A stretch of DNA of 64,000 nt, taken from Parasphingopyxis sp. CP4 (GTDB taxonomy: Bacteria; Pseudomonadota; Alphaproteobacteria; Sphingomonadales; Sphingomonadaceae). The translations under genes and the position numbers were made by a program. The stretch is taken from the NCBI RefSeq assembly GCF_013378055.1, contig NZ_CP051130.1, forward strand, positions 1 to 64,000, in the 5' to 3' direction. The notes below the pieces were generated by a model. The model was given only the letters and a program-made list of their open reading frames with translations, was not told the DNA's origin and searched no databases. Positions 1-64,000 of this stretch are shown in pieces. Position 1 is the stretch's first letter; each line of letters starts with the position of its first letter.

Positions 1-546
1 GTTGCTGAAGAGGCTCCAATCGAAGAAGCCGCGCCTGAAATAAATGCTGAAGACGATGCACCGGAATCAGAAACGACCGAAGCCGCTGAAGCGGCTCCGA
101 CGGTCACCCGGATGTTCGACGATACCACACCGACTCCTACTGTTTCCGAACGGCCCATTCCATCGACGCCGACTTTCACGGTGCGTGCTGCCGGAGAAGA
201 TGCGCGCGATGTGACCCCGGATACGGCAGGTGCGGACAGTGCTGAGCCGGACCAGGATGAACTCATTCTCGACGCTGGCAATATTGTCTCTTCGAGCGAC
301 AAGGCAGAAGCACCTGCAGAAACACCTGCAGAACCTCCGGCCAGCAAATGGGTGGCCGAGGAAGAAAAGGCGGAAGAGGCTCCGGCTGCCAAGCCAGCCC
401 GTTCTGGCGGTACATTGTTCGAGCGTATGTCCAACATTGCGCGCGGTGCAGCCAAGGTGGAAGCCGAAGAGAAAAAGGCCGCTTCGGGCGGCGATCGCGA
501 TTCGCTGGATATCCCGCATTTCCTCAATCGGCAGAACAACCAGTAA
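1..546 (+). CDS. ftsZ: Cell division protein FtsZ, C-terminal part (5' truncated by window)
   Basis: The window opens inside this gene, so only the last 181 codons are present and the GTPase domain is missing. What is seen is a long acidic Ala/Glu/Pro-rich linker of the kind that joins the tubulin-like core to the tail in alphaproteobacterial FtsZ. It ends in DIPHFLNRQNNQ, which matches the conserved C-terminal peptide (DIPxFLRRQxN) that binds FtsA and other ring partners. The frame is open from base 1. Identification rests on the terminal peptide plus linker; another protein with this ending is unlikely. Confidence 0.85.
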   Translation, partial: VAEEAPIEEAAPEINAEDDAPESETTEAAEAAPTVTRMFDDTTPTPTVSERPIPSTPTFTVRAAGEDARDVTPDTAGADSAEPDQDELILDAGNIVSSSDKAEAPAETPAEPPASKWVAEEEKAEEAPAAKPARSGGTLFERMSNIARGAAKVEAEEKKAASGGDRDSLDIPHFLNRQNNQ

Positions 547-560
547 ACTTTGTCGAGCGT

Positions 561-582
561 GATCCCGGTTTTTGCCGGGATC
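561..582 (+). terminator. Hairpin after ftsZ, possible terminator
   Basis: A perfect 8-bp inverted repeat (GATCCCGG / CCGGGATC) with a 6-base loop starts 15 bases after the ftsZ stop codon. No T-run follows, so it may be a weak or Rho-assisted terminator, or only an RNA-stabilising hairpin. Its position between ftsZ and the next gene's likely ATG at 688 fits an end-of-operon role. Confidence 0.35.
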
Positions 583-687
583 ATCGAACTGCGTCGGTCC
601 TTTGCCGCCAAACCACCACGCTTTGTCGCCTATCCGGTGTATCTAGGTCGTGCGTTCGCAAAGAGCGCCGTCTATGGGTGCGCCGTA

Positions 688-2796
688 ATGGCTCGAAAAT
701 CTACCGCAACCACATCCGCTGCACTGTGCGCCTTGATGTGCGCCATGTCTTCGGCTGCGGTTTCGCAGAATAGTGATGCCTTTCCTTTCATGGACCAGGT
801 TGAGCGAACCAGCGACTTGACCGGACAGCTTGGTCGCTACCTGACCATGCTCGCCGACAATCCGAATAATGTGGAAGCTCTGACAGGGGCCGGCCGCACT
901 GCTCTCGATCTGGACGATGCGGATGCGGCGCTTGGCTTTTTTGTCCGGGCGAATGAGCTCAGCCCGCGCAATGGTCGCGTAAAGGCGGGGCTCGGCGGCG
1001 CGCTGGTTAGGCTCGAACGTCCGCTGGAAGCAATGCAGCAGTTTCGCGAAGCCGAGCGGCTTGGGGCTCGGCTGATCGACTATGCAGCAGATCGTGGTTT
1101 TGCCTATGACCTTTTGGGCCAGCCAAGCCTCGCACAATCCGATTATCGGCTGGCGATGGAACGCGGCGCAACACCGATGTTGCGCAAACGGCTTGCCATT
1201 AGCCTGGCAATATCAGGAGATCAGGCCGGAGCACTGCAGGTGCTTGATCCGCTGTTGCGGGATCAGGACATGACCGCGTGGCGAACCCGCGCTTTCGTAA
1301 TCGGCCTGACTGGCGATGTGCGTGATGCTGTTGAAGCCGCGTCCGTTTCGATGCCGCGACGGGAATTGGCCATCTTGACCCCCTATCTGGGGCGCCTGCC
1401 TGAGCTCAGCGATGCCGGTAAGGCACAGGCTGTGCATTTCGGTAATTTCCCGACAAGTGGTGACGGACCGCGCTATGCCTTGTCTGATTTCCCGGACCTG
1501 GCTGCCGCGGGGACCCCAGGCGCTGGCCTGGTTCCGCAAGGCGCCGCCCTGGGCCAGCCGAGCGAGGCCCAGCAGCGCCGAGAAACCCGTCGAGAACAAC
1601 GCCGTCGCGAACGGCGGGAAGCAGTCGCCCGGCGCGTGGCAGCGCGCGACAACCAGACCCGCCGACGTCCAGGGCGCAGTGCACCGGTTGAAGTCGCGCA
1701 AGCACCCGCGCCACCGCCGCCTCCTCCTCCGCCGCCACCCGCGCCACCGCCGCCGCCACCACCCGCGCCACCGCCTCCGCCTCCTCCGGCCCCCGTCGAG
1801 ACACGGCAGGCTGAAGCCAGTGTCCCCCGACCCGGATTCTCATCGACGCCGGTACGTGAAACGCAGACTGCCGAGATCAGCGCGCCGGCACCGAGATCTT
1901 CGGGTGTTGCAGTGACGCCATCGCGCTTTTCGCTTGCGGACCTTGAAGCTGATCTTCGTTCACAGGCGGAACGTGAAAGAGCTGCAGAAAGACGCGCAGC
2001 CGCCGCCGCGGAGCCGCCGCCTGAATCACTCCTGCCGGACGCGCTGGCCGCGCTCACACCTGCTGCCCGGCCCCCATCACCGCCGCCAACTGCAGCGCCG
2101 GTCCAACGCGCCGTCGCCAACGCAATCCCGCCAGAAACCGCGGTGGAGGCCGCCAATCCGGCGCGCCACTGGGTCCAACTGGCAACTGGTCCGTCGCAGG
2201 ACGGTATGCGGTTCACCTATCGACGCTACGCCCGCGCCAACGCGATATTTGCCGATCAGGAGGGCTGGTATGCACCGCTCGGCCGCACCAATCGCTTGCT
2301 GGTCGGGCCATTCGACAGCGGCACTGAAGCGCAGGAGTTTATCAATACGCTCGCCGAAGTCGGCATTGAATCACTGCGTTGGCGCAGTCCAGAAGGCGAA
2401 ACAGTTGTCCGGCTATATCGCGAAGGCGCGTCGCCGCAACCAACCCCAGAGGCAATGGCCGCAGGTTCGATGATGGCACCCGCCGAAGAAGAGGAGGCAC
2501 CAGCAGCCGCGCCAAGCCATCCCGCGCGCTATTGGGCGCAGGTTGCGATAGGCCGCGAACGGTCTGCCTTGCGCTTCACCTATCGCCAGTTTTCGCGGCG
2601 GGCGCCGAATGCCTTTGGCGGGCAGACCGGGTGGTTCACGCCGCTCAATGCCACCAATCGCCTGCTTGTCGGTCCGTTCGATAGCCGCGCCCTGGCTCAG
2701 GCTTTTCTCGATGCAATCGAGCAAGAGGGCGATATTGAGGGCCTGACCTATCGCAGTTCCGACGGCCAAGAGGTGACCCGCCTCAATCCGCAATGA
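688..2796 (+). CDS. Secreted TPR and double-SPOR domain protein
   Basis: A 702-residue exported protein. The ATG at 688 is preferred because it begins a clear signal peptide (basic MARK, hydrophobic Ala/Leu/Met stretch, AVSQ cleavage region). An upstream TTG at 550 would bury it. Residues about 40-190 look like TPR repeats (paired helices, 'NNVEALTGAGRTALDL', 'SPRNGRVKAGLGGAL'). Then come an Arg-rich segment, a proline tract and an Ala/Glu-rich linker. Two SPOR-like domains follow at about 490-570 and 613-700, each with the repeated 'RFTYR' and 'TNRLLVGPFDS' pattern. SPOR domains bind denuded septal peptidoglycan, so a role in division or cell wall remodelling next to ftsZ is inferred. It overlaps dgt by four bases. 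Confidence 0.8.
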   Translation: MARKSTATTSAALCALMCAMSSAAVSQNSDAFPFMDQVERTSDLTGQLGRYLTMLADNPNNVEALTGAGRTALDLDDADAALGFFVRANELSPRNGRVKAGLGGALVRLERPLEAMQQFREAERLGARLIDYAADRGFAYDLLGQPSLAQSDYRLAMERGATPMLRKRLAISLAISGDQAGALQVLDPLLRDQDMTAWRTRAFVIGLTGDVRDAVEAASVSMPRRELAILTPYLGRLPELSDAGKAQAVHFGNFPTSGDGPRYALSDFPDLAAAGTPGAGLVPQGAALGQPSEAQQRRETRREQRRRERREAVARRVAARDNQTRRRPGRSAPVEVAQAPAPPPPPPPPPPAPPPPPPPAPPPPPPPAPVETRQAEASVPRPGFSSTPVRETQTAEISAPAPRSSGVAVTPSRFSLADLEADLRSQAERERAAERRAAAAAEPPPESLLPDALAALTPAARPPSPPPTAAPVQRAVANAIPPETAVEAANPARHWVQLATGPSQDGMRFTYRRYARANAIFADQEGWYAPLGRTNRLLVGPFDSGTEAQEFINTLAEVGIESLRWRSPEGETVVRLYREGASPQPTPEAMAAGSMMAPAEEEEAPAAAPSHPARYWAQVAIGRERSALRFTYRQFSRRAPNAFGGQTGWFTPLNATNRLLVGPFDSRALAQAFLDAIEQEGDIEGLTYRSSDGQEVTRLNPQ
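1703..1797 (+). repeat. Polyproline-encoding low-complexity tract
   Basis: About 95 bases of CCN codons encode runs of seven to ten prolines separated by single alanines, roughly residues 339-370 of the SPOR protein. The codons vary (ccg, cct, cca, ccc), so the tract is kept at protein level and is not a simple DNA slippage repeat. It probably forms a stiff periplasmic spacer. Long polyproline also stalls ribosomes and normally needs EF-P. Confidence 0.8.
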
Positions 2797-3956
2797 CGCT
2801 CGCTAGCTATGCATCTCATCCCGCCATAAGCCGGGGTCGCCAGCATGATGAGCGCCGCGATGAGACGCGTGGCCCTCGGGACATCTTCCAGCGTGACCGC
2901 GACCGAATTATTCACTCGGTTGCGTTCCGGCGATTGCGGGGCAAGACGCAGGTGTTCGTCGCGCCCGATGGCGATCATTTCCGCGTTCGCCTGACCCACA
3001 GCATGGAAGTCGCCCAGATCGGGCGAACCATTGCCCGTGTATTGGGACTCAATGAAGATCTGACAGAGGCGATCTGCCTGGCCCATGATATTGGTCATCC
3101 ACCGTTTGGCCATGCCGGGGAAGATGCGTTGAAGGCGGCGCTCGCCGATAATGGTGGATTTGATCACAACGCGCAGACGCTGCGCATGTTGACGCAATTG
3201 GAACGCCGTTATCCGCGTTTTGCCGGCCTCAATCTGAGCTGGGAAACACTGGAGGGACTAGCCAAACATAATGGTCCGGTAAGCGATCCGCCCTGGGCGC
3301 TCGCTAAGATAGATGCCGAATATCCACTTGAATTACAGACATTTGCTAGCCTCGAAGCACAGGTTGCGGCGCTTGCTGACGACATCGCCTATGACAATCA
3401 CGATATTGATGACGGATTGCGGGCGGGGCTGTTCGATCGAGACCAATTACTCGCCACGCCCGGATTGGCCGAGCTGTGGGAGGGCGGGGTCCGCCGCTTC
3501 CCAAATGCCGGGCCCGAACTGCTCGCATCGGAATTGATCCGCGAACAGATCGGGATGATGGTCAATGACCTGATCAGCGAAACCAAGCGCCGGATACAGG
3601 AGAGCGGGATCGCGTCGAGCGACGATGCGCGCGGCGCAGGAAGGCCGCTTGTCGGTTTCTCTCCGGCAATGGCCGAGCATGAGCGTGGCCTCAAACGCTT
3701 CCTCTATGCACATATGTATGAGCATCCAAAACAGGAGGAGGTCGCCACTGCCGTTCGCGGTGTCGTGGCGGGGCTATTCGCAGCCTATCATGGTGATCCG
3801 GCGCTGATTCCGGACAATTGGCGGGCATCGCTCCCCGAAAACGAGCCTGCACGATCGCGCCATATTGCGGATTTCATTGCAGGCATGACGGACAGCTTCG
3901 CAATTCGCGCTTACCGGGCCCAGATCGGCCCGATTGATTTGCCCGAAGGTTTTTAG
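2793..3956 (+). CDS. dgt: Deoxyguanosinetriphosphate triphosphohydrolase-like protein
   Basis: A 387-residue HD-domain dNTPase of the type that hydrolyses dGTP (and other dNTPs) to the nucleoside and triphosphate. The HD metal motif is visible as 'RLTHSMEVAQIGR' followed by 'AHDIGHPPFGHAGED', with a further 'DDIAYDNHDIDD' containing the third metal-ligand Asp. The N-terminal 'DIFQRDRDRIIHSVAFRRL' is typical of the family. The start ATG overlaps the stop of the preceding gene (ATGA), so translation is probably coupled. Length and motifs fit the bacterial Dgt-like family without truncation. Confidence 0.9.
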   Translation: MTLASYASHPAISRGRQHDERRDETRGPRDIFQRDRDRIIHSVAFRRLRGKTQVFVAPDGDHFRVRLTHSMEVAQIGRTIARVLGLNEDLTEAICLAHDIGHPPFGHAGEDALKAALADNGGFDHNAQTLRMLTQLERRYPRFAGLNLSWETLEGLAKHNGPVSDPPWALAKIDAEYPLELQTFASLEAQVAALADDIAYDNHDIDDGLRAGLFDRDQLLATPGLAELWEGGVRRFPNAGPELLASELIREQIGMMVNDLISETKRRIQESGIASSDDARGAGRPLVGFSPAMAEHERGLKRFLYAHMYEHPKQEEVATAVRGVVAGLFAAYHGDPALIPDNWRASLPENEPARSRHIADFIAGMTDSFAIRAYRAQIGPIDLPEGF

Positions 3957-4016
3957 CCGCGGCCGCGTTATACAATTGGTCCGCCCATCGGTGGCAATAC
4001 GCGATTAATGTGAAAG

Positions 4017-5465
4017 GTGATATCAGACGATGCCATGACCCGCTTGGTGATTGCCCAAAATCGGTTTGGCCTTGGCGCCACCGCCAATTATGATCGCTCT
4101 ATCGATCCCGCAGCCTGGCTCCGACGCCAGATCGATAGCTTTGATCCTGCACCACCCGAAACAGCCAATCTGCCAGATCGCGCAATCTTGGCAAACGAGC
4201 TCGCTGACTATTTCGCGAGCCGCGGTCGAAATCGGCAGAGAAGAGGGGCCGATGACGGCGAGAACGCCAATGCCTCGACGAATGATGCGGCAAGAATGGC
4301 GCGGCGCAGCTTTGGTCGGGCCGGCCGACAACATTATCTCAACATGGTCGATACCCGGGCGCGGATAGCGCTCAGCTCGCCTGCGCCATTTGCGGAGCGG
4401 CTGGTACATTTCTGGGCCAATCATTTTGCGGTTTCCGCCGATGGATTTGCGCTTGTCCGCCTTGCTGGACTGCTCGAATTCGAGGCGATCAGGCCGCATG
4501 TCATGGGGCGCTTTGCCGATATGCTGGTTGCTGTCGAACAACATCCGACCATGTTGCTCTATCTCAATCAGGCCCGGTCAATCGGACCGAATTCAACACT
4601 GGGTGCCCGCGGCAATCGTCGCCAAGACCGGCAGCGAGGACTGAACGAAAATCTCGCGCGCGAAGTGATGGAACTGCATACATTGGGCGTGAATGGCGGA
4701 TATTCCCAGGCGGATGTGACGGAATTAGCGCGCGCACTGACGGGCTGGACGGTGGCTGGCCTGACCCGCGGCCCAGCGCGCCGGATTTTTCCTGCCTCAG
4801 CCCAACCCGGTGACTTCCATTTCGCCCCACAATTGCATGAGCCAGGCGCCCGCACCGTTCTCGGCGAACGCTACGCAGCGGGAGGGATTGGCCAGGCCCA
4901 GAGCATTCTGCAGGATCTGGCCCGACAACCTGCAACTGCTCGTCATTTGGCAACCAAGCTTGCTCGGCATTTTGCGGGTGACGAGCCCCCGGTGTCGCTC
5001 GTTGATAGATTGGCCGATGCCTATCGCGATACAGATGGCGACCTACCGACTCTGTATCGGGTGCTTATTGATGCGCCCGAATGCTGGATTGAAGCACCGG
5101 TCAAATTCAAGACGCCATGGGAATGGGTCATATCGTCCTTCCGTGCGCTCGGTGCCCGTCGCTTTGATCGCCGGATGAATGCAATTTTGCGCCAGTTGGG
5201 ACAACCAGTTTGGGCGCCAGGATCACCAGCCGGATATGACGATATTGCCGCCAGCTGGAGCGGGTCGTCGGCGCTGACCAGCCGGGTCGAGTTTGCCCAG
5301 CGAATTGCAGATATCAGCCGCGACAATGTGGACGCCCGACAGCTGGCTCCGCGATTGTTCGGTGACTTGCTGAGCGAACGGACAGCCAGGACAATTGCCA
5401 GTGCTGAAAGCGCCGGCCAGGGCCTGGCTCTATTGCTTGTTTCACCTGAATTCTTGCGGAGATAA
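4017..5465 (+). CDS. DUF1800 family protein
   Basis: Up to 482 residues. The family is recognised by 'AQNRFGLGA' at the N-terminus, 'LVHFWANHF', and the signature 'NLAREVMELHTLGVNGGYS' with 'ELARALTGWT'. Function is unknown; DUF1800 genes nearly always sit directly before a DUF1501 gene, as here (two-base gap). The GTG at 4017 gives the longest frame, but the ATG at 4035 ('MTRLVIAQNRFGLGA') fits the family N-terminus better. No obvious signal peptide is seen. The gene lies inside an insert between dgt and argS. Confidence 0.85.
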   Translation: MISDDAMTRLVIAQNRFGLGATANYDRSIDPAAWLRRQIDSFDPAPPETANLPDRAILANELADYFASRGRNRQRRGADDGENANASTNDAARMARRSFGRAGRQHYLNMVDTRARIALSSPAPFAERLVHFWANHFAVSADGFALVRLAGLLEFEAIRPHVMGRFADMLVAVEQHPTMLLYLNQARSIGPNSTLGARGNRRQDRQRGLNENLAREVMELHTLGVNGGYSQADVTELARALTGWTVAGLTRGPARRIFPASAQPGDFHFAPQLHEPGARTVLGERYAAGGIGQAQSILQDLARQPATARHLATKLARHFAGDEPPVSLVDRLADAYRDTDGDLPTLYRVLIDAPECWIEAPVKFKTPWEWVISSFRALGARRFDRRMNAILRQLGQPVWAPGSPAGYDDIAASWSGSSALTSRVEFAQRIADISRDNVDARQLAPRLFGDLLSERTARTIASAESAGQGLALLLVSPEFLRR

Positions 5466-5467
5466 CC

Positions 5468-6619
5468 ATGATCGACCGAAGAGAATTGCTGAAACGCGGC
5501 GGCATCGGAGCGGCCGGTGTGATGCTTGCTCCGCAAATTGCGCTGGCACAGGCTCCCACGGATCGGCGGTTTATCTTTGTGATATTGCGCGGTGCAGCCG
5601 ATGGACTCGAGCTGGTGGCACCCACTGGAGATCCCAGTTTTGCGTCTGTTCGCGGCAGTTTTGCTGGCCATAGTGAAGGCGGCACACGGCTCAACGACTT
5701 TTTTACGCTGCACCCATCATTCACCGAGATTGGCAATCTTTATGGCCAGCGCCAGGCGCTATTCGCCCATGCTGTTGCATCGGCTTATCGCCGTCGATCC
5801 CATTTTGACGGTCAGAATGTGCTCGAGACAGCTGGCCCCCAACCCTATCGTCTCAATGACGGCTGGATGAATCGGCTTATTGCAATGCTGTCAGGCTCCC
5901 AGGCCGAAGCCATCGCATTGTCGTCGACCATGCCCATGGTGCTGCGCGGGAGCGCAGAAGCAAGCTCCTACGCGCCGTCGCGCTTGCCTGACCCGCAACC
6001 TGGGCTGCTGCGCCGTGTGACGATGATGTATGAAGATGATGAGATGCTTCATGCGGACTGGGCTCAGGCGTTAGAAACCGAAGAAATGGCCGACGAGATC
6101 ATGGACGCGGGACGGGGGCAAGCTGCGCTTGGCGAGCTGGCCGCCGGTTTCCTCTCTGATCCCGATGGGGCGCGGATTGCCGCTATCGAGCTTGATGGAT
6201 GGGATACGCATGCCAATCAGGGCGGGCGATTGCGGCGTGGCTTCTCCGCTCTGGATTCCATGATCGGTGCCATCCGGTCCGGACTTGGATCGATCTGGGA
6301 TGACACGCTGATCATCGTCGCCACCGAATTCGGACGGACCGTAGCCCCCAATGGCACGGCGGGAACAGATCATGGTACCGGATCGGCGGCGATGATGCTG
6401 GGCGGTGCCGTGCGCGGCGGCCGGGTTGTTGCCGACTGGCCAGGCCTGCGCACATCGGACCTGTACGAGGGACGAGACCTGCGTCCGACCATGTCGATCG
6501 ATCAGCTCTTTACCGCCGCGCTCTCCGAACATTTCTCGCTCGATCCGGTCGAAGTGCGGCGTTCCGTATTTCCAGCGGCATCCGGCACCACAATCGGCGG
6601 TCGTTTGATCCAAAGCTGA
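5468..6619 (+). CDS. DUF1501 family protein with twin-arginine signal
   Basis: A 383-residue protein related to sulfatase/alkaline phosphatase folds. The N-terminus 'DRRELLKRGG' followed by a short hydrophobic run and 'ALAQA' is a good Tat signal, so the protein is probably exported folded by the TatABC system encoded about 7 kb downstream. 'FIFVILRGAADGLELVAP' and 'GWDTHANQGGRL' are family hallmarks, as is the near-terminal 'DHGTGSAAMMLGG'. It follows the DUF1800 gene by two bases, so the two are almost certainly co-transcribed and work together. The substrate is unknown. Confidence 0.85.
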   Translation: MIDRRELLKRGGIGAAGVMLAPQIALAQAPTDRRFIFVILRGAADGLELVAPTGDPSFASVRGSFAGHSEGGTRLNDFFTLHPSFTEIGNLYGQRQALFAHAVASAYRRRSHFDGQNVLETAGPQPYRLNDGWMNRLIAMLSGSQAEAIALSSTMPMVLRGSAEASSYAPSRLPDPQPGLLRRVTMMYEDDEMLHADWAQALETEEMADEIMDAGRGQAALGELAAGFLSDPDGARIAAIELDGWDTHANQGGRLRRGFSALDSMIGAIRSGLGSIWDDTLIIVATEFGRTVAPNGTAGTDHGTGSAAMMLGGAVRGGRVVADWPGLRTSDLYEGRDLRPTMSIDQLFTAALSEHFSLDPVEVRRSVFPAASGTTIGGRLIQS

Positions 6620-6727
6620 TCAAATATCGCCGGTCTTGCCGCGTGCAGACTCCGCTTTCCCCTCAAAACATGGTATTTTCCTAACGGGCGCACCGAATGG
6701 ATCTGAGACTATTGGTGGGAGACAGAA

Positions 6728-8344
6728 ATGAGTGTGCTCGAAGACGCAGGGATAGGCCTGCTCAAGGCGGTACTCGGTAAGCGTCGGCTGAACGCGCTGT
6801 TGATCAACCGGCTTGTCGCCTCATCCCGCACCCGCCCACACCCCTGGAGCACGCGCGACGATTATGTCACCTGGCCCGGCCTAAAGGATCGCAGCTATTT
6901 TGGGCGCCTGTTACCCAGCACGGACTGGCCGGGCGCCCTGCAGCCGGTATCGCCGCCAGTTGAAGAAGTGGTGAAACTGTTCCTTGCCGGGGTAGACGGC
7001 CAGCGGCCTTGCCCAAAATCGACCTGCCTGTTTCCAGCCTTTGCGCAATATCTGACCGACGGATTCCTGCGCACGCGCCTTTCCAACGTGGATGAGGAAG
7101 AAGATCGCACCCGGACCACGTCCAACCACGAGATCGATCTGAGTACGCTCTATGGGCGAACGGATTTACAGTGCCAGGCGTTACGGCTCGGATCGCAAGA
7201 CAATGGCCAGAAGGGCCGTCTCAAATCGGAAGTGGTGGATGGCGAGGAATGGCCATTGCGCCTCTTCCTGTCGGGCGGTGAGCAAGTGGATCCGCAATTC
7301 CTTGACCCCGAAACCGGCGATGCAATCCTCGATCCACCCTTGGGCCTGCGTCATACAACACCGCAAATGCGCGAGACGCTGTTTGCGGTTGGTGGCGATC
7401 GGGTGAATGCCGCACCGCAGACGGCAATGATGAATATTCTGTTTTTGCGCGAGCATAACCGTGTCGCGGGATTGATTGAGCAGAACCATCCGGATTGGGA
7501 TGATGACCGGGTGTTCGAGACAGCTCGGTCCACCCTCATCGTGATGTTTATCAAGCTCGTCGTTGAAGAATATATCAATCACATAAGCACCGCGAAGTTC
7601 GAGTTGCGTGCCTGGCCAGAGGTAGCCTGGAACGCCGATTGGAACCGGGAAAACTGGATGACGATTGAATTCACCTTGCTCTATCGCTGGCACTCGCTCG
7701 TACCCCAGAAAATGCGCTGGGCAGGTAACGAGATCGACGGCAACGCGTTGTTACTCAACAACAAAGTGCTGCTCGACGGTGGGCTGGCCGAGGCTTTTGT
7801 CGACATGTCGGACAATGCCGCAACCGAGTTGGGGCTCGGAAATGCTGCCGATTTCATGGCCAAGGCCGAGATGGATGCGCTCCGCCAGTCGCACATCAAT
7901 GGCCTGCAAAGCTATGCCGCATACCGCACCGCCATGGGCAAGAAAGTTCCGAAGGATTTTGCAGCGCTGGTTGGGAAATCGAAGGATCCAATTGAGCAGG
8001 CGCGGCGAACCGCACTCGCAAAAAATCTAGCAGATCTCTACGGCAGTATTGATAAGCTCGAATTCTATACCGGGTTGTTCGCCGAACCGCGTGAGGCCAA
8101 TGGCCCCTTACCCGACCTGCTGACCAGCATGGTGGCTATGGATGCATTTTCGCAGGCGCTTACCAATCCACTGCTCTCAGAACATGTCTGGGGCGATCCC
8201 GACGTCCAGCGAGAAACGTTCAGCGAAACCGGGTTGGCGCAGATCAAACAGACCAGCAGCCTCCGCGATATTCTCGATCGGAATGCGACCGGGTTGGGTG
8301 ATCGCTTTGTCGGAATGACCCGCCCAGGGTGGAAACGCGAATAG
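6728..8344 (+). CDS. Cyclooxygenase-like heme peroxidase/dioxygenase
   Basis: A 538-residue member of the animal peroxidase-cyclooxygenase superfamily, with a layout that follows prostaglandin G/H synthase closely. The 'REHNRV' helix is at about 241-246. The proximal heme segment 'LLYRWHSLVP' contains Tyr319 and His322, spaced like Tyr385 and His388 of COX. 'DAFS' at about 472-475 aligns with the COX Ser530 region. The segment 'FAQYLTDGFL' aligns with 'FAQHFTHQFF' of COX, which puts Asp111 where the distal His207 should be. That predicts loss of normal peroxidase activity while the radical Tyr is kept. The start ATG follows 'gggagacaga', a good ribosome site. No signal peptide or EGF domain is seen. 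A fatty acid oxygenase role is inferred. Confidence 0.8.
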   Translation: MSVLEDAGIGLLKAVLGKRRLNALLINRLVASSRTRPHPWSTRDDYVTWPGLKDRSYFGRLLPSTDWPGALQPVSPPVEEVVKLFLAGVDGQRPCPKSTCLFPAFAQYLTDGFLRTRLSNVDEEEDRTRTTSNHEIDLSTLYGRTDLQCQALRLGSQDNGQKGRLKSEVVDGEEWPLRLFLSGGEQVDPQFLDPETGDAILDPPLGLRHTTPQMRETLFAVGGDRVNAAPQTAMMNILFLREHNRVAGLIEQNHPDWDDDRVFETARSTLIVMFIKLVVEEYINHISTAKFELRAWPEVAWNADWNRENWMTIEFTLLYRWHSLVPQKMRWAGNEIDGNALLLNNKVLLDGGLAEAFVDMSDNAATELGLGNAADFMAKAEMDALRQSHINGLQSYAAYRTAMGKKVPKDFAALVGKSKDPIEQARRTALAKNLADLYGSIDKLEFYTGLFAEPREANGPLPDLLTSMVAMDAFSQALTNPLLSEHVWGDPDVQRETFSETGLAQIKQTSSLRDILDRNATGLGDRFVGMTRPGWKRE

Positions 8345-8419
8345 CGACAGCGATGTCGCCAATTGCTCCCGGGCCCGTGATCGTCTAATCGCGCTGGCTC
8401 GCACAAGGACCGAAAATCT

Positions 8420-10150
8420 GTGACCATCTATTCCGAATTTGCCGATCATATCGGTGCCATTCTCGATGCCCTGGCCGAAGCCGGGTCGATCCCGGCTGAT
8501 CTCGACCGCAAAAATGTGGCGGTAGAGCCGCCGCGCGATCCTTCGCATGGTGATCTGGCGACCAATGCCGCGATGGTGTTGGCCAAGGCCGCCAAGACCA
8601 ATCCGCGTGAGCTGGCGGGGCTTATCGTGCCGGAGCTTTCGGCGATTGCAGGCGTGGCTGAGGCCGAAATTGCTGGACCGGGATTCATCAATATCCGCCT
8701 CGACGACGAAGCATGGCGCAACGAGCTTCGGACCATTGCTGATGCGGGCGATGGCTATGGCACGTCGGAGATGGGGGCGGGGCGGACGGTCAATGTCGAA
8801 TATGTCTCGGCAAACCCGACAGGTCCTTTGCATATGGGCCATTGCCGCGGTGCGGTCGTCGGCGATGCGCTGGCGAACCTGCTCGAATATGCCGGGCATA
8901 GCGTCACGCGGGAATATTATGTCAACGATGCCGGCGGTCAGGTCGATACGCTCGCCCGGTCTGCTCATCTGCGGTATCGCGAGGCGCTGGGACAGGACAT
9001 TGGCGAGATTCCCGAAGGCCTTTATCCCGGTGATTATCTGATACCCGTGGGCGCATCGCTCGCCGAGGAATATGGTGAGCGCTACCTCGACGCCGATGAG
9101 AGCGAATGGCTTGTTCCGTTCCGTGAACACTCGGTGGCGGCAATGCTCGATCTTATTCGGGCCGATCTTGCGCTCCTTGGTATCGAACATGACATTTTTG
9201 CCTCCGAAGCAGCCGTGCAGGCAGCGGGCAAGCCTGAAGCTGCAGAAACCGAACTGCGCGGGCGCGGGCTGGTCTATGATGGCGAGCTTGAAAAACCCAA
9301 GGGCAAGACGCCGGAAGATTGGGAAGCGGTTGAATTACCGCTCTTCAAGTCGACCGAGTTTGGCGATGATCAGGATCGGCCGATCCGCAAATCGGACGGC
9401 CGCTGGACCTATTTTGGCGCCGACATGGCCTATCATTTCCAGAAGGCTGAGAAGGCCGATATCCTGGTTGATATCTGGGGGGCCGATCATGCTGGCACGG
9501 TCAAGCGGATCAAGGCGGCGGTTGCGGCCCTGACCGAAGGCGATACCGAGTTTGACGTAAAGCTCGTCCAGATGGTCCACCTCCTGCGCGATGGCGAACC
9601 GATCAAGATGTCGAAGCGCTCCGGCAATTTCGTCACGCTCGCCGATGTCGTCGAAGAGGTCGGCAAGGATGTCGTCCGCTTCACCATGCTGACCCGCAAG
9701 GCCGATGCGCAGATGGATTTCGATTTTGCGAAGGTTGTCGAGGCATCGAAGGATAATCCGGTTTTCTACGTTCAATATGCACATGCGCGTATTCGCTCGG
9801 TGCATCGCAAGGCTGAAGCCGAAGGTATCGACCTGTCTGTTGCTCCCGATCTCGGGCTGCTCGACAGTGAAGAACTTGCGCTCGTCAAACGCGCCGCGCA
9901 GTTCCCGCGCATGGTCGAAGCAGCGGCTGCGTCTTACGAGCCACACCGCATCGCCTTCTATCTCTTTGATTTGGCAGCGGAATTTCATGCGCTCTGGAAT
10001 CGTGGTAATGATCATCCCGAGAAACGACTATTGGTGGTTAATACTCCCGATTTGACGCGCGCGCGGCTGGCATTGGCTGCCGGAATCGGGCAAATTATTC
10101 GGAACGGACTCGCGATAATGGGGGTTGAGGCCGTCGAGGAGATGGAATGA
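8420..10150 (+). CDS. argS: Arginyl-tRNA synthetase
   Basis: A 576-residue class I aminoacyl-tRNA synthetase that charges tRNA-Arg. The HIGH motif appears as 'NPTGPLHMGHCRG' (about residues 129-141) and the KMSKS-like motif as 'PIKMSKRSGNF'. The N-terminal tRNA-binding additional domain and the C-terminal DALR domain ('ARLALAAGIGQIIRNGLAIMG') are complete. The start is a GTG at 8420. Its stop overlaps the next gene's ATG. It opens the argS to tatC block. Confidence 0.95.
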   Translation: MTIYSEFADHIGAILDALAEAGSIPADLDRKNVAVEPPRDPSHGDLATNAAMVLAKAAKTNPRELAGLIVPELSAIAGVAEAEIAGPGFINIRLDDEAWRNELRTIADAGDGYGTSEMGAGRTVNVEYVSANPTGPLHMGHCRGAVVGDALANLLEYAGHSVTREYYVNDAGGQVDTLARSAHLRYREALGQDIGEIPEGLYPGDYLIPVGASLAEEYGERYLDADESEWLVPFREHSVAAMLDLIRADLALLGIEHDIFASEAAVQAAGKPEAAETELRGRGLVYDGELEKPKGKTPEDWEAVELPLFKSTEFGDDQDRPIRKSDGRWTYFGADMAYHFQKAEKADILVDIWGADHAGTVKRIKAAVAALTEGDTEFDVKLVQMVHLLRDGEPIKMSKRSGNFVTLADVVEEVGKDVVRFTMLTRKADAQMDFDFAKVVEASKDNPVFYVQYAHARIRSVHRKAEAEGIDLSVAPDLGLLDSEELALVKRAAQFPRMVEAAAASYEPHRIAFYLFDLAAEFHALWNRGNDHPEKRLLVVNTPDLTRARLALAAGIGQIIRNGLAIMGVEAVEEME

Positions 10151-10905
10151 TGGACAATGAGAATGCGATAGATCCTCGCGACGAAGATCGCCTTCCCTGG
10201 CTTGAGGCGGTTGAAGATGACGAAGATGAAGGCGTCGGCCTGCTGACTTTGATCGGCGGCGTACTCGTCGTGTTGGCGGCCATCGCATTGGTCGTTGGCG
10301 GCATATTCTGGTTGCGCGATCGGGATAGCGCTGCAGCCGATGGTGCAGAACTGATCGCTGCACCGGAAGAGGATTATCGGGTCCGACCGAGCGAAGCCGG
10401 CGGCATGGAAGTCGAAGGCGAGGGCGACGCAGCCTTTGCTGCCAGTGAAGGCGGCAGCCCGGATGGCCGCATCGATCGCAGCGCGGCGCCGGAACAGCCA
10501 GTCTCCGGACAGCGGGCTTCGGCAAGCGGCGGCGCGAACGGCAATGACAGCGCGTCCGGCTCATCGAGTGCGCGTATCCCGGCAAGTGATCGCAGCCTCG
10601 CCGAGTCTGCACCGCCCTCTGCAAGTGGCGGAACCAGCGCTGGTGCGAGCGGCGCAACCGCTGCAAGCGGACGACTTATCCAGCTCGGTGCTTTCTCGAC
10701 TCAAGCGGCCGCCAATTCCGCCTGGACGCAGATCCGGCGTGGCGATAGCTCGTTGAATTCATTGCAGCATTCCGTCACTCCGGTACAGGCGGGGGGGCGT
10801 ACATTGTACCGCCTCCGGGCCGCCGCAAGCTCGCGTGACGCCGCCCGCTCGGTCTGCGCCCGCTTGCGCAATGCGGGCCAAGCGTGCAGCGTGGTGGTCA
10901 ACTAG
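10147..10905 (+). CDS. Membrane-anchored SPOR domain protein
   Basis: A 252-residue protein with an acidic cytoplasmic N-terminus, one transmembrane helix at about 32-57 ('LLTLIGGVLVVLAAIALVVGGIFWL'-type stretch), a long Ser/Gly/Ala-rich periplasmic linker, and a C-terminal SPOR domain (about 175-252, 'RLIQLGAFSTQAAANSAW', 'LYRLRAAASSRDAARSVC'). Two cysteines in the SPOR domain (near 238 and 249) could form a disulfide. It starts within the argS stop (ATGA overlap) and precedes nagZ, a peptidoglycan recycling gene. This order is common in sphingomonads and supports a septal peptidoglycan role. Confidence 0.85.
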   Translation: MMDNENAIDPRDEDRLPWLEAVEDDEDEGVGLLTLIGGVLVVLAAIALVVGGIFWLRDRDSAAADGAELIAAPEEDYRVRPSEAGGMEVEGEGDAAFAASEGGSPDGRIDRSAAPEQPVSGQRASASGGANGNDSASGSSSARIPASDRSLAESAPPSASGGTSAGASGATAASGRLIQLGAFSTQAAANSAWTQIRRGDSSLNSLQHSVTPVQAGGRTLYRLRAAASSRDAARSVCARLRNAGQACSVVVN

Positions 10906-10951
10906 CCGGCCCAAATTTCGGGCTATTGAGACTGTTGACGAAGAGAGTGAA

Positions 10952-11959
10952 ATGAAGCCCGTTGTCTTTGGCATCGCCGCGGAAACGCTGAATGACGAAG
11001 AACGCGCTCTGTTCCGCGATGCTGATCCGGCTGGCTATATCCTTTTTGCCCGCAATGTTGCCGATCGCGATCAGCTCCGCGCGCTGACTGACGAGCTGCG
11101 CGAGATTTCAGGTCGCGAAAACGTCCCGATACTGATCGATCAGGAGGGCGGCCGTGTAACCCGGATGAAACCGCCCGTCTGGCCCGAATTTCCAGCCTGG
11201 GCAAAATTCGACGCGCTGTATGAGAAGGCGCCGATGTCGGCGATTGAAGCGGCGCGCAGCAATGCGCATGCCATCGGGCTGACCCTCGCCGAGAGCGGGA
11301 TAACCGTCGATTGCCTGCCTTTGCTCGATGTCCGCCAGCCCGGCGCGCACGACGTTATCGGTGATCGCGCTCTTGGCTTCGAACCGATGCGAGTGGCCGC
11401 AATGGGCCGTGCCGTGCTCGACGGCCTAGCTGATGCGGGTGTCGCCGGGGTCGTCAAACATATTCCGGGTCATGGCCGGGCTATGGTCGATACGCATAAG
11501 GCGTTACCGCGGGTGACAGCATCGGCCGAAGAGCTCGCTGTCGATATAGAACCGTTCAAAAAGCTCGCTGATGCATCCATGGGAATGACGGCCCATATAG
11601 TTTTCGAAGCCTGGGATCCGGAACGCTGCGCGACCCTGTCGCCAAAAATAATCAACGAGATCATCCGCAAAGAGATCGGTTTTGACGGTCTGCTATTTTC
11701 AGACGATCTCGACATGCAGGCGTTGGATGGCGATCCGTCGGACCGGGCCGTGAATGTTGTTGCAGCTGGCTGCGATATCGCGCTCAATTGCTGGGCGCGC
11801 ATGGATGAGATGAAGGCGACTGTCGACAAGCTCGATGATATTTCCGCCCAATCCCGCGCCCGGCTTGATCGGGCCATGGCAGATATTCGGCCAGTGGAAA
11901 CATCGGATGCGCTCAAAGCGCTGATCGACAAGCGCGACACATTGTTGGCAATGGCATGA
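10952..11959 (+). CDS. nagZ: Beta-N-acetylhexosaminidase (peptidoglycan recycling)
   Basis: A 335-residue glycoside hydrolase family 3 enzyme that removes GlcNAc from anhydro-muropeptides in the cytoplasm. The family signature 'VVKHIPGHGRAMVDTH' carries the catalytic His of the flexible loop, and 'LFSDDLDMQAL' carries the nucleophile Asp. The ATG at 10952 is chosen because it follows 'gaagagagtga' and matches the family N-terminus 'MKPVVFGI'; an upstream GTG would run into the previous gene. The stop overlaps the scpA start (ATGA). Confidence 0.92.
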   Translation: MKPVVFGIAAETLNDEERALFRDADPAGYILFARNVADRDQLRALTDELREISGRENVPILIDQEGGRVTRMKPPVWPEFPAWAKFDALYEKAPMSAIEAARSNAHAIGLTLAESGITVDCLPLLDVRQPGAHDVIGDRALGFEPMRVAAMGRAVLDGLADAGVAGVVKHIPGHGRAMVDTHKALPRVTASAEELAVDIEPFKKLADASMGMTAHIVFEAWDPERCATLSPKIINEIIRKEIGFDGLLFSDDLDMQALDGDPSDRAVNVVAAGCDIALNCWARMDEMKATVDKLDDISAQSRARLDRAMADIRPVETSDALKALIDKRDTLLAMA

Positions 11960-12726
11960 CCGACGCCCAAGACGATATCTTTGATGAAGCCCCCGAGGTT
12001 GCAGAGTCGGAACGACTGACGCTTGATCTGGAAGGCTGGGAAGGTCCGCTTGATCTCCTGCTGAGCCTTGCCCGCACTCAAAAGGTCGACCTGCGCGAAA
12101 TTTCTATCCTGGAACTGGTCGAGCAATATCTTGCATTTATCAATGATGCCAAAGCCTTAAAGCTGGAGATTGCCGCCGATTATCTCGTGATGGCTGCCTG
12201 GCTCGCCTATCTGAAGTCTTGCTTGCTGCTACCCAAGGAAGAGCAGGAAGATCCGAGCCCCGAAGAATTGGCCCTGCGCCTCCAGCTGCGCCTCCAGCGC
12301 CTCAACGCGATGCGCGAAGCCGGCGCCCGCTTGATGGCCCGCAACCGGATCGGGCGGGACGTCTTTGTGCGGGGCGCACCGGAAGGCATCCGCGTTGTCC
12401 GCAAGAGCCGCTGGCAGGCTGAGCTCTATGACCTGATCGCCGCCTATGGCCAGCTGCGTGCTCGCACTGAACCGGCAGTCCATGTGATCGCTCATCGACC
12501 GGTGATGACCCTCGAAGAAGCGCTTGAACGGTTGGAACGGCTCGTCGGTCAGTCATTGGACTGGGCGACGCTGGAGAGCTTCCTGCCGGACAGTGATGAT
12601 AGCGGATATCGAAAATCGGCTCTCGCTTCGAGCTTTGTTGCAGCCCTTGAGCTGGCACGGCAGGGCAAAGCGGAGCTGCAGCAAGATGAACATTTTTCCG
12701 ATTTGATGGTGAGACCAGGCCAATGA
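11956..12726 (+). CDS. scpA: Segregation and condensation protein A
   Basis: A 256-residue kleisin subunit of the SMC-ScpAB condensin. The N-terminal SMC-neck-binding region is seen as 'GWEGPLDLLLSLARTQKVDLREISILELVEQYL' spread over residues 25-60, and the C-terminal winged helix begins near 185 ('LEEALERLERL'). The gene overlaps nagZ and scpB by four bases at each end, so nagZ, scpA and scpB are translationally coupled. The length is usual for the family. Confidence 0.93.
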   Translation: MTDAQDDIFDEAPEVAESERLTLDLEGWEGPLDLLLSLARTQKVDLREISILELVEQYLAFINDAKALKLEIAADYLVMAAWLAYLKSCLLLPKEEQEDPSPEELALRLQLRLQRLNAMREAGARLMARNRIGRDVFVRGAPEGIRVVRKSRWQAELYDLIAAYGQLRARTEPAVHVIAHRPVMTLEEALERLERLVGQSLDWATLESFLPDSDDSGYRKSALASSFVAALELARQGKAELQQDEHFSDLMVRPGQ

Positions 12727-13301
12727 CCGAGATCAGCGACGATATCCGCGCAGTTGAAGCAGCGCTTTTTGCGGCGGAAGAACCGTTGACGCTTAATGAC
12801 ATAATCCAGGCTGCTGGCGAAGACATCGATGTTCGCGCAGCGCTTGAAGAGTTGGATGTGCATTATGAGAAGCGTGGAATTCGCCTCGTTGAGCGCGGCA
12901 AGCGCTGGCATTTCGAAACCGCACCTGATCTAGCCCATGTTCTGCGCCGCGAGCGCGAAGAACCGCGCAAATTGAGCCGCGCTGCGACCGAGACATTGGC
13001 GATTATCGCCTATCATGAACCGGTCAGCAGGGCAGAAATCGAGTCCATTCGAGGCGTCCAGATATCGAAAGGGACCCTCGATGTGCTGATGGAGGCAGGT
13101 TGGGTTCGACCTGCAGGCCGACGTGAAACACCAGGAAGACCGTTAATTTACGCAACAACCCCTGTCTTTCTTCAGCATTTCGGGTTAGAGAATCGGCGCG
13201 ACCTACCCGGTCTTGATGATCTCAAAGCTGCCGGGCTGCTCGATCCTGTGGATACCGCGCTCGAAGAGCTCGAGCTGGAATCCGCCACACAGGATGACTA
13301 A
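12723..13301 (+). CDS. scpB: Segregation and condensation protein B
   Basis: A 192-residue ScpB that dimerises and binds ScpA in condensin. It consists of two winged-helix domains; the signature 'ALAIIAYHEPVSRAEIESIRG'-type segment appears near residues 95-115 ('TLAIIAYHEPVSRAE'). 'VSKGTLDVLMEAGWVRPAGRRETPGRP' is paralleled here by 'ISKGTLDVLMEAGW'. The start overlaps the scpA stop. It is followed 26 bases later by tatA. Confidence 0.93.
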   Translation: MTEISDDIRAVEAALFAAEEPLTLNDIIQAAGEDIDVRAALEELDVHYEKRGIRLVERGKRWHFETAPDLAHVLRREREEPRKLSRAATETLAIIAYHEPVSRAEIESIRGVQISKGTLDVLMEAGWVRPAGRRETPGRPLIYATTPVFLQHFGLENRRDLPGLDDLKAAGLLDPVDTALEELELESATQDD

Positions 13302-13327
13302 CTAGGCCGCGGATAAGGAGAAAATTC

Positions 13328-13579
13328 ATGGCTTTAGGTCCGTGGCAAATTGTTATTGTTGTGCTGCTCATCGTCCTCTTTTTCGGGCGTGGGCGAATTT
13401 CCGATATGATGGGTGACCTCGCAAAAGGCATCACCAGCTTCAAGAAAGGGCTGCGTGAAGACGATGATAGCAGCGGTGATTCCGCTGGTTCGTCCGAACC
13501 GCCTCGTATCGCCCCTCAACCTGCACCGCCGGCGTCTGAGACGACGGTGGAAGCCAAGCGCGAAGACAGCGCTGGATAA
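13328..13579 (+). CDS. tatA: Sec-independent translocase subunit TatA
   Basis: An 83-residue Tat pore subunit. It has one N-terminal transmembrane helix ('PWQIVIVVLLIVLFF'), the FG hinge ('FFGRGRI'), an amphipathic helix ('DMMGDLAKGITSFKKGL') and a charged tail. The start ATG follows a strong ribosome site ('aaggagaaaattc'). It forms one cluster with tatB and tatC. The DUF1501 protein in this window is a likely substrate. Confidence 0.95.
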   Translation: MALGPWQIVIVVLLIVLFFGRGRISDMMGDLAKGITSFKKGLREDDDSSGDSAGSSEPPRIAPQPAPPASETTVEAKREDSAG

Positions 13580-13644
13580 CGCTTTTGGTTTGGCGGCTCG
13601 TTCGGGCCGCCCTTCCAATCAGGTTTTGAGGTAGGTCGGCGCCT

Positions 13645-14148
13645 ATGTTCGATATTGGTGCAATTGAGCTTTTGCTCGTCGCGGCGGTGGCCCTGGTCAT
13701 CATCGGGCCGAAGGACTTGCCTATTGCCATGCGTACGGCTGGTCGCTGGCTGGGTCAGCTTCGCGCGATGACCGGCCATTTCCGGATCGGGATCGACGCG
13801 ATGATCCGCGAGGCCGAGGTCGAGGAAAATGAAAAAGCCTGGGCCGAGAAGAATGAACAGGTCATGCGCGATCATCCTCGGGAAAAATATCAGGATGCCG
13901 ATCCGGATGACGGACCGGACATGACGGCTGATGAAGCGGTGATGAAAGCCAAGAAAGAAGCGGCGGCACAGCAATCTGGCACCGAACCGCAGGAGGATGT
14001 CGCCGACACCGGCACGACAGAGAGCGTTGCCGAGGGTCCGGTTGCGGAAGCCTCCAATGAGCCACAGGACGAACCTACGCCTGCGGAAACGCAGCTTCCG
14101 TTGCTGCCGGAAGGTCCGGATGATGCGGAACAAGGGTCCAAGGCATGA
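13645..14148 (+). CDS. tatB: Sec-independent translocase subunit TatB
   Basis: A 167-residue Tat receptor subunit. The N-terminus 'MFDIGAIELLLVAAVALVIIGPKDLPIAMR' contains the TatB hallmarks: Glu in the short helix and the GPKDLP hinge. A long amphipathic helix follows, then an acidic, low-complexity tail that is longer than in enterobacteria but usual in this order. It overlaps tatC by four bases. Confidence 0.95.
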   Translation: MFDIGAIELLLVAAVALVIIGPKDLPIAMRTAGRWLGQLRAMTGHFRIGIDAMIREAEVEENEKAWAEKNEQVMRDHPREKYQDADPDDGPDMTADEAVMKAKKEAAAQQSGTEPQEDVADTGTTESVAEGPVAEASNEPQDEPTPAETQLPLLPEGPDDAEQGSKA

Positions 14149-14933
14149 CTGAAGAAGCCGAAGACGCCGAAGACGCCGAAATCGACGAAAGCAGCGCGCC
14201 GCTGCTCGACCATCTGATCGAGCTCAGAAACCGGCTGCTATGGTGTTTTGTCGGGCTCGCCATAGCCTTTGGCGTCTGCTTCTATTTCGCGACCGAGATT
14301 TTCGAATTTCTCGTTCAGCCGCTGACCGAAGCCTTTCCGGTTGGCGAGGGACGGCTGATCTACACCCAGCTTTACGAAGCCTTTTTTGTCGAGATCAAAG
14401 TGGCCGTATTCGGCGCCTTTGTCATCGCTTTCCCATTGATCGCCAACCAGATCTGGGCCTTTGTCGCGCCTGGTCTCTACAAGAATGAGAAGGGTGCATT
14501 CCTGCCCTTCCTCTTTGCGACACCGCTCCTGTTCACCCTGGGTGCGGCGCTGGCCTATTATGTTGTGATGCCCGTCGCGTTCCGCTTCTTCCTTGGATAT
14601 CAGGGCGAAGTTGGCGGACTGGACCAGGAGGCCTTGCCGGCTGTCGGCAGTTACCTATCGCTCGTCATGCGCTTCATCATCATCTTCGGTATCGCCTTCC
14701 TGTTGCCGGTGCTCATCTTGTTGCTCAACCGCGCAGGGCTCGTTGATCGCGCGCAACTGGTGAAAGCGCGCAAATATATCATTGTCGGTGCGTTTATCAT
14801 CGCGGCGATCTTCACCCCGCCGGACCCTGTGACCCAGTTGATGCTTGGCATTCCGCTGTGCCTGTTGTTTGAGATTACGCTGGTGATTATCTGGTTCACC
14901 GACAAACGAAAGAAGAAGGCTGAAGCGACTTAG
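14145..14933 (+). CDS. tatC: Sec-independent translocase subunit TatC
   Basis: A 262-residue polytopic membrane protein (six helices) that binds twin-arginine signals. Hallmarks include 'LLDHLIELRNRLLW' at the N-terminus, 'VEIKVAVFGAFVIAFPLIANQIWAFVAPGLY'-type region with the conserved 'FVAPGLYKNEK', and 'ILLLNRAGLV'. It closes the block that begins at argS. A small inverted repeat (GCTCGG/CCGAGC) begins at the stop codon and a strong terminator follows. Confidence 0.95.
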   Translation: MTEEAEDAEDAEIDESSAPLLDHLIELRNRLLWCFVGLAIAFGVCFYFATEIFEFLVQPLTEAFPVGEGRLIYTQLYEAFFVEIKVAVFGAFVIAFPLIANQIWAFVAPGLYKNEKGAFLPFLFATPLLFTLGAALAYYVVMPVAFRFFLGYQGEVGGLDQEALPAVGSYLSLVMRFIIIFGIAFLLPVLILLLNRAGLVDRAQLVKARKYIIVGAFIIAAIFTPPDPVTQLMLGIPLCLLFEITLVIIWFTDKRKKKAEAT

Positions 14934-14979
14934 CTCGGCACCGAGCCGCTTGCCTTTTCTCAGCTAGCCAGAATGAATT

Positions 14980-15030
14980 TAGCCCGGAAACGCGCGCCGG
15001 GGGGATGGGAGCGTTTCCGGGCTATTTTTT
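14980..15030 (+). terminator. Rho-independent terminator after tatC
   Basis: A perfect 14-bp stem (TAGCCCGGAAACGC paired with GCGTTTCCGGGCTA) with a 17-base loop is followed by six T residues. It lies 47 bases after the tatC stop and ends the argS-tatC transcript. Confidence 0.92.
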
Positions 15031-15182
15031 CGGATAGCGAGAGCGGGGGGCAAAAAAATTCGCTATCCAAGAGCCAGAACGCGGGGTTAGCGTTTTGGTT
15101 CCCCCGCCCAATACATATCAACAGAAAAACTAAAATAACCGTTACTAATCAGATAGATAGAGTCAAGAAAAAATCTTGATGA

Positions 15183-16727
15183 CTACAATGTCGGGATCAC
15201 AATTGTGAATGCGGCACCGGCATCTTCCTCCGCCAAAGGGGCCTGCAACTGTCGTGACAAGCCAGTCAGCACCCGGCGGTAGCGCGCAAACTCGGCACGT
15301 TCCGAAGCCTGCTGCAAGGCCAGGCAGTGCACAGTCAGTTTCGCGCCCTTTGGCTCTGCGGCGGTGATCGTTATGGCGATATCCGCCTGGTCGCTGCTCA
15401 GCATGGCCAATTCGACAAGCTCGGTGATCAGAAATGCGACCGGGGCGGCGATATCCTGGCCGACCTGCACGGGGTCGATATCGGCGGCGATACTGATCCG
15501 GCTGGTCTCGGGCGCGCTGTGCTGGAGCCCGGAAGCAAGTTCGGCAATGATCGGGCGTAGCGGCAGGCCGGCATCTGTTTCGAGTTCGGCGAACAGGTTG
15601 CGTTGGACAATCGCCAATGCATCTACCCGGCGCTGGATCGACGCATAGGCCGCTGCGCTGTCATCGGATTTTGCAGCGCGCGCATGCAAGCTCAACAGGC
15701 TGGCAATGATCTGCAGATTATTCTTCACCCGGTGGTGCACTTCGCGGGTCAGGCGGGTTTGTTCCGTCAAACCCTCGGCCAATTGTGTTTCATGCGTGCG
15801 GAGCGAGGCAAAGGCCTTTTCGAAGGCCTGTCCCAATTGCTGAATCTCGGTCGCGGAGATTGCCGAGTGCGACAGCGCAAATTCGCCATCACCATCTGCA
15901 TGCTGGATTACGGCTTTGCGCAACTGTGCCAGTGGGTTGAGGAGCAATCGGCCGATGGCGAACCAGCCGAGCAGCGCGCCGAAGGTCCAGGCCAAAATGG
16001 GAAGGGCGATGGAGAAACGTTCAGAATTGGTCAGCGGCCGTCGCGCGAAACTGGCGCTGAGCCGAAGATCTGTCTCGCCAACCTGTCGTTCTGCCGTGAC
16101 CATATCGCGTTCAGAATCTGGGTCGGCCAAGGGGCGGACCGTGAATATCGCGTCATCGGATGTCAGGGTGACATGATAATTCCGGTCCAGCAATGCGGGT
16201 TGCGGCAATAGCGCTAGCGACGCCCGGGTGAGGGCAATGGCGGCGAACGAAGCACCGTCGGCGCTGCGCTGGATGACAATCAATCGCTCGGCCTCTCGAT
16301 CGGCAATCACCGCTGATTCCTCCGGCCCAATCTCGGCTGCGATGCTGGCCGGCGGCAGATCCGGTACGGCGCAAATATCGGTTCCGTCTCTGCCCAGTAT
16401 CGCAATCTGGGTTTCCTGTGCCGCACTGCCGATATTCAGGATTGCATCTTTTTCGCAATTGAAGGACGCGTCGGAGGTGTGATCCACCAGTATCGATCGC
16501 AATCCTTCACGCGCATTATCGATCGCCGAGGCGAGATGGCGGGCGCCGATATCAGCAACCAGTTCAACCTCGGCAAGGCGAGCCTCCTCGGCATCGCGAG
16601 CCTGATCAAGCGATGCTGAAATCGCGACGATGCCAAGCGGGAGGAGCGCCAGTCCGAGCAACAGGAGGGTCTTGAGCCCGGTGGGCAGGTGTATCCGCTG
16701 TTCGGGGGAGGGGCTGGCCTCGCTCAT
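15183..16727 (-). CDS. phyP: PhyP-like degenerate sensor histidine kinase of the general stress response
   Basis: A 514-residue membrane protein. Two transmembrane helices (about 17-38 and 236-260) bracket a periplasmic sensor domain, followed by a HAMP-like linker and a HisKA_2 dimerisation helix with an intact His box 'EVHHRVKNNLQIIASLL'. The ATPase domain is degenerate. The N-box, normally 'NELVTNA', reads 'TELVELA', and no DxGxG G-box is seen before the short C-terminus. In Sphingomonas, PhyP is a kinase-like protein at this locus that acts as a phosphatase on PhyR. The arrangement and the lost ATP residues fit that role better than a kinase. It lies 29 bases downstream of nepR, so the two are probably one operon. 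Confidence 0.72.
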   Translation of the reverse strand: MSEASPSPEQRIHLPTGLKTLLLLGLALLPLGIVAISASLDQARDAEEARLAEVELVADIGARHLASAIDNAREGLRSILVDHTSDASFNCEKDAILNIGSAAQETQIAILGRDGTDICAVPDLPPASIAAEIGPEESAVIADREAERLIVIQRSADGASFAAIALTRASLALLPQPALLDRNYHVTLTSDDAIFTVRPLADPDSERDMVTAERQVGETDLRLSASFARRPLTNSERFSIALPILAWTFGALLGWFAIGRLLLNPLAQLRKAVIQHADGDGEFALSHSAISATEIQQLGQAFEKAFASLRTHETQLAEGLTEQTRLTREVHHRVKNNLQIIASLLSLHARAAKSDDSAAAYASIQRRVDALAIVQRNLFAELETDAGLPLRPIIAELASGLQHSAPETSRISIAADIDPVQVGQDIAAPVAFLITELVELAMLSSDQADIAITITAAEPKGAKLTVHCLALQQASERAEFARYRRVLTGLSRQLQAPLAEEDAGAAFTIVIPTL

Positions 16728-16756
16728 GCTATCGCATCATCCGGTGCGCGTAGCGA

Positions 16757-16996
16757 TCAATCAAGCTTTCCCAGGAGATCGAGCATTTCTGCGGGAATTT
16801 CTTCATTGACGGTCGCCTGATAGGCCGAACGCAGCGCCGCACCGATGTCGCCAGAGGATGCCGACTCCGCCTTCTCCGTGCCGTCGGGTGCATTCATATC
16901 CTTGGGCTCTTGTGGGTCTTTGCCGCCAGACGCCAAGCTCTTATTCCCCAATAGTGCTGCGATCCGCGAGGACCCTAGCCAAATATCCCTCTCCAC
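16757..16996 (-). CDS. nepR: Anti-sigma factor NepR
   Basis: A short protein with the NepR core 'GAALRSAYQATVNEEIPAEMLDLLGKL', two helices that bind EcfG or, under stress, phosphorylated PhyR. The longest frame starts at a GTG (79 residues), but an EcfG-like promoter ends at about base 17000, which would put the transcript start at or past this GTG. The true start may be downstream, for example the ATG at 16897 (46 residues) or a TTG near 16935. The stop lies 29 bases before phyP. Identification rests on core motif and locus. Confidence 0.78.
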   Translation of the reverse strand: MERDIWLGSSRIAALLGNKSLASGGKDPQEPKDMNAPDGTEKAESASSGDIGAALRSAYQATVNEEIPAEMLDLLGKLD

Positions 16997-16999
16997 CGC

Positions 17000-17025
17000 A
17001 ACTCACAATCATGGGCAAAAGTTCC
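17000..17025 (-). promoter_or_regulatory. Possible EcfG promoter for nepR-phyP
   Basis: On the minus strand GGAAC (17025-17021) is followed after 17 bases by AGTT (17003-17000), one mismatch from the EcfG consensus GGAAC-N16/17-CGTT. The position just before nepR fits the usual positive autoregulation of this locus. Confidence 0.45.
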
Positions 17026-17111
17026 TTTGTTACAATCGCGTCTCACCACGCATAACAAATGATCGACGCTCCTTTTCATTCTCGCTAGCGTGTGGGTTGA
17101 ACTTTTGGGAC

Positions 17112-17136
17112 GGAACCGCCTAGTCCGGCAGGCGTT
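17112..17136 (+). promoter_or_regulatory. EcfG-dependent promoter of phyR
   Basis: GGAAC (17112-17116), a 16-base spacer and CGTT (17133-17136) match the EcfG consensus exactly. The phyR ribosome site 'ccggagga' and ATG (17158) follow within 22 bases. phyR is therefore probably induced by the sigma factor encoded next to it. Confidence 0.85.
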
Positions 17137-17157
17137 ATAAGTCCGGAGGAATTATCG

Positions 17158-17955
17158 ATGAGTTCATTGGGACAGCAATTGGCGCCGCACCTCACCTTGC
17201 TCAGGCGGTTTGCGCGCGCGCTGACCGGGGACCAGGCGCAGGGCGATGCCTATGTCCGGCTGACACTGGAATCGATCGTCGATACGCCCGATGCCTTTCC
17301 CAGCGATGTGGAGCCACGCACCGGGCTGTACCGTTCGTTCCTCAAGATCTGGGCGCGGGCAGATACTGGCCCGGTCGACGGCCCCGACGATACCGACAGC
17401 TCCGAAGCGATCGCCAATGCGCGGCTTGCGATGATCGACAAGGTTTCGCGCCAAGCCTTGCTCCTGTCCGAAGTCGAAGGATTTACGCAGGCGGAGATTG
17501 GCTATCTGCTCGACCGTTCGGTGGCGGAGATCGACGTGCTGATCGGCGAAGCCAAACAGGATATCGAAGCGCAACTGAAAACCGATGTGCTGATCATCGA
17601 GGACGAGCCGATCATCGCCATGGATATCGAGTCCATTGTGCGCGACCTTGGCCATGATGTGTCCGGCATCGCCGTGACCCGCGACGAGGCCGTGGCCCAG
17701 GCCGGTGAGCATCGGCCCGGGCTCGTGCTTGCCGATATCCAGCTTGCCGATGACAGTTCGGGCATCGATGCAGTCCAGGATATCCTTGCGAAGATAGATG
17801 TACCGGTGATTTTCATTACGGCCTTTCCTGAACGGTTGCTCACCGGAGAACGGCCCGAACCGGCCTTTCTCATCACCAAACCGTTCCAGCATTCGACGGT
17901 CAAAACCGCGATCGCCCAGGCTCTCTTCTTCAACCGGGCCACCGTGCCGGCATAG
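17158..17955 (+). CDS. phyR: General stress response regulator PhyR
   Basis: A 265-residue anti-anti-sigma factor. Residues 1-135 form a sigma-like domain (regions 2 and 4, 'LLSEVEGFTQAEIGYLLDRS') that mimics EcfG, and residues 140-265 form a receiver domain. The acidic pocket is 'IIEDEP', the phospho-acceptor is Asp193 in 'LADIQLA', and the conserved Thr and Lys are in 'FITAFPE' and 'ITKPF'. When phosphorylated, PhyR binds NepR and frees EcfG. The gene has a strong ribosome site and a consensus EcfG promoter. It is divergent from nepR-phyP and followed by ecfG. Confidence 0.95.
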   Translation: MSSLGQQLAPHLTLLRRFARALTGDQAQGDAYVRLTLESIVDTPDAFPSDVEPRTGLYRSFLKIWARADTGPVDGPDDTDSSEAIANARLAMIDKVSRQALLLSEVEGFTQAEIGYLLDRSVAEIDVLIGEAKQDIEAQLKTDVLIIEDEPIIAMDIESIVRDLGHDVSGIAVTRDEAVAQAGEHRPGLVLADIQLADDSSGIDAVQDILAKIDVPVIFITAFPERLLTGERPEPAFLITKPFQHSTVKTAIAQALFFNRATVPA

Positions 17956-18031
17956 CCGCGACGTCTGGTAAAGGCCGCGCGACTTCCTTAGACCGCGGCT
18001 GTGGCCCGGGCGTCTGTTCGCCGAGCATTAT

Positions 18032-18682
18032 GTGTTGGGGGGTCTTTTGACCGCTAATTCTGGCAAGTCCAATAAAGGCCAATCCGCAGATGCGGGATCG
18101 CAATCGCTGTCCGATGCCGATTTCAAAACCCAGCTAGCCGAAGTCATTCCCCATCTGCGCGCATTTGGACGATCGCTGTCGGGCAATCGGGACATGGCCG
18201 ATGATCTAGTCCAGGAGACGCTGCTCAAGGCATGGGCGGCACGCGCCCGCTTTCAGGCCGGAACCAATATGCGGGCCTGGACCTTCATCATTCTGCGCAA
18301 CCTGTTCCTGTCCCAGATGCGCCGCTCCAAATTCAAAGGCGAGTGGGACGATCACACAGCCGATACGCTGTTGGCGGCACCCGCGAGCCAGGATCGCCAT
18401 GTCGAGCTTGGTGATATGCAACGAGCCCTGATGGAGCTGCCCCAAACCCAGCGTGAGGCGCTTATCCTCGTGGGTGCCGGCGGTTTTGCCTATGAGGAAG
18501 CCGCAGAAATTTGCGGCTGCGCTGTCGGAACAATCAAGAGCCGAGTGGCGCGCGGGCGGGTTGCGCTCGAAGAAATCATGGAGACGGGCAAGTTGCCGCC
18601 GCGCGATCAGCATGAAAGTGATGACGACAAGACGGCGCTGCAGGAAATCATGAACGAGGTCGACGATCTCGCCAAACGCTAA
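18032..18682 (+). CDS. ecfG: ECF sigma factor EcfG (general stress response)
   Basis: A sigma factor of up to 216 residues. Region 2 is 'NRDMADDLVQETLLKAW' with 'FQAGTNMRAWTFIILRN', and region 4 is 'LPQTQREALILVGAGGFAYEEAAEICGCAVGTIKSRV', read in pieces across residues 130-175. The start is uncertain: GTG 18032 gives the longest frame, but a TTG at 18047 has the G-rich sequence 'ttggggggtc' just upstream at good spacing and would remove five residues. The gene drives stress genes with GGAAC/CGTT promoters and sits with phyR and nepR. No consensus EcfG promoter is seen directly in front of it. Confidence 0.9.
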   Translation: MLGGLLTANSGKSNKGQSADAGSQSLSDADFKTQLAEVIPHLRAFGRSLSGNRDMADDLVQETLLKAWAARARFQAGTNMRAWTFIILRNLFLSQMRRSKFKGEWDDHTADTLLAAPASQDRHVELGDMQRALMELPQTQREALILVGAGGFAYEEAAEICGCAVGTIKSRVARGRVALEEIMETGKLPPRDQHESDDDKTALQEIMNEVDDLAKR

Positions 18683-18692
18683 GGCAGCGATC

Positions 18693-18878
18693 CTACCCTA
18701 ACCGTTTGAGCAGCCGCGCTAGCGGGTCAGGGATATCCGGCTCGTCGCCATCGGTTTCGGTCGCGGCGCGCAAGCAGCCCCCGATCAGGTCCGCACGGCC
18801 AATGGGACCATAGACCGGGGGCCAATTCTCTACCCGAGATTTGCCGTCATGGGCGCGGGATGAAGAATTGTCGCTCAT
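18693..18878 (-). CDS. Small hypothetical protein (stress locus)
   Basis: A 61-residue frame starting at ATG 18878, convergent with ecfG (10-base gap) and divergent from glnE. The protein is polar and acidic at the C-terminal half ('ETDGDEPDIPDPLARLLKRL'). No domain is recognised. The longer frame that starts at 19013 would overlap glnE, so the shorter start is preferred. A near-consensus EcfG box lies directly upstream. It is a possible real small gene, not proven. Confidence 0.45.
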   Translation of the reverse strand: MSDNSSSRAHDGKSRVENWPPVYGPIGRADLIGGCLRAATETDGDEPDIPDPLARLLKRLG

Positions 18879-18886
18879 GCCTGAAT

Positions 18887-18911
18887 AACGTAGAAGGCAG
18901 GTAATGGTTGC
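18887..18911 (-). promoter_or_regulatory. Near-consensus EcfG box upstream of small ORF
   Basis: On the minus strand GCAAC (18911-18907), a 16-base spacer and CGTT (18890-18887) differ by one base from the EcfG consensus. It ends eight bases before the ATG at 18878, so a transcript from it would be nearly leaderless. It could be a chance match. Confidence 0.3.
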
Positions 18912-18946
18912 ATCTGGCAATCGGCCGCGGGGATTGCTGTATCCAT

Positions 18947-21661
18947 ATGACACAAGCGGGAGAAGCAGATGCGATCGCGGCCGCCATCGACCGGGCGAAG
19001 AGTTTTGCCCCATTTCTCCATCGTCTGATTAACGCCAATCCGGAATATGCGGCCGAGCTTGGCGGCGGTGCGATCCCCAATCGGATTGAGGATTTCGCAA
19101 CGGCGCTGGAGAGCGATCATTCTGATCCGATGCGCGCGCTGCGTCTGGAAAAACAGAAACTCGCGCTCGGTACGGCCATTGGCGATCTTTCGGGACAGCT
19201 CGATCTTGAGCAGACCGTTGAAATACTGTCGGATTTTGCCGATTATTCGCTCGACCGGGCGATCGAAACCGCCTTTGCTGAACGCTATCCGGACGCCGAT
19301 CCCCGCGGTTTTGCAGTAATCGCGCTCGGCAAACATGGCAGCCGCGAACTCAATTATTCGTCAGACATTGATCTCATTTTCCTGTTCGATCCGGAAACCA
19401 TGCCACGTCGTGAAAAGGACGATCCCCAACAGGCTGCGGTCCGAATTGGACGCCGAGTGAGCGAACTTTTGAATGAGCGAACCGGAGACGGTTATGTGTT
19501 TCGGGTCGATCTGCGCCTGCGCCCGTCTCCCGAAGTCACGCCCATCGTGCTCGCGATCGGTGCGGCTATTGCGCATTATGAGTCCAGCGCCGAACCATGG
19601 GAGCGCGCGGTCTTCATTCGTGCCCGTGCAGCGGCTGGCGATATCGCTCTCGGGACGCAATTTCTCGATGCGATCCGTCCCTTTGTGTGGCGCCGTTCCC
19701 TCGATTTCAGCGCCATAAAAACCATTCGCTCAATGTCGCACCGGATCCGCGATCACTATGCCCAAGGCCAAGGTTTCGGACCGGGATATGACCTTAAACG
19801 GGGCAGGGGCGGGATTCGAGAGATCGAGTTTTACGCGCAGATCCATCAGCTCATTCATGGCGGGCGTGATGCTCAGTTGCGCGCTCCGGCAACGCTGGAT
19901 GCGCTCGCCGCGCTGGGTGAGGGCGGGCATATCCCGGTCAGCGAGGTGGAGCGACTTTCCGGCGCCTATCGGCTGTATCGAACGATCGAACATCGGCTCC
20001 AGATGATCGAGGACCAGCAAACCCACAGCTTGCCGAGCGATGCGGAGGCACTCGATCAGGTTGCGCACCTGCACGATGTCGCGAATGGCGATGCGCTACT
20101 GGAGATGCTGGCTGGACCCGTGACCTATGTCGGCGCTCTGTATGATCAGCTCGATAGCGAAGACGAAGACCGATTGCCGTCTGACCCTGATTTGCTGGAT
20201 AAAGCCCTGGAGCAAGCCGGATTCACCGCTCAAGCTCAGGCGAGGCGTCTGATTACGGGATGGCGCGCCGGAAAGTTGCGCTCGACGCAATCAATTGTCG
20301 CACGCGAAGCGCTTGAACCTGTGCTGCCAATTCTGGTCCCGGAGATGGGGTGCTCACCTGACCCGGGTGGCGCGATCCGGCGGTTCGACATCCTCCTGGA
20401 TCGCTTGCCGAGCGCGGTAAATCTGTTTCGACTGCTGGAAGCACGGCCCGGCCTGATCACATTGCTCGTCGATATTCTCAGCCATGCACCTGCGCTGGCC
20501 GATGAGTTGGCGCGTCATGCCCAGCTGTTCGATGGACTTATCGATGCGACTGCTCTCGACCCGCCCGAGCCGCTGGACGAGCTGATAGCGATGCTTGAAG
20601 AGCGCAGCATATCTGCCGACTATCAGGCAAAGCTCAATCGGATGCGCCAATTGGTGGGCGAAGAGCGATTTGCACTGGGTGTCCAGTTGATTGAGGGGCG
20701 AAGCGATCCATTGGAAGTCGCAGGCGGCTATTCTCGCGTGGCTGAAGCCTCCATCAATATTCTTGCCGACGCGGCGATCGCAGAGTTTGAAGCCACTCAT
20801 GGGCAGATTGATGGCAGCGATTTAGTGATCCTGGCGCTTGGGCGGCTCGGTGGCGAGGCGCTAACCCATGCATCGGATCTCGATCTTGTTTATCTTTTTA
20901 CGGGCGATCATTCGGCACAATCGGACGGCGAACGACCACTCGGCGCCACCAGCTATTATCAGCGGCTCGCCCAGCGCGTCAGCGCCGCTCTGAGCGTGCC
21001 CACCGCTGCCGGGCCACTTTATGAAGTCGATACACGTCTCAGGCCTTCAGGAGCCCAAGGGCTGTTGGCCGTGTCGTTTGACAGCTTCGCCGCCTATCAT
21101 CGCGACAATGCGTGGAACTGGGAACATATGGCGCTTGCCCGCGCCCGCCCGGTCTATGGACCCTCCGACGCCTGCGATGAACTCGCTGAGATGATCCGGC
21201 AGACGCTGGACCGGGAGCGGGATGGTGAGAAGCTCCTTGCCGATGTGCGGGCGATCCGCCGGGAGATCGCACAACACAAGCCGGCGGCTGGTTCGTTCGA
21301 CGTAAAGATGATTGATGGCGGCCTTGTCGATCTCGAATTCTGCATTCACCTGACGCAATTATATGAACGCACAGGATTTGATCCGCAGCTACCCAAGGCG
21401 ATCGTCGCGCTGTCCGACGCCGGTCTGGTCGATCCGGCACTGTCGAGCGCCCATGATTTACTGACCCGGATGCTGGTCACGCTGCGATTGGTTGCGCCGG
21501 GTTCAAAGGATATCGCCAAAGCGAGTCGGGAATTGGTGGCTGCGCGCTGCGGAGCGGAAAACTGGGATGCGCTGGTTGCAGAATATGAACAAGCGCGGCA
21601 ATGCGTGATGCGCGAATGGCATAGAATCGCACATATCCCCGACGAAGGAGAGACAGGATGA
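18947..21661 (+). CDS. glnE: Bifunctional glutamine synthetase adenylyltransferase/adenylyl-removing enzyme
   Basis: A 904-residue enzyme that adds or removes AMP on glutamine synthetase in response to PII signalling. Both nucleotidyltransferase halves are intact: 'ALGKHGSRELNYSSDIDLIF' starting near residue 125 (de-adenylylase half) and 'ALGRLGGEALTHASDLDLVY' starting near residue 628 (adenylylase half). The ATG at 18947 is chosen over an upstream TTG because it begins the natural N-terminal helix. The stop overlaps bcp (ATGA). Confidence 0.94.
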   Translation: MTQAGEADAIAAAIDRAKSFAPFLHRLINANPEYAAELGGGAIPNRIEDFATALESDHSDPMRALRLEKQKLALGTAIGDLSGQLDLEQTVEILSDFADYSLDRAIETAFAERYPDADPRGFAVIALGKHGSRELNYSSDIDLIFLFDPETMPRREKDDPQQAAVRIGRRVSELLNERTGDGYVFRVDLRLRPSPEVTPIVLAIGAAIAHYESSAEPWERAVFIRARAAAGDIALGTQFLDAIRPFVWRRSLDFSAIKTIRSMSHRIRDHYAQGQGFGPGYDLKRGRGGIREIEFYAQIHQLIHGGRDAQLRAPATLDALAALGEGGHIPVSEVERLSGAYRLYRTIEHRLQMIEDQQTHSLPSDAEALDQVAHLHDVANGDALLEMLAGPVTYVGALYDQLDSEDEDRLPSDPDLLDKALEQAGFTAQAQARRLITGWRAGKLRSTQSIVAREALEPVLPILVPEMGCSPDPGGAIRRFDILLDRLPSAVNLFRLLEARPGLITLLVDILSHAPALADELARHAQLFDGLIDATALDPPEPLDELIAMLEERSISADYQAKLNRMRQLVGEERFALGVQLIEGRSDPLEVAGGYSRVAEASINILADAAIAEFEATHGQIDGSDLVILALGRLGGEALTHASDLDLVYLFTGDHSAQSDGERPLGATSYYQRLAQRVSAALSVPTAAGPLYEVDTRLRPSGAQGLLAVSFDSFAAYHRDNAWNWEHMALARARPVYGPSDACDELAEMIRQTLDRERDGEKLLADVRAIRREIAQHKPAAGSFDVKMIDGGLVDLEFCIHLTQLYERTGFDPQLPKAIVALSDAGLVDPALSSAHDLLTRMLVTLRLVAPGSKDIAKASRELVAARCGAENWDALVAEYEQARQCVMREWHRIAHIPDEGETG

Positions 21662-22119
21662 TCGAAGAAGGGCAAATGGCGCCCGATGTGGTTTTGCAGC
21701 TACCGGATGAAAGTGAAACGCAGCTGAGCGCCTATCGCGGGCAGCCGCTGGTTCTCTATTTCTATCCCAAGGATGATACGCCGGGCTGCACCAAGGAAGC
21801 GATCGCCTTTACCGATTTGGCCGGCGATTTTGCCAAGGCTGGCGCGAAGGTCGTTGGTGTGTCGAAGGATCCGCCCGCCAAACATGTGAAATTTGCCGAT
21901 AAGCACGGTCTTAAAGTGGATCTCGCAACCGATGCCGATGGATCGGTTACCGAAGCCTTCGGCGTCTGGGTCGAAAAGAATATGTATGGTCGCAAATATA
22001 TGGGCATCCAGCGCGCCACCTTCCTGATCGATAGTGATGGCAAGGTCGCCACGGTGTGGCCGAAGGTGAAAGTCGCTGGCCATGCAGAAGCGGTGCTCGA
22101 GGCCGTCAAAGGCCTTTAG
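21658..22119 (+). CDS. bcp: Thiol peroxidase of the Bcp/PrxQ family (1-Cys form)
   Basis: A 153-residue peroxiredoxin that reduces hydroperoxides. The active-site segment 'FYPKDDTPGCTKEAI' holds the peroxidatic cysteine (about residue 44). The resolving cysteine five residues later, found in E. coli Bcp, is isoleucine here, and no other cysteine exists in the protein. It must therefore use an external thiol for recycling. The start overlaps the glnE stop, so the two genes are coupled. Confidence 0.92.
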   Translation: MIEEGQMAPDVVLQLPDESETQLSAYRGQPLVLYFYPKDDTPGCTKEAIAFTDLAGDFAKAGAKVVGVSKDPPAKHVKFADKHGLKVDLATDADGSVTEAFGVWVEKNMYGRKYMGIQRATFLIDSDGKVATVWPKVKVAGHAEAVLEAVKGL

Positions 22120-22123
22120 GCCG

Positions 22124-22921
22124 ATGCCGCAAGCAAGCGTCGCGTCCGCCGTCACATCGGTTCTGATTGCCGCCAATCCGCACGAGAAGGTTTTTGCCGC
22201 ACGCTCCGCCGCGCGTAATTGGCGGCTGGGTCGGCTCGGCCATGTCTTCGATACAGACATGCCGGATCGCCCCGGTCGTCCTGATCGGCCTGAACTGTGT
22301 CCGCCGTCCAAGATGCCTCGCCGGGGAAAGGGGGGATCGGAGCGGTCGCGGATCGCGATGCTCCATGCCCTTGCCCATATCGAATTTGCCGCGATTGACC
22401 TGGCCTTCGATCTGATCGGCCGGTTCGGTAGTCAGTTTCCGCCTGAATTTGTCGATGATTGGATGCGGGTGGGCGCGGAGGAGGCGATGCATTTCGCATT
22501 GCTCGATCGTCGGCTCCGCACGCTCGGGTCCAGCTATGGCGCGCTGCCTGCGCATGACGGCTTATGGGAATCGGCTGAGACGACTGCACATGATGCGGCT
22601 GCCCGCCTTGCAATTGTTCCGATGGTGCTCGAAGCGCGCGGACTGGATGTGACGCCCATGACGATCGAGCGTTTTGACCAAGCAGGAGACATTCCGTCTG
22701 CACGAATTCTGGCCCGTATTATGAACGACGAAATCAAGCATGTCGGATTCGGCGTGAAATGGTTTGAATACAGATGCAAAAGTGACAATGTTGCACCGCA
22801 GCAACAGTGGAAGAATCTCGTTTCGCGCTATTTTGGCGGGCAGCTAAAGCCTCCATTCAACGATTCAGCGCGTCGACAAGCCGGTTTGACCCGAGATTTT
22901 TACCAATCCCTTGCCTGTTAG
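22124..22921 (+). CDS. DUF455 ferritin-like protein
   Basis: A 265-residue protein of the DUF455 (COG2833) ferritin-like family. Carboxylate/His clusters typical of a di-iron four-helix bundle are seen: 'ALAHIEFAAIDLAFD', 'EEAMHFALLDRRL', 'DEIKHVGFGVKWF'. The biochemical role is not established. The ATG at 22124 lies four bases after the bcp stop; an earlier start would overlap bcp heavily. It is the last member of the glnE-bcp run. Confidence 0.82.
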   Translation: MPQASVASAVTSVLIAANPHEKVFAARSAARNWRLGRLGHVFDTDMPDRPGRPDRPELCPPSKMPRRGKGGSERSRIAMLHALAHIEFAAIDLAFDLIGRFGSQFPPEFVDDWMRVGAEEAMHFALLDRRLRTLGSSYGALPAHDGLWESAETTAHDAAARLAIVPMVLEARGLDVTPMTIERFDQAGDIPSARILARIMNDEIKHVGFGVKWFEYRCKSDNVAPQQQWKNLVSRYFGGQLKPPFNDSARRQAGLTRDFYQSLAC

Positions 22922-23049
22922 GCACTTCGTAAACAATGTCGCCCCACACCGGAAGCGGGGGGACAATTGCCGTCTCCGGATATGAGTATTTTTTGATTTG
23001 CGCGCGGAATTTGCGTGTCAGATCGCCATAAACGGGTCGCAACACCGCT

Positions 23050-23706
23050 ATGACGATACAGTTTTTTTCATCGGCCAAAAAATCCCTGGTTGGCATCGGC
23101 TATGCGCTGCTTGCCGGGCTCGGCATTGCAGTTTTTGCAACGCCAGCCGCTGCCCAATCGACGACAGCTGCCAGCGCCGAAACCTCTGATGTCCGCGCTT
23201 TGTTCGCCAGCTGGCGGCAGGATGAACGCCAACGCCGGGGTGTGATGGCTATTCCGTCGCTCCGCCCGGTTGAGGGCTATCGGCTTACGAGCAGCTTTGG
23301 CACGCGTAGCGATCCGTTCCGCCGTGGTCGCCGCATGCACAACGGCCTCGATATGGCCGGTCCGGTCGGCACCCCGATCTATGCGACAGCAGACGGCATT
23401 GTCGGTCGCGCGCAATGGGTTGGCGGCTATGGCAAATATGTCGAGATCAACCATGGCGGCGAAATCCAGACCCGTTACGGCCATATGTCGCGTATTCTGG
23501 TTGAGCCCGGTGCACGCGTTACACGCGGCCAGCTGATCGGCCGTATGGGCTCGACGGGCCGCTCCACGGGCAGCCATCTTCACTATGAAGTCCGTATCGC
23601 CGGTCGTCCGGTCAATCCGATGCCATTCATGACATCGGGTGCCTATCTGGCGCAGCTGGCTGATGCGAGCAGCGAGAGCATTGGCGCGGTTGGCGCGAGC
23701 CAGTAA
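23050..23706 (+). CDS. M23 family (LytM-type) peptidase
   Basis: A 218-residue exported zinc endopeptidase candidate that would cut peptidoglycan cross-bridges. An N-terminal hydrophobic signal (about 14-36, ending 'ATPAAAQS') is followed by a LytM domain at about 75-200. Zinc ligands are visible in 'RRMHNGLDMAGP' (HxxxD) and 'GSHLHYEVR' (HxH). Both are intact, so it may be an active enzyme rather than an EnvC-type activator. Confidence 0.9.
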   Translation: MTIQFFSSAKKSLVGIGYALLAGLGIAVFATPAAAQSTTAASAETSDVRALFASWRQDERQRRGVMAIPSLRPVEGYRLTSSFGTRSDPFRRGRRMHNGLDMAGPVGTPIYATADGIVGRAQWVGGYGKYVEINHGGEIQTRYGHMSRILVEPGARVTRGQLIGRMGSTGRSTGSHLHYEVRIAGRPVNPMPFMTSGAYLAQLADASSESIGAVGASQ

Positions 23707-23775
23707 TTTTTATCAGATTGAGGCAGAGCGGAGCGCGCGCTTGTCGCAGCGCATCCCAATGCCTATTTTAAGCGC

Positions 23776-24111
23776 ATGACAGACGTGATTGATATTGATC
23801 TGACCCCGGCTGCTGCAGAACGTGTTGCCGCTATTGCCGAGCGTCAGGGCAAGCCTGCTATCTTGCGGCTGGCTGTCGACGGCGGCGGCTGTGCAGGATT
23901 TCAGTATCGCTTTGAGCTTGCCGATGATGTTGCCGATGACGATGTCTTGGCCGAGCGCGATGGCGTGAAGCTGGTCGTCGATACGATCAGCCTTGATCTG
24001 GTGCGTGGCAGCGCGGTCGATTTCGTTGAAAATCTCGGCGGCGCGGCCTTTCAGGTCAACAATCCCAACGCCCAGTCGGGTTGCGGCTGCGGCACCAGCT
24101 TCTCGGTCTAG
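23776..24111 (+). CDS. erpA: Iron-sulfur cluster insertion protein (ErpA/IscA-type)
   Basis: A 111-residue A-type carrier that delivers Fe-S clusters to apoproteins. The three cluster cysteines are present: one in 'DGGGCAGFQY' and two in the C-terminal 'SGCGCGTSF'. 'NPNAQSGCGCG' is the family end. It is convergent with the following acetyltransferase; the two stop codons share the bases CTAG. ErpA is favoured over IscA because no isc/suf genes are near, but this is not decisive. Confidence 0.88.
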   Translation: MTDVIDIDLTPAAAERVAAIAERQGKPAILRLAVDGGGCAGFQYRFELADDVADDDVLAERDGVKLVVDTISLDLVRGSAVDFVENLGGAAFQVNNPNAQSGCGCGTSFSV

Positions 24112-24605
24112 CCAAATTCGATAATCATGACGATGCGGGTGGCGGGATCAAATCCGTCGGCAATTTCCTCGTCCAGGTCTGCCTGCACGCCAGGATCGGG
24201 CTCCGGCCATTCGACAAATCCAAGCGAAGCGTAGAAGGGCGCATTCCAGGGAATCTCCCGATCGGTAATCAGGGAGATCGCAGGGAAGGCGGTTCGCGCA
24301 TGGGCGATCGCATGGCGCATCAGCGCCCGGCCGATCCCGCGCCCCTGAAACGCCTTCGCCACTGATAGCTGGTCGACATACATGCTGGTCTCGGTCGCAT
24401 GAGCGCAGACCAGGCCGGCAAGCTGCCCGTCGACCTCAGCCACCCAGAGCGTGCCTTCGCCGAGCGCCCGGTTAAACCGAAACGCCTCGGAAACATCCTC
24501 GTCGAGCGCCCATTCGAGATGCGTGCCGCGAAACAGTTCGTCGGACGAGCGAATGACCGCATCAAGCGCGTCGAGCTCCGTCGCTTTGCCCAATCGGATA
24601 TTCAC
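24108..24605 (-). CDS. GNAT family N-acetyltransferase
   Basis: A 165-residue acetyltransferase. The acetyl-CoA loop is 'VAKAFQGRGIGRALMRHAI' (Q/RxxGxG/A motif), preceded by the beta strand 'MYVDQLSVA'. The GTG at 24605 is preferred since 'gggaga' lies just before it; the frame can also be read from an ATG at 24656. Substrate is unknown. It is divergent from xthA with about 50 bases between them. Confidence 0.82.
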   Translation of the reverse strand: MNIRLGKATELDALDAVIRSSDELFRGTHLEWALDEDVSEAFRFNRALGEGTLWVAEVDGQLAGLVCAHATETSMYVDQLSVAKAFQGRGIGRALMRHAIAHARTAFPAISLITDREIPWNAPFYASLGFVEWPEPDPGVQADLDEEIADGFDPATRIVMIIEFG

Positions 24606-24654
24606 GCCATTCTCCCACTGGTCGTTTGCGCGCGGGCCATGCATAACAGCGCCC

Positions 24655-25431
24655 ATGAAAATCGCGACCTACAATGTGAACGGCATCAATGCCCGCCTGC
24701 CGCGCCTGACCGAATGGCTCGATGAACAAAAGCCCGATCTCGTCTGCCTCCAGGAACTGAAGGGCGATGGCGATCGCTTGCCGAAAAAGGCGATTGAGGA
24801 CGCTGGTTATACCGGAATGTGGCTCGGCCAGAAGGCGTTCAATGGCGTAGCAATCCTCACTCCCAGAGGTGGTGAGCTTGTCGAGCGCCAGAGCGGCCTT
24901 CCAGGCGATCCGGAGGACGAGCAGAGCCGCTATGTCGAGGCAGAGCTGGGCGACGTGATTGTTGCCTCCATCTATCTGCCCAATGGCAATCCGCAGCCTG
25001 GCCCCAAATTCGATTACAAACTGTCATGGATGGAGCGGCTGCTGGCCCGGGCGGAGGAGCTTTTTGCGCTCGAGCGCCCGGTGGTGCTGGCCGGCGACTA
25101 TAATGTGATCCCCACGGACGACGACGTCCATTCGCCCGCTGCGATGGCCGATGACGCGCTCACTCAGCCGGAAAGTCGCGCCGCCTTTCGCCGGCTCGCG
25201 GCAATGGGCTGGACCGACGCGATCCGGGCGCGCTTCCCGACGGGCAAGATCTGGACCTATTGGGATTACCAGGCTGGAGCCTGGCAGCGGGATGCAGGTT
25301 TGCGAATCGATCACCTGATGCTCAGCCCGGTGGCCGCAGATCGACTCACCAATGCTGGCGTCGACAAGGAATATCGGGGTCGCGAAAAGGCCTCGGATCA
25401 CACGCCGATTTGGATTGAGCTGGCGGACTAG
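24655..25431 (+). CDS. xthA: Exodeoxyribonuclease III
   Basis: A 258-residue AP endonuclease / 3'-exonuclease of the endonuclease-exonuclease-phosphatase fold, used in base excision repair. Hallmarks are 'MKIATYNVNGINARL' at the start, 'CLQELKG' (metal Glu), 'GDYNVIPTDDDV' and the C-terminal 'RIDHLMLS' with 'ASDHTPIWIEL' (catalytic His). The start at 24655 is set by the family N-terminus; a longer upstream frame overlaps the acetyltransferase and is not real. Confidence 0.94.
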   Translation: MKIATYNVNGINARLPRLTEWLDEQKPDLVCLQELKGDGDRLPKKAIEDAGYTGMWLGQKAFNGVAILTPRGGELVERQSGLPGDPEDEQSRYVEAELGDVIVASIYLPNGNPQPGPKFDYKLSWMERLLARAEELFALERPVVLAGDYNVIPTDDDVHSPAAMADDALTQPESRAAFRRLAAMGWTDAIRARFPTGKIWTYWDYQAGAWQRDAGLRIDHLMLSPVAADRLTNAGVDKEYRGREKASDHTPIWIELAD

Positions 25432-25444
25432 CCGCGCTTAAACC

Positions 25445-26599
25445 TTACAGCGTCTTCTCGTAGACCGAATATTGGCGGTTGATCGTGCCTTCAATGGCGT
25501 CGGCGATGGCAACCATTCCCTGATTGTCATCGAGGATCCAGCCAACTTCTGCGCGTTTGGCGCCCATCGTCTCGACACCCCAGCTGCGGATCGTTTCGAT
25601 CATCATGAAGGCAAGCTGGCTCGCCAGCCGGCTATTCTGATGCTCTGGCAAGACACCCATCAAGGGAACGCGTCCGCCGCCCCAGTTTTTCCGCTTTAGC
25701 TTCCAAAGCAGCTTTGCCCAGCCAAAGGGGAGCAATGAGCCCTTCATATCGATCAGCGCCTCATTGACATCCGGCAGGCACAGCATGAACGCGGCCGGTT
25801 CGCCGTCATAATAGGCAATCAGATTAACCGGTGGATAGATGACGGCCTTCAGCTTGCCCTTGATATATTGGACTTCACGATCGGTGATCGGGACAAAGCC
25901 CCAATTCTTGCTCCAGGCCTGGTTGAGGATGGAGAGGATCAACGTGGCTTCTTCGTCGAATTTGCTCATATCAACCGGACGGATTTCGATCCGCTCATTG
26001 CGTTCGCCCGAGGCCACGATCCGGTTGATCAGGCGCGGAAACCCATCTTCGACCGGCACTTCATAGGTCAACAGTTTCTTGACCTCGTCATAGCCTGCAC
26101 GCTCGATCCAGCCTTCATAATCGGCCTTGTGATGGCCCATCATGATCATCGGTGCATGGTCATGGCCTTTGGTCAGCAGTCCCGGTTCGTCCCAGACTGA
26201 CAGGCTCATCGGCGCTATGACGCGCGTCATATTTTGATCACGCAGCCAATCCTCCGCGGCTGCGATCAACGCGTGCATTACCGATTCATCAGCCGCATCC
26301 ATCATGCCCCAGTTGCCGGTGCCCGGTCCCATGCCTTGTTCAGCAGGTTGCTCAAGCGCGAGATGGTCGAAATGCGCGGAGATGCGACCGACGGGCTCAT
26401 CGCCCCGCCAGGCAATCATCAACTGGACGGTGGCATGCTCGTAAAATGGGTTCTTGTCGTGATTGAGGAGTTCAAAGACGTCCGAACGCAGCGGCGGTAC
26501 CCAATGCGGCGTATCCGCATTCAGCCGATACGCGATATCGACAAATGTCTTGAGCTCCGCCTTGCCGGTGACCGGGCGGACGGTGATGTCTGTGCTCAT
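25445..26599 (-). CDS. GNAT-fold N-acyltransferase, bacterial ceramide synthase candidate
   Basis: A 384-residue protein of a family usually named only 'GNAT' or, wrongly, 'dATP pyrophosphohydrolase'. The conserved core 'PHWVPPLRSDV', 'NPFYEHATVQLMIAWRGDEPVGRISA' (in two pieces) and 'GLLTKGHDHAPMIMMGHH' is seen. In Caulobacter, the ceramide synthase bCerS, which acylates 3-ketosphinganine, is a GNAT-type N-acyltransferase encoded near spt. This gene lies about 9 kb from spt in the same neighbourhood and follows a fatty acid hydroxylase gene by 15 bases. The family assignment is firm. The bCerS function is inferred. Confidence 0.6.
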   Translation of the reverse strand: MSTDITVRPVTGKAELKTFVDIAYRLNADTPHWVPPLRSDVFELLNHDKNPFYEHATVQLMIAWRGDEPVGRISAHFDHLALEQPAEQGMGPGTGNWGMMDAADESVMHALIAAAEDWLRDQNMTRVIAPMSLSVWDEPGLLTKGHDHAPMIMMGHHKADYEGWIERAGYDEVKKLLTYEVPVEDGFPRLINRIVASGERNERIEIRPVDMSKFDEEATLILSILNQAWSKNWGFVPITDREVQYIKGKLKAVIYPPVNLIAYYDGEPAAFMLCLPDVNEALIDMKGSLLPFGWAKLLWKLKRKNWGGGRVPLMGVLPEHQNSRLASQLAFMMIETIRSWGVETMGAKRAEVGWILDDNQGMVAIADAIEGTINRQYSVYEKTL

Positions 26600-26614
26600 G
26601 ATGGCAGGGCGGTG

Positions 26615-27382
26615 CTAGCCTTGGGCGCGCTGGGTCGGATGCCCGGTTGCAACGCCGCCGGATAGCTCAGACACCCACGGGTAACGCTTCGCTTTTTCCG
26701 GCGTGTAGCCAAGGTTGAACACGGTTTCGCTCTTCACCTTGCGATCCGGGCGTTCGTAAAATGTACCGAATGCCTTGTCCCAAACAAAGCTGGTGATCCC
26801 GAAATTGCCGGTCTCATCATGGAAATGATGGGCCATGTGGCGCGCTTTCATCCGGGCAAGCCATTTGTTGCGCGGCTTATATTTCAGATGCTGGATGCAG
26901 TGGCAGAACTCGTAAAAGCATGTCGTCAGCAGGCCAGCTGCAAGTGCGATCGCCATACCGCCCATGCCGCCAATAGCCCAGCCAATCGGCGCGAGGAAGA
27001 CGACGATCGTCGGCAGCGTCGTGTACAGCGCACCGAACAGCACTTCGAGATGGTTCGGGTCCTGGTGGTGATCGTAATGGATCCGCTTCCAGACCGGCGA
27101 GAAGATCTTCGTCTTGTACATCCACTGGCCGTGCAGAACCCAGCGATGGAGAACATACCAGGCGAGCGGATAAAGGACGACGGCTGCGGCCGCGCTCAAC
27201 AGCGTCGGTGCCAGTGCAGCTGGCTGCCAAGCATAGAGTGCAAGGCATGCTACGGTCAGTGCCAGATAGGCGATAATCGCGTAATACTGGAAATAGGCGA
27301 CGACCAACTCTTTAAGCGTCATCTTGTCCAGATAGTGCGACCGGTTCCAAATTCCGGCGCGCGCGGGTGCTGCGGCTCTCAC
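26615..27382 (-). CDS. Fatty acid hydroxylase / sterol desaturase family protein
   Basis: A 255-residue membrane di-iron oxygenase. Four or more transmembrane segments carry the histidine boxes 'HRWVLHG', 'HYDHHQDPNH', 'EFCHCIQHL' and 'HMAHHFHDE', the FA2H/Scs7-like pattern. Sphingomonad ceramides carry 2-hydroxy fatty acids, so this enzyme is a candidate for the 2-hydroxylation step. The GTG start at 27382 follows 'gaaggaag' at good spacing. It sits 15 bases upstream of the acyltransferase, as one operon. The substrate is inferred; carotenoid or sterol-like lipids remain possible. Confidence 0.75.
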   Translation of the reverse strand: MRAAAPARAGIWNRSHYLDKMTLKELVVAYFQYYAIIAYLALTVACLALYAWQPAALAPTLLSAAAAVVLYPLAWYVLHRWVLHGQWMYKTKIFSPVWKRIHYDHHQDPNHLEVLFGALYTTLPTIVVFLAPIGWAIGGMGGMAIALAAGLLTTCFYEFCHCIQHLKYKPRNKWLARMKARHMAHHFHDETGNFGITSFVWDKAFGTFYERPDRKVKSETVFNLGYTPEKAKRYPWVSELSGGVATGHPTQRAQG

Positions 27383-27524
27383 GTCAAACTTCCTTCAAAA
27401 TACGAATCTGTCGGCCAAATGGGCGTCATTGATCTAAGATTTGGCATATGAATAGGCAATAAGGCAGCTTTGCGACGAAAAATGAGCCGATCTTGTGGCG
27501 TAAGCGGCGGAAGCGTGACGGAGA

Positions 27525-28988
27525 CTATATCAGCTTTGTACGGCGCGCGATCCCGCCCAATGCTGCGCGATCCTCGCTATCCAGCCCAACCCGCAATGTC
27601 ACCCAGCATAATGGTAGGAAGAACAATGTGAGAATGGCAGCGCGGATTGGCGCGGCCAGCGGCTCGAGCGCATATCCAACGCCTGACAGGATCAACAATC
27701 CCAGCGCGCCTAATGCAAGACCACGAAGAAAAGGCCCGTCAAAGGGTTGGAGGCGATCACTGATCTGGAGTTCAACCACAGCGGCCAGGGCGATTGCCAC
27801 TGCGCCAACGCTCACCGCAATCGCCATGCCTTCTGCACCGCGATCGGGTGCCAGATACCATGCCAGGACTGCCCAGACAGCAATCCCAATCAGGCTGTTA
27901 ATGAGCGGCAATATACGATGCCCGATCATCTCGACGATTGGCGTGGCTGGCCCGATAATGGCTTCGCCCATCCGGCCAATAGTGAGAATGATCAGTGCCA
28001 TAAGTGCGGCCTGCGCTCCCGGTCCGAACAGGCTCAATATGTCACTTGCCAAGAGGATCAGTAGCCCACCGAGCGGGAGGACCAAGGCCGCCGAAAGACG
28101 TGAAGAAAAGGCATAGAGTGGCGCAATCTCGGAGCGGTCAAACGCTGCTTGGGCAGAACTTAGCGGGGCCAGGACGTAGAGAAACGCCTGACGCACAATC
28201 AGCGGAACCGACGCGATCTTGCGCGCAATTCCAAACAGACCGGCGGCGGTCGCGCCCTGGGTACCTGGCAACATGAGGTTGAGCAGGATCGGCGGGAGAT
28301 CATTCAATATTCGCCGGGCAATTGCGGCGGGAGAAAGGGCGATGCCGGACACCAGTACCAGTTTCCGTAATCCTGCAGGAACTGGCGCAGTGATCATCAT
28401 TTTGAGATCATAGTAACGTCCCAAAAGGCGGACTGAGAGGATCGACACCAGCAGAAGCGAAAGGAGATGTGCGAGCAACAGGCCGTTGCTCGTCCAGCCG
28501 GCAAAGAAGAAGCTGACGGCAAAGACGAGCCGCGCGCATTGCTCCCAGAAGATCCGCAAGCGAATTTCCGGCCCGAATGCGCGCCGTGCCCGGGCAGCAG
28601 AGGTCGCGACTTCGACGAACGTCCAGAGCGGCAAGGCCCAGGCGAACAGGGCGATCATTTGCGGCAATGTCGCAGCATCTTCGGGTGATGCGGAGATTGC
28701 ACCGGCAATCTGCGGGGCGAAAAATGTGACCAGGCCTGCGATAAGCGCGGCCGGGATGACAGTTACCAATAGCGCAAATTTGACTGCGCCATGCGAAGCT
28801 TCCTCGTCGGCTACGGGAACGATCCGCTGCAGTGCCTGGGTCAGCGACAGATCGACAATCTTTTCAGCCATATTCACCGCCGACCAGAGGACGATGTAGA
28901 GTCCATAGGTCGCGATGCCGAAAAGCAGTGTATAAATGGGCTGTGCGATAACTTCGATCAGAGCGCCGAGCCGGGCCAGCGCGGCCAT
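27525..28988 (-). CDS. Polysaccharide/lipid flippase family membrane protein
   Basis: A 487-residue protein with about 12-14 hydrophobic helices, resembling the oligosaccharide flippase (MOP) superfamily that turns lipid-linked sugars across the inner membrane. Examples of the segments are 'LIEVIAQPIYTLLFGIATYGLYIVLW' (read in parts) and 'LPLGGLLILLASDILSLFGPGAQ'. The ATG at 28988 is the only standard start, but the frame stays open further upstream (see findings). It lies downstream of lptF-lptG on the same strand, which points to export of an outer-membrane glycolipid. Confidence 0.7.
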   Translation of the reverse strand: MAALARLGALIEVIAQPIYTLLFGIATYGLYIVLWSAVNMAEKIVDLSLTQALQRIVPVADEEASHGAVKFALLVTVIPAALIAGLVTFFAPQIAGAISASPEDAATLPQMIALFAWALPLWTFVEVATSAARARRAFGPEIRLRIFWEQCARLVFAVSFFFAGWTSNGLLLAHLLSLLLVSILSVRLLGRYYDLKMMITAPVPAGLRKLVLVSGIALSPAAIARRILNDLPPILLNLMLPGTQGATAAGLFGIARKIASVPLIVRQAFLYVLAPLSSAQAAFDRSEIAPLYAFSSRLSAALVLPLGGLLILLASDILSLFGPGAQAALMALIILTIGRMGEAIIGPATPIVEMIGHRILPLINSLIGIAVWAVLAWYLAPDRGAEGMAIAVSVGAVAIALAAVVELQISDRLQPFDGPFLRGLALGALGLLILSGVGYALEPLAAPIRAAILTLFFLPLCWVTLRVGLDSEDRAALGGIARRTKLI

Positions 28989-29055
28989 TCCCGCGCCTTG
29001 GGCAACGTCTCCGCGTCGAACCGGTGTGCTGTTGTCGTCGCTCTGCGTTATTGCC

Positions 29056-30150
29056 TCATTCCTCCGTTCGGATCAGCACCGCTTCGCCGATCAACAGGAA
29101 CAGGAAAAAGGGAGCCCATGCCGCCAGCAATGGCGGATATGCGCCGATATTGCCCATGGCGAGCGCGAAATTATCGGCCACGAAATAGGTGAACCCAAGA
29201 GCCATGCCGATGATCGCGCGGATGAAGAGCTGGCCGGATCGCGCCAGGCCAAATCCCGCAACAGCGCCAAGCAATGGCATCAGCAACGTCGAAAGTGGCC
29301 CGGATATTTTGTGCCACAAACCGGCTTCCAGCGATGTGGTGGATCGTCCTGCCGCTTGCAGGTCAGCAATCGCGCGGCGCAGTTCGAAGAAGTTCAGGGA
29401 TCGCGCCTCGACATTGGCCAGGGTAAATTGATCGGGCGTTACGCCGTTCGCAATGACAATGGATTCCGGGTTACTCTGTTCAACCGCCGAGACATCAAAT
29501 TGCTGCGGATTTTCGAGACGCCACCCGTCGCCAGTATAGGTGGCGCGGTCTGCGCTGACGAGAAATTCGATTACGCCGCCCGTGCGATCATAGACGGTGA
29601 CCCCTTCGAGCACGGCATCCTCGCCACGCCCTATGACAGATTGCGCGTTGATCAGGTCATTGCCGTCGCGCACCCAGACATTGGTCGAGCCTGTTGCTTG
29701 CTCGGGCATTGGGCCATAATCGACTGATTCCCAAGCGCTTAGCGTGCTATAGGCCGGAGCGACGATGCGTTCGTTGAAGGCAAACAGCCCGAGGCCGACG
29801 ATGAAGCTTGTCAGGATGAGCGGCGCGAGTATCTGGTGTGCAGATGCACCTGCGGCCTTCATCGAAACAATCTCGCTATTGGCGTTCATCGAGCTCAATG
29901 CGATCAGTGTTCCAAGCAACGCCGCGAAGGGCAGGAAGCGTTCGATCAGTTGGGGAACGCGCAGTGAGACATAGAACCAGAGTTCGGCCTCACCATTGCC
30001 TTCAGGTGCGAGGATCTTGCCAGACTCGCCGAGCAGATCGAGGGTCATCAGGATGACGACCAGTCCCCCAAGCACCGAGAAAGTGCGGGTGAGAAACATC
30101 TTCGCCATGTAGAGCGAGATTGTGCGCGACGGGAAAAACTGAAGCTGCAT
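29056..30150 (-). CDS. lptG: LPS export permease LptG
   Basis: A 364-residue permease of the LptBFG ABC transporter that pulls lipopolysaccharide-like lipids from the inner membrane. Six helices (three at each end) flank a periplasmic jellyroll domain, and the YjgP/YjgQ pattern 'RFLPFAALLGTLIALSSMNANSEIVSMKAAG' is seen in pieces around residues 62-95. It follows lptF by nine bases on the same strand. In sphingomonads, whose outer leaflet is rich in glycosphingolipid, the cargo may not be classical LPS. Confidence 0.9.
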   Translation of the reverse strand: MQLQFFPSRTISLYMAKMFLTRTFSVLGGLVVILMTLDLLGESGKILAPEGNGEAELWFYVSLRVPQLIERFLPFAALLGTLIALSSMNANSEIVSMKAAGASAHQILAPLILTSFIVGLGLFAFNERIVAPAYSTLSAWESVDYGPMPEQATGSTNVWVRDGNDLINAQSVIGRGEDAVLEGVTVYDRTGGVIEFLVSADRATYTGDGWRLENPQQFDVSAVEQSNPESIVIANGVTPDQFTLANVEARSLNFFELRRAIADLQAAGRSTTSLEAGLWHKISGPLSTLLMPLLGAVAGFGLARSGQLFIRAIIGMALGFTYFVADNFALAMGNIGAYPPLLAAWAPFFLFLLIGEAVLIRTEE

Positions 30151-30159
30151 GGTCGAGAG

Positions 30160-31365
30160 TTAGTTTCCGATCGGTCGTCTGCGGCGCAGGAAAATCCGGC
30201 GGACGAGCTGGGCCATTTTGGAGAAGCCTTTTTCGAGCGCCCCGATTGGCTGGCCGCCGGGGACATAGGCAATATGATAGTACATCCAGATAATGAGCGC
30301 CGCGAATAGCCCAAAGGGTATCCAGAGCGAAATGAACGGATCCACCCGGCCAAGTGCGGCTACGTCTTCGCCATATTGGCATATCTTGTGGAACGTTGTG
30401 ATCATCACCACCGACAGGAACACGCCGAGCGCCGATGTCGATCGCTTGGGCGGCACGGCAAGCGCCACCGCAAGCAGTGGCAACAGGAACATCATCGCGA
30501 TCTCGGCCACGCGAAAATGGAAATTGGCGCGGCTGGCGAGGCGCAGCTCTTCAGGCGCATTGCTATCGCCACTGACGCGGGAAAGCTCGAACAGCGTGAG
30601 TTCGCGATGTTCGCCACCACGCCCCCTGAATTGCTCGATCTGAGGCAGATCTATCGGCAGGTCATGGCTTTCGAAGCTCAAGACGCGCGGGCTTTCGAAA
30701 TCGTCCTGATTGTGAATGAGGCGGCCGTTGGTCAGCCGCAACAGGATCGTGTCCTGCTCATCGGTTGCCATGAATGTGCCTTGATCTGCGGACACCGATA
30801 ACGCGCGACCATCTGGCGAGGTCGTGCGCACGAAAATGCCGGACAAATCGCGCCCGTCATTGGTGCTTTCCTCGACCCGCAGCGTCATATTGCTGCCCAG
30901 AGTGTTGAACTCGCCGACGTTGATTGACGCGCCCAGCGCACCCGAACGCAGCTCAAACTGCAGGTTTTCGTAAGAATAACGGGCGATTGGCTGGAAGTAG
31001 CTGACGATCAGCAGGTTTAAGAGGACGAAACCGACGGTAAAGATATAGGGCACGAGCAAGAGCCGCCGATAGCCGATTCCCACCGCGCGAAACACGTCGA
31101 GTTCGGACGATAAAGCGAGCTTTCGGAAGGCAAACAGGATGCCGAGCATCAATCCGACCGGAATCGCCAGCGACAGATATTCGGGCACCAGATTGGCCAG
31201 CATCTGCCAAACGACATTGACCGGCCCGCCTTCACGTGCAACAAAATCGAATAATCTCAACATCTTGTCGAGTACCAGCAACATGGCCGCGATGATCAGC
31301 GTCGCCACCAGCGGGACGATGATCAGCCGGAACATATAACGGTCGGTGGCAGTGAAAATTTGCAA
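30160..31365 (-). CDS. lptF: LPS export permease LptF
   Basis: A 401-residue partner of LptG with the same topology. 'LSLAIPVGLMLGILFAFRKLALSSELDVFRAVG' is the conserved coupling region that meets LptB. It is the first gene of the lptF-lptG pair, and the flippase gene follows. The N-terminal helix 'IIVPLVATLIIAAMLLVLDKMLRLFDF' (in parts) is typical. Length is slightly above the usual 360-370 residues. Confidence 0.9.
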   Translation of the reverse strand: MQIFTATDRYMFRLIIVPLVATLIIAAMLLVLDKMLRLFDFVAREGGPVNVVWQMLANLVPEYLSLAIPVGLMLGILFAFRKLALSSELDVFRAVGIGYRRLLLVPYIFTVGFVLLNLLIVSYFQPIARYSYENLQFELRSGALGASINVGEFNTLGSNMTLRVEESTNDGRDLSGIFVRTTSPDGRALSVSADQGTFMATDEQDTILLRLTNGRLIHNQDDFESPRVLSFESHDLPIDLPQIEQFRGRGGEHRELTLFELSRVSGDSNAPEELRLASRANFHFRVAEIAMMFLLPLLAVALAVPPKRSTSALGVFLSVVMITTFHKICQYGEDVAALGRVDPFISLWIPFGLFAALIIWMYYHIAYVPGGQPIGALEKGFSKMAQLVRRIFLRRRRPIGN

Positions 31366-31498
31366 AGTTCAGACGCTCCGTGACCATAATTTGGCCGCAA
31401 GCATTGGAGATATCTGACCGAAATAGGGGATTAGTGTGAATTTTGCCATGCCTCTTATGGGCAAATCGGTGTGGCATCTATCATTGGAGTTCGAGTGA

Positions 31499-32011
31499 AT
31501 GCTGAAAGGCAAAATTATCCCTGTGGCCGCAGCCCTTACTGCGGTAACCCTGACGAGCGCGGCCCAGGCCGGTACGCGCGTCGCTAACGACATGTCCCGG
31601 TGCGAGGCCGGCGCCAGCGGAACCGCTGCGCTTGTGCGCGTTGTGGGCTTTCGTGACAATAATGGTCGCGTCCGTGTCCAATCCTATGGCAGCGGCGGCA
31701 GCTGGCTGGAACGCGGTGAATGGCTGCATCGGGTCGATATCCCGGTCCGCCCGCGCAACCGCAATATGACCGTGTGCCTGCCACTGCCGGGCCCCGGTAC
31801 CTATGGGATCGCAGTGCGCCATGATTCGAATGGCAACAACCGTTCGGACCGACGCGATGGCGGCGGCTTTTCCCGCAACCCGGATCTCTCCTTCCCGTTC
31901 AACCTGGAACCCGATTTCGACGAAGTCGTCATCCGGGCCGGCAGCGGTGTCACGCGCGTGACGGTGGTGCTCAACTATCTCCAGGGCATGTCCGTGGAGC
32001 CGATTGGCTAA
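31499..32011 (+). CDS. Secreted DUF2141 protein
   Basis: A 170-residue exported protein: signal peptide 'KIIPVAAALTAVTLTSAAQA', then a small beta-sandwich domain with 'GTYGIAVRHDSNGNNRSD' and a closing 'VTRVTVVLNY', the DUF2141 pattern. Two cysteines (near 37 and 98) could form a disulfide. Function is unknown. It is divergent from lptF and sits three bases before the lipid kinase gene, so it probably belongs to that operon. Confidence 0.8.
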   Translation: MLKGKIIPVAAALTAVTLTSAAQAGTRVANDMSRCEAGASGTAALVRVVGFRDNNGRVRVQSYGSGGSWLERGEWLHRVDIPVRPRNRNMTVCLPLPGPGTYGIAVRHDSNGNNRSDRRDGGGFSRNPDLSFPFNLEPDFDEVVIRAGSGVTRVTVVLNYLQGMSVEPIG

Positions 32012-32014
32012 CAG

Positions 32015-32989
32015 ATGGTCTGCGTCGCCCTTCTCTCCAATCCCCGATCTACGGGAAACGTCGCCATGTTGCCGCGCATCCGCAAATTCTGCGCGCAGCG
32101 GGCTGACATTTTCCATTATGAGGTCGAGGATGTGAGCCAGATTGGCGATGCGTTGCAGACGATCGCGCGTGTCAAACCCCAGATCCTGGTAATCAATGGC
32201 GGTGATGGCACCGTCCAGGCTGCGCTTACCGAGTTGCATCACGGCCAACAATTTCCGGATGGCGCGCCGCCGGTCGCTGTATTGCCGAACGGCAAGACGA
32301 ACCTGATCGCGCTGGATCTCGGCGCAGAGGGCGATCCGATCGCGGCGCTCGAACGGATCATGGAGATCGTGCGCACAGATCTTTCCGATCATATCGTGCG
32401 CCGTGAACTGATTGCGCTGTCCGGTGGCGATGCCAATGGTCGACCGGTACTCGGCATGTTCCTGGGCGGAGCGGGCCTTGCAGATTCGATCCTCTATTGC
32501 CGTCACAAAATCTATCCGCTTGGATTGCCCAATGGCTTTAGCCATCTGATCACGGCGATCGCGGTCGTCTTTTCGGCGCTGTTTAGGATCAAGGCGCGCT
32601 TCCTGCCGCCACAGGCCCGACCAATCAGCGTTTCGGTGGTCCATGAAGGGCAGATTCAAGGCAAGTTCGCGCTGTTGATGGTGACAACGCTCGAAAGGCT
32701 GTTGCTCAAGAGCCAGACAGATCTGGGCGCCACTGATGCCGGTCCGCTCAAACTCATGATGGTCGAACAGAAACCGCTGACATTGCTGCGCGCTTTCTGG
32801 GCCAGCCTGTTCGGTCGCCTGGGAACCAGCTCACTGGCGGGTGTCCATCTCAGCCATGGTAATGAAATTCGTATCGAAGGCGATCGCTCCAGCGTGATCC
32901 TTGATGGTGAATTGTTCGAGACCCATAACGAACGGCCGATCGTTCTTACCCATACAACGCCCGTACCGTTCCTCTCGCTCGCAGCGTGA
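32015..32989 (+). CDS. Diacylglycerol/ceramide kinase-like lipid kinase
   Basis: A 324-residue soluble lipid kinase of the DAGK catalytic superfamily. The nucleotide loop is 'ILVINGGDGTVQAAL' near residues 61-75, with 'VAVLPNGKTNLIA' after it. A member of this superfamily, CpgB of Caulobacter, is a ceramide kinase encoded beside spt. Here the gene is close to spt and translationally coupled (GTGA overlap) to a Tam41-like nucleotidyltransferase. Both diacylglycerol and ceramide are reasonable substrates; ceramide is favoured by context only. Confidence 0.75.
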   Translation: MVCVALLSNPRSTGNVAMLPRIRKFCAQRADIFHYEVEDVSQIGDALQTIARVKPQILVINGGDGTVQAALTELHHGQQFPDGAPPVAVLPNGKTNLIALDLGAEGDPIAALERIMEIVRTDLSDHIVRRELIALSGGDANGRPVLGMFLGGAGLADSILYCRHKIYPLGLPNGFSHLITAIAVVFSALFRIKARFLPPQARPISVSVVHEGQIQGKFALLMVTTLERLLLKSQTDLGATDAGPLKLMMVEQKPLTLLRAFWASLFGRLGTSSLAGVHLSHGNEIRIEGDRSSVILDGELFETHNERPIVLTHTTPVPFLSLAA

Positions 32990-33900
32990 CCACAGTTCAG
33001 GATCTGGTCCGCGCGGAGATTGCGGTCTCCGCCGATCCGCGTGTTGCGGCCTTTGCAGCGCATGTCGCGGGACTGTTTGGCGATTCCGCTCGGGCCGTAT
33101 TATTCTATGGGTCTTGTCTTCGGACGACAGAGCTCGATGGTCAGATGCTCGATTTCTATGTCATCGTCTCGGATTATCGCGAGGCCTATGATCGCCGTTG
33201 GCTGGCGGTTGCCAATCGCTGGATCCCGCCCAACGTCTTTCCCGTCCAGCACGAAGGCCTGCAGGCCAAATATGCGGTTCTGAGCGAGGCGGATTTTGAT
33301 CGGCTGGCATCCTCACAAACCCGAAACGTATCTGTATGGGCACGGTTCGCGCAGCCGTCTCGATTGGTTTGGAGTCGTGATGATGCAGCGACAGAGCGGG
33401 TGGTGATGGCCATCGCCAAAGCGGCGCCGGCTCTAATTGGTGCGGCAATCCCGATGACTGACGGATCGATTGATCCGCTCGATCTGTGGCGCGAAGCCTT
33501 TGCATTGACATATTCGGCCGAACTCCGTGCGGAACGGGGTGGGCGCGCGGCCTCGGTCGTCGATTTCGACCCCGAACGCTATCGCCAATTCACGGGGCCG
33601 GTTCTTGCTGACCTTGGTATCGATGTCGAAGGCGCCAATGCCATCGTTGCGCCCGGCCAGGGTGGTTCGCGTGCGGCGCGCTGGGGTTGGCGGCGCCGGC
33701 GGATCGAGGGCAAGCTGTTGACGATTATCCGCCTGGCCAAGGCAAGCGCCACCTATGCCGGCGGCGTCGATTATCTAGCCTGGAAGATCAATCGCCATGC
33801 AGGAACAGAGATTGATGTGCGTCCCTGGCAAAGGCGATGGCCGCTGCTCGGTGCGCTTGTCCTCCTGCCGCGCCTGTTGATGCGCGGTGCCGTCAGATAG
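32986..33900 (+). CDS. Tam41-like CDP-lipid synthase candidate (nucleotidyltransferase)
   Basis: A 304-residue protein that reads like mitochondrial Tam41 (Mmp37), a phosphatidate cytidylyltransferase unrelated to CdsA. 'VLFYGSCLR' followed by 'MLDFYVIVSD' corresponds to the GS...D nucleotidyltransferase motif. 'QAKYAVLSEADF' matches the Tam41 VKYGV strand, 'FALTYSAELRAE' its ALSYAGDIR helix, and 'ATYAGGVDYLAWKI' its C-terminal TAG...Y..K region. The GTG start overlaps the lipid kinase stop. The pair could make phosphatidate or ceramide-1-phosphate and then activate it with CTP. It overlaps the convergent kinase gene by eight bases. Confidence 0.65.
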   Translation: MTTVQDLVRAEIAVSADPRVAAFAAHVAGLFGDSARAVLFYGSCLRTTELDGQMLDFYVIVSDYREAYDRRWLAVANRWIPPNVFPVQHEGLQAKYAVLSEADFDRLASSQTRNVSVWARFAQPSRLVWSRDDAATERVVMAIAKAAPALIGAAIPMTDGSIDPLDLWREAFALTYSAELRAERGGRAASVVDFDPERYRQFTGPVLADLGIDVEGANAIVAPGQGGSRAARWGWRRRRIEGKLLTIIRLAKASATYAGGVDYLAWKINRHAGTEIDVRPWQRRWPLLGALVLLPRLLMRGAVR

Positions 33901-35851
33901 ACGGCTGCGGAACGGCTTTTTCGATACTATCGGCCAGGGCGGCAACCGTGAACGGTTTGCGCAGGATGGCATGGCCCGCCAATTGCTCGCTATCGATCGC
34001 GTCGCGGGCGTAACCCGTCACGAAAATGATCGGTAGATCCGGCAATCGTTCCTTCACATGCCCCGCCAGTTCCGGGCCGGTCATTTCGGGCATGACGATA
34101 TCGGAAAGGAGCAAGTCGATATCGGGCCGTTCGTCCAACACCTCCAAGGCCGTCGGGCCATTGGCGCATGCCAGGACTTTATGGCCCAATTCTTCCAGTG
34201 CTTCGGTGGTCGATCGGCGCACCCGTTGATCGTCTTCGACCATCAGGATCGTCATCGCACGCTGTTCCGAGCCCGATTGCGGCACGACTGTATCGCCGGC
34301 CGGGGCCGATGGCGGGAAAGCTGCATCGCCATGGAAGCGTGGCAGGAACAAGGATACGGTCGTCCCACTGCCTACCGTGGACTCTATCGCAATCTCGCCG
34401 TCGGACTGACGGATGAATCCGAAAATCTGGCTGAGGCCCAATCCCGTTCCCTTGCCGACCGGTTTGGTCGTGAAAAAGGGTTCGAAGGCATGTTCGATAA
34501 CTTCTGCATCCATGCCCTCACCAGTATCGCTGACGGCGATCTCGACATATTCGCCCGCATCCACGGCATCGATATCGCCGGTTTTTACATCCCGATTGCG
34601 AATGGCAATTGTCAGCTCCCCTTTGCCGTCCATCGCATCGCGCGCATTCACGGCAAGGTTCAGCACGGCATTTTCCAGCTGATGGGGATCCACCCAGATC
34701 GGCCAAGTCCGATCATCGGCGGCAATGGTCAGCGAAATCTGTTCGCCGAGTGAGCGATGGAGGAGATCCGCCATTGCATCGACAAGATCGGCGGCATCTG
34801 TTCCTTCGGGAAGGAACGGCTCTGCGCGCGCAAATGTCAGCAGTCTTCGGGTCAGGGCAGCAGCGCGATTGGCGCCTTCCATGGCGTGATCGATATGCGT
34901 GCCAGCTTTCTCACTATCGCTGGCAAGCTTGCGTTTGGCCATTTCAAGTCCGCCGACGACAACGGCCAGCATATTGTTGAAATCATGAGCGATCCCGCCG
35001 GTCAGCTGACCGACGGCTTCGAGTTTTTGCGCCTGATTGAGTTTTTGTTCAGCCGCTGCGCGTTCGGCGACTTCCGCGCGCAGCTGGGTGTTTACCGCCT
35101 CCAATTCTGCCGTACGCGCTGCAACAGCATCTTCGAGTGCATAGGCGCGCTGGTCAGCATCAGACCGCTGGCGAAATGCGAGCAGGGTGGCATAGGCAAG
35201 TCCCAGGGCAGCAAGGCCGAGGATGATACCGGCTATGGTGAGCAATGTGGCTAGTAAGCGAGCCCGTTCATTGGTCGACACGCGAGCGGCGGATCGGTCA
35301 CTGAGGAGCTCCCGCTCCTGGCTGATAATCTGATCCAGCGTGGCCAGTGCATCGGCACCATTCTGGCTGGCGGTTACGCGATTATAGCGGGCCAACGCAT
35401 CGAAGTTGCGGCCGCTGGATGCAAGCCTTGCCGCGACCGCCAGTTCGCCCGAATAGGCGTTGAACAGATCTTCAAGAATTTGCGCGCGCGCAGCCTGTTC
35501 CGGGAAATCGCGGACAATGCGTTGCAACTGATCGATCCGGCGGTCAGTGGCTCGGCGTTCATTGCGATAGATGGTTGCCGGAGTGCTATCACCGTTGATG
35601 ATGAAGCGGCCAAGAGCCGCTTCGGACTGGGCAATCGATTCCTCAATGCTGCGCGCTGCCATGATGGTCTCAAAGCTTTGGCGTTCGCTGAGCGCAGCTG
35701 CATCCCGCTCATCATTGGATTGGACGACAAGATAGATGAGCGCAGCAAAGAGCAGGGCAAGAACAAGTGCGCCAGCGCTAGCCAGCCCGCGCAGCCATAT
35801 TTGCCTGTCAGAAAAGCCTGTCGGAGCTGCCTGTTCGTCGCTGAGCGCCAT
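33893..35851 (-). CDS. Hybrid sensor histidine kinase with CHASE3 domain
   Basis: A 652-residue membrane kinase. One transmembrane helix at about 20-40 is followed by a CHASE3-like sensor ('SFETIMAARSIEESIAQSEAALGRFI'), a second helix at about 190-215, a coiled coil and a HisKA domain with 'TGGIAHDFNNMLAVV'. The HATPase is complete ('NLAVNARDAM', 'DTGEGM', 'GKGTGLGLS'), and the C-terminal receiver has 'LLLSDIVMPEMTG'. The ATG at 35851 is preferred over a TTG 45 bases upstream. No DNA-binding output is attached. Its signal is unknown; it lies between the lipid kinase pair and spt. Confidence 0.85.
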   Translation of the reverse strand: MALSDEQAAPTGFSDRQIWLRGLASAGALVLALLFAALIYLVVQSNDERDAAALSERQSFETIMAARSIEESIAQSEAALGRFIINGDSTPATIYRNERRATDRRIDQLQRIVRDFPEQAARAQILEDLFNAYSGELAVAARLASSGRNFDALARYNRVTASQNGADALATLDQIISQERELLSDRSAARVSTNERARLLATLLTIAGIILGLAALGLAYATLLAFRQRSDADQRAYALEDAVAARTAELEAVNTQLRAEVAERAAAEQKLNQAQKLEAVGQLTGGIAHDFNNMLAVVVGGLEMAKRKLASDSEKAGTHIDHAMEGANRAAALTRRLLTFARAEPFLPEGTDAADLVDAMADLLHRSLGEQISLTIAADDRTWPIWVDPHQLENAVLNLAVNARDAMDGKGELTIAIRNRDVKTGDIDAVDAGEYVEIAVSDTGEGMDAEVIEHAFEPFFTTKPVGKGTGLGLSQIFGFIRQSDGEIAIESTVGSGTTVSLFLPRFHGDAAFPPSAPAGDTVVPQSGSEQRAMTILMVEDDQRVRRSTTEALEELGHKVLACANGPTALEVLDERPDIDLLLSDIVMPEMTGPELAGHVKERLPDLPIIFVTGYARDAIDSEQLAGHAILRKPFTVAALADSIEKAVPQPSI

Positions 35852-35944
35852 AGGCTGATCGCTATATCGCGCGCAGCGCCGCTTCGATAGCAGCAATGCG
35901 CGGTTCGTCAGCCAATTTCGCTCAGCTGGCCGTGCAACCGTTGA

Positions 35945-37198
35945 TTAGGAAATGGCGCCTGTTGCTTTGCCGGCGGCCTCGAACATGCCGAGAATCTGCT
36001 CGACCTGCTCGCTGGTATGTTCAGCGCAGAGCGAACACCGCAGCAGATATACGCCAACCGGTGTTGCTGGCGGGCGAGCCATATTCACATAGAGCCCATG
36101 TTCGAGCAGTGCCTGCCACATGCGGACGGCTTTTTCCTGATCGGGCAGGAGGACCGCAAGGATTGCGCTTTCCGGTTCGTCTGTCGCCAAGGTGAAGCCC
36201 AAATCCCGCAGGCCACGATGGAGCCGCTTGCTGTTTTCCCACAGATGATCGCGCTTCTCACCCGCATTCATGAGCTTGCGGATCGACGTAGTGGCCGTTG
36301 CGACTACCGATGGTGGTAGCGATGCGGTGAAGGTGTAGGGGCGACATACAAGCCGCAGGAAATCGGTTCTCGGATGGTTGGAGACGCAGAAACCACCGAC
36401 CGTGCCAACGCTTTTCGAGAAGGTACCGATGACAAAATCGACCTGATCGAGCACGCCCTGGGCTTCTGCAACTCCGCGGCCATGTTCGCCAAAAAAGCCC
36501 ATCGAATGCGCTTCGTCGACCAGCACCATTGCACCATATTTCTTGGCGATCGGGACCATTTCGTCGAGCGGTGCAATATCACCGAGCATTGAATAGACGC
36601 CTTCAAGGACCACCAGCTTGCCCGCTTCTGGCGGCAATTTGGCGAGGCGTTTTTCGAGATTTTCGACATTATTGTGCCGGAAGCGCACGATATCGGCATT
36701 GCCGAGAAAGCAGCCGTCATAAATGGATGCATGGCTGTCGGCATCCAGGATCACATAATCACCGCGCCCGGCCAGGGTCGAGACGATGCCCAGATTGGCC
36801 TGATAACCAGTGGAAAAGACCATCGCATGGTCCATTCCATAAAAGTCCATCAGCGCTTCTTCGCAGGCCTTATGGCCGACATAGGTGCCGTTGAGCACGC
36901 GGCTGCCGGTGGTGCCTGAACCGAATTTTTCGAGCGCTTCGATGCCAGCCGCAATAACGTCCGGATCAAAGGTCATGCCCATATAATTATATGTGCCAAG
37001 CAGGATCGTGTCCTTGCCGTCGATTACCGCTTCGGTTGGCGAGCGGACTTCGTCCATGACGATCGCAAAAGGATCGCGCACGCCAGCGGCAAGCAACTCA
37101 TCGCGCTCCTTAACCAGCGGATCGAATTTGGCGAACAGGTCGGCTGCCTTGGGCGTTTCGGTTTCCGGCTGGATGGCTTCGGTCGTGGTCGCGTTCAT
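35945..37198 (-). CDS. spt: Serine palmitoyltransferase
   Basis: A 417-residue soluble PLP enzyme that condenses serine with an acyl thioester to 3-ketosphinganine, the first step of sphingolipid synthesis. The sequence follows the Sphingomonas paucimobilis enzyme closely: 'LGTYNYMGMTFDPDVIAAG', 'GSGTTGSRVLNGTY', 'FSTGYQANLG', 'DADSHASIYDG', 'VDEAHSMGFFGEHGRG', and the PLP lysine in 'GTFSKSVGTVGG'. The start overlaps the acp stop by four bases. A serine enzyme rather than KbL/BioF is indicated by these blocks and by the coupled ACP. Confidence 0.95.
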   Translation of the reverse strand: MNATTTEAIQPETETPKAADLFAKFDPLVKERDELLAAGVRDPFAIVMDEVRSPTEAVIDGKDTILLGTYNYMGMTFDPDVIAAGIEALEKFGSGTTGSRVLNGTYVGHKACEEALMDFYGMDHAMVFSTGYQANLGIVSTLAGRGDYVILDADSHASIYDGCFLGNADIVRFRHNNVENLEKRLAKLPPEAGKLVVLEGVYSMLGDIAPLDEMVPIAKKYGAMVLVDEAHSMGFFGEHGRGVAEAQGVLDQVDFVIGTFSKSVGTVGGFCVSNHPRTDFLRLVCRPYTFTASLPPSVVATATTSIRKLMNAGEKRDHLWENSKRLHRGLRDLGFTLATDEPESAILAVLLPDQEKAVRMWQALLEHGLYVNMARPPATPVGVYLLRCSLCAEHTSEQVEQILGMFEAAGKATGAIS

Positions 37199-37437
37199 TC
37201 TTTCAGCTCCTCGACGGCATCGACAAGCTGACCGACATTCTCAATCTCGGCCTGCTGGTTCATCGTGATCACGATATCGAATTCGTCTTCGATTGACGCG
37301 ACAAAATCCATCACCGTCAGGCTGTCCCATTCGAGATCGCCCGCAAAGGTCGTGCTGTCGGTCAGCTCGGTCCCTTTGGCATTAAATGGTTCGATAAGGT
37401 CCTTTACCGAGGCAAAGGTCTTCGCGCGGTCTGTCAT
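37195..37437 (-). CDS. Acyl carrier protein dedicated to sphingolipid synthesis
   Basis: An 80-residue acyl carrier protein with the phosphopantetheine serine at residue 39 in 'DLEWDSLTVMDF'. It starts the acp-spt pair and overlaps spt by four bases. In Caulobacter a special ACP (AcpR) next to spt supplies the acyl chain to the enzyme, so the same role is inferred here. It differs from the housekeeping AcpP, which reads 'DLGADSLDTVE'. Confidence 0.88.
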   Translation of the reverse strand: MTDRAKTFASVKDLIEPFNAKGTELTDSTTFAGDLEWDSLTVMDFVASIEDEFDIVITMNQQAEIENVGQLVDAVEELKE

Positions 37438-37569
37438 AATGCGTCCCTAAAAACTATCGGATCGGCTTGCCAACCGAATGCGGCGGTAAAACGGCGAGTT
37501 ATTGTCGAATTCAGCCCTGATATGCTGCCCCGATACCCCCGGAAATGGCTTATAGCCTTGGGTTGAGGC

Positions 37570-38481
37570 CTAATCCAGCCAGCCTTGGTCGAGATACCAT
37601 TTTGCTGTGTTTTTAAGGCCTGATTGGTAGGAAATCTGCGGCGCCCATAGCGAAGCAGGGGGCGCGTGCACCGGATTCACGACCCAGTCGGGATGGCAGA
37701 AATAGCGAGCGCGATCCGGTGTGAGCTTGGCGTCCGCACCGCGAAACAGGCGATCGAACCGAGCGCCGAGCCGGACAATTGGCGCTGGCATGGAGAAAGT
37801 CCGGACTGATTTCCCGACCGCATCGCCCAGCGCTTTGCCGAACTCGACATGAGACAGGCCAGTGGGGGTGCCGTCGTCCGGTTCAAAGATCGCTCCCTTG
37901 GCCGCATCCCCTTCGAGAGAGGCAAGGATGAGCGCACACAGATCTTCGACATGGATCAGCGAGGCCCGCCCGGAGGGTGGCGTTATCACCAGCCCGCGTT
38001 TGGCCATGGCAAACAGTTCGAGCGTCTCGCCATCGCCGGGGCCGTACACGGCCGGCGGGCGGATGATCGTCCAGTCGGTGCTGGACTCTTGCACCAGCGT
38101 TTCGGATTCCGCCTTCGACCAACCATAGTCGGACAGCGCGGGCTCGCGGGCAGCGAGCGAGGAGATATGGACGAAGCGGCGAACGCCGGCTGCCTCAGCC
38201 GCTGCCAGCATGTGGCGGGTGCCCTCGATATTGGGTCCGGCAAATCCGTCGCGATCCTCGGCGCGGATTGCGCCAGCGATATGGATCACCGCATCCGCGC
38301 CCTCGGCCAGCTGTTGGAGGCTGTTGGAATCGCTGAGCCGGCCGGAAACCCATTCGATACCTTCGTAAGCACTTTGCTCTTTGCGGGTCAGCGCTTTCAC
38401 CCGATATCCCGCTGCGACTGCCATCCGCAGCAAATGCCCACCGACAAAACCGGTACCGCCAGTCACGGCCAGATTCTTCAC
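37570..38481 (-). CDS. cerR: NAD(P)-dependent epimerase-family reductase, ceramide reductase candidate
   Basis: A 303-residue extended short-chain dehydrogenase. The Rossmann motif 'VTGGTGFVGGHLL' is at residues 6-18, and the active-site Tyr/Lys pair is in 'DYGWSKAESE'. In Caulobacter a protein of this type (CerR) encoded beside spt reduces ketoceramide. Here the gene is 133 bases downstream of acp on the other side of an operon junction: its ATG overlaps the proB stop (ATGA), so it is expressed from the obgE-proB operon. The family is sure; the ceramide role is inferred from context. Confidence 0.7.
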   Translation of the reverse strand: MKNLAVTGGTGFVGGHLLRMAVAAGYRVKALTRKEQSAYEGIEWVSGRLSDSNSLQQLAEGADAVIHIAGAIRAEDRDGFAGPNIEGTRHMLAAAEAAGVRRFVHISSLAAREPALSDYGWSKAESETLVQESSTDWTIIRPPAVYGPGDGETLELFAMAKRGLVITPPSGRASLIHVEDLCALILASLEGDAAKGAIFEPDDGTPTGLSHVEFGKALGDAVGKSVRTFSMPAPIVRLGARFDRLFRGADAKLTPDRARYFCHPDWVVNPVHAPPASLWAPQISYQSGLKNTAKWYLDQGWLD

Positions 38482-39584
38482 AGCGTCACCATATGATTGC
38501 GATGAACGAGGGCGGGGCGCGGCGCATAGCCAAGAATTGATTCTAGATCCGTCGATTTGTGTCCCTTGATCCGGTCCACAGCTGCGCTCGCATATTCAAC
38601 AAGGCCGCGGCCAATCAGGTTGCCGCTTTCATCCACAATATCAACAATATCTCCGCGATCGAAACTGCCTTCCACCGTTGTTACGCCCGCCGGCAATAGG
38701 CTGTTTCCATCGCGAAGCGCTGTGACCGCGCCAGAATCAACGACGATTCTACCCGCCGCCGTCAATCGTCCGGCCATCCATGCTTCCCGGGCGGAGGTTT
38801 CACCCTCGGCTGCAAAGACTGTACCTGTTCCGCTTTCTGCGTATCGCGAAAGAGGCGCCTGATGCTGGCCGGAGATAATGGCAAGCGGGATTCCGGCAGT
38901 CGTCGCAATGCGCGCTGCCTCGATCTTCGATTTCATACCACCAGACCCCATGCCGCTTGTCCCTTGAGCCATGGCGACAATCTCGTCGTCCAAATGTTCA
39001 ACGGTGTTGATCAACTCCGCGTCTTCGTGACTTTTTGGATCAGCGCTAAAGAGACCCGCCACATCTGACAGCAGGATGATGCCGTCCGCACGCGCCGCCT
39101 GCCCAATCCTTGCCGCAAGACGATCGTTGTCACCGAACCGGATTTCCTGGGTTGCGACTGAATCATTCTCATTGATTAGTGGCACCGCCTCCAGGCGGAG
39201 CAATCGATCGAGCGTGGCGGCGGCGTTGAGGTAGCTGCGTCGCTCTTCAAGATCGCCCAGCGTCACCAACATCTGCGCGGCCTTTATGCCATGATTGTCG
39301 AGCAGCTCAGCCCAGCATTGCGATAGCGCAATCTGCCCGGCTGCAGCCGATGCCTGTGCATCGTCGAGGCTTTTGCGGCCGCCACCCTCGAGCCCCAGCA
39401 ATCGCGCACCGAGCGCAATTGCACCGGAAGAGACGAGAATGATCTTCTGGCCGTTCGCCTGGCGCTCAGCCACTTCGCTGACGAGACTGGATAGCCAGTC
39501 TCGGCGAATCCGACCTTCATCAGATACCAGCAATGACGATCCGATTTTGACGACGAGGCGAGGGCATTCTCGCGGACCAAACAT
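38478..39584 (-). CDS. proB: Glutamate 5-kinase
   Basis: A 368-residue first enzyme of proline synthesis. The amino acid kinase domain starts 'RLVVKIGSSLLVSDEGRI', with 'LVSSGAIALG' and 'INENDSVATQEIRFGDND', and a C-terminal PUA domain follows from about 275 ('GRIVVDSGAVTAL'). The ATG at 39584 overlaps the upstream gene's stop (TGATG) and matches the family N-terminus, so the longer frame to 39665 is rejected. It is coupled on the other side to cerR. Confidence 0.93.
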   Translation of the reverse strand: MFGPRECPRLVVKIGSSLLVSDEGRIRRDWLSSLVSEVAERQANGQKIILVSSGAIALGARLLGLEGGGRKSLDDAQASAAAGQIALSQCWAELLDNHGIKAAQMLVTLGDLEERRSYLNAAATLDRLLRLEAVPLINENDSVATQEIRFGDNDRLAARIGQAARADGIILLSDVAGLFSADPKSHEDAELINTVEHLDDEIVAMAQGTSGMGSGGMKSKIEAARIATTAGIPLAIISGQHQAPLSRYAESGTGTVFAAEGETSAREAWMAGRLTAAGRIVVDSGAVTALRDGNSLLPAGVTTVEGSFDRGDIVDIVDESGNLIGRGLVEYASAAVDRIKGHKSTDLESILGYAPRPALVHRNHMVTL

Positions 39585-39979
39585 CAGTCGGTGCTCCGCT
39601 CGATATTGGCCAGTTTCGGGATCCAGTAGATCGCGACCAGCATCAGCATGATATTGGGTATCCACCAGGATGGATTGAATTCGCCCTTTATCGCCCAGAA
39701 GCTAATTGCCATCAGTCCCGCGCAAAAGGTGAGGGCCAAGGACACCAGGGCCAGAGGAATCCACCGGCGATCCGCCTTGGCGGCAAAATGAATACTTGCA
39801 AGGCCGGCAATGGCAAACGCGATATCGAGTGGCGCAAAAGACCAATTCCACGCGTCGATAATCGGGGTTCCATAGCCGTCATACATGGCCCAGCGCGGCA
39901 ACGAAAAAAGACTGAGCGCGGCCATCGAAACCACCGACCAATACAGGATCATTGCCCAGTCGACGACACGCAGTGTCAT
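39584..39979 (-). CDS. DUF5360 (YvaD-like) membrane protein
   Basis: A 131-residue protein with four hydrophobic helices ('WAMILYWSVVSMAALSLF', 'FAIAGLASIHFAA', 'LALVSLALTFCAGLMAISFWA', 'PNIMLMLVAIYWIPKL'), resembling the YvaD/DUF5360 family of unknown function. The ATG at 39979 follows 'aaagga' with six bases between, better than the two upstream ATGs. It lies between obgE and proB and overlaps the proB start. Confidence 0.72.
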   Translation of the reverse strand: MTLRVVDWAMILYWSVVSMAALSLFSLPRWAMYDGYGTPIIDAWNWSFAPLDIAFAIAGLASIHFAAKADRRWIPLALVSLALTFCAGLMAISFWAIKGEFNPSWWIPNIMLMLVAIYWIPKLANIERSTD

Positions 39980-39999
39980 TGCCAGTCCTTTGGGCATGC

Positions 40000-41052
<1,053 letters not shown>

Positions 41053-41091
41053 TTAGGCGAGGGGGACATGATTCGCCAGAAAGGGCGATAC

Positions 41092-41121
41092 AAAGAAAAA
41101 GGGCGACCCAGGGGCCGCCCT
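41092..41121 (-). terminator. Rho-independent terminator of the TonB receptor gene
   Basis: On the minus strand a 6-bp stem AGGGCG / CGCCCT with a 10-base loop is followed by five T residues. It lies about 25 bases after the receptor stop. Confidence 0.75.
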
Positions 41122-41144
41122 CATTCTTACCTCGGAAAAACTCC

Positions 41145-43628
41145 TTAGAAGCGAGTGCGGACCGTCAGGCCATACATCCGAGGTTCTTGTGGGAAGGTCG
41201 AACGCGATCCGCTCCGCAGAACCGTGTTGAACGTAACACCACGCGTGATCTGGTTGGTGATGTTCGTGGCCCAGACTTCCAGATTCCAGCTATCGTCCTG
41301 TGCTCCGATGCCGGCGCGCAGGTTGATCTTCGTATTGCTGTCCTGGAAATCGAACGGCAGCGGCGCAGTATCCGCCAAGCTTGCCGGGTTCGACGGCTGG
41401 GTCGACGTACGGCGATCGCTTTCCGTCCTGATCTGGCCGTTGAGGAAGAAATCGAGATTGTTGCCGATTTCATTCTCATAGGTAATGCCGGCGATTGCCA
41501 CGAGATCCGGTGCGTTAGTCAGCGGGTTACCGCAGAGATTCTGCACTCGGATTGCGTTTGCGGCAGTGGCACAGTCATCAGGATAGTTGGCGCCGACATA
41601 GGTCAGGCCACCGTTGAACGTCCAATTGTCATTCGGCCGTGCGAGAATTTCGATTTCCACACCGGTCGATACGGCTTGCGGGACGTTGAAGGTCTGGAAC
41701 TGGGTACCGGTGAATTCCAGCACCTGGAAGTTCGAGAACTCCTGATGGAAGGCGGCAACGTTAAGCGTCAGCGCATCATCCAGGAACCGTGCCTTAAAGC
41801 CGACTTCATAGGCATCGACTTCTTCTGAAGCGAAGCGCGGGTCGGCGCCTGAAGCAGCAGCCGTCGAGTCCAGATTGATACCACCCGACTTATAACCATG
41901 CGTGAAGCTGGCATAGACATTGATCGGAATGGACGGGAACTCATAGCCAAGCTTGACCGTGTAGATCAGCTCGTCATCGCTAAAGTTCGTCTGGAAGGTC
42001 GCCGGTGTCGGCAGGCCGCCAGCAACGCCCGAACCCGGAAGGTCAGCCTGTGCCGTGAACGGGAAACAGGCTGTGCCGACCAGTGTTGGTACGAGCCCGG
42101 CGAGCGGACCCATGCTAAGGCCCGGCGCATTGGCTAGAATACCCGTACAGGTTTGGTTGTTTGCTGCGAGCTGCGCAAATCCGCCGCTCTTGCTCTCGTC
42201 CGAATAGCGAAGGCCCAGCGTCAGATCCAACCCATCGGTAATCTCAAACACGTTGTGCGTGAAGATTGACCAGCTTTCACTGTTCTGGGTGTAGAGGTTG
42301 TCAGCAAAGGCGCCGTTCGGATCAAAGCCGCCGGACAGTGTTTGCAATGGTGAATTACCAAACATTCCGCCGGTCGGACCAAAGATCAGCGCACCGATCA
42401 AGGCGTCATAGTCTGAGCCAAGCTCTAGGCGCCCACGAGCCGTAATGTCCTCATCGGCATAATAGCCACCAACGAGCCAAGAGAGGCGGCCATCAAGGGC
42501 TTCGCCTTGCAGCCGCAATTCGTGAGTCATCGTATCGATCGCGGCACGATTCACCGTCGTGTTCACGACGTTGAGCCCGGTGAAATCGGAGTCATTGACC
42601 TGGTCTGACCGGAATTCGCGATATGAACCGATATAAACCAGTTCGGCATCGTCACCGAGCGGTACGTTCAGTTCAGCAGTAATCCCCCACTGATCAATAT
42701 CAGCCAGTGGTGCGAAATTGCCGGAGCCAATCAGATCGTCGACCGCTTCCTGGCCCGTATTCGGCTGGTTGATACCACCACGAGCGCCGAGCCCGACCAG
42801 CGCAAAGAGACCGGCTTCTTCCACCGGCGAACGGCGGACTTCGATCGACTGACAGCAAGTCGCTGTGCTGCGCGAATAGTCACCGATCAAGCGCAGCGTT
42901 ACCCCGCCTGCGCTTTCGTAGCCGAGCTGACCGCGAACCAGATAGCGATCGATTTCGTTCGAATCTTCAACCGCATTGGGCAGGCGCAGATAGCCGTCCC
43001 GTTCGCTATAAGCGCCGGTGATGCGCACAGCGAGCGTATCCTGGATCAGCGGAACATTGACCGCGCCCTGGATATTCATGAAATCATAATTGCCGTAGCT
43101 CGCATTAGCGAAGCCGCCGAACTCAGTAACGTCCGGAGCGACGGTCGTGATGTTCAGAGCGCCAGCCGATGTGTTGCGACCGAACAGCGTCCCCTGCGGA
43201 CCGCGGAGGATTTCGACGCGTTCAATATCGACGAACTCCGACAGTGCGATACCCGGGCGCGACTGATACGCGCCATCGATGAAGATGCCGACGGCACTTT
43301 CAAAGCCGATATTGTTCGAGGTCGTACCAACGCCGCGAATACGCAGCACAACCGTGCCACCAGCATTCTGTGCGTTCGATGTCGAGAAGCTCGGCGAAAC
43401 CGACGTGATCTGCTGGACATTGGCGACGCCCTGGCGTTCGAGCTGTTCCGGGTTAACGGCGGTCACCGCGATCGGAACATCCTGAATGTCTTCGGCACGG
43501 CGGGTAGCCGTCACGATGATCACATTACCGGCATCAGAGGGGTTAACGCCTTCAGCCTGAGCGTGCGAAATTGTGGGGATTGAGAGTGCCACCGCACCGG
43601 CGGTGCACAGCAAAGTGCGTTTCAACAT
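41145..43628 (-). CDS. TonB-dependent receptor
   Basis: An 827-residue outer-membrane transporter. It has a signal peptide ('LLCTAGAVALSIPTISHAQA'), a TonB-box-like start of the mature chain, a plug domain ('VIIVTATRRAEDIQDVPIAVT', 'VVLRIRGVGTTSNN', 'VEILRGPQGTLFGRNTSAGALN'), and a beta barrel ending in '...VRTRF' with the terminal Phe used for barrel assembly. The ATG at 43628 has a clear ribosome site ('aggaga'); a longer frame upstream is rejected. The substrate is unknown. Such receptors are numerous in sphingomonads and often take up lignin- or plant-derived compounds. Confidence 0.93.
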   Translation of the reverse strand: MLKRTLLCTAGAVALSIPTISHAQAEGVNPSDAGNVIIVTATRRAEDIQDVPIAVTAVNPEQLERQGVANVQQITSVSPSFSTSNAQNAGGTVVLRIRGVGTTSNNIGFESAVGIFIDGAYQSRPGIALSEFVDIERVEILRGPQGTLFGRNTSAGALNITTVAPDVTEFGGFANASYGNYDFMNIQGAVNVPLIQDTLAVRITGAYSERDGYLRLPNAVEDSNEIDRYLVRGQLGYESAGGVTLRLIGDYSRSTATCCQSIEVRRSPVEEAGLFALVGLGARGGINQPNTGQEAVDDLIGSGNFAPLADIDQWGITAELNVPLGDDAELVYIGSYREFRSDQVNDSDFTGLNVVNTTVNRAAIDTMTHELRLQGEALDGRLSWLVGGYYADEDITARGRLELGSDYDALIGALIFGPTGGMFGNSPLQTLSGGFDPNGAFADNLYTQNSESWSIFTHNVFEITDGLDLTLGLRYSDESKSGGFAQLAANNQTCTGILANAPGLSMGPLAGLVPTLVGTACFPFTAQADLPGSGVAGGLPTPATFQTNFSDDELIYTVKLGYEFPSIPINVYASFTHGYKSGGINLDSTAAASGADPRFASEEVDAYEVGFKARFLDDALTLNVAAFHQEFSNFQVLEFTGTQFQTFNVPQAVSTGVEIEILARPNDNWTFNGGLTYVGANYPDDCATAANAIRVQNLCGNPLTNAPDLVAIAGITYENEIGNNLDFFLNGQIRTESDRRTSTQPSNPASLADTAPLPFDFQDSNTKINLRAGIGAQDDSWNLEVWATNITNQITRGVTFNTVLRSGSRSTFPQEPRMYGLTVRTRF

Positions 43629-43841
43629 GGGTTCGTCTCCTACGATAGCCGGTATGTTGTATTTTTGTTGATCCGGTTCGGAGCGATAAAGAATCAATGG
43701 CAGCATTTTCGCAAGCCAGATCGGCCATTTTTCGCCGATATCCGCATATTCGTGACGAATGTGTGACAATTATGCCAACAGATGTGGTGCCCGGACACCA
43801 CAGATCTTTCACGATTGCGACGAATTGAGGTAAATCGCGCC

Positions 43842-44441
43842 TTACTCGGCGGCTTCCGCCTGGTTTCTGAGTTCGAATGACTGTGCAAATCGTCGCGCTG
43901 CAATTTCGCGACCGGTCTCCCGCTCGAGACCCAGTGACGCGGCCAGTTGGCGACCCATTAGCGCATCACCCAGTGCCAGGAAGACGAGCTCCAGCGTATT
44001 CTCATGCAGCGTTCGGTCGTCATGTCCGCCTTCGGCGAGATCATCGACAAGCTCATGGATCTTCTCGACAATCGGGTCGAGCGCATCCTCATTGCCTGAA
44101 ATCAGCATCCAGGAGGCGAGCGCACCAGCGCCTTCCTTGTCGAACGCGTCAAAGGTCAGGTCGACTACATCGCGGGGATTTCCTTCGCCAGCCCGGCTCT
44201 TCAGCACTGCCTCGCCGATCGTGTTGCAGATCGTTTCAGCGAGATAGGCGGCCAGCGCGCGCTGCAATCCGGATGCAGAACCGAAATGGTGCAGCAGATT
44301 GGCGTGGGTGCGGCCAACCCGGGTCGCGACCGCCTTCAGGGTCACGGATTGAGGGCCAAACTCGATCAAAAGCTCACGGGCCGCCTGTAAAGCCGCGGTT
44401 CTGCTCTGTTCTGGTGTAAGGCGTTTTCGCGCTATTGACAT
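43842..44441 (-). CDS. TetR family transcriptional regulator
   Basis: A 199-residue repressor. The helix-turn-helix is 'VTLKAVATRVGRTHANLLHHFGSASGL' (about residues 33-59), followed by an all-helical ligand domain. It is divergent from the PF10118 gene with 49 bases between the starts. A perfect 10-bp palindrome covers its own start codon, a likely operator. It probably controls itself and the divergent gene. Confidence 0.88.
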   Translation of the reverse strand: MSIARKRLTPEQSRTAALQAARELLIEFGPQSVTLKAVATRVGRTHANLLHHFGSASGLQRALAAYLAETICNTIGEAVLKSRAGEGNPRDVVDLTFDAFDKEGAGALASWMLISGNEDALDPIVEKIHELVDDLAEGGHDDRTLHENTLELVFLALGDALMGRQLAASLGLERETGREIAARRFAQSFELRNQAEAAE

Positions 44442-44447
44442 TAATGT
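44438..44447. promoter_or_regulatory. Palindrome ACATTAATGT, possible TetR operator
   Basis: A perfect 10-bp palindrome overlaps the start codon of the tetR gene and lies in the short divergent gap. TetR-family repressors usually bind such palindromes in the intergenic space. A match this short could also arise by chance. Confidence 0.4.
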
Positions 44448-44490
44448 AAGTAGCCTTCAGATACTGAATAAATTGCAATGGAGTCGCACC

Positions 44491-45357
44491 ATGGCCAAAG
44501 ACAAGACACCTGTCGACCTTGAGATAACCCCCCGTGATCGCCGCTTCGGGCGAGAAACCAGTCAGGACCGGTGGTGGTACAATAATGATCCGGTGGGCAC
44601 AGCCTTTTTCAATGCCTTATCGGTCACCTTCCCGCGTGGCGAAGCCTATTTCATCGAAGCGGTGAAGGCGCATCGCAAAGGCGTGCCGCCGAAATTGGCG
44701 GGCGAAATCCGCGCTTTTGTGCAGCAGGAAGTCATGCACAGCCGCGAACATGTCGCTTTCAATCGAAAGGTTTCGGAGACCGGTTACGACATCAGCCCGC
44801 TGGAAAAGGTTGTCGAGGAATCGCTCGAAGCAACCAAGGATCGCCCGGCAATTGTCGACCTGGCGGTCACAATGGCGCTTGAACATTATACGGCGCTGCT
44901 GGCCCAGCAGATTTTGAAGAATGAAAAGGGCTTTGCGAGCGCGGATCCCGAATGGGCGAATTTGTGGCGTTGGCATGCGATCGAAGAGATTGAGCATAAG
45001 GGCGTCGCTTATGACACCTGGATGCATGCGACCAAGGACTGGTCGCGTTGGCAACGTTGGAAGGTCAAATCGCGAGTCATGCTGCTCGTGACAATGATGT
45101 TCTGGCCGAAGCGGGTGCGCGGAATGAAGGCCTTGCTGGCCCAGGACGGCATTACCGGCGCGCGTGCCATGGGCAGGATCCTATGGTTCATGTTCGGCAC
45201 ACCGGGCATGTTGCGTAAGGCTCTGCCGCAATGGATCGCCTATTTCCTCCCCGGCTTCCATCCATGGAACCATGACGATCGCGAGCTGATCCGCTTGGCG
45301 GACAGCGATTATAGCGATGCGGTGATGCAGCCGGAAAAGGAAGCGCTTGCTGCCTAA
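44491..45357 (+). CDS. PF10118 family predicted metal-dependent hydrolase
   Basis: A 288-residue protein of the family called 'metal-dependent hydrolase' (PF10118), which has a ferritin-like helical bundle. Carboxylate/His clusters are 'GEAYFIEAVKAH', 'FVQQEVMHSREHVAFN', 'LEHYTALLA' and 'WHAIEEIEHKGVAYD'. The ATG at 44491 follows 'ggag' at eight bases. It is divergent from tetR, so it may be induced by a lipid-like or hydrophobic compound; this is inference. A terminator follows. Confidence 0.83.
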   Translation: MAKDKTPVDLEITPRDRRFGRETSQDRWWYNNDPVGTAFFNALSVTFPRGEAYFIEAVKAHRKGVPPKLAGEIRAFVQQEVMHSREHVAFNRKVSETGYDISPLEKVVEESLEATKDRPAIVDLAVTMALEHYTALLAQQILKNEKGFASADPEWANLWRWHAIEEIEHKGVAYDTWMHATKDWSRWQRWKVKSRVMLLVTMMFWPKRVRGMKALLAQDGITGARAMGRILWFMFGTPGMLRKALPQWIAYFLPGFHPWNHDDRELIRLADSDYSDAVMQPEKEALAA

Positions 45358-45363
45358 CCAGCT

Positions 45364-45394
45364 GGGCCATGCCCATTGCGGACATGGCCCTTTT
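45364..45394 (+). terminator. Rho-independent terminator after PF10118 gene
   Basis: An 8-bp perfect stem GGGCCATG / CATGGCCC with an 11-base loop is followed by TTTT. It starts six bases after the stop codon. Confidence 0.82.
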
Positions 45395-45406
45395 CGGTGG
45401 TTCTCT

Positions 45407-45955
45407 CTAGGCCGCTAGGGCCGGGGTCACGCTGCGAAGCATGTCTTCCTCGTCAAGCTCGAACATGACGCAGTCGACTTCGCGGTTTCGGGCGATCGAA
45501 TGCTGGGGCACGACTGATCCAGTCCTTCGGAATCCCAGCTTCTCGAGAACCCGACCAGACGCGGGATTGTCGACGAAATGGCCAGCGACAATCCGCTGAT
45601 AGCCGAGCGACGCGCGAGCGGCTTCAATGGCTGCCTTGCCAGCTTCAGTGGCAAAGCCGCGGCCCCAGCTATCTGGCGTTAGCCAGTAACCGATTTCAGG
45701 CGCATCGCCGCCATCCTTGAACCCGATACCGCCAATCATCCGCACGGGATCGACCGTCCGATCGATGATCTGGAAATGCGGGAAATCGAGATCTGGTTCG
45801 CGCGCAAGAAACCTTTCGGCATCTTCAAGGCGATAGGGCCAGGGCATCTGCGACGTGTTCCGGGCAATCCGCTCATCAGCGATCACCTCGGTCAGGGCAG
45901 GGGCCTCTTCGATCCAGCCGGGCCTGAGCAACAGTCTCTTCGTAACTGCGAACAT
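45407..45955 (-). CDS. RimJ/RimL-type GNAT acetyltransferase
   Basis: A 182-residue acetyltransferase with the pattern of the ribosomal-protein N-acetyltransferase branch: 'TKRLLLRPGW' at the start, 'EIGYWLTPDSWGRGFATEAGKAAI' for acetyl-CoA binding, and 'NPASGRVLEKLGFRRTG' near the end. The ATG at 45955 follows 'ggagag'; a second ATG at 45967 is possible. The actual substrate is unknown. Confidence 0.85.
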   Translation of the reverse strand: MFAVTKRLLLRPGWIEEAPALTEVIADERIARNTSQMPWPYRLEDAERFLAREPDLDFPHFQIIDRTVDPVRMIGGIGFKDGGDAPEIGYWLTPDSWGRGFATEAGKAAIEAARASLGYQRIVAGHFVDNPASGRVLEKLGFRRTGSVVPQHSIARNREVDCVMFELDEEDMLRSVTPALAA

Positions 45956-46023
45956 GTCTCTCTCCATGCCGCCCCCGAAACGCGCCTTAGCCGCGTTCGA
46001 TGACGATTATATGAGGGAGACAT

Positions 46024-46055
46024 AAAAAAGGGGAGATCGGGTCAGCCCGTCTCCC
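46024..46055 (-). terminator. Rho-independent terminator after rplU-rpmA
   Basis: On the minus strand a GGGAGA/TCTCCC stem with an inner GGG/CCC is followed by six T residues. It is about 70 bases after the rpmA stop. Another short inverted repeat (GGACAG/CTGTCC, 46099-46121) lies between. Confidence 0.75.
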
Positions 46056-46122
46056 TCAATCGGCCCCGTTTCCGGAACCATCGGGCTGCCCTCCCAGAGG
46101 ACAGCCCTTTATCGACTGTCCT

Positions 46123-46389
46123 TTATTCGGCCGCTTCCGCCATCTCCACACCCACATAGGTGCGGTTGTTGCGACCTTTTTTAAATCGGACCACACCGTC
46201 CACGAGTGCGAAGATCGTGTGATCGCGACCAAGGCCAACATTGTTTGCCGGAATCCATTTGGTGCCGCGCTGACGCACGATAATGTTGCCGGCCACGACG
46301 TTCTCGCCGCCGAACTTTTTGACGCCCAGGAATTTCGGGTTTGAATCGCGACCGTTGCGCGACGAACCGCCTGCTTTCTTATGTGCCAT
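46123..46389 (-). CDS. rpmA: 50S ribosomal protein L27
   Basis: An 88-residue ribosomal protein near the peptidyl transferase centre. The N-terminus '[19 protein letters not shown]' and 'LGVKKFGGE' are diagnostic. It follows rplU by two bases. A terminator lies downstream. Confidence 0.97.
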
Positions 46390-46391
46390 GG

Positions 46392-46910
46392 TTACGCGTC
46401 CTTATCGTCTGTCTTCGGCGCTGCCTTTTTGGCGGGCGCTTTCTTGGCCGGAGCCTTTTTAGCTGCCGTCGTGCTCTTGGCAGCCGCTTTTTTGGCTGGA
46501 GCTTTTTTAGGCGCTGCCTTTTTGGCAGGCGCCTTTTTAGCCGGAGCCTTTTTGGCCGTTTCGCCGTCAGCAGCCTTTGCCGTTGCAGCTTTCTTCGGAG
46601 CCGCTTTCTTCTTGCCGCCGATACCCGTGATCTTGATCTGGGTCAGCATCTGGCGATGGCCGTTCTTGCGACGGTAATTATGGCGACGCTTCTTCTTGAA
46701 GACGATGACTTTCTCACCGCGGCCCTGTTCAACAATCTCACCCGAGACGGAGAGATTCTTGACGTCTTCAAGCTTGGCGCCTTCGCCAGCCATCAGGACA
46801 TCGTCAAACGAGACCGAATCACCGGCTTCACCAGCGATTTTTTCAATGGTGATTACATCACCTTCAGCGACGCGATATTGCTTGCCGCCCGTGCGCACGA
46901 CTGCGAACAT
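46392..46910 (-). CDS. rplU: 50S ribosomal protein L21 with long Lys/Ala-rich tail
   Basis: A 172-residue L21. Residues 1-103 are the standard protein ('[18 protein letters not shown]', '[18 protein letters not shown]'). A further 70 residues follow, made of repeated AKKAPAKKA units, resembling a histone H1-like tail and absent from L21 of most bacteria. The ATG at 46910 is the family start; another ATG 15 bases upstream and a longer frame to 46988 are less likely. It is coupled to rpmA. Confidence 0.94.
46399..46600 (-). repeat. Imperfect Lys/Ala/Pro codon repeats in rplU tail
   Basis: Short near-repeats such as 'gccggagccttttt' and 'ggcgcctttttag' recur through this stretch and encode AKKAPAKKA units. 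The period is about 12-18 bases with variation, which suggests expansion by slippage or unequal exchange. Confidence 0.75.
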
Positions 46911-47033
46911 GGTACCAACTTTCATCAATTCTGCGATCCGCGCAGGTTCAAGGCCAGGGCCAAGGCCCCGCGCGGGAAAGCGCGCCAAATATGGGATGTC
47001 GGCCTTTATGTCAACCGATAGCGCCGTCTAAAT

Positions 47034-47882
47034 TCAGGCTGCGTCGGCACTTTCTTCGTTCTGGTCCCGATCCAGGAATTCATGGACCGTATCAATAAAT
47101 TCCTGCGCATGGCTCAGCATGAACAGATGGCCCCCATCTTCGATAATCACAAGCTCGCTGCCCGGGATCAACAAGTTGAGGATTCGGCCGTTTATCGGCT
47201 GAACAATGGGGTCGCGGTCACCCGTCATGATCAGTGTCGGTTTGCGCAGGAAAGGCAGCGCCGGTGCACTCGTCCATCCAGCCATCGCGAGGAGCTGGTA
47301 GAAATAGCCGATCTTCGAGGGCGGTTTAATGCGGTGGATATGGCCGTCAGACCCTTTCGTCGATCCGCCATACAGCGTCTCGAAATGCGTCTCCATGAAT
47401 TTCGGATCGATATAGCGGCGCGGATCGACCATTTTCGAGAGCGCTTCAAACTTACCGGGCACCATCAGCATCCCGGCTGTCGTAGCCACCAGGACGAGCC
47501 GATTGACCTTGCTGCTGTGCTGGAGTGTGAAATGCTGGGCCATCCCGCCGCCCCAACTCACGCCCATTACGTCTACCAGCGGCATATTATAGCGTTCGAG
47601 CAGCTGGTTCGTGACGTGAGACATGGTGAAAGGGTTGTAGGGAATCGTCGGTTCCGGCGATTCTCCGACGCCCGGCATATCAAATGTGATGAAATCGCGA
47701 TCGTTCAGCATTGTCGGCAGCGGAGCCGCGACCTCGGTATTCGCGCCGATACCGTTGAAGAACAGCAGTGGCGGCTTACCGTTTGGCGGGCCCTTGTAGC
47801 GCCAATACGCGACTTGGAGCTCGCGGCCGCCAACGGATTCAAGCGTGTACACCGGGGGTTCCATATGGCTGGATTTGGACAT
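47034..47882 (-). CDS. phaZ: Alpha/beta hydrolase, PHA depolymerase-like
   Basis: A 282-residue alpha/beta hydrolase that resembles the intracellular medium-chain polyhydroxyalkanoate depolymerase of pseudomonads. The nucleophile elbow is 'GVSWGGGMAQ', the oxyanion region 'FFNGIGANTE', and acid and His are in 'GDRDPIVQP' and 'DGGHLFML'. It lies 51 bases downstream of a PHA synthase gene on the same strand, as in phaC-phaZ operons. Confidence 0.8.
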   Translation of the reverse strand: MSKSSHMEPPVYTLESVGGRELQVAYWRYKGPPNGKPPLLFFNGIGANTEVAAPLPTMLNDRDFITFDMPGVGESPEPTIPYNPFTMSHVTNQLLERYNMPLVDVMGVSWGGGMAQHFTLQHSSKVNRLVLVATTAGMLMVPGKFEALSKMVDPRRYIDPKFMETHFETLYGGSTKGSDGHIHRIKPPSKIGYFYQLLAMAGWTSAPALPFLRKPTLIMTGDRDPIVQPINGRILNLLIPGSELVIIEDGGHLFMLSHAQEFIDTVHEFLDRDQNEESADAA

Positions 47883-47933
47883 GAAAATCTTTCTGGTAAC
47901 TGAAACTAAACGCGGGACGAGTGTGTCCGGTGC

Positions 47934-49622
47934 CTATTCCAGAACATAGGTTCCAGGTGCCGGGTCACTGGCCTTGTTGGCCTTGCTCCCCAGCGATTTT
48001 GGCGCCGGTTTCTCATCGCCAGAACGGCTTTGCAGCCATTCCATCCAATAGGGCCACCAGCTGTCCTTGATCTCCTCGGTACCGTCCATCCATTTATCCA
48101 CAGAGGCCGGCGGTTTGCCCTTCTTCTTGGACTTGAAATATTTGGCCTTCGGATTGCCCGGAGGATTGAGGATCGCCTGCATATGGCCCGACTGGGACAG
48201 CACAAATTCGACGTCCTTCGAGCCGAAGAGCTGCGTAGAGCGATAACAGGCGCGCCATGGCGTGATGTGATCCGTTACGCCGCCCAGGATGAACATGTCG
48301 CTCTTTACCTTTTTCAGATCGAGCGTGTGATCAGCGATTTCGTAGGTGCCAGGCTCTGCATAGGCATTGGCCTCGAACAGATCGAGAAAATCACCCATCA
48401 GCGTGGCCGACAAATTGGTTGCGTCGGCATTCCAGAAGAGAACGTCGAACGCCGGCGGATCTTCGCCCATCAGATAGTTGTTGATCACATAGTTCCAGAT
48501 GAGATCATTGGGCCTCAACCATGCGAACCCGCGGGCGAGCGAACTGGCCTCGATTACGCCCTGGCGCTTGGCCCGCTGCTTGGCCAGCGCGACCCCATTC
48601 TCGGATATCAACGAGCTCGCCTCGGTATCACCGGGTTTTGGCTCGAGGACGCAGACCATCATCGTGGCTGCACCGATCCGATCATCCTTTTGCGATGCCA
48701 GCTTGGACAGCAGTACGGACATCGTTTGGCCACCTGAACAGCCACCCGATACGTTGACTTTGTCCGAGCCGGTGATTTCCTGAACGGCGTCGAGGGCGCG
48801 GACGCAGGCATCGACATATTCGCTCATGCCCCAGACGCCCATTTCGTCCGTAGGGTTGCGCCAGCTGATGACAAAGGTCTGGATGCCGTGATCGATCTGA
48901 TACTTCACCACGCTTTTTTCGGGTGACAGGTCGTTGATATACATTTTGTTGATTTGCGGCGGAATTGTCAGCTGCGGGATTTCGTACACATCATCGGTCG
49001 ATGGTTTGTACTGGACCAGCTCGAACATGTCCTCGCGATAGACGACCGCGCCCGGCGTGCTCGCGACATTTTCGCCCAGGGTGAACGGCTTCTTGTCGAC
49101 CTGGCTGACCATGAAATCATTATTGACCATGTCGTCATAGGCATTTTTCAAGCCCTTCACGAGCGAGAGGCCACCGCTGTCGATGGCTCGCTTCTGCGCC
49201 ATCGGGTTCAGCGCGAAACTATTGGTCGGCGCCAGCGCATCGATCACGATTTGCGAGATGAAGCTCGCCCGGTCCTTTTCCAGCGCATCAAGCTCAAGAT
49301 CTTCGATCCAGTGCTTCGTGCCTTTCTCGACCGCGAGAAAATACTGCATCCCGGCCTTGTAGAAGGGATTGAAGCTGAACGCGGGGTCCATGAAGCGTTT
49401 GTCACGCGGATTGGGGGCCAGCTCCGATTTGCCGGTCATGATCTGAACGACATCCTCGGAGAAGCTTTGTGCATGTTTGAATGTGCGTTGTGGATCCGTG
49501 GCGGTTTCGCGCAGCAACATCGCAATCGCGCCAACAAAATCCTCGCGCGCCAGACCGACTAACGGTCCCAGCGCCATCGTGACTTCAGGTTCGCCTTCGA
49601 GCGGTTGGCCGTCTTGAGCCAT
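47934..49622 (-). CDS. phaC: Poly(3-hydroxyalkanoate) synthase
   Basis: A 562-residue PHA polymerase. The lipase-like box has the catalytic cysteine, 'SGGCSGGQTMS' (near residue 293). The N-terminal domain shows 'RDKRFMDPAF' and 'NPFYKAGMQYFL', 'VISWRNP' is typical, and the His is in 'SGHMQAILNPPGNPKAKYF'. Length and motifs fit single-subunit synthases (class I/II). It makes carbon-storage granules from 3-hydroxyacyl-CoA and is followed by phaZ. Confidence 0.9.
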   Translation of the reverse strand: MAQDGQPLEGEPEVTMALGPLVGLAREDFVGAIAMLLRETATDPQRTFKHAQSFSEDVVQIMTGKSELAPNPRDKRFMDPAFSFNPFYKAGMQYFLAVEKGTKHWIEDLELDALEKDRASFISQIVIDALAPTNSFALNPMAQKRAIDSGGLSLVKGLKNAYDDMVNNDFMVSQVDKKPFTLGENVASTPGAVVYREDMFELVQYKPSTDDVYEIPQLTIPPQINKMYINDLSPEKSVVKYQIDHGIQTFVISWRNPTDEMGVWGMSEYVDACVRALDAVQEITGSDKVNVSGGCSGGQTMSVLLSKLASQKDDRIGAATMMVCVLEPKPGDTEASSLISENGVALAKQRAKRQGVIEASSLARGFAWLRPNDLIWNYVINNYLMGEDPPAFDVLFWNADATNLSATLMGDFLDLFEANAYAEPGTYEIADHTLDLKKVKSDMFILGGVTDHITPWRACYRSTQLFGSKDVEFVLSQSGHMQAILNPPGNPKAKYFKSKKKGKPPASVDKWMDGTEEIKDSWWPYWMEWLQSRSGDEKPAPKSLGSKANKASDPAPGTYVLE

Positions 49623-49805
49623 GACTTCCCTCCATTGGCCGTGTTCGGCCGTTTTTCTCAGCGTGCCGCTGCTCGCCCTGCAATGTCAATCATTTTGCTT
49701 GTGCCGTTTCGGGATGCGATGCGCGCTGTGCCGCCGAAAACTCTCATTCCACTCTCTGGGGATCATGATCTTCCCCTTTTGTTCCTGTTCGGGCAAGAGC
49801 ATTGC

Positions 49806-50981
49806 ATGGCCTTGAAGATTTCTAACCGTGACGCGCGATGGCTCTGGCTTGAGGCGCAGGGACTGGCGGACACACCGGTGGGTCAGCTGGATGTCATGGC
49901 GATCATCCGGCAGCTTGGCTTCGTCCAGCTCGATACGATCCAGGCGGTTGCCCGCGCGCATCATCACATCCTGTGGTCGCGTAATCAGAATTACCGCGAA
50001 ACGATGCTCGATCGCTTGCTCGCCAAAGATCGCAATATCTTCGAGCATTTCACCCATGACGCTTCAGTCCTGCCGATCGAAACCTTTCCCTTTTGGCAGC
50101 GCCAATTCCAACGCCTTGGCGAACAGACGGCGCGCTGGGAACAGACCCGCGCCATGCCCGATGCAACGGAACGCGCGGGTATCCGGGCGCGGATCGAGGA
50201 GGAGGGGCCACTCTCGACCCATGCCTTTGATAGCAAGGCTCCGAAAAAGGCGATGTGGGTGCGCCCGCCGCACAAAATGGCGCTCGATCATATGTGGTAT
50301 GCTGGCGAGCTCACCACCTCGCACCGGACAAACTTCACCAAATTCTACGATATCACCGAACGCGTAATCCCGGATTTGCATCGCGAGCCCGACATTTCGG
50401 ATGCCGAGCAGGTGGATTGGCTCTGTCGCGCCGCGCTCGATCGTCTGGCCTTTGGCAGCGAGGGAGACATCATGCGCTTCTGGGCGGCGACGGCGCTGGG
50501 CGAGGTCAAGGCTTGGCGTGCCGCCGTTGCGAACGATCTGATTGAGGTCGAGATTGCCGATGCCGCCGGCAATTTGATCAAGGCACTGGCACCGACCAAT
50601 ATCGAAGCGCGGCTCGAAACCCTTGCCAAACCGACCTCGCGCTTGCGTATCCTCAATCCCTTCGATCCGGCAGTCCGCGATCGCAAGCGTCTCGCCCGGC
50701 TTTTCGGGTTCGATTTCCGGATCGAGATTTTCGTACCCGCTGCCGAACGCAAATGGGGTTATTATGTCATGCCGATACTCGAAGGAGACCGATTTGTCGG
50801 CCGCGTCGAAGCCAAGGCGGACAGGAAGCGGAGCACGTTGACCGTGCACAATGTCTGGCCGGAATCCGGCGTCAAATGGGGGCCACCACGATGGGACAAG
50901 CTTCATGCCGAACTTGACCGCCTTGGCCGCTTTGTCGGATGCAAGACGGTGATTTGGGAGGAGAGTAGCCGCAGTGACTGA
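49806..50981 (+). CDS. YcaQ-like winged-helix DNA glycosylase
   Basis: A 391-residue member of the winged-helix family (HTH_42) that includes E. coli YcaQ, a DNA interstrand-crosslink glycosylase. Seen are 'FVQLDTIQAVARAHHHILWSRN' (in two blocks) with the family Gln-x-Asp, 'FEHFTHDASVLP', and 'ILNPFDPAVRDRKRL'. The ATG at 49806 starts the family N-terminus 'MALKISNRDARWLWL'; the frame upstream overlaps phaC and is rejected. The downstream acetyltransferase overlaps its stop by eight bases. Confidence 0.85.
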   Translation: MALKISNRDARWLWLEAQGLADTPVGQLDVMAIIRQLGFVQLDTIQAVARAHHHILWSRNQNYRETMLDRLLAKDRNIFEHFTHDASVLPIETFPFWQRQFQRLGEQTARWEQTRAMPDATERAGIRARIEEEGPLSTHAFDSKAPKKAMWVRPPHKMALDHMWYAGELTTSHRTNFTKFYDITERVIPDLHREPDISDAEQVDWLCRAALDRLAFGSEGDIMRFWAATALGEVKAWRAAVANDLIEVEIADAAGNLIKALAPTNIEARLETLAKPTSRLRILNPFDPAVRDRKRLARLFGFDFRIEIFVPAAERKWGYYVMPILEGDRFVGRVEAKADRKRSTLTVHNVWPESGVKWGPPRWDKLHAELDRLGRFVGCKTVIWEESSRSD

Positions 50982-51582
50982 TCTCGATATCCGCTTGCCT
51001 GAAGAGATGCGACGTGCTGGCCCGAGCGATTGGCAGACCATGGGCGCGATCACGGCGGACGCGTTTCAGAATGATCCGGTTTCCAGCTGGATATTCGGCA
51101 ACACGCGGGCGATGGCGCCGATCTTTGGACGGCAGGCGCGCTATCTCTATTTGCCGCACGGGGTTTGCCATCTGATTGAGGATGTAGGCGCGACGATGTG
51201 GCTGTTACCGGGAGCGCCCAAGCAACCATCGCTATGGGGTAGACTCGACATTGCACTGACAATGATCCGACATGCCGGGATTGGCGGGGCTCGTCGGGGG
51301 CTGAGGGCCGAAGCTGAAATGACCCGGAAAAAGCCGACCGAGCCGCATGCCTATTTGTACACGATTGGTGTGCATTCTTCGGGGCAAGGGAAGGGGTTGG
51401 GGCGCCGGCTGTTGGCGCCGATGCTGGAAGCCCTGGATAGAGCTGGACTGCCGGCCTATCTGGAAAATTCCAATCCGCGCAATCACAGCTTCTATGCCGG
51501 TCATGGCTTTGCCCATATGGAGCATTTCAATCCCGCGCCGGGCGCGCCGCCGTTGGAAGCGATGTGGCGCAAGCCTAGCTAG
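50974..51582 (+). CDS. GNAT family N-acetyltransferase
   Basis: A 202-residue acetyltransferase with GTG start overlapping the YcaQ-like gene by eight bases. The cofactor motif is 'IGVHSSGQGKGLGRRLLAPML', followed by 'AYLENSNPRNHSFYAGHGF', a pattern common in GNATs that modify small molecules or antibiotics. Substrate is unknown. It overlaps the convergent sulfotransferase gene by eight bases. Confidence 0.82.
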   Translation: MTDLDIRLPEEMRRAGPSDWQTMGAITADAFQNDPVSSWIFGNTRAMAPIFGRQARYLYLPHGVCHLIEDVGATMWLLPGAPKQPSLWGRLDIALTMIRHAGIGGARRGLRAEAEMTRKKPTEPHAYLYTIGVHSSGQGKGLGRRLLAPMLEALDRAGLPAYLENSNPRNHSFYAGHGFAHMEHFNPAPGAPPLEAMWRKPS

Positions 51583-52459
51583 CATCGCCCCCATTGAGCA
51601 ACCATTGCGCCGCATCCGGCGGAAGCAGGGCAGCGAGCCGTTCGTCGAACGCTGCGAGCTCGGCATCGCTCAGCCGATCCTCCCACTGATTGGACGCGCC
51701 CTTCGCAAAGAAATCGCGTTCGGTTTTCCATATTCCGGTCCCAGCACCAGGGGCGAATTGGTCGGCGTTGCGCTTCATGCTGTCGAAGGTCGCCGCTTCT
51801 GTATATTCGGCTAGCTTGGCATCATCGACCTTTATCCCAACTTCATCGGCCATTTTCGCGATCTCGCCGCGCAGGTCTCGTTTCATGTCCGAGAAGTGAT
51901 GGAGGTGAACATTAGGTGCGTTGCGATGCTCCCAATAGGTTGCAAGAAAATGGGTGATCGCATGCAGTGAAACCAGATCCCATTCGCCATCCGGCGCTTG
52001 CCGATCGAGCCAATCGATAAACGCATTCTCGCCGCTCGGGAAAACCGCAAAGGCCAGCTCTTCTTCTGACATATTGTCCCGGTGGCTGAGACCGGAGAAA
52101 AAGACATCCCGGGGATCACGGAGGACGACCAGATACTGTGTATCCGCATAATGCGGGATGCCGTCATAAGGCGAATGGGTCTTGATGAAGCGCCGATGTT
52201 CTTGCGCCTCCAACATCGCCGCGTCCTGCTCCACGGGCGCAAAGGCCATGGCATCGAACCAGGGAGAGATTACGCCCGGTTTCTGGCCGTGATCGGCGGT
52301 CTTAAACACCAGCATGGCGCATATGGCTTGGGTCCATGTCGTCCCGCATTTCGGCGGCGTACAGACGAATATGTCATCATTGCGCGGCTCGAAATGATTC
52401 CAACGGCGCGTGTCAGTGATAGGCCCCAGATACTCCCGGCGTGTGTTCAGTTGCTTCAT
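51575..52459 (-). CDS. Sulfotransferase family protein
   Basis: A 294-residue cytosolic-type sulfotransferase using PAPS. The 5'-phosphosulfate loop is 'CTPPKCGTTWTQAI', and the 3'-phosphate motif is 'VLRDPRDVFFSGLSHR'; a catalytic His candidate is in 'FIKTHSPYDG'. Such genes in sphingomonads may sulfate small hydrophobic alcohols or lipids; the substrate is unknown. It is divergent from the wax ester synthase gene. Confidence 0.88.
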   Translation of the reverse strand: MKQLNTRREYLGPITDTRRWNHFEPRNDDIFVCTPPKCGTTWTQAICAMLVFKTADHGQKPGVISPWFDAMAFAPVEQDAAMLEAQEHRRFIKTHSPYDGIPHYADTQYLVVLRDPRDVFFSGLSHRDNMSEEELAFAVFPSGENAFIDWLDRQAPDGEWDLVSLHAITHFLATYWEHRNAPNVHLHHFSDMKRDLRGEIAKMADEVGIKVDDAKLAEYTEAATFDSMKRNADQFAPGAGTGIWKTERDFFAKGASNQWEDRLSDAELAAFDERLAALLPPDAAQWLLNGGDAS

Positions 52460-52665
52460 TGATTTCCCCCCTATGTGAAACCCTTACCGCAAAGATTTCG
52501 CGAAACAACTTAGTCGGCAGGCTTTGCCAGCCATATTGAAGCTGTATCGTTTCGGGAAGGGAATGATTCTGGATTCGCGAAGCGGTATCAAATTTTACGA
52601 AATTACCGTAGCATCAGGATCAACATGCAAGAGAATCCGGACCAACCGGGCCTGCCAGGGAGAGA

Positions 52666-54156
52666 ATGATGCTACAGTTGAGCCCAATGGACGCGGCATT
52701 CGTGTACATGGAAACGCCGTCGACGCCGATGCATATCGGATCGCTGGCAATCTATGATCCGTCGACATCGCCCAATGGCAAATTGCGCTTCAAGGAAGTT
52801 TTGGGTTTTATCGAAAGCCGTTTGGACGGCGCCTGGGCGTTTCGCCGGCGCCTCGTCCGCGTGCCATTCGATCTCGACCATCCCTATTGGATCGAAGATC
52901 CCGAATTCGATCTCGAATATCATGTACGTCATATCGCACTCCCAGCGCCAGGCGATTGGCGGCAGCTGTGTATCCTCGCCGCGCGTCTTCATTCGCGCCC
53001 GCTTGATCTGAACAAACCGCTCTGGGAATTCACGGTCATTGAAGGGCTCGACAATATCGAAGGGCTTCCGGAGGGCTGCATCGCGATCCTGTCCAAGGTT
53101 CACCATGCCGCGATTGACGGCATGTCGGGCGTTGAGATCACAACGGCCGTTCATGACCTCACGCCGGATCTCCCCGAGCGCGAATTCGATATGGATTGGA
53201 AGCCGGACAACAAACCGGCAGACGCGGAATTATTGATCCGAGCCCAGGTGAATGCCGTGCGGCAGCCGTTCAAGGCGGCAGAGATCATGGCGCGGAGCAT
53301 CCCGGGACTAGCCAAGGCCGGTGCCGGCTTATTGACCCAGGAATTGAAACTGCCGGTTAGTGGAACGGCACCGAACACCTTGTTCAATCAGACGGTCTCA
53401 TCCCAGCGGGTGTTTGACGGCGTGCGGTTTGAGCTAGCCGAGATAAAAGCGATCAAGGCCGAGGTCGAAGGGGCGACGGTGAACGACACCATCCTCTCGG
53501 TCATCGGCGGCGGATTGCGCAAATATCTCATCTCGAAAAATGATCTTCCGGTCGACGATATGACGGCCATGGCGCCGATATCGGTGCGCAAGGAAGATCA
53601 GAAGGCGGATCTGGGCAATCAGGTATCGGCCATGATTGTCGGGCTCGGTACGCATATCGAGGATCCGGTCGAGCGGCTCAATTATGTTCAGGATCGGGCG
53701 CAGAAATCGAAAAACCTCACCAGCGCTATCGGTGCGCGAAACTTGTCACGCATGAGCGGGATGACACCCGGTGCGTTGATGGGGCTTGGGGCACGCTTAT
53801 ACGCCCGAGCGGGTCTCGCGAACGCCCATGCGCCCGCCTATAACTGCGTCGTTACCAACGTTCCTGGTCCGCCCATGGACATCTATTTCGCCGGTGCGCG
53901 CCTGATCGAACAATTCGGTGTCGGTCCGATTTTTGACGGCATGGGACTGATTAATATCGTCTATAGCTCGGGTGGGGTGCTGACGGTTTCCTTTACCGCC
54001 GACCGCAGTGCGGTAAGCGATCCGGAAAATTATGCTGCAGCGCTGCGCGAAAGCTTCGAGGAGCTCAAAACGGCTTTGGCAAAAGGCCAGCGCAAGCCAG
54101 CCAAGAAAAAATCGGCTGCCAAGAAACCAGCAAAAAAGAAAGCGAAAGCCAGCTAG
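52666..54156 (+). CDS. Wax ester synthase/acyl-CoA:diacylglycerol acyltransferase
   Basis: A 496-residue WS/DGAT enzyme. The N-terminus 'LSPMDAAFVYMETPSTPMHIG' and the catalytic 'VHHAAIDGMSG' (near residues 145-155) are diagnostic, along with 'NDTILSVIGGGLRKYL' and the late 'NVPGPPMDIYFAGARL'. The last 25 residues are Lys/Ala-rich. It makes triacylglycerol or wax ester. The ATG follows 'gggagaga'. The stop overlaps the convergent hydrolase gene by four bases. Storage-lipid context is strengthened by phaC-phaZ 3 kb away. Confidence 0.92.
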   Translation: MMLQLSPMDAAFVYMETPSTPMHIGSLAIYDPSTSPNGKLRFKEVLGFIESRLDGAWAFRRRLVRVPFDLDHPYWIEDPEFDLEYHVRHIALPAPGDWRQLCILAARLHSRPLDLNKPLWEFTVIEGLDNIEGLPEGCIAILSKVHHAAIDGMSGVEITTAVHDLTPDLPEREFDMDWKPDNKPADAELLIRAQVNAVRQPFKAAEIMARSIPGLAKAGAGLLTQELKLPVSGTAPNTLFNQTVSSQRVFDGVRFELAEIKAIKAEVEGATVNDTILSVIGGGLRKYLISKNDLPVDDMTAMAPISVRKEDQKADLGNQVSAMIVGLGTHIEDPVERLNYVQDRAQKSKNLTSAIGARNLSRMSGMTPGALMGLGARLYARAGLANAHAPAYNCVVTNVPGPPMDIYFAGARLIEQFGVGPIFDGMGLINIVYSSGGVLTVSFTADRSAVSDPENYAAALRESFEELKTALAKGQRKPAKKKSAAKKPAKKKAKAS

Positions 54157-54947
54157 GAGTTGGCGGGGAAGACCACCTGCTCCAATCCTTCGCGTTCGAA
54201 AGGTGTCCATTCACCTTCCGGCTGAGCCAACCGGTTGGCAATCAGATATAGCACCGGTCCATTGACGCCGAGGCCGCAATGGCTGCCATAGACGCGCAGA
54301 TTTTCCGAATGCTCGCTTTCCGTGACGCAGCAATTTTGCCACGGCACGACGCCATCGGCCTTTGAGTAGACCGCCGTGGTCGGCACCTTGGGTGGGCCAG
54401 CCAATTCAGCCATTTGCTCACGCACCTTGTCGCTGCTGACGCGTTCGCCCGTGGCGGCTTCGTAGACGCGCCATACGGATGTGGATTGTGCACGGCCACG
54501 CAGTGGCGAGCCGAGGGTGATCACCTGACGTACTTTTTCTGGCACGCGCTGGCCAAGCTGGGCCGACATGGATCCGCCAAGGCTCCAGCCAACGAGGCTC
54601 ACCTTTTGGCCGGTCTCTTGGTGGATCTCATGCAGCTTGTCGATCAGATGCTCGCCATCGTGGCCAATTGCGCGCGGACCGAGATTGCGGCCCAGGTCCC
54701 AGCAATATGTGTCATAGCCAAGCCGGTCGAGATACCGCCGGATGACCTTGGTCGATCGACCGCTGGCCATAAAGCCCGGCAACACCATTACCGGGTGCCC
54801 ATCACCACGTGGCGCAGAATAGAGAAGGGGAGAGGTGAGCGGCAAGGTTGCCATCTCAAACATCGCCCTGTGAAGCTCAGAAAATGCCAATAGGCGTGAC
54901 GGACGTGGGACCATATGCGGCGGTGACGCCGGTGCTGCTGTAGCCAA
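54153..54947 (-). CDS. Alpha/beta hydrolase
   Basis: A 264-residue hydrolase with 'MVLPGFMASGRST' as the oxyanion region and the nucleophile elbow 'LVGWSLGGSMSAQLG'. Acid and His candidates are in 'SKADGVVPW' and 'GSHCGLG'. It may act on acyl esters given the convergent WS/DGAT gene. No signal peptide is evident. The substrate is unknown. Confidence 0.82.
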   Translation of the reverse strand: MATAAPASPPHMVPRPSRLLAFSELHRAMFEMATLPLTSPLLYSAPRGDGHPVMVLPGFMASGRSTKVIRRYLDRLGYDTYCWDLGRNLGPRAIGHDGEHLIDKLHEIHQETGQKVSLVGWSLGGSMSAQLGQRVPEKVRQVITLGSPLRGRAQSTSVWRVYEAATGERVSSDKVREQMAELAGPPKVPTTAVYSKADGVVPWQNCCVTESEHSENLRVYGSHCGLGVNGPVLYLIANRLAQPEGEWTPFEREGLEQVVFPANS

Positions 54948-55014
54948 AACTAGTAACTCCTCCCGCTTATGTGGATTTTTCTAATACCCCGTCCGCTCCA
55001 CATATCGGCAGGAT

Positions 55015-55398
55015 TTAGTGTCGATGTTCTGGCCGCAAGGTGTAGCGGCCTTTTTCGATGCCGTCGAATATGCCGGAAATGGCTGGATGATCAACGGGTT
55101 CGTCGCTTTCGTCATGCAGCAAATTCTGCTGACTGACATAGGCGACATAGCTGCTGTCCGTATTTTCGGCGAGCAGGTGATAAAAGGGCTGGTCCTTGTG
55201 CGGCCGGATATCCTCGGGAATGGCCTCGTACCAGTCGTCGCTATTGGCAAAAACCGGGTCGATATCGAATATCACGCCGCGAAAATCGAACATCCGATGC
55301 TTCACGATATCGCCTATCGTAAAGCTCGCATGTGCCACAGATGGCGCGTTTTTCGCGAGAATGCTGCGTTCGCGCGCGGAGGGGATATCAGGTTCCAT
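55015..55398 (-). CDS. hspQ: Heat shock protein HspQ (YccV-like)
   Basis: A 127-residue protein with the YccV/HspQ fold: 'IGDIVKHRMFDFRGVIFDIDPVF' in two blocks, 'QPFYHLLAE' and 'YVAYVSQQNLLHDE'. In E. coli HspQ binds hemimethylated DNA and is a Lon specificity factor. It is the last core gene before tRNA-Ser and the island. Confidence 0.88.
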   Translation of the reverse strand: MEPDIPSARERSILAKNAPSVAHASFTIGDIVKHRMFDFRGVIFDIDPVFANSDDWYEAIPEDIRPHKDQPFYHLLAENTDSSYVAYVSQQNLLHDESDEPVDHPAISGIFDGIEKGRYTLRPEHRH

Positions 55399-55525
55399 TG
55401 TCCAATAATGTAGGATCGCGGGTCATTGGTGGCAAGGACCGACTTGGCAAGCGCTGTGGGGTAAGCTAATGCGCGCCGCTTGGACGGCCAGCACGGCGAA
55501 ATCCGCCGATGTGCCCTACTCATGC

Positions 55526-55614
<89 letters not shown>

Positions 55615-55753
55615 TCACCTCATCCACAGATATTTGCGGCTGTCCAACATTAGATTGGAAATAAGCAGTTATTTCGAATATCTGCCCACGCGCGTCCGTT
55701 GACATTTGCCTGCATCCACAGTCTAGTGTGGGTATAAATGTGGGGAAACGGAG

Positions 55754-56968
55754 TTGGGAAGTCTAAATACGACGCGCATCAGGGCAATCAGAGAGCCGGG
55801 ACGCTATGTCGATGGCGATGGTCTGATGCTCAATGTTACCAAGAGCGGCTCGAAATCCTGGGTCATGCGAATCCAGAAAAACGGGCGCAGGCGTGATTTT
55901 GGACTTGGCTCCCTTAAAGACGTGACTCTGTCGGAAGCCCGGCAACTGGCGCGCGACTATCGCCGGATGGTCAAGAATGGATTTGACCCCATCGTTGAAC
56001 GGCGAAGAGCGGCCAGTCGCATGAAGACCTTCCGCGAGGCAGCCGAAGCTTTTTTCGAAACCAACAAGCCAACATGGAAAAACCGGAAACATCGAGCGCA
56101 ATGGATGTCGACAATGGAGGCCTATGCTTTGCCAAGGCTGGGCGACCTCGTCCTTGCCGATGTGGATGCACCGATAATATGTGAAGTTCTCGATACCATT
56201 TGGCTTACCAAACCAGAGACAGCCCGCAGAGTAAGGCAGCGTATCGGTGCCGTATTAGACTTTGCTCACTCACGCGGTTGGCGCTCTCGGGAAGCCCCGA
56301 TGCGAGCGGTCAACAAAGGACTGCCTAAACAGCCCAAACAGCGTGGCCGGTTCAGGGCAATGCCGTGGCAGGACGTGCCTGCATTCGTGTCGCAGCTGGA
56401 AGAAACCGAATCTATCGGCCGGCTGGCGCTCAGAGCGCTTGTTCACACAGCTGCCCGATCCGGCGAGATACGCGGAGCAACCTGGGACGAGATCGACTTT
56501 GGAAACCGCGTCTGGACCGTGCCGGCAGAAAGAATGAAAGCGGGTAAAGCACATATGGTGCCGCTCTCTTTGCAAGCTGCACAAGTGTTCAATCGAGCGC
56601 GTGAATTGCGGATAGCAGGGTCAAATCTCGTGTTTCCGGGACAGCAGCCGCGCAAACCGCTTTCTGATATGACGTTGCTCAAGATCCTGCGGGACTATCA
56701 ACTGCCATACACTGTGCACGGCTTCCGTTCATCCTTCCGGGACTGGGCAGCTGAGCAATCAGGATTACCCGGACAGGTCGCCGAGGCAGCTCTTGCACAT
56801 TCGATCCCGAACAAGACAGAAGCAGCCTATCGTCGAACAAATTTCCTCGAGAAGCGTCGCGATCTTATGCAGGCATGGAGCGAGTTTCTATTGATGCCGT
56901 GGTCCGAGGCGGAGGGAAAGTCCGATCCGGATACTTCATTCTCCGATTTTTCTCATGAGCTTAATTGA
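55754..56968 (+). CDS. Tyrosine-type site-specific integrase
   Basis: A 404-residue phage-type integrase of the P4 class. The N-terminal DUF4102-like arm-binding domain ('YVDGDGLMLNVTKSGSKSW') is followed by the core-binding domain. The catalytic residues are intact: Arg in 'TAARSGEIRGATW' (near 235), HxxR in 'HGFRSSFRDWA' (near 322), His in 'ALAHSIPN', Tyr in 'AAYRRTNFLE' (near 355). The start is a TTG at 55754 with GA-rich sequence upstream. It should cut and rejoin at the tRNA-Ser 3' end. Confidence 0.93.
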   Translation: MGSLNTTRIRAIREPGRYVDGDGLMLNVTKSGSKSWVMRIQKNGRRRDFGLGSLKDVTLSEARQLARDYRRMVKNGFDPIVERRRAASRMKTFREAAEAFFETNKPTWKNRKHRAQWMSTMEAYALPRLGDLVLADVDAPIICEVLDTIWLTKPETARRVRQRIGAVLDFAHSRGWRSREAPMRAVNKGLPKQPKQRGRFRAMPWQDVPAFVSQLEETESIGRLALRALVHTAARSGEIRGATWDEIDFGNRVWTVPAERMKAGKAHMVPLSLQAAQVFNRARELRIAGSNLVFPGQQPRKPLSDMTLLKILRDYQLPYTVHGFRSSFRDWAAEQSGLPGQVAEAALAHSIPNKTEAAYRRTNFLEKRRDLMQAWSEFLLMPWSEAEGKSDPDTSFSDFSHELN

Positions 56969-56980
56969 GCGGAGAGGTCG

Positions 56981-57661
56981 ATGAGGATTGGAGGCCAAGA
57001 CGAGGAAATCGACTATGAACTACTGGCCGCTCAGCTCGATGCCTCAATCCGCGCCTTGGCAAGCGGCGATCTTGATGAAGATCAGAAATCCGCGCTTCGC
57101 GAAAGAATGCGGGAGCTTTACGAGCTGGATCCTGTTTTCTTCCAGTATTTTGAGCTGCTTCTTGGCTGTGTCACTGTCATGGACCTGGCACCCATTGTTG
57201 ACGACGGCGAAAAAACAGTCAGCAGGAAGAACTTCTCGCTGATGCGAATTCTCAGAAAACATCTCGATCGAAAAGCAACAATTGCGATTATTAATCTGTT
57301 CCAACCTCTGTCTGTATTCCCGTTCAAGCTGGATCTTCGGCTACGGAAAAACGCTGAGCTTGATGGCCTCTCGCTGACCGGTCACTCGACCCGTCTGCTT
57401 GATGAATGGATAGCATATGACATTCTTCAGCGGGTTGATTCACTGGGTGAGACTCTGTCTGAAGCTGTTCAGGCGATTTGCGACGAGGGTGGTTACAATT
57501 TAGGCGAAGAATCTATTCGCAAGGCATATCAGAGGCATATCCAGCAAGCCAAAGCTCGTGGATATTTGTTTGAGAAGGACAGGGTTCTGGAAGGAATATC
57601 ACCAGGTCTTTCGATCACACTCGAAAATTTGCCTCAACCGGGCAGGCGTCGGAAGAAATAA
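56981..57661 (+). CDS. Hypothetical island protein
   Basis: A 226-residue protein, 12 bases after the integrase, that I do not recognise. It is polar and mostly helical by look. The first 50 residues are acidic ('ELLAAQLDASIRAL'), a middle segment is basic ('RILRKHLDRKATIAI'), and the C-terminal part ('AICDEGGYNLGEESIRKAYQRHI') could form a helix-turn-helix-like unit. The close spacing suggests co-expression with the integrase, so a role in recombination or its control is possible. No function is assigned. Confidence 0.7.
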   Translation: MRIGGQDEEIDYELLAAQLDASIRALASGDLDEDQKSALRERMRELYELDPVFFQYFELLLGCVTVMDLAPIVDDGEKTVSRKNFSLMRILRKHLDRKATIAIINLFQPLSVFPFKLDLRLRKNAELDGLSLTGHSTRLLDEWIAYDILQRVDSLGETLSEAVQAICDEGGYNLGEESIRKAYQRHIQQAKARGYLFEKDRVLEGISPGLSITLENLPQPGRRRKK

Positions 57662-57742
57662 GTAAAACGCGGATTCTCTTTTACCTGTTTTCCAGCGTTG
57701 TCCGCGGCCATCCTGCGTCGATCTTCAATGATCAGGCAGAAC

Positions 57743-57928
57743 ATGGAAACGAATCTCTCTCCTAAGCTTTTCAGCATAGTCGAAACTGCAACCCTGCTCG
57801 GTGTCGGCAGATCGACCGTATACAAGCTTATGGAGACGGGTGAACTCCAGTCCTGCAAGATCGGAAGTCGGAATCTTGTGACGAGAACCAGTATCGATGA
57901 ACTGATTGATACGAGCTCTTCGGCATGA
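57743..57928 (+). CDS. AlpA/excisionase-like helix-turn-helix protein
   Basis: A 61-residue protein with a MerR-like HTH of the HTH_17 type: 'LFSIVETATLLGVGRSTVYKLMETGELQSCKIGSR' read across residues 9-43, ending 'TRTSIDELID'. Such proteins act as excision factors or as regulators of island integrases. The ATG at 57743 is preferred; ATGs at 57728 and a start at 57698 would add N-terminal residues without domain support. Confidence 0.78.
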   Translation: METNLSPKLFSIVETATLLGVGRSTVYKLMETGELQSCKIGSRNLVTRTSIDELIDTSSSA

Positions 57929-57936
57929 TGCTTCTG

Positions 57937-57993
57937 TTCAGATCGGGACGGCTAAAAACACCTGGCGATCTGAATATTCTCCGCTACCAGGTG
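57937..57993 (+). ncRNA. Predicted H-type pseudoknot
   Basis: TTCAGATCG (57937-57945) is complementary to CGATCTGAA (57966-57974). CACCTGG (57959-57965), which lies in the loop of that stem, is complementary to CCAGGTG (57987-57993). Both stems are perfect (9 and 7 bp) and directly abut, which allows coaxial stacking. As DNA, the same repeats could be binding sites for the AlpA-like protein. Confidence 0.4.
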
Positions 57994-58135
57994 GGGCCGG
58001 TCAAGCGGGAGCCCAGACCGAAAGGCTGAAGGGCGATCGGCGGGGCGGAGGACAGCCTCGTAAGTAGCAGCCAAACTGCTGGCCACCTCCGGACCAGTGG
58101 TGCCAAGTTCGACGACCGACTCCGATGTTCAGGAG

Positions 58136-58226
58136 ATATTGGTGAGATTGAATCAGGCATAGGGTCTGCCCCGGCCACAGGCGGGGGTAGGCGACCTATG
58201 CCTGAAATCTCAAACCTCTCCAATAT
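58136..58226 (+). repeat. Long imperfect inverted repeat (hairpin)
   Basis: The core TCAGGCATAGG (58153-58163) pairs perfectly with CCTATGCCTGA (58195-58205). Outward, GAGATT pairs with AATCTC and ATATTG with CAATAT. Inward, partial GC pairing continues toward the loop. Total span is about 90 bases. Confidence 0.7.
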
Positions 58227-58555
58227 TCAGTTAGTATTCCAGAACCCGGTAACTAGTAGAGGGGCCGCGACTGCGCATTCTGGCAAAAACTTTGTCCTTT
58301 CCAGCAAACTCTTCATCTTTGTAAATCGACCAAAATCTGCGATTTTCAGCTAGTTGACCAAGCTGCGCCCGATACTTTGAAAAGACAGCTTCTGTTTGCT
58401 TCTGATGTTGCCAGACTCTCTAGTATTGAACCCCAGAATCAGATGCTTCGCGCACCATGATCATTGTTCACAGATTTGGGAACATAGTTAGAACATTTTG
58501 TTTGACCGTTCGGTCGTAAAATGACACGAGTAGCTAATTGCCATCCGTTGGAGTT

Positions 58556-59620
58556 ATGAAATTGGCGACGCAAGCAATCCGGCATGTTGATCTTTTTGCT
58601 GGTATCGGCGGCCTGAGAAGGGCGTTCGATGCGGTTGGCTCGCACTGCACATTTTCTTCCGAATGGGACGGGTTTTCACAGCAAACCTATGAAGCGAATT
58701 TCAGAGATAACAGAAAAGTGGATGGTCGGGATCTGCGTGATGTCCAGGCGGGCGAAATCGACGACCATGATATCCTTTTAGCGGGATTTCCCTGTCAGCC
58801 ATTCTCCATTGCAGGTGTTTCGAAGAAAAACTCGCTCGGCCGGGATCACGGTTTTGCAGACCTCACTCAAGGGACACTTTTTTTCGATGTCGTCAGGATC
58901 CTGAAACGATGGAGGCCTGCAGGATTTCTTCTCGAAAATGTGAAAAACCTGAAAAGTCATGATGGAGGGCGAACCTTTGAGGTCATCCGCCGAACGCTTG
59001 AGGAAGACCTCGGGTATGAGCTTCACTATCGGGTTATCAATGCGCTCCATTATTTGCCGCAGAACCGGGAGCGCATAGTGATCGTTGGCTTCAAAGAGCC
59101 GACAAGTTTTTCATGGGATAGACTTGTCCTGCCTCCAATTGGTCAGACGAAGATGTCGTCAATTTTGCATCCTGAGGATGGAAGTGAAGATCCCGAAGGC
59201 GAATACACATTAGGGCCGCGTGCTGAAGTCAATTCCAAATACACCCTCAGCGATAAACTCTGGAACTACCTTCAGGGCTACGCGGAGAAACACCGCGCTG
59301 CGGGCAATGGATTTGGTTATGGACTAGTTGGGCCTGATGATACCTGCAGAACTCTTTCTGCCAGATACTACAAGGATGGGTCAGAGATATTGGTCAAACA
59401 AGATGGCCGTCGGAATCCGCGCCGTCTTACACCACGAGAATGTGCCAGATTGATGGGTTACGACGACACCTTCAGAATTCCCGTGTCAGATACTCAAGCA
59501 TACAAACAGTTCGGTAACTCGGTGGCGGTGCCAGTTTTCGAGGAAGTCGCCCGAATAATGTTGCCCGAAATCGAACGTATCAAAAAATCCAAGCCACAAA
59601 CACTGCAGGCCGTTGCCTGA
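58556..59620 (+). CDS. DNA cytosine-5 methyltransferase, Dcm type
   Basis: A 354-residue m5C methylase. Motif I is 'VDLFAGIGGLRRAF', the catalytic cysteine is in 'AGFPCQPFSIAG', motif VI is 'FLLENVKNL', motif VIII 'QNRERIVIVG' and motif X 'QFGNSVAVPV'. The C-terminal blocks 'RTLSARYYKDGSEIL' and 'RRLTPRECARLMGY' match my recollection of Dcm/M.EcoRII, which modify CCWGG, so the same site is predicted. The ATG at 58556 follows 'ttggag'. Its end overlaps vsr by eight bases. Confidence 0.92.
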   Translation: MKLATQAIRHVDLFAGIGGLRRAFDAVGSHCTFSSEWDGFSQQTYEANFRDNRKVDGRDLRDVQAGEIDDHDILLAGFPCQPFSIAGVSKKNSLGRDHGFADLTQGTLFFDVVRILKRWRPAGFLLENVKNLKSHDGGRTFEVIRRTLEEDLGYELHYRVINALHYLPQNRERIVIVGFKEPTSFSWDRLVLPPIGQTKMSSILHPEDGSEDPEGEYTLGPRAEVNSKYTLSDKLWNYLQGYAEKHRAAGNGFGYGLVGPDDTCRTLSARYYKDGSEILVKQDGRRNPRRLTPRECARLMGYDDTFRIPVSDTQAYKQFGNSVAVPVFEEVARIMLPEIERIKKSKPQTLQAVA

Positions 59621-60074
59621 CGTCCATGATTCGCGGACTCGAAGTCGCAATATGGCGGCGATCAGGCACGCACATACCAAGCCCGAGCTGCTGATCAGGA
59701 GCGGACTACACAAGCGCGGGTTTCGCTTTCGGCTTCATTCTTCCGACCTGCCAGGCAAACCGGATATCGTTTTGAAACGCTATCGTGCAATTGTTTTCGT
59801 GAATGGTTGTTTTTGGCACGGTCACGGATGTGAGATGTTCAGATGGCCGACAACCAGAAAGGAATTTTGGCGCAGTAAGATCGAAGCAAATATGAGACGA
59901 GACCAAACTTCAATTAGTGCGCTCAGGGCCTCAGGTTGGAAGGTAGCGACCGTATGGGAATGCGCGCTTAAGGGGAGACAAAAAGTGGACCGATCGCTTC
60001 TCTTCGATGATCTGACGGATTTCATCCGGGACGGAAAGGGAGTGCTGGCGTTGGAAGGAAAAAAAGCTGGCTAG
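59613..60074 (+). CDS. vsr: Very short patch repair endonuclease Vsr
   Basis: A 153-residue mismatch nuclease that nicks T:G mismatches arising from deaminated m5C. Hallmarks are 'DVHDSRTRSRNMAAI' at the N-terminus, 'LPGKPDIVLKRYRAIVFVNGCFWHGHGC' in two blocks with the metal Asp and His residues, and 'GWKVATVWECALKGR'. The start is a TTG inside the methylase end (eight-base overlap). It is the expected companion of a Dcm-type methylase. Confidence 0.93.
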   Translation: MPDVHDSRTRSRNMAAIRHAHTKPELLIRSGLHKRGFRFRLHSSDLPGKPDIVLKRYRAIVFVNGCFWHGHGCEMFRWPTTRKEFWRSKIEANMRRDQTSISALRASGWKVATVWECALKGRQKVDRSLLFDDLTDFIRDGKGVLALEGKKAG

Positions 60075-61395
60075 CGCACTTCAATCGTTACTCGAAAGAT
60101 TTGCATATTTAGGTGCCACTGGGTTCTATGCAAAGCGACTTGCGGCGAATGACAACCGAAAGAACCAAATTTATCTTGGTTCAGGATTCCGGGCATTGAA
60201 TGTGTTGCCGCACGGACCAGTAGTCCTTGACGAAACAACAGTTGCATCAAGCAAGAGGCCTCGAAACAAGGCAGACGTGAACCTCCTTTGGTTGACAGAT
60301 GAGGGCGTTTGCGAAGCAAGGCATGCTCAGCTGGTGTTGTATCCGAAGTATCCGGAAGTTCGGCTTTCTGGCTTTCTCAAGAATGCATCCGGAGCTCCGG
60401 CAGAGCTCCTGAAGGGCCGTATGTCAGGCCGAGTTTTGTTCTTTGGCGTCTGTCCTGATCATCGAATTCTGACGTTCGCGACGGGAGCAGAGCATCCAGC
60501 AACAATCGAGTTACTAAGCCAAAAGGATGTGCCGGCGCAGGGCGTATTTTTAGATCTCAATGGATTGAGATCCGGTGAGGTCGATACAAGAGGCCAGCTG
60601 ATCCGAAAATTGGCTCTCATTCATCAAAAAGGTTGGATTGAATCCAAACGGTTGAATAGCCAAGGGGTTCCAATTTCTTATCAGGCACGGAACGCTGCCG
60701 GCCTGACGCTTGAGGCAGAGCTTGGAATAATTCCAAATGCGAAGGCTCAACCGGATATCCTTGGTTGGGAACTCAAGCAGTATGGCGTGCGGGATTTTAA
60801 AAGATTTACCGCTAAGTCTCCCGTGACCCTTTTCACACCCGCTCCGACCGGCGGTATCAGCAGTAAAGATGGGATAGTCGCGTTTATGAAGCGTTATGGC
60901 TACCCAGATCGAAACGGAAAACCAGATCGACTGAACTTTGGCGGGAAATATGTGGTTGGGGGCGACCGCCATCATCTGACCGGTTTGAGGCTAGTTCTTG
61001 ATGGATATGATCAGGAGGCAAAGAAGATTACCGATATGGATGGTAACATATTGCTATTGGATCCCACTGAAACAGTAGCTGCATCTTGGGGCTTTAGGGA
61101 TCTGCTGTCACACTGGAATAGGAAGCATGCCAAGGCAGCTTTTGTGCCGTCGCTGATGCGAGGGCCGCCCCCAGTTTACAAGTTTGGTTCGAGAATTGAG
61201 CTTTGTGAAGGAACCGATTTTCTTTTGTTCTTGGCCGCTCTTTCAGAAGCTAGGGTCTATTTTGATCCTGGTGTAAAACTTGAAGGAATATCCACTTTAA
61301 ATCCAACTTCGCACGCGCGATATCAGTTTCGGATCGCGCATAAGCAATTGTCTTCCCTCTACCACAAAAGCTCCGTTGCATTCCTTGATGCCTAA
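60067..61395 (+). CDS. MvaI/BcnI family type II restriction endonuclease (CTG start)
   Basis: A restriction enzyme of about 442 residues, if started at the CTG at 60067. The catalytic block 'GLTLEAELGIIPNAKAQPDI' and following 'LGWELKQ' give the PD...ExK residues of the MvaI/BcnI family, which cut CCWGG or CCSGG. The first TTG in frame (60196) would cut off conserved residues including 'LAANDNRKNQIYLG', which belong to the family N-terminus. In-frame codons upstream reach a stop at 60013 without ATG, GTG or TTG, and the CTG at 60067 is preceded by 'ggaaggaaaaaaag'. It overlaps the vsr stop by eight bases, completing a methylase-vsr-nuclease operon. Confidence 0.82.
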   Translation: MASALQSLLERFAYLGATGFYAKRLAANDNRKNQIYLGSGFRALNVLPHGPVVLDETTVASSKRPRNKADVNLLWLTDEGVCEARHAQLVLYPKYPEVRLSGFLKNASGAPAELLKGRMSGRVLFFGVCPDHRILTFATGAEHPATIELLSQKDVPAQGVFLDLNGLRSGEVDTRGQLIRKLALIHQKGWIESKRLNSQGVPISYQARNAAGLTLEAELGIIPNAKAQPDILGWELKQYGVRDFKRFTAKSPVTLFTPAPTGGISSKDGIVAFMKRYGYPDRNGKPDRLNFGGKYVVGGDRHHLTGLRLVLDGYDQEAKKITDMDGNILLLDPTETVAASWGFRDLLSHWNRKHAKAAFVPSLMRGPPPVYKFGSRIELCEGTDFLLFLAALSEARVYFDPGVKLEGISTLNPTSHARYQFRIAHKQLSSLYHKSSVAFLDA

Positions 61396-61516
61396 ATAGC
61401 TGCTAGTCTTGCGCGCTAACTAGTTGCCCGTTGGTTTTTTGTAGGCAGCGCTTTTTCTTTTTGATTCCCGTTGCCGATGCACAGTGCGACGTTAGGGATT
61501 ATGTGGGAGGTGGCCT

Positions 61517-63076
61517 ATGCCATTAAAGATTTCGGCAGACTTGAAGAAGTCTATCGCAGCAGAAAAAGAGATCGAAAAATCGGATGTTGAAGATTACGTT
61601 TGGAACCACAAGCCGAATAATTGCTTTCTGTGCAGTGGCAAATTGAACAGAGCCGCCGACGCCATAGAATTGGATCACAATATACCTTCTGCCGAAGACG
61701 GAATCGACAGTTGGGATAACCTGAACCTAACGCATGCCGGCTGTAATCGATACAAGCGTAATCATAGCTCTATTGAAGTCAGACCACATCTCCAGTTCAA
61801 ACGTTTCTGGGAAAACAAATCTGGCGCTGCAAACTTCAAAAGTGCGAAAGAATTTTACAAACTTGGTCTAACAGATTGCTTTGTTAAGACGACAAAGAAC
61901 AAAAAAACCGCCACAATTGAGACCGAGTTAGGCAAGCAGTCCGTATCAATTTATCATGAACGGGTGGGAAGTCGCGACATGGCGTTTTGTTTCGCCGAAC
62001 TTCCAATCTCTTGCATAGTGAATGATGACAAAATTCAACCTCGCTACATCAATATCAATCACCTGCTGTCGATCGCCACGGACCTCACCAAGAATCCGCT
62101 TCACGAACAACCTGCATGTCGTCTGGTCGGTGATAGCGATAAAAAAAGCGTGTTAATGTTCGACGGCCAGCACAAGACTGTTGCAAACCTGATCAACGGC
62201 CGGACATCATTGGTCTTTAAACTCTATCTGGACATATCGATTGAAGAATCGCTTCATTTGGTAAATTCAATCCAGAGCCGAATAAAAAAGCTCCCCCTCA
62301 CTCCTTTTGAACTAGCCACAAAGATGTCGGACGAAGTGGCTAGGCAGATTGAAGCGTATGAAGAAGAGATGGGATCCCAAGAGGTCTCGGAAGCTGGCTT
62401 CATCGCATGGCTGGATCCGGCGAGCAGGGCGAGGGCAAAGGCGGGCATAGCTTCGGCTGTCATTGACAGAGTAGTCAGTGATCAAGACCTTGCATTCGCG
62501 CGGATAATTGAACGAAAAGGTCTAGTGATAGATGGCCCGATCTCGCTAAAAGAAGCTGCGTTTCAAAAGAACATTCTGAAGAAATTGCTCTTTACTAAAC
62601 CTCTGTCTGAGGGCCTCAAGGGAGAGGCCATGAAACAAGCAAGGGAACGAGAGACCAAGAACGTAGTAAAGCTGCTAAACAAAATTTATGAGCGTGGTTT
62701 CGTCGAACAACCTGACGCAGACCCGGAGCAGGAAAGACATAGAATCGGCCGGCTAGGATACCAAGCTAGCTTGGCTTATATGACTGCGATCATTCGCCAG
62801 TTGATGTCAGCACAAATGTTTCCATCGCATGATGATCTGACTTTTGTCGAAGAGGATGTTCCACAGAAAACGTGGGATATAATTTCTGGAAACATTGACC
62901 GATTCTTCGATCACCCTGTCTGGACTGCAGATCTAACAAGAGGCATCCACGCGAAAGCCGTGCAAGAAGCTTTCAGCAAAAATCAGAACGTCGAAACTGC
63001 ATTCCGGAACGTAGGTCTGACCGGCGGCTATTGCGCTCGCAACGATAGATTACCGACAAATTGGGCTGGGGTATGA
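61517..63076 (+). CDS. HNH nuclease fused to DGQHR-like domain
   Basis: A 519-residue protein. Residues about 30-85 form an HNH nuclease: 'CFLCSGKL', then 'IELDHNIPSAEDG', then 'NLNLTHAGCNRYKRNH', with CxxC and DH..N..H/CxxxK in order. Residues about 180-280 read like the DGQHR domain of DndB-type proteins ('SVLMFDGQHKTVANLINGR', then 'LVNSIQSRIKKLPLTPFEL'), with Lys in place of the final Arg. The remainder is helical. The start has a strong ribosome site 'gggagg'. The stop overlaps the KAP NTPase start (ATGA). A nuclease with a modification-sensing or nucleotide-binding partner domain is inferred. Confidence 0.75.
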   Translation: MPLKISADLKKSIAAEKEIEKSDVEDYVWNHKPNNCFLCSGKLNRAADAIELDHNIPSAEDGIDSWDNLNLTHAGCNRYKRNHSSIEVRPHLQFKRFWENKSGAANFKSAKEFYKLGLTDCFVKTTKNKKTATIETELGKQSVSIYHERVGSRDMAFCFAELPISCIVNDDKIQPRYININHLLSIATDLTKNPLHEQPACRLVGDSDKKSVLMFDGQHKTVANLINGRTSLVFKLYLDISIEESLHLVNSIQSRIKKLPLTPFELATKMSDEVARQIEAYEEEMGSQEVSEAGFIAWLDPASRARAKAGIASAVIDRVVSDQDLAFARIIERKGLVIDGPISLKEAAFQKNILKKLLFTKPLSEGLKGEAMKQARERETKNVVKLLNKIYERGFVEQPDADPEQERHRIGRLGYQASLAYMTAIIRQLMSAQMFPSHDDLTFVEEDVPQKTWDIISGNIDRFFDHPVWTADLTRGIHAKAVQEAFSKNQNVETAFRNVGLTGGYCARNDRLPTNWAGV

Positions 63077-64000
63077 TAGATCCTAAAGCGATCCGTGGCG
63101 ACCGGGAACTAGATGCAGCGGAGCCGGACAAGCTAGGATTTGAAGCGAGTGCGAAGAAGATTGCAAATGCGCTGACAAAGTGCTCGCCAGAGGCGCACTT
63201 AGTGGTCGGACTAGAAGGTTCGTGGGGGTCGGGCAAGTCAAGTATGATCAACAAGCTCATTGCGGAACTTGATGAGCAAAACCTTCATACTCGTCCTGGA
63301 ATTATTCAATTCAAGCCATGGCAAATTGGGAGCCAAGGCTCGCTGATGGAAGCTTTCTTTTCGGAGTTATCGATTGGAATTGGTCAGTATAAATACGAAC
63401 ACGGAGATGCGACCGACGTAACGATAAAAGCTTTCAAAGATACCGGAAAAGCAATTCAACGATATGCAAAAAAATTGATAGCTTGGCATCCAGCATATGC
63501 TCCAGCTGTTGAGGCCGTTATTCCTGGATACAGCGTCCACGCCGATATCGCTGCGGGATTTGGAAAAGCAATCGACTCCAAAGAAGCAATTCCATTGGAA
63601 GAAGCCAAGTGCAAGGTAGAGAGAAAACTAAAGAGCCTGCCAAACAAATTTGTTGTGATAATAGACGATATTGATCGCCTAGAACCACGTGAAACAATCG
63701 AAATTATTAGATTGATTAAGTCTGTCGCTAACTTTCCGAATATTCTTTATCTCCTTTCATTTGATCAAGAGATTGTCGTGCACGCACTGGAGCAATCGGG
63801 CATCAAATCGGGATCAAGTTTCCTTGAGAAGATCCTGCAAATCGTGGTCCCAATGCCAGTTCCAGATTCCTTTGATCTCCGACGGTGGTTTGAGGAGGAG
63901 CTTTCCAGCTTCTATTCTCCAAAAGACACCGCTGAGCAGTCGAGAATTCGTGAAATCATTGACATTGAGGGAGGATGGTATTTTCACAATCCTCGCTCGG
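63073..64000 (+). CDS. KAP family P-loop NTPase (3' end outside window)
   Basis: The first 309 codons of a KAP NTPase. The Walker A is 'EGSWGSGKSSMIN' (near residues 48-60), the KAP-specific 'IIQFKPWQIG' follows, and Walker B with sensor is 'VVIIDDIDRLEP' (near 198-209). 'LYLLSFDQEIVVHAL' is typical of the family. Some KAP proteins (for example PifA of plasmid F) exclude phages. The ATG overlaps the HNH-DGQHK gene stop, so the two are translationally coupled and probably form one system. The frame is still open at base 64000. Confidence 0.85.
   Translation, partial: MIDPKAIRGDRELDAAEPDKLGFEASAKKIANALTKCSPEAHLVVGLEGSWGSGKSSMINKLIAELDEQNLHTRPGIIQFKPWQIGSQGSLMEAFFSELSIGIGQYKYEHGDATDVTIKAFKDTGKAIQRYAKKLIAWHPAYAPAVEAVIPGYSVHADIAAGFGKAIDSKEAIPLEEAKCKVERKLKSLPNKFVVIIDDIDRLEPRETIEIIRLIKSVANFPNILYLLSFDQEIVVHALEQSGIKSGSSFLEKILQIVVPMPVPDSFDLRRWFEEELSSFYSPKDTAEQSRIREIIDIEGGWYFHNPRS

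Follow-up and report, generated by a model that had tools for sequence, protein, structure and literature searches.

Tam41 makes CDP-diacylglycerol from phosphatidate. Bacterial Tam41 is already known (PMC11646218; PDB 7ecd), and CdsA is described as embedded in the membrane and unrelated to Tam41 in both sequence and structure (PMC7018664). In Caulobacter, CC_1160 (CpgB) is reported to be a ceramide kinase (PMC10331486), and CC_1160 and CC_1161 (CpgC) are both reported as required for CPG (PMC11324152, PMC12275187). CC_1161 carries an InterPro domain that points to a CDP-diacylglycerol synthase, and an NDP-activated ceramide was suggested in 2024 as the CpgC product (PMC11324152). How CpgC works is still described as unidentified in a preprint of 2026 (PMC13228409). 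The CofC-like CC_1153 is described as acting after CpgC, CC_1153 or CC_1152 mutants as still making CPG, and orthologues of the cluster are described in S. wittichii and Z. mobilis, the latter without CC_1159 (PMC11324152). CpgD (CCNA_01210) is described as a CTP:phosphoglycerate cytidylyltransferase (PMC12275187). The anionic sphingolipids of Caulobacter are reported to bear on polymyxin sensitivity and LPS-free survival (PMC11324152, PMC10331486).

The locus studied here lies in a window of 64,000 nucleotides, the whole stretch of DNA that was analysed, from Parasphingopyxis sp. CP4, whose genome is one contig of 2.96 Mb. It holds a lipid kinase gene and, overlapping it, a gene whose product we refer to as P2. 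New here are the co-occurrence of P2 with a MobA/CofC-like nucleotidyltransferase and the evidence on the P2 fold. If our reading of the pair is true, it fills an unexplained step of bacterial sphingolipid synthesis, from ceramide-1-phosphate to ceramide phosphoglycerate.

Gene content of the locus

The features of the locus are listed in Table 1. As judged from their sequences, the genes around the kinase and P2 are a ceramide gene cluster. An overlap of a DAGK-family kinase gene with the gene that follows, which the earlier note had pointed out, was confirmed by the reading frames and the domain match. The window kinase has the DAGK_cat domain, the GGDG motif and the ceramide-gene neighbours by which a CpgB-type ceramide kinase is recognised and, from its family and place, probably phosphorylates ceramide. 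The GNAT-domain gene adjoins the nucleotidyltransferase c8 in other clusters, as seen in the neighbourhood comparison. The 487-aa protein beside LptG had no match in Pfam or NCBIfam and could be a candidate lipid flippase.

The CHASE3 hybrid histidine kinase is possibly a regulator of the pathway. Of 80 related loci, 50 have a match to a similar gene, which stands at another place in L078 and L115. The DUF2141 gene was matched in 59 of the 80; on a Qipengyuania plasmid it adjoins the kinase and P2 genes, which overlap there by four bases.

Table 1. Features of the kinase-P2 locus, in window coordinates.
Feature	Position	Strand	Evidence or remark
GNAT-domain protein, ceramide synthase (cerS) by position	25445..26599	-	Pfam Acetyltransf_1 8e-6
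Fatty acid hydroxylase	26615..27382	-	Pfam PF04116 3.2e-21
487-aa protein, polytopic by eye, adjoins LptG	27525..28988	-	
LptG	29056..30150	-	TIGR04408 302 bits, cut-off 240
LptF	30160..31365	-	TIGR04407 238 bits, cut-off 230
DUF2141 protein, precedes lipid kinase	31499..32011	+	
Lipid kinase (DAGK_cat), CpgB-like, 324 aa	32015..32989	+	Pfam PF00781 E 2e-13; GGDG motif, sequence NGGDGTVQAAL; in SPT cluster
GTGA start/stop overlap, kinase and P2	32986..32989	+	ORF coordinates
P2, predicted Tam41-fold nucleotidyltransferase, CpgC-like, 304 aa, GTG start	32986..33900	+	Z 17.4 to 7ecd; hhalign E 5.1e-6; relative L047 above PF09139 cut-off
Y41-G42-S43 of P2, nucleotidyltransferase GS motif	33106..33114	+	Invariant 35/35, same in Tam41
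D56 of P2, invariant acidic residue	33151..33153	+	Same in Tam41
K95 of P2, KYG block	33268..33270	+	Invariant, same in Tam41
R120 of P2, GRxxKP block	33343..33345	+	Invariant, same in Tam41
E179-L-R181-A-E183 of P2	33520..33534	+	E179 aligns with D; R181, E183 same in Tam41
C-terminal helices of P2, residues 280-299, basic and hydrophobic	33823..33882	+	Model secondary structure
CHASE3 hybrid histidine kinase, between P2 and spt	33893..35896	-	
Serine palmitoyltransferase (Spt)	35945..37198	-	NCBIfam NF047603 780 bits, cut-off 670
80-aa acyl carrier protein-like ORF, acpR position	37195..37437	-	DSLT motif by eye
NAD-dependent epimerase/reductase, cerR position	37570..38481	-	Pfam Epimerase 9.7e-25

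Conservation of the kinase-P2 pair

A kinase match was found in 55 of the 59 P2 loci of the first locus set, obtained from the genome search, and at 65 of the 80 loci of the second set the kinase lay directly upstream of P2 in the same orientation; the pairing is therefore beyond chance. The other 15 loci comprised one with the kinase ∼3.8 kb away, three with less than 2.2 kb of upstream sequence, and eleven with no kinase. The four-base overlap is not general, as 8 of 66 kinase-bearing loci have GTGA or ATGA where the kinase gene ends. SPT was found within 1.5 kb in 29 of the 59 loci, and in 67 of the 80, which were mostly longer.

Eleven loci, ten from Sphingobium and one from Novosphingobium (L083, L090, L092, L099, L101, L112, L123, L124, L127, L134 and L138) have kept the histidine kinase and SPT downstream of P2 and are without a lipid kinase upstream. 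Other genes occupy the place of the lipid kinase in L083, L090, L124 and L127.

Relationship of P2 to Tam41

P2 itself had no Pfam match at E ≤ 10 and no NCBIfam match at E ≤ 1, and its likeness to Tam41 is therefore invisible to a direct HMM scan. Within the family, represented by an alignment of 35 members (A1), hmmscan matched PF09139 to two, L047 and L056, the other 33 giving nothing at E ≤ 1. L047 passed the curated cut-off (29.0 versus 24 bits), whereas L056 (23.2 bits) and L210 (21.7 bits) fell below it. The PF09139 search proposed in the earlier note thus failed for P2 and succeeded for a relative. The hhalign comparison of A1 with three Tam41 sequences gave an E-value of 5.1e-6 and a probability of 86% over 189 co-linear columns; with a narrower profile (A2) the E-value was 0.002 and the probability only 14%. 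No PF09139 match above the cut-off was reported in the source genome, in 289 genomes of the class or in 398 of the phylum, which does not equal absence because G182, the genome of L047, went unreported although L047 passes the cut-off, and no control genome was matched. Sequence searches of the PDB, with either A1 or L047 as query, brought up no Tam41. The P2 of the window is ∼76–78% identical to the P2 of Parasphingopyxis relatives.

The AlphaFold model of P2, built from 56 sequences, had a mean pLDDT of 88.8 and a pTM of 0.88. In Foldseek, five Tam41 chains ranked first (E 5.9e-8 to 8.4e-7), with loose superpositions (TM 0.44–0.55, rmsd 6.1–9.1). In VIA-align, the three solved Tam41 entries took ranks 1–3, namely 7ecd (Z 17.4, 226 residues aligned, 3.3 Å), 6ig4 (Z 15.3, 216 aligned, 4.2 Å) and 6ig2 (Z 14.7, 4.2 Å); the next best match was an aminoglycoside nucleotidyltransferase with a Z of 9.0 over 113 residues. 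Tam41 alone covers both domains of P2, to residue 257, the aminoglycoside nucleotidyltransferases covering ∼113 residues, to residue 149. The nucleotidyltransferase and winged-helix fold of Tam41 was found in the P2 model. Residues beyond ∼257 are uncovered by the structural alignments and include two helices (280–284 and 286–299; block pLDDT 83 and 77, lower at the very end), which may contact the membrane, by analogy with the description of Tam41 in PMC7018664.

In the joint alignment, nine positions (Y41, G42, S43, D56, K95, R120, P124, R181 and E183) were invariant in 35 of 35 members and identical in the three Tam41s, and E179, invariant in the P2 family, aligned with an Asp of Tam41. Of the acidic pair usual at such sites, P2 has D56 alone, the second position being Y58 in P2 and Ile in Tam41; of the acidic residues whose loss the earlier note had considered decisive, D56 is retained. 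P2 therefore conserves the Tam41 CTP-site set (GS motif, single Asp, Lys, Arg and Asp/Arg block). The analysis of these residues is one of conservation.

Given the modelled fold, the site residues and the profile alignment, with the direct PF09139 match lacking for P2, we class it as a remote Tam41 homologue with a predicted common fold and site. The proposed match to Tam41 is upheld by these three lines and by L047, and falls short in P2's own PF09139 result. Its further description as a mitochondrial-type enzyme of evolutionary interest in an alphaproteobacterium carries little weight, as bacterial Tam41 is known and the yeast Tam41s are nearer the Firmicutes enzyme. The Firmicutes and two yeast Tam41s are 40–46% identical to each other in the compared stretch; the two yeast proteins score 40 and 44% against the Firmicutes enzyme. 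Against the P2 family, the three Tam41s have means of 15–17%, with a maximum of 21%. Because of these identities (15–17% versus 40–46%), the P2 family finds no support as the direct source of mitochondrial Tam41, and an origin of the latter in this alphaproteobacterial family was rejected.

Co-occurrence of P2 and a MobA/CofC-like nucleotidyltransferase

The nucleotidyltransferase query was L162:18040-18849, which matches Pfam NTP_transf_3 and, weakly, CofC (E 0.001), and fits the description of CC_1153. The source genome has two tandem copies, 61% identical (L197:8825-10410; G000:C1 about 1693324-1694909), both matching NTP_transf_3 and not CofC. P2 was present in 48 of 60 relatives, the source genome included. 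The nucleotidyltransferase, at E ≤ 0.001, accompanies it in every one of these and was matched in no P2-less relative, an agreement of 60/60. SPT was detected at E ≤ 1e-100 in 58 of the 60. All 12 P2-less relatives keep it, which places P2 as a branch enzyme after ceramide, and as P2 and the nucleotidyltransferase are lost together while SPT is kept, the nucleotidyltransferase is the candidate partner of P2. The kinase was matched at E ≤ 1e-10 in 46 of the 48 genomes with P2 and 4 of the 12 without. In the P2-less G043, G048, G053 and G058, the kinase match ends 8–67 bases from the convergent SPT match, at P2's usual place.

Of the 289 genomes of the class, 34 have P2, and the nucleotidyltransferase was matched at E ≤ 1e-10 in 33 of these 34 and in no other; the exception, G130, bears P2 without the nucleotidyltransferase in a genome that is 82% complete. 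The two agreed in 288 of 289 genomes at this cut-off, which was chosen after inspection of the list, and in 283 at the search's own 1e-3 (E ≤ 0.001), where five further P2-less genomes match weakly (5e-8 to 9e-4). Some of the genomes compared are incomplete. Fisher p-values were 7e-13 for the 60 relatives and 1e-42 for the class, with kinship ignored. In a tree built from 58 SPT proteins, a stand-in for the species tree from which G003 and G047 were left out (SPT unmatched), P2 needs ∼10 changes, at least six of them forced by well-supported branches, all shared with the nucleotidyltransferase; as the two patterns are identical, that of P2 was in effect run against itself. Independent pairs on this tree agreed in 6 of 6 cases (sign test p 0.031). 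The tie in the source genome is not one of linkage, because the tandem pair lies ∼1.66 Mb away along the contig.

Headgroup enzymes and plasmid-borne clusters

The two PF01066 proteins of the source genome are PssA (112.7 bits, cut-off 107) and PgsA (138.5 bits, cut-off 109.1), and neither a further PF01066 transferase nor a CpgA match was found there. For the headgroup step, either PgsA or PssA would take CDP-ceramide, or an unrelated enzyme would act. CpgA-type genes (>200 bits) occurred in 12 of the 48 P2-bearing genomes and in 1 of the 12 P2-less ones, and show no such tie to P2. Since 36 of the 48 P2-bearing relatives, the source genome included, are without such a match, P2 and the nucleotidyltransferase do not feed CpgA only.

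Among 23 P2 loci, a CpgA-type CDP-alcohol phosphotransferase was present in 11 and CpgD-like genes in three (L161, L269, L270). As for the neighbours expected of CpgC, the window has the kinase and spt; cpgA was not found in the genome, but a CpgA-type gene adjoins kinase-P2 in L161, L162 and L164 in the order cpgA-cpgB-cpgC. The match positions agree on this order with the gene calls, which are incomplete in GC-rich loci and were used for no counts. SPT stands next to kinase-P2 in L161 and L162; the L164 genome has it in L053.

A second CDP-alcohol phosphotransferase type (PTa), ∼35–38% identical to the CpgA type, was seen in 4 of the 23 loci (L150, L154, L159, L270) and is a candidate for another headgroup step. 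One of the two CDP-alcohol transferases of plasmid pDCB2 was considered as the missing consumer of CDP-ceramide and rejected: the one that overlaps P2, by four bases, is CpgA-like, and the other type, PTa, is confined to those four of the 23 loci.

L269 is plasmid pPNP1 of Pseudomonas sp. JS425 and L270 the conjugative plasmid pDCB2 of Diaphorobacter sp. JS3051. Both are IncP-type, from a gamma- and a betaproteobacterium respectively, and carry P2 and headgroup genes near sul1 and mer genes. Most of the ceramide genes are also on pPNP1, some 20 kb of which hold an aminotransferase (in the place of spt), a phosphopantetheine protein, a reductase, an acyl-AMP ligase, a nucleotidyltransferase, LptF, LptG, the kinase, P2, a phosphoesterase, a CDP-alcohol transferase and a CpgD-like gene. 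In the pDCB2 stretch examined, spt was not seen. These clusters suggest that plasmids can spread the lipid pathway.

Proposed pathway and alternative explanations

Because the genes for a kinase and a Tam41 relative overlap in a ceramide cluster, ceramide is probably the substrate that the pair first phosphorylates and next activates, with CTP. The kinase, from its family and place, would convert ceramide to ceramide-1-phosphate, and P2, from its fold and residues, would convert this and CTP to CDP-ceramide and pyrophosphate. A CDP-alcohol phosphotransferase would then replace CMP by a headgroup, and the resulting anionic phosphosphingolipid may reach the outer membrane via LptF/G-type machinery. 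The MobA/CofC-like nucleotidyltransferase would serve the same pathway, probably by activating the headgroup. We consider this cpgB-cpgC-like route probable, with moderate confidence. The computed evidence fits ceramide-1-phosphate and phosphatidate alike, and we infer the former for P2. The earlier proposal, in which a kinase and then a Tam41-like cytidylyltransferase act in succession, is thus supported within a ceramide cluster, with CDP-ceramide as its best reading; the idea is already in print, as an NDP-activated ceramide for the Caulobacter counterpart (PMC11324152). “CDP-ceramide” and similar terms were not found in the literature searched, to which subscription papers mostly did not belong.

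The alternative raised in the earlier note, in which the kinase makes phosphatidate to salvage diacylglycerol and P2 makes CDP-diacylglycerol as Tam41 does, gained little positive evidence and is unlikely. The kinase does have a DAGK_cat domain, and the closest solved folds to P2 are CDP-diacylglycerol synthases, but the pair is located in a ceramide cluster and the loss of P2 is tied to a nucleotidyltransferase of sphingolipid clusters. Moreover, the 12 of 60 relatives without a P2 match carry PF01066 transferases of the kind that requires CDP-diacylglycerol, so P2 is not the general CDP-diacylglycerol synthase. P2 might also use another nucleotide or another target, its place beside the kinase reflecting a different role in the pathway. 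Aminoglycoside nucleotidyltransferases belong to the same superfamily and nucleotidylate other substrates, and they are the next structural matches (Z 8.2–9.0). Tam41, however, is alone in matching both domains (226 versus about 113 residues), and the conserved neighbourhood is one of lipid metabolism, which leaves this reading quite improbable.

Joint presence and absence has a further possible explanation, namely that the CofC-like enzyme supplies an NDP-headgroup and P2 is itself a transferase, moving the phospho-headgroup onto ceramide-1-phosphate. LicD-type proteins, transferases with a nucleotidyltransferase fold, provide the model, and a CDP-alcohol transferase would be unneeded, in keeping with a source genome that shows no dedicated one. 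CPG carries one phosphate, whereas the product of such a transfer would bear a pyrophosphate, and P2 has kept the Tam41 CTP-site residues. Caulobacter mutants in CC_1153 or CC_1152 are, in addition, described as still making the CPG that requires CC_1161 (PMC11324152), and we regard a transferase role as improbable.

The favoured CDP-ceramide route can be widened, although only tentatively and with the joint claim standing as rather doubtful. CpgC-type proteins would be CTP:ceramide-1-phosphate cytidylyltransferases that produce the liponucleotide CDP-ceramide. The kinase, P2 and the nucleotidyltransferase would form a core module, lost whole or as P2 and nucleotidyltransferase with the kinase left. 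In the many CpgA-less sphingomonads, CDP-ceramide would enter general phospholipid synthesis at PgsA or PssA, and ceramide counterparts of phosphatidylglycerol, phosphatidylserine or phosphatidylethanolamine would be formed.

Comparison with known systems

Tam41/TAMM41 (PF09139; S. pombe 6ig2/6ig4, Firmicutes 7ecd) is like P2 in the nucleotidyltransferase and second-domain fold and in the YGS, D, K, R, P, R and E residues. P2 differs in its mean identity of ∼15–17%, the lack of a direct PF09139 match and its location in a sphingolipid cluster. The reaction proposed for P2, between CTP and a phospholipid, is of the same kind as that of CdsA. CpgD is a cytidylyltransferase of the same lipid pathway, as is proposed for P2, but belongs to another family (COG1213) and acts on a small soluble substrate.

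Unlike Caulobacter, the window genome has no CpgA match, its two tandem MobA/CofC-like enzymes lie far from the cluster, and a hybrid histidine kinase gene stands between P2 and spt. If CC_1153 acts after CpgC, the tie of P2 to the nucleotidyltransferase without CpgA is not accounted for by the Caulobacter order. As with CpgB-CpgC, a lipid kinase is followed by a protein resembling CDP-diacylglycerol synthases, beside spt and ceramide genes. By this gene order, and within an explanation that we hold as a whole to be fairly probable, the pair would be the sphingomonad counterpart of Caulobacter cpgB-cpgC (CC_1160-CC_1161, CCNA_01218-01219).
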